Shown here: positions 1 through 6,095 of the stretch, piece after piece
How positions within the stretch are numbered: position 1 is the stretch's first letter
How the letters are laid out: the number at the start of each line of letters is the position of its first letter
NCBI GenBank assembly: GCA_946539625.1
Contig: CAMNHT010000087.1
Span: 1-6,095, forward strand
DNA: 6,095 bases
Origin: an uncultured Clostridia bacterium
GTDB taxonomy: Bacteria; Bacillota_A; Clostridia; Christensenellales; CAG-138
Direction of reading: 5' to 3'
Made by a program: the position numbers and the translations under genes
Notes under the pieces: generated by a model
Seen by the model: only the letters and a program-made list of their open reading frames with translations
Told to the model about the DNA's origin: nothing
Database searches by the model: none

Positions 1-275
1 GCAAGCTTCGTCTCCGGCCAGAGTCTTTTCACTGCCTGCGCCAGGATGTGCGAGCCGGTGTGGCGATACGCCCAGCGTCCGTCCTCGTCTTCCCATGTGA
101 GAAGCTTCAGTTCGCAGTCTTCATTGATCGGGCGGAACGCGTCCGCACGTTCGCCGTTGATCGCACAGCAAAGAGTTGCCTTTTTGAGTCCGTTTGAGAT
201 CGCGCCCGCAATGTCAAGCGCGCTCATGCCGTTCTCGAATTCCCGCTTGGATCCGTCGGGAAATGTAATGATCAT
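1..275 (-). CDS. thrS: Threonyl-tRNA synthetase, N-terminal part (partial, runs off the window)
   Basis: Reading the minus strand from the ATG at 275-273 gives 91 codons of an open frame that leaves the window at position 1. ThrRS charges tRNA-Thr in the cytoplasm. The protein begins MIITFPDGSKREF, continues with a segment containing ALDIA and a stretch resembling KKATLCCAINGE, and then RHTGSHILAQAVKRLWPE. The first ~60 residues match the ThrRS TGS domain, and HTGSHILAQA matches the start of the second, editing-type domain, where HxxxH is the conserved zinc/editing motif. The start is well supported: a GGAGG Shine-Dalgarno sequence (plus-strand CCTCC at 283-287) lies 7 bases upstream, and a threonine-type T-box leader precedes it. 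The catalytic core and anticodon-binding domain lie outside the window, so activity cannot be judged here. Confidence 0.95.
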   Translation of the reverse strand, partial: MIITFPDGSKREFENGMSALDIAGAISNGLKKATLCCAINGERADAFRPINEDCELKLLTWEDEDGRWAYRHTGSHILAQAVKRLWPETKL

Positions 276-299
276 ACCGATACCTCCATGTACTTAGTA

Positions 300-332
300 A
301 AAATAAAACGCCCCTCGGTTTACGAGGGACGC
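300..332 (-). terminator. Regulated intrinsic terminator of the thrS T-box
   Basis: On the minus strand CGTCCCTCG (332-324) pairs with CGAGGGGCG (318-310) around a five-base TAAAC loop, giving nine pairs with one G-U. A T-rich run TTTTATTTT (309-301) follows immediately. This is the OFF state of the leader when tRNA-Thr is charged. It ends about 25 bases before the thrS start codon. Confidence 0.93.
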
Positions 333-353
333 GAATTGCGTGGTTCCACCCTG
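326..353 (-). promoter_or_regulatory. T-box antiterminator element
   Basis: The antiterminator can be drawn base by base: AGGG (353-350) pairs with CCCT (329-326), a seven-base bulge TGGAACC (349-343) follows the first strand, ACGC (342-339) pairs with GCGT (333-330), and AATTC (338-334) forms the loop. The bulge begins TGGA, which would pair with a tRNA acceptor end UCCA, predicting U as the discriminator base of the cognate tRNA-Thr. The 3' half of this structure (326-333) overlaps the 5' arm of the terminator, so the two folds exclude each other, as expected for a transcriptional T-box switch. Confidence 0.92.
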
Positions 354-504
354 TTTGGTGCTCTTTTGCGCTGTATCGGGCACACCCGCTTTGATCCTCC
401 GGCGGTCTTCACGCTGTACTTCGCGCGGCGCTTTCACCCTCCGCCGCTCGCTTTCCGAAGCCGATAAACGCTACTGCTTCCGAATTCGCCTCAAAGATAG
501 AAAC

Positions 505-532
505 ATTATACCACACGTTTCCGGTTTGTCAA
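505..532 (-). promoter_or_regulatory. thrS promoter (sigma-A type, extended -10)
   Basis: On the minus strand there is a perfect TTGACA (plus-strand TGTCAA, 527-532), a 16-base spacer, and a perfect TATAAT (plus-strand ATTATA, 505-510). TGG directly precedes the -10 box, giving the TGn extension. Initiation should fall near position 498, right at the base of Stem I of the T-box leader. Confidence 0.9.
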
Positions 533-565
533 TCGAAAATTTACAATCCGACTCTCCCGCGCAAA

Positions 566-594
566 TTGACAGAAACAGTCGATTTTGGTATACT
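566..594 (+). promoter_or_regulatory. Promoter of the deacetylase operon (predicted leaderless start)
   Basis: TTGACA (566-571), a 17-base spacer, and TATACT (589-594) with a TGG extension just upstream form a near-consensus sigma-A promoter. The usual 6-7 base gap to the start site puts initiation at 601-602, which is at the A of the deacetylase ATG (602) or one base before it. The transcript would then have no 5' untranslated region and no Shine-Dalgarno sequence. It diverges from the thrS promoter, with the two -35 boxes separated by 33 bases. Confidence 0.82.
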
Positions 595-601
595 TTTACA
601 C

Positions 602-1579
602 ATGAAAAAGAGGAAGAAACGGAAAATCAAAGATCCGCTGCGCTTTGCGGTCGGCGTCGCAATCATGGTGCTGATCGTGACGCTGCTTGCGTTTTTGATC
701 GCGGCGATTTCCGGGTGCTTCCGCGCCCGGCCTGCGCCCGCCGTTGAAGAACCGGATGAGACTCCGTTGCCGACATTCGAACCGACGCCTTCCCCCTCGC
801 CCACGCCCGAGCCCTCATGGGAGGAACAGCGCATTGCCGAGATCGAGCAATACGTCCGCGCATACGGCAATTGTCCGGACGAAGCGGCGATCGAAGCACG
901 CATGGCGACCATGCTGATCGACCCGGATCAAAAGATGGTCGCATTTACGTTCGACGACGGTCCGCGCACCGGCATCACGTCCCAGGTGCTCGATATCTGC
1001 GAAAAATACGGCGTCCGCGCGACATTCTTCATCAAGGGCGACAACATTGCCTCCCACGAGGAAGAGCTGATGCGCATGCTGTCGCTTGGATGCGAGATCG
1101 GCAATCATACCTGGATGCACACGAACATTGAAGAGCTCTCCGCCGAAGAAATGCGGAACGAGATCGGCAGTGTCAATGACGCGATCCGGGACCGCTTCGG
1201 CTATTCGATCCGTCTGTTCCGCCCGCCGTACATCAAGTACGGCGACAAGGGCAGCGACACGCGCAATACGCTCGTCGCGCTGATGGAGGAATGGAACATG
1301 GCGATCATCAACCACACGCGCAGCACGCACGATACCTATTCAAGCTACACGGCGGAAAAGATCTACAATCGCGGCGTTCTGGAAACGGACGAGCTCGGAA
1401 AAAGCCTCGACGGGTCCATCATTCTCTGCCACGACAAGCAGCAGAAGACCGTCGACGCGTTCCGAAAGATCGTGCCGGAGCTTCTTTCCCGCGGGTATCA
1501 GCTTGTGACCGTTTCGGAGCTTTTGCACTATTCGGAAGACGGTTTCCACGCGGGCTGGATCTATTCGTCCGCAAACTGA
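602..1579 (+). CDS. Membrane-anchored polysaccharide deacetylase, NodB/CE4 family
   Basis: This 325-residue enzyme probably removes N-acetyl groups from a cell-wall glycan (peptidoglycan or a secondary polymer) outside the membrane. A very basic start (MKKRKKRKIK) is followed by a hydrophobic helix at 15-37, then a Pro/Glu/Thr linker (about 42-72) and the NodB domain (about 112-310). Visible CE4 motifs are TFDDGP (116-121), HTWMH (169-173, metal-binding His pair), RPPY (207-210) and ILCHD (274-278, catalytic His). The fourth motif, usually a W...D...W stretch, is unusual: NHTRSTHDT (237-245) has no Trp. ISGC at 36-39 fits a lipobox, so the protein could be a lipoprotein on Cys39 rather than a single-pass protein. 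I chose ATG 602 because a possible upstream TTG (566) is the promoter -35 box itself. There is no ribosome binding site. It is the first gene of a three-gene operon. Family assignment is firm; the substrate is not known. Confidence 0.9.
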   Translation: MKKRKKRKIKDPLRFAVGVAIMVLIVTLLAFLIAAISGCFRARPAPAVEEPDETPLPTFEPTPSPSPTPEPSWEEQRIAEIEQYVRAYGNCPDEAAIEARMATMLIDPDQKMVAFTFDDGPRTGITSQVLDICEKYGVRATFFIKGDNIASHEEELMRMLSLGCEIGNHTWMHTNIEELSAEEMRNEIGSVNDAIRDRFGYSIRLFRPPYIKYGDKGSDTRNTLVALMEEWNMAIINHTRSTHDTYSSYTAEKIYNRGVLETDELGKSLDGSIILCHDKQQKTVDAFRKIVPELLSRGYQLVTVSELLHYSEDGFHAGWIYSSAN

Positions 1580-1580
1580 C

Positions 1581-1586
1581 AGGAGG
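1581..1586 (+). promoter_or_regulatory. Strong ribosome binding site of the TIGR04076-type gene
   Basis: AGGAGG begins two bases after the deacetylase stop codon and lies five bases before ATG 1592. It fixes the start of the second gene and contrasts with the absence of any such site before the first gene. Confidence 0.85.
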
Positions 1587-1591
1587 ACAGT

Positions 1592-1837
1592 ATGAAGGTC
1601 AGGCTGACGATTCTTGAAAGCCGCTGCCGCGACGGACTTTGCGCCGCCGGCGACACGTTCATTGTCGAAAACATCTGTCCCCCGCTCTGTCATGAGCTTT
1701 GGAGCGTGATCTATCCGCAGGTATTCGCGCTCTTAAACGGCGCGTCTCTCGATCACGGCGACGACCGCGCCGCCTTTTTTGAAGCATCCTGTCCCGACGG
1801 CGGCCGTGTAAAGATCCGCGGCGAGCGGATCGAATGA
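1592..1837 (+). CDS. TIGR04076-type small protein of unknown function
   Basis: An 81-residue soluble protein with no signal peptide or membrane segment. It resembles the TIGR04076 family of small clostridial and archaeal proteins, recalled from memory. The match rests on the N-terminal strand MKVRLTILES, the G-x-x-F-I-V segment (20-25), the core stretch with WSVIYPQVFAL (37-47), and CPDG (67-70) before a short C-terminal strand (GRVKIRGERIE). The family has no established biochemical role. Five cysteines (12, 17, 29, 33, 67) are notable for its size and could bind a metal, but their arrangement is not a recognised site. It starts 12 bases after the deacetylase stop and its own stop (1835-1837) lies 29 bases before the next start, so it is co-transcribed with both neighbours. 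The family call is fairly secure and the function is open. Confidence 0.8.
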   Translation: MKVRLTILESRCRDGLCAAGDTFIVENICPPLCHELWSVIYPQVFALLNGASLDHGDDRAAFFEASCPDGGRVKIRGERIE

Positions 1838-1852
1838 TCCCATATACCGTAC

Positions 1853-1859
1853 AGAAAGG
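1853..1859 (+). promoter_or_regulatory. Ribosome binding site deciding the start of the hydrolase-YhhN gene
   Basis: AGAAAGG sits seven bases before ATG 1867. An earlier in-frame ATG at 1834 overlaps the previous gene's stop as ATGA, but it has only a weak purine stretch ahead of it and would put eleven residues in front of the signal peptide. The 1867 start gives a standard signal peptide, so it is preferred. Confidence 0.72.
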
Positions 1860-1866
1860 CAAATCA

Positions 1867-4605
1867 ATGCGCAAACGAGTTCTTTCCTTCTTCCTGATCC
1901 TGATATTGTTTTTTGCCATCTTCCCCGTCTCGTTTGCCGAGGGTGAGAACGATCCGTCTGTTCCCTCCGCCGATGCGCAGGACGTCGCGCAGTTCGGTCC
2001 GGGTGCCGTCGTCGAACGCGACGAAAGCGGAAATCCCGTCTCCGTAAACGGCTGTCCCGTCCGGGAAGTGACAGCCGGGATCAATCTCAGATCGAACAGG
2101 GCAGCGTATCAGTACAGCGTCTGGTTTACGGATTACCCCTTCTTTCAGCCCGCAACGCAATACGACGGCAATCTTGCCGTGATGTCGCTTGCAATGGCTC
2201 TTTCCGCAAATCGCGCCATGAATCCGTCGGAGGACCTGAAAACCTGGTTCGATCCCTCGCTGCATCTTGAAAAATATCTGACCGACGCCGGATTCTCCGA
2301 TATCCGCAAAGACGACTATTCCAAGGAGACCAGCATGTACACGATCTCCATGGCGATGGGCGCGCGATATATGGAGCACGAAGGTGAGGAGCCCTTCACA
2401 CTGATCGCGATCGGCGTGTGCGGCGGCGGGTACGGAAATGAGTGGCAGTCCAATATGACGCCCGGAAGCGGCGAGCTGCACAAGGGCTTTCTGTCCGCGG
2501 CACAGCTCGTCATCGACCGGCTTGCGGGTTATATTCTGACGAACGGCATCGAAGGCAATATCAAGGTCTGGATCTCCGGCTTTTCCCGTGCAGCCGCCGT
2601 CTCCAATGTCACTGCGGGACTTCTTGTGCGCGACGGCATGTTTCCGAAGGAAGACGTGTATGCCTATACGTTCGCAACGCCCGCCGCGGTGCACAACGCT
2701 CCTTTGAGCGGCTATGAAAACATTTTCAATATCCTGAACCCGATGGACGTCGTTCCGCAGGTCATGCCGTATGACTGGGACTTCTCACGGTTCGGGACCG
2801 ATCTCTTTATCCCCGTCACGGAGTTCTCCTCAACCGGCGACACCTATACCTACTCCCGCGCGGCGTTTGCGCGCGACACCTTCGGGATCGAGGCGAATTA
2901 CAGTCCCGCGCTGAATCTTCGCATGCGTCTGCTGCTGTCCATGATCATGGACGTGGCAGAAGACCGCGCGGAGTATAACGCGCATCTGCAGCCCGCCGTC
3001 GTCGGCATCATGCAGAACGGCAACGCTTCCAACCTGCTCTCAACCGTGCGCAGCCTGCTGCTGACCGTCAAGGACAAGGGCAGCGCGGGCAGAACAAACG
3101 TGGACGCACTGGTCAACTACGTCTCCCGCGTGTTCGGCAATCTCCTGACGCGCACGGAGCTGGACGAAGCCAACCGGAATACCGGCAGCATTGTATTTCG
3201 TCTGTTCAACGAGCATTGCGAGGACGCGTACCTCGCAAACGTCGATCTGATCCGCGCAGGCGTATTCGAGGACGATACCGAATTCACCTACGTTTTCATC
3301 CGCGGCCCCGTCGATGTCACATATCTTTCCGACGCGAGCGGTCCGAACGTCAGCGTCACGCTGACTGCAAAGGGCGAGCTTTCGGCGGACAAACTCCGTT
3401 GGGAAGCAAGAGGAAACGACCCATCCGAGCTGGACGCCTATATGCATCAGCGGTACATGGAACGCATCGGCGACACGACCGTCGTTGCCGTTCCCCGCGA
3501 TGCGAACATCGTCATCGGCTATGAAGCAGTGCGCAGCGGCACCGTGGAAGTCCGTTATGCGGACTGCTCCGTACACGCCGCCGCAGTTTATCACGGCGGA
3601 AGCGCTGCGCCGCAGCAGGTAAAAAAAGGCGACGCAGGCATGGCGTTCCGGTCCGACAGGGGCGTCGGCATTTCCTCGGATGACTTTGAACCGAGGGACT
3701 TTACCGCGGCGGAGATCGCGTCATTTATCGGCATCGACTCGGCCGGGCTGAACTGGCGCGTCACGCTGATGCTCCTTGCCGCGCTTGCCGGCGTCGTCGT
3801 CACGGTGCTCATCTGGGTCGGGCTGCTTCTGAACCGTACACCGAAAAAGCCCGGCGTTCCCGTCTGGCTGTGTCTCGGCGTCTTCTGCATCGCCATGCTC
3901 GAAGCGGAGCTTGCGTTCTGGTTCTTCGCGGACCATACGAATCTGCGTATGCTCTGGAAGATGATCTTAGGCGCGGCGCTTCTTGTCATCTTTCTGATCC
4001 GCCATTGGAGATCGAAGCGCACGCTTCTGATGCTGCCCGGATTCTTCATGCTGATCGCGGCGGACGTCGTGATGTGCCTGTACGTTCTGCAGGGCGCGAT
4101 CCTCTTTACGGTCGCGCACGCGCTGCTGATCTTCGCGTTCCTGTACAAATCGCCGATGCCGCTCAAGATGTGGATCCAATGGTTCGTGGTCTCCGCAATC
4201 GCGACCGTACTGATCGTGTTCGGCTTTCTTCCGAAGATCGGAACGCTCGCGTGGGGCGCGGCAGGCTACGCAGTCGTTCTGCTGCTCTTAAACTACACCG
4301 CCGGCGGGCAGCTCAATCGCGCACGGTTCGCCGCACGGCTGTTCCTGCTTTCGGAAGCGATCCTTCTGATCTTCATGACCGTATTCAATGAGCCGATCCT
4401 GCACATCCTCTCCGTGCTGATGTTCGATACAGCGCTTCTCTTGATCGCCGTCAGCAAAACGGGCGTCGAGCAGCCGAAGGAAGAACCCGCACCGGGGGAG
4501 GAACCGGAATCGGAAGAAAAATCCACGGAGGAGAAAGAATCCGAGCCGGAGGAAGAATCCGCGTCGGAAGAGCCTCAAGAGGAACCCGCGCCGCAGGCGG
4601 ATTGA
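1867..4605 (+). CDS. Exported lipase-like alpha/beta-hydrolase fused to a YhhN/TMEM86-like membrane domain
   Basis: A 912-residue envelope protein. Residues 1-24 are a signal peptide with likely cleavage at VSFA/EG. Residues ~70-460 resemble lipase-class-3-like hydrolases of Clostridia: a Gly-rich GGGYGNEWQSN loop (186-196), the nucleophile elbow GFSRAA with Ser240, an acid candidate Asp294 in NPMDVVPQ, and a histidine candidate His450 in HCEDAYL. A beta-rich region (~479-572) starts with GPVDV. About nine hydrophobic helices follow (632-862). Helix 1 is a connector; the rest resemble YhhN/TMEM86 (lysoplasmalogenase) through Lys698, AADVVM with Asp733, Ala-His751, and LLSEA with Glu830. An acidic Glu/Pro/Ser tail (~866-912) ends the protein. 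The hydrolase should act outside the membrane, probably on lipids or esters; the substrate is unknown. It is the last gene of the operon, followed by a terminator. The hydrolase call is strong; the YhhN call rests on motif resemblance read by eye. Confidence 0.82.
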   Translation: MRKRVLSFFLILILFFAIFPVSFAEGENDPSVPSADAQDVAQFGPGAVVERDESGNPVSVNGCPVREVTAGINLRSNRAAYQYSVWFTDYPFFQPATQYDGNLAVMSLAMALSANRAMNPSEDLKTWFDPSLHLEKYLTDAGFSDIRKDDYSKETSMYTISMAMGARYMEHEGEEPFTLIAIGVCGGGYGNEWQSNMTPGSGELHKGFLSAAQLVIDRLAGYILTNGIEGNIKVWISGFSRAAAVSNVTAGLLVRDGMFPKEDVYAYTFATPAAVHNAPLSGYENIFNILNPMDVVPQVMPYDWDFSRFGTDLFIPVTEFSSTGDTYTYSRAAFARDTFGIEANYSPALNLRMRLLLSMIMDVAEDRAEYNAHLQPAVVGIMQNGNASNLLSTVRSLLLTVKDKGSAGRTNVDALVNYVSRVFGNLLTRTELDEANRNTGSIVFRLFNEHCEDAYLANVDLIRAGVFEDDTEFTYVFIRGPVDVTYLSDASGPNVSVTLTAKGELSADKLRWEARGNDPSELDAYMHQRYMERIGDTTVVAVPRDANIVIGYEAVRSGTVEVRYADCSVHAAAVYHGGSAAPQQVKKGDAGMAFRSDRGVGISSDDFEPRDFTAAEIASFIGIDSAGLNWRVTLMLLAALAGVVVTVLIWVGLLLNRTPKKPGVPVWLCLGVFCIAMLEAELAFWFFADHTNLRMLWKMILGAALLVIFLIRHWRSKRTLLMLPGFFMLIAADVVMCLYVLQGAILFTVAHALLIFAFLYKSPMPLKMWIQWFVVSAIATVLIVFGFLPKIGTLAWGAAGYAVVLLLLNYTAGGQLNRARFAARLFLLSEAILLIFMTVFNEPILHILSVLMFDTALLLIAVSKTGVEQPKEEPAPGEEPESEEKSTEEKESEPEEESASEEPQEEPAPQAD

Positions 4606-4619
4606 TCCCAATTACAGCA

Positions 4620-4647
4620 AAACGGACAGGCGAAAACCTGTCCGTTT
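4620..4647. terminator. Bidirectional intrinsic terminator between the operon and ileS
   Basis: AAACGGACAGG (4620-4630) pairs perfectly with CCTGTCCGTTT (4637-4647) around a six-base CGAAAA loop, giving eleven pairs. On the plus strand it is followed by TTTCTGTTTGTC, and on the minus strand by TTTT and then GCTG. It lies 14 bases after the hydrolase stop and 16 bases after the ileS stop, so it can serve both converging genes. The T-tracts are short on both sides, so efficiency may be moderate. Confidence 0.85.
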
Positions 4648-4663
4648 CTGTTTGTCGGTATTC

Positions 4664-6095
4664 TCAAAGCTTTTCAACCGAAAGCGTGATCGCGTTTCCG
4701 TTCAGCTCCCAGTCCTTCGTGTAGCCGAAGACGCCTTTCTCGACGCGTTCCGCAAGCGTGTCCGCCATAACGCTCTCGGCATACTTTACAAGCACGCGCG
4801 CGGCCTCGCCGCCGTTTTCATAGCCGATGCGGATATGGTCGGCGACCTCAAAGCCCGCCTCCTTGCGCATGGTCTGAAGCTTGGAGACGAGTTCTCGCAT
4901 GAGCCCCTCCTCCTTGAGTTCCGGCGTCAGGTTCGTGTCGAGCACGACGGTCACGTTGCTGCCCTGTTCCGATACAAGCCCTTCCTTTTGCTGCGTACTG
5001 ACCAGCACGTCGTCCGGAGAAAGCACGACCTCGGTGCCGTCGATCTCGAACGTATAGTTCCCGCCCGCATGATGCGCGCGGACGATCGCGTCGCCGTTTT
5101 CATTGAGGTGCGCGGAGATCTTTCCCAAGAGCTTTCCGTAGCGCGGTCCGAGGGTACGAAGCTGCGGCTTCACCTTGTAGCTCATCAGTTCGTCGGCGTT
5201 CTCGATGAATGCGATCTCCTTGACGTTCAGCTCCTCGGTCACGATCCGTGCGGCGCGCTCGGAGAGCGTGACGCCCTGCACGTACATTTTCGCCAGCGGC
5301 TGACGGGTCTTCTGTCCCGCGCTGCTTCTTGCGCTTCTGCCGACCGTGACGATGTTCAATACCTTGCCCATCTCGTCTTCGAGCTCGGCGTCGACAAACG
5401 ATTCGTCCGCCGCCGGATAATCATTGAGATGCACGGAGATCGGCGCGGTCCCGTCGACCGAGCGCACGATGTTCTGATAGATCGCTTCCGTCATGAACGG
5501 GCAGAACGGCGCGGTAAGAAGCGTGACGGTCCTGAGAACGGTGTAGAGCGTCATGTACGCGGCTTCCTTGTCGTCCGTCATCTCTGCGCCCCAGTAGCGG
5601 TCGCGGCAGCGGCGCACATACCAGTTAGAAAGCTCATCCGCAAAGTCGATCAGCGCTCTGCCCGCCTCGGTGATACGGAACGCTTCGAGATTGCCGTCGA
5701 CGGTCTTCGTAAGCGTCTGCAGTCTTGAGAGGATCCATCGATCCATGAGAGAAAGATTCTCACGCTTCAGGCTGTGCTTGGTCGGATCGAAGCCGTCGAT
5801 GTCGGCATACAGCACATAGAACGCGTAGGTGTTCCAAAGCGTAGACATGAACTTCCGCTGATACTCGCTGACCGCCTCGCCCGAGAAGCGCGACGGGAGC
5901 CACGGCGCAGATGCCGTATAGAAATACCAGCGGACCGCGTCCGCACCCTGCTTATCCAATACGTCCGCAGGCGCAATGACGTTTCCGATATGCTTGGACA
6001 TCTTCTTGCCGTCCTTGTCGCACACGAGGCCGAGCACGACGCAGTTTTCGAACGGCGCCTTGTCGAAGAGACAGGTTGCGACCGCCATCAGCGTA
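4664..6095 (-). CDS. ileS: Isoleucyl-tRNA synthetase, C-terminal part (5' end outside the window), type 2-like
   Basis: Read leftward from 6095, this frame gives 476 codons and stops with TGA at 4666-4664. The enzyme charges tRNA-Ile in the cytoplasm. The first visible residues, TLMAVATCLFDKAPFENCVV, belong to the end of the catalytic core. GKKMSKHIGNV follows, a KMSKS-type ATP-binding loop whose last residue is His (complement of 5990-6004). WYFYTASAPWLPSRF and WNTYAFYVLYADIDGF continue the pattern. The anticodon-binding helical domain includes DRWILSRLQ and NWYVRRCRDRYW. The GRSARSSAGQKTRQPL segment and the C-terminal part that follows resemble the eukaryal-like type 2 IleRS found in many Clostridia, rather than the Bacillus/E. 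coli type with its zinc-binding tail. The HIGH motif and editing domain are not in the window. Its promoter is also outside. It converges on the operon at the shared terminator. Confidence 0.93.
   Translation of the reverse strand, partial: TLMAVATCLFDKAPFENCVVLGLVCDKDGKKMSKHIGNVIAPADVLDKQGADAVRWYFYTASAPWLPSRFSGEAVSEYQRKFMSTLWNTYAFYVLYADIDGFDPTKHSLKRENLSLMDRWILSRLQTLTKTVDGNLEAFRITEAGRALIDFADELSNWYVRRCRDRYWGAEMTDDKEAAYMTLYTVLRTVTLLTAPFCPFMTEAIYQNIVRSVDGTAPISVHLNDYPAADESFVDAELEDEMGKVLNIVTVGRSARSSAGQKTRQPLAKMYVQGVTLSERAARIVTEELNVKEIAFIENADELMSYKVKPQLRTLGPRYGKLLGKISAHLNENGDAIVRAHHAGGNYTFEIDGTEVVLSPDDVLVSTQQKEGLVSEQGSNVTVVLDTNLTPELKEEGLMRELVSKLQTMRKEAGFEVADHIRIGYENGGEAARVLVKYAESVMADTLAERVEKGVFGYTKDWELNGNAITLSVEKL

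Follow-up and report, generated by a model that had tools for sequence, protein, structure and literature searches.

The closest described relatives of the protein analyzed here are, on its extracellular side, the class 3 lipases (PF01764), e.g., Rhizomucor miehei lipase (4tgl), Aspergillus feruloyl esterase A (1uza), and the plant phospholipase A1 AtDSEL (7x0c), and, on its membrane side, the YhhN/TMEM86 lysoplasmalogenases (human TMEM86A and TMEM86B and bacterial YhhN). The usual target of class 3 lipases is the sn-1 ester. For TMEM86A, one report proposes eight active-site residues (K43, G81, D82, H104, G182, S189, D190, and Y213), and alanine at any of these except G81 reduces activity, mostly to less than 10%; the loss is less deep for H104 and G182 of TMEM86A and for H108 and S182 of TMEM86B (PMC11994398). 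In the same report, alanine at Asp190 or Tyr213 leaves both TMEM86A and TMEM86B with less than 10% activity, and the change at G182 is milder in TMEM86A (PMC11994398). A second report, on Mycobacterium tuberculosis, presents a YhhN model of inside-inside topology in which the corresponding K, D, H, D, and Y gather into one interior cluster; it also points to many microbes that encode YhhN proteins without the machinery to make plasmalogens and raise the question of what YhhN proteins act on (PMC9052158). In Clostridium perfringens, plasmalogens are made by plsA and plsR, according to a third report (PMC9702350).

The window, that is, the whole stretch of 6,095 nucleotides analyzed here, encodes both kinds of domain in one protein. 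Its ORF starts at ATG 1867 and ends with a stop at 4603-4605, exactly where the first-pass annotation of this DNA had put it; a purine-rich, ribosome-site-like stretch lies immediately 5' of this ATG (by eye), and an alternative in-frame ATG at 1834 is used by a 923-aa database record of identical sequence. Within this single ORF (1867-4605), PF01764 (Lipase_3) matches at 35.9 bits (8.3e-09; curated Pfam cut-off, 22), and PF07947 (YhhN) matches at 33.5 bits (4.3e-08; curated Pfam cut-off, 25.6) over the whole protein and at 38.9 bits (9.7e-10) over the membrane part alone. The protein is thus a member of the class 3 lipase family and of the YhhN family, and, with both profiles above cut-off in one ORF, the fusion of a lipase-like exported hydrolase with a YhhN/TMEM86-like membrane domain that had been read from the letters holds. 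The structure models are confident; in one of them (pLDDT 88.8) the N terminus forms a helix (residues 2-17) followed by a low-confidence segment (21-28), and the "about nine" membrane helices counted earlier resolve into one (630-655) plus eight (664-862). The features, with what each rests on, are as follows.

1867..4605, + strand: fusion gene, 912 aa: exported class 3 lipase, helix, YhhN-fold domain, and acidic tail (ORF, Pfam, model)
1867..1938, + strand: putative signal peptide, residues 1-24, cut likely after VSFA by eye (sequence, hydropathy peak, model)
2164..3243, + strand: class 3 lipase fold, residues 100-459, including a helical insertion (about 324-428) (Pfam, model, fold match)
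2455-2769, + strand: PF01764 Pfam core, residues 197-301 (Pfam)
2584..2586, + strand: Ser240, candidate nucleophile in GFSRA (invariant, 111/111 and 81/81)
2746..2748, + strand: Asp294, triad candidate (invariant, 111/111 and 81/81)
3214..3216, + strand: His450, triad candidate (invariant, 111/111 and 81/81)
3274..3726, + strand: beta-rich extracellular part, residues 470-620 (secondary structure of model)
3754..3831, + strand: extra transmembrane helix, residues 630-655, beginning with near-invariant W630-R631 (alignment, model)
3856..4452, + strand: YhhN-fold domain, eight helices, residues 664-862 (Pfam 693-863, hhalign, models, fold match)
3907..3909, + strand: Glu681, near-invariant in the fusion family (76/81) versus 7/26 in standalone YhhN (alignments)
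3958..3960, + strand: Lys698, equivalent to TMEM86A Lys43, 79/81 (alignment, hhalign mapping)
4063..4065, + strand: Asp733, equivalent to TMEM86A Asp82, 78/81 (alignment, hhalign mapping)
4117..4119, + strand: His751, equivalent to TMEM86A His104 (merged alignment)
4330..4332, + strand: Ala822, in the position of TMEM86A Gly182 (merged alignment)
4351..4356, + strand: Ser829-Glu830, in the position of TMEM86A Ser189-Asp190 (merged alignment)
4402..4404, + strand: His846, near-invariant in the fusion family (80/81) versus 2/26 in standalone YhhN (alignments)
4423..4428, + strand: Phe853-Asp854, in the position of TMEM86A Tyr213 and the next residue (hhalign, merged alignment)
4471..4602, + strand: acidic C-terminal tail, residues 869-912, low pLDDT, predicted intracellular (sequence, model, topology)

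In the lipase domain, the Ser240/Asp294/His450 set that had been guessed by eye proved identical in every member of two collections, a set of 111 proteins over 780 aa long (the window protein and its identical record included) and the 81 rows of a wider alignment in which identity falls as low as 23%. The fold match to class 3 lipases, with the alpha/beta-hydrolase fold of the class present, spans residues ~100-459 and so covers all three residues. Based on this fold and the invariant triad, we predict that the domain cleaves an ester of an extracellular lipid. There are, nonetheless, clear distinctions from class 3 lipases: in the ectodomain, which here has ~600 residues, the His is preceded by a helical insertion and followed by a beta-rich part; the nucleophile elbow is G-F-S-R-A, i.e., GxSxA instead of GxSxG, and among 59 sequences 98% have Ala in place of the final Gly; and the lipase is attached to a polytopic membrane domain.

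The membrane part shares with the YhhN/TMEM86 lysoplasmalogenases its Pfam and profile match, its eight helices, a predicted inside-inside topology, and the equivalents of K43, D82, H104, and S189. It differs in being preceded by an exported lipase and one additional helix, in altered equivalents of Gly182, Asp190, and Tyr213 in the window's clade, and in new near-invariant residues of the fusion (W630, R631, E681, W772, and H846). Besides the significant PF07947 search, a YhhN fold match was also found from the models, and 48 of 58 fused members match PF07947 at E 1e-3; the first outcome that the first-pass annotation had named as refuting its proposal, a C-terminal region lacking such matches, thus did not occur. 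Profile-profile alignment (hhalign) to 26 standalone YhhN proteins, of which 25 come from genomes that carry the fusion and one is E. coli YhhN, gave a probability of 99.2% (E 1.7e-19) with AAD733, AH751, and S829-E830 in register, and the by-eye pairing of AADVVM, AHALL, and LLSEA with the GD, AH, and SD motifs of the family is thereby confirmed. TMEM86A numbering was carried over by these motifs and by the equal 23-residue spacing of Asp190 and Tyr213, with no human sequence in the alignment. In this mapping, the residues at K43, G81, D82, H104, G182, S189, D190, and Y213 are K698, A732, D733, H751, A822, S829, E830, and F853, respectively, such that of the seven positions important for TMEM86 activity four are kept (K698, D733, H751, and S829) and three are changed (A822, E830, and F853). 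The 26 standalone proteins, in contrast, have K in 26, G81 in 13 (Ala in the rest), D82 in 26, H104 in 25, G182 in 25, S189 in 26, D190 in 25, and Y213 in 26. E. coli K-12 YhhN (L001 1752-2378, +) carries Asn in place of Asp190, so even the namesake of the family may not be a standard lysoplasmalogenase.

Because alanine at G182 is mild in TMEM86A, the D190 and Y213 positions weigh most among those changed, and the case for a working vinyl-ether hydrolase in the window protein is weakened by the Glu and Phe found there. Judged from these residues, standard vinyl-ether cleavage by the window protein is doubtful, whereas it is plausible in Coriobacterial members with the full residue set, and the fusion protein should not yet be given the name lysoplasmalogenase. 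The hedge in the first-pass annotation that the second domain might be altered or a sensor comes closer to the evidence than its main proposal. Beyond what could be seen in the letters, the change at 830 is accompanied by A822 and F853, at positions occupied by Gly and Tyr in standalone proteins.

Which way does the polar site face? The models and loop charge predict eight helices with the N and C termini inside, and the density of Lys plus Arg is greater on the predicted inner loops in 81/81 rows (0.27 versus 0.066). If the lipase is exported by the signal peptide, the helix at 630-655 runs inward and both ends of the YhhN domain lie inside. Counted from the outer end of the helix, K698, D733, E830, E681, and H846 lie 2 to 8 residues in and H751 lies 11 residues in, with Asp733 and Glu830 both in the outer membrane half by helix position; this placement suggests that the polar site faces the lipase side.

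How the site varies across the fused family was counted in 76 fused rows (L025 being counted twice, as L108). The K43 position is K in 74 and the Asp82 position is D in 71; Asp190 survives as D in 21 rows, whereas G stands there in 35, E in 9, and N in 8. Within the window's clade (10 rows), E stands at 830 in 9 and F853 and A822 in all 10; Coriobacteria keep both D (Asp190) and Y (Tyr213) in 7/7 rows (6 loci), and in an Erysipelotrichaceae-led group, G or N occupies the Asp190 position in 43/49 and Y replaces His104 in 32/49. In the protein set, E830 occurs in 34/111 sequences and is accompanied by FD at 853-854 in 33 of the 34; this recurrence across the clade argues for a fixed shared variant, and a sequencing slip as its source was rejected. 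The most conserved membrane positions (W630, H846, K698, D733, R631, E681, W772, and G743) reach 93-100% versus a median of 37%. On a lipase tree built by a quick method, with 21/78 inner branches open, the changes required number 2 at position 698, 3 at 733, 4 at 681, and 1 at 846, compared with 7 at 830, 12 at 751, and 16 at 829. By a simple counting method against nine close loci, dN/dS ranges from 0.09 to 0.44 in the membrane part and from 0.11 to 0.25 in the ectodomain, the membrane part exceeding the ectodomain in 4/9 loci, with two values >0.3. Taken with the new near-invariant residues (W630, R631, E681, and H846), these ratios indicate that the YhhN domain is not dead, i.e., not a relic but under purifying selection.

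The architecture recurs in related genomes, as the first-pass annotation had suggested might be checked. A search of 5.8 billion proteins, in which the 7993 best candidates were scored, returned 164 relatives. Precomputed annotation assigns both domains to 95 of the 120 listed, by a hand count that takes in the window's own record. When 84,980 species were scanned, each represented by a single genome, 305 relatives were found; among the best 80 of these 305 loci, which were retained, 76 have an ORF matching both domain profiles (incomplete in L008, L023, and L048), and in the remaining four the halves lie in neighboring frames (L019 and L077) or the ORF runs to the end of the stretch (L024 and L035). 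By record title, the hosts are Clostridia, Atopobiaceae and other Coriobacteria, Erysipelotrichaceae, Lachnospiraceae, Mogibacterium, and Spirochaetes, and the titles of many relatives name ruminant gut sites. By these sequence counts, the fusion is real, conserved, widespread, and multi-phylum. No description of it was found in the literature listings searched, and the lipase-YhhN architecture, which is sound, is apparently undescribed in that literature. Across 36 fusion-bearing genomes, the ectodomain profile finds the fusions, one ectodomain-only relative (L134), and proteins of other architectures that resemble part of the profile more loosely. L134 (1235-2968, -), whose genome encodes the fusion as well, has 577 residues, begins with a signal-like stretch, and lacks a membrane domain; by eye, L135 (211-3381, +) is a large protein with a related lipase domain and a single C-terminal helix, and L136 (2-2707, -) is a large protein with a related lipase domain after an apparently repeat-rich N-terminal part.

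We next consider the link to plasmalogens. PF09989, which we take to be a plasmalogen-synthase marker, is above cut-off in 17/36 fusion-bearing genomes and, in ORFs of at least 800 residues (a length filter of our own choice), in 15/36; it is present in 4/14 named control genomes. In the window's clade, it was found in 0/8 genomes, these being bins and possibly incomplete, and so the expected co-occurrence with plasmalogen synthesis genes is not supported for this clade. Intact Asp190 showed no association with the marker (8/16 versus 6/18, p 0.49; 34/36 genomes, two being without a readable row). Among Coriobacterial genomes, 3/4 have a plasmalogen-synthase-like ORF, and all four have the complete residue set. 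A separate standalone YhhN protein occurs in many of the 36 genomes. Five of the eight genomes of the window's clade are represented in the standalone residue set; the window-clade genomes L084, L085, L086, L087, and L091, without PF09989, each have a standalone YhhN.

In total, we favor, at close to an even chance, a reading in which a surface lipase is coupled to, or held by, a YhhN domain whose pocket faces outward and has been repurposed to handle the lipase product. The exported class 3 lipase domain would cut a lipid ester outside the cell, hanging on a helix that leads into the eight-helix YhhN domain; as the conserved charged residues of that domain are predicted to lie in the outer membrane half, the membrane-bound product could enter the pocket from the same side. 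The pocket of the window's clade would retain K698, D733, H751, and S829, carry Ala, Glu, and Phe for Gly182, Asp190, and Tyr213, and include the E681 and H846 gained by the fused family. Given these altered and gained residues, we posit that it serves to bind or move the lipid product, or to process it through altered chemistry, which is likelier than standard vinyl-ether cutting. Since close relatives are without the plasmalogen-synthase marker, the substrate lipids would probably be acquired externally. The proposal of the first-pass annotation was stricter: the lipase removes the sn-2 acyl chain of a plasmalogen and YhhN hydrolyzes the vinyl ether of the lysoplasmalogen, which in the window's clade would mean plasmalogens of other organisms. 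Its structural half, the conserved class 3 lipase/YhhN fusion, stands across several phyla, and four of the seven key residues are kept with an acid still at 830. In addition, all 4/4 Coriobacterial genomes examined have a fused domain with K, D, H, G, S, D, and Y, 3/4 with the synthase-like ORF, making these members a possible best place to look for the strict enzyme; and rumen bacterial lipids are described as plasmalogen-rich (PMC3587585), so that an external substrate is available. Against it, the vinyl-ether step is called into doubt by E830 and F853, at positions where alanine takes TMEM86A and TMEM86B below 10% activity (PMC11994398), and neither the marker in the clade (0/8) nor its relation to intact Asp190 fits. 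The first step is affected as well: it requires sn-2 cleavage, and the usual sn-1 preference of class 3 lipases counts against that. We regard this strict form as unlikely.

Could the YhhN pocket instead bind a lysolipid or fatty acid and modulate the lipase, or signal inward via the acidic tail? Altered catalytic residues under purifying selection would suit such a sensor or regulator, and one of 58 membrane domains matches the signaling family 7TMR-DISM_7TM (E 2.2e-4), but a Pfam search found no effector domain on the inner side, the tail varies in length and sequence among relatives, and no neighbor gene keeps a fixed place outside the window's clade; we consider it distinctly improbable. 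Less probable again, and in our view very unlikely, is that the YhhN part merely tethers the lipase. Related ectodomains are secreted (L134) or have one C-terminal helix (L135), both by eye, and the Asp190, His104, and Tyr213 positions do vary in the fused family. For a plain anchor, however, a single helix would suffice, whereas conservation in the membrane part is strongest at helix positions that are mostly occupied by charged or aromatic residues, and 76 of the best 80 loci have both matches in one ORF, the rest looking split or cut short. More broadly, we speculate that the fusions form an undescribed multi-phylum class of single-protein lipid degraders in which a surface lipase hands lysolipid directly to a YhhN pocket in the membrane, Coriobacteria carrying out both plasmalogen steps and the window's clade and Erysipelotrichaceae having evolved new chemistry around K698, D733, E681, and H846; as a whole, this wider picture is improbable.

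A natural fusion with an extracellular lipase connects a YhhN-fold domain with the breakdown of lipids on the cell surface and offers a direct handle on what YhhN domains act on. Active sites that range naturally from fully canonical to altered while the scaffold stays the same would be useful for the study of vinyl-ether cleavage, and, if the two steps are coupled, gut anaerobes would have a route to use the plasmalogens of other organisms.

Immediately upstream of the fusion gene and in the same direction lie a polysaccharide deacetylase gene (PF01522; 602-1579, +) and a gene for a TIGR04076 protein (1592-1837, +); a transcript shared with the fusion gene is possible, and both genes come and go in close relatives. 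The window also has a T-box leader before thrS (322-498, -; 60.3 bits, E 7.3e-13, below the Rfam gathering score of 93).
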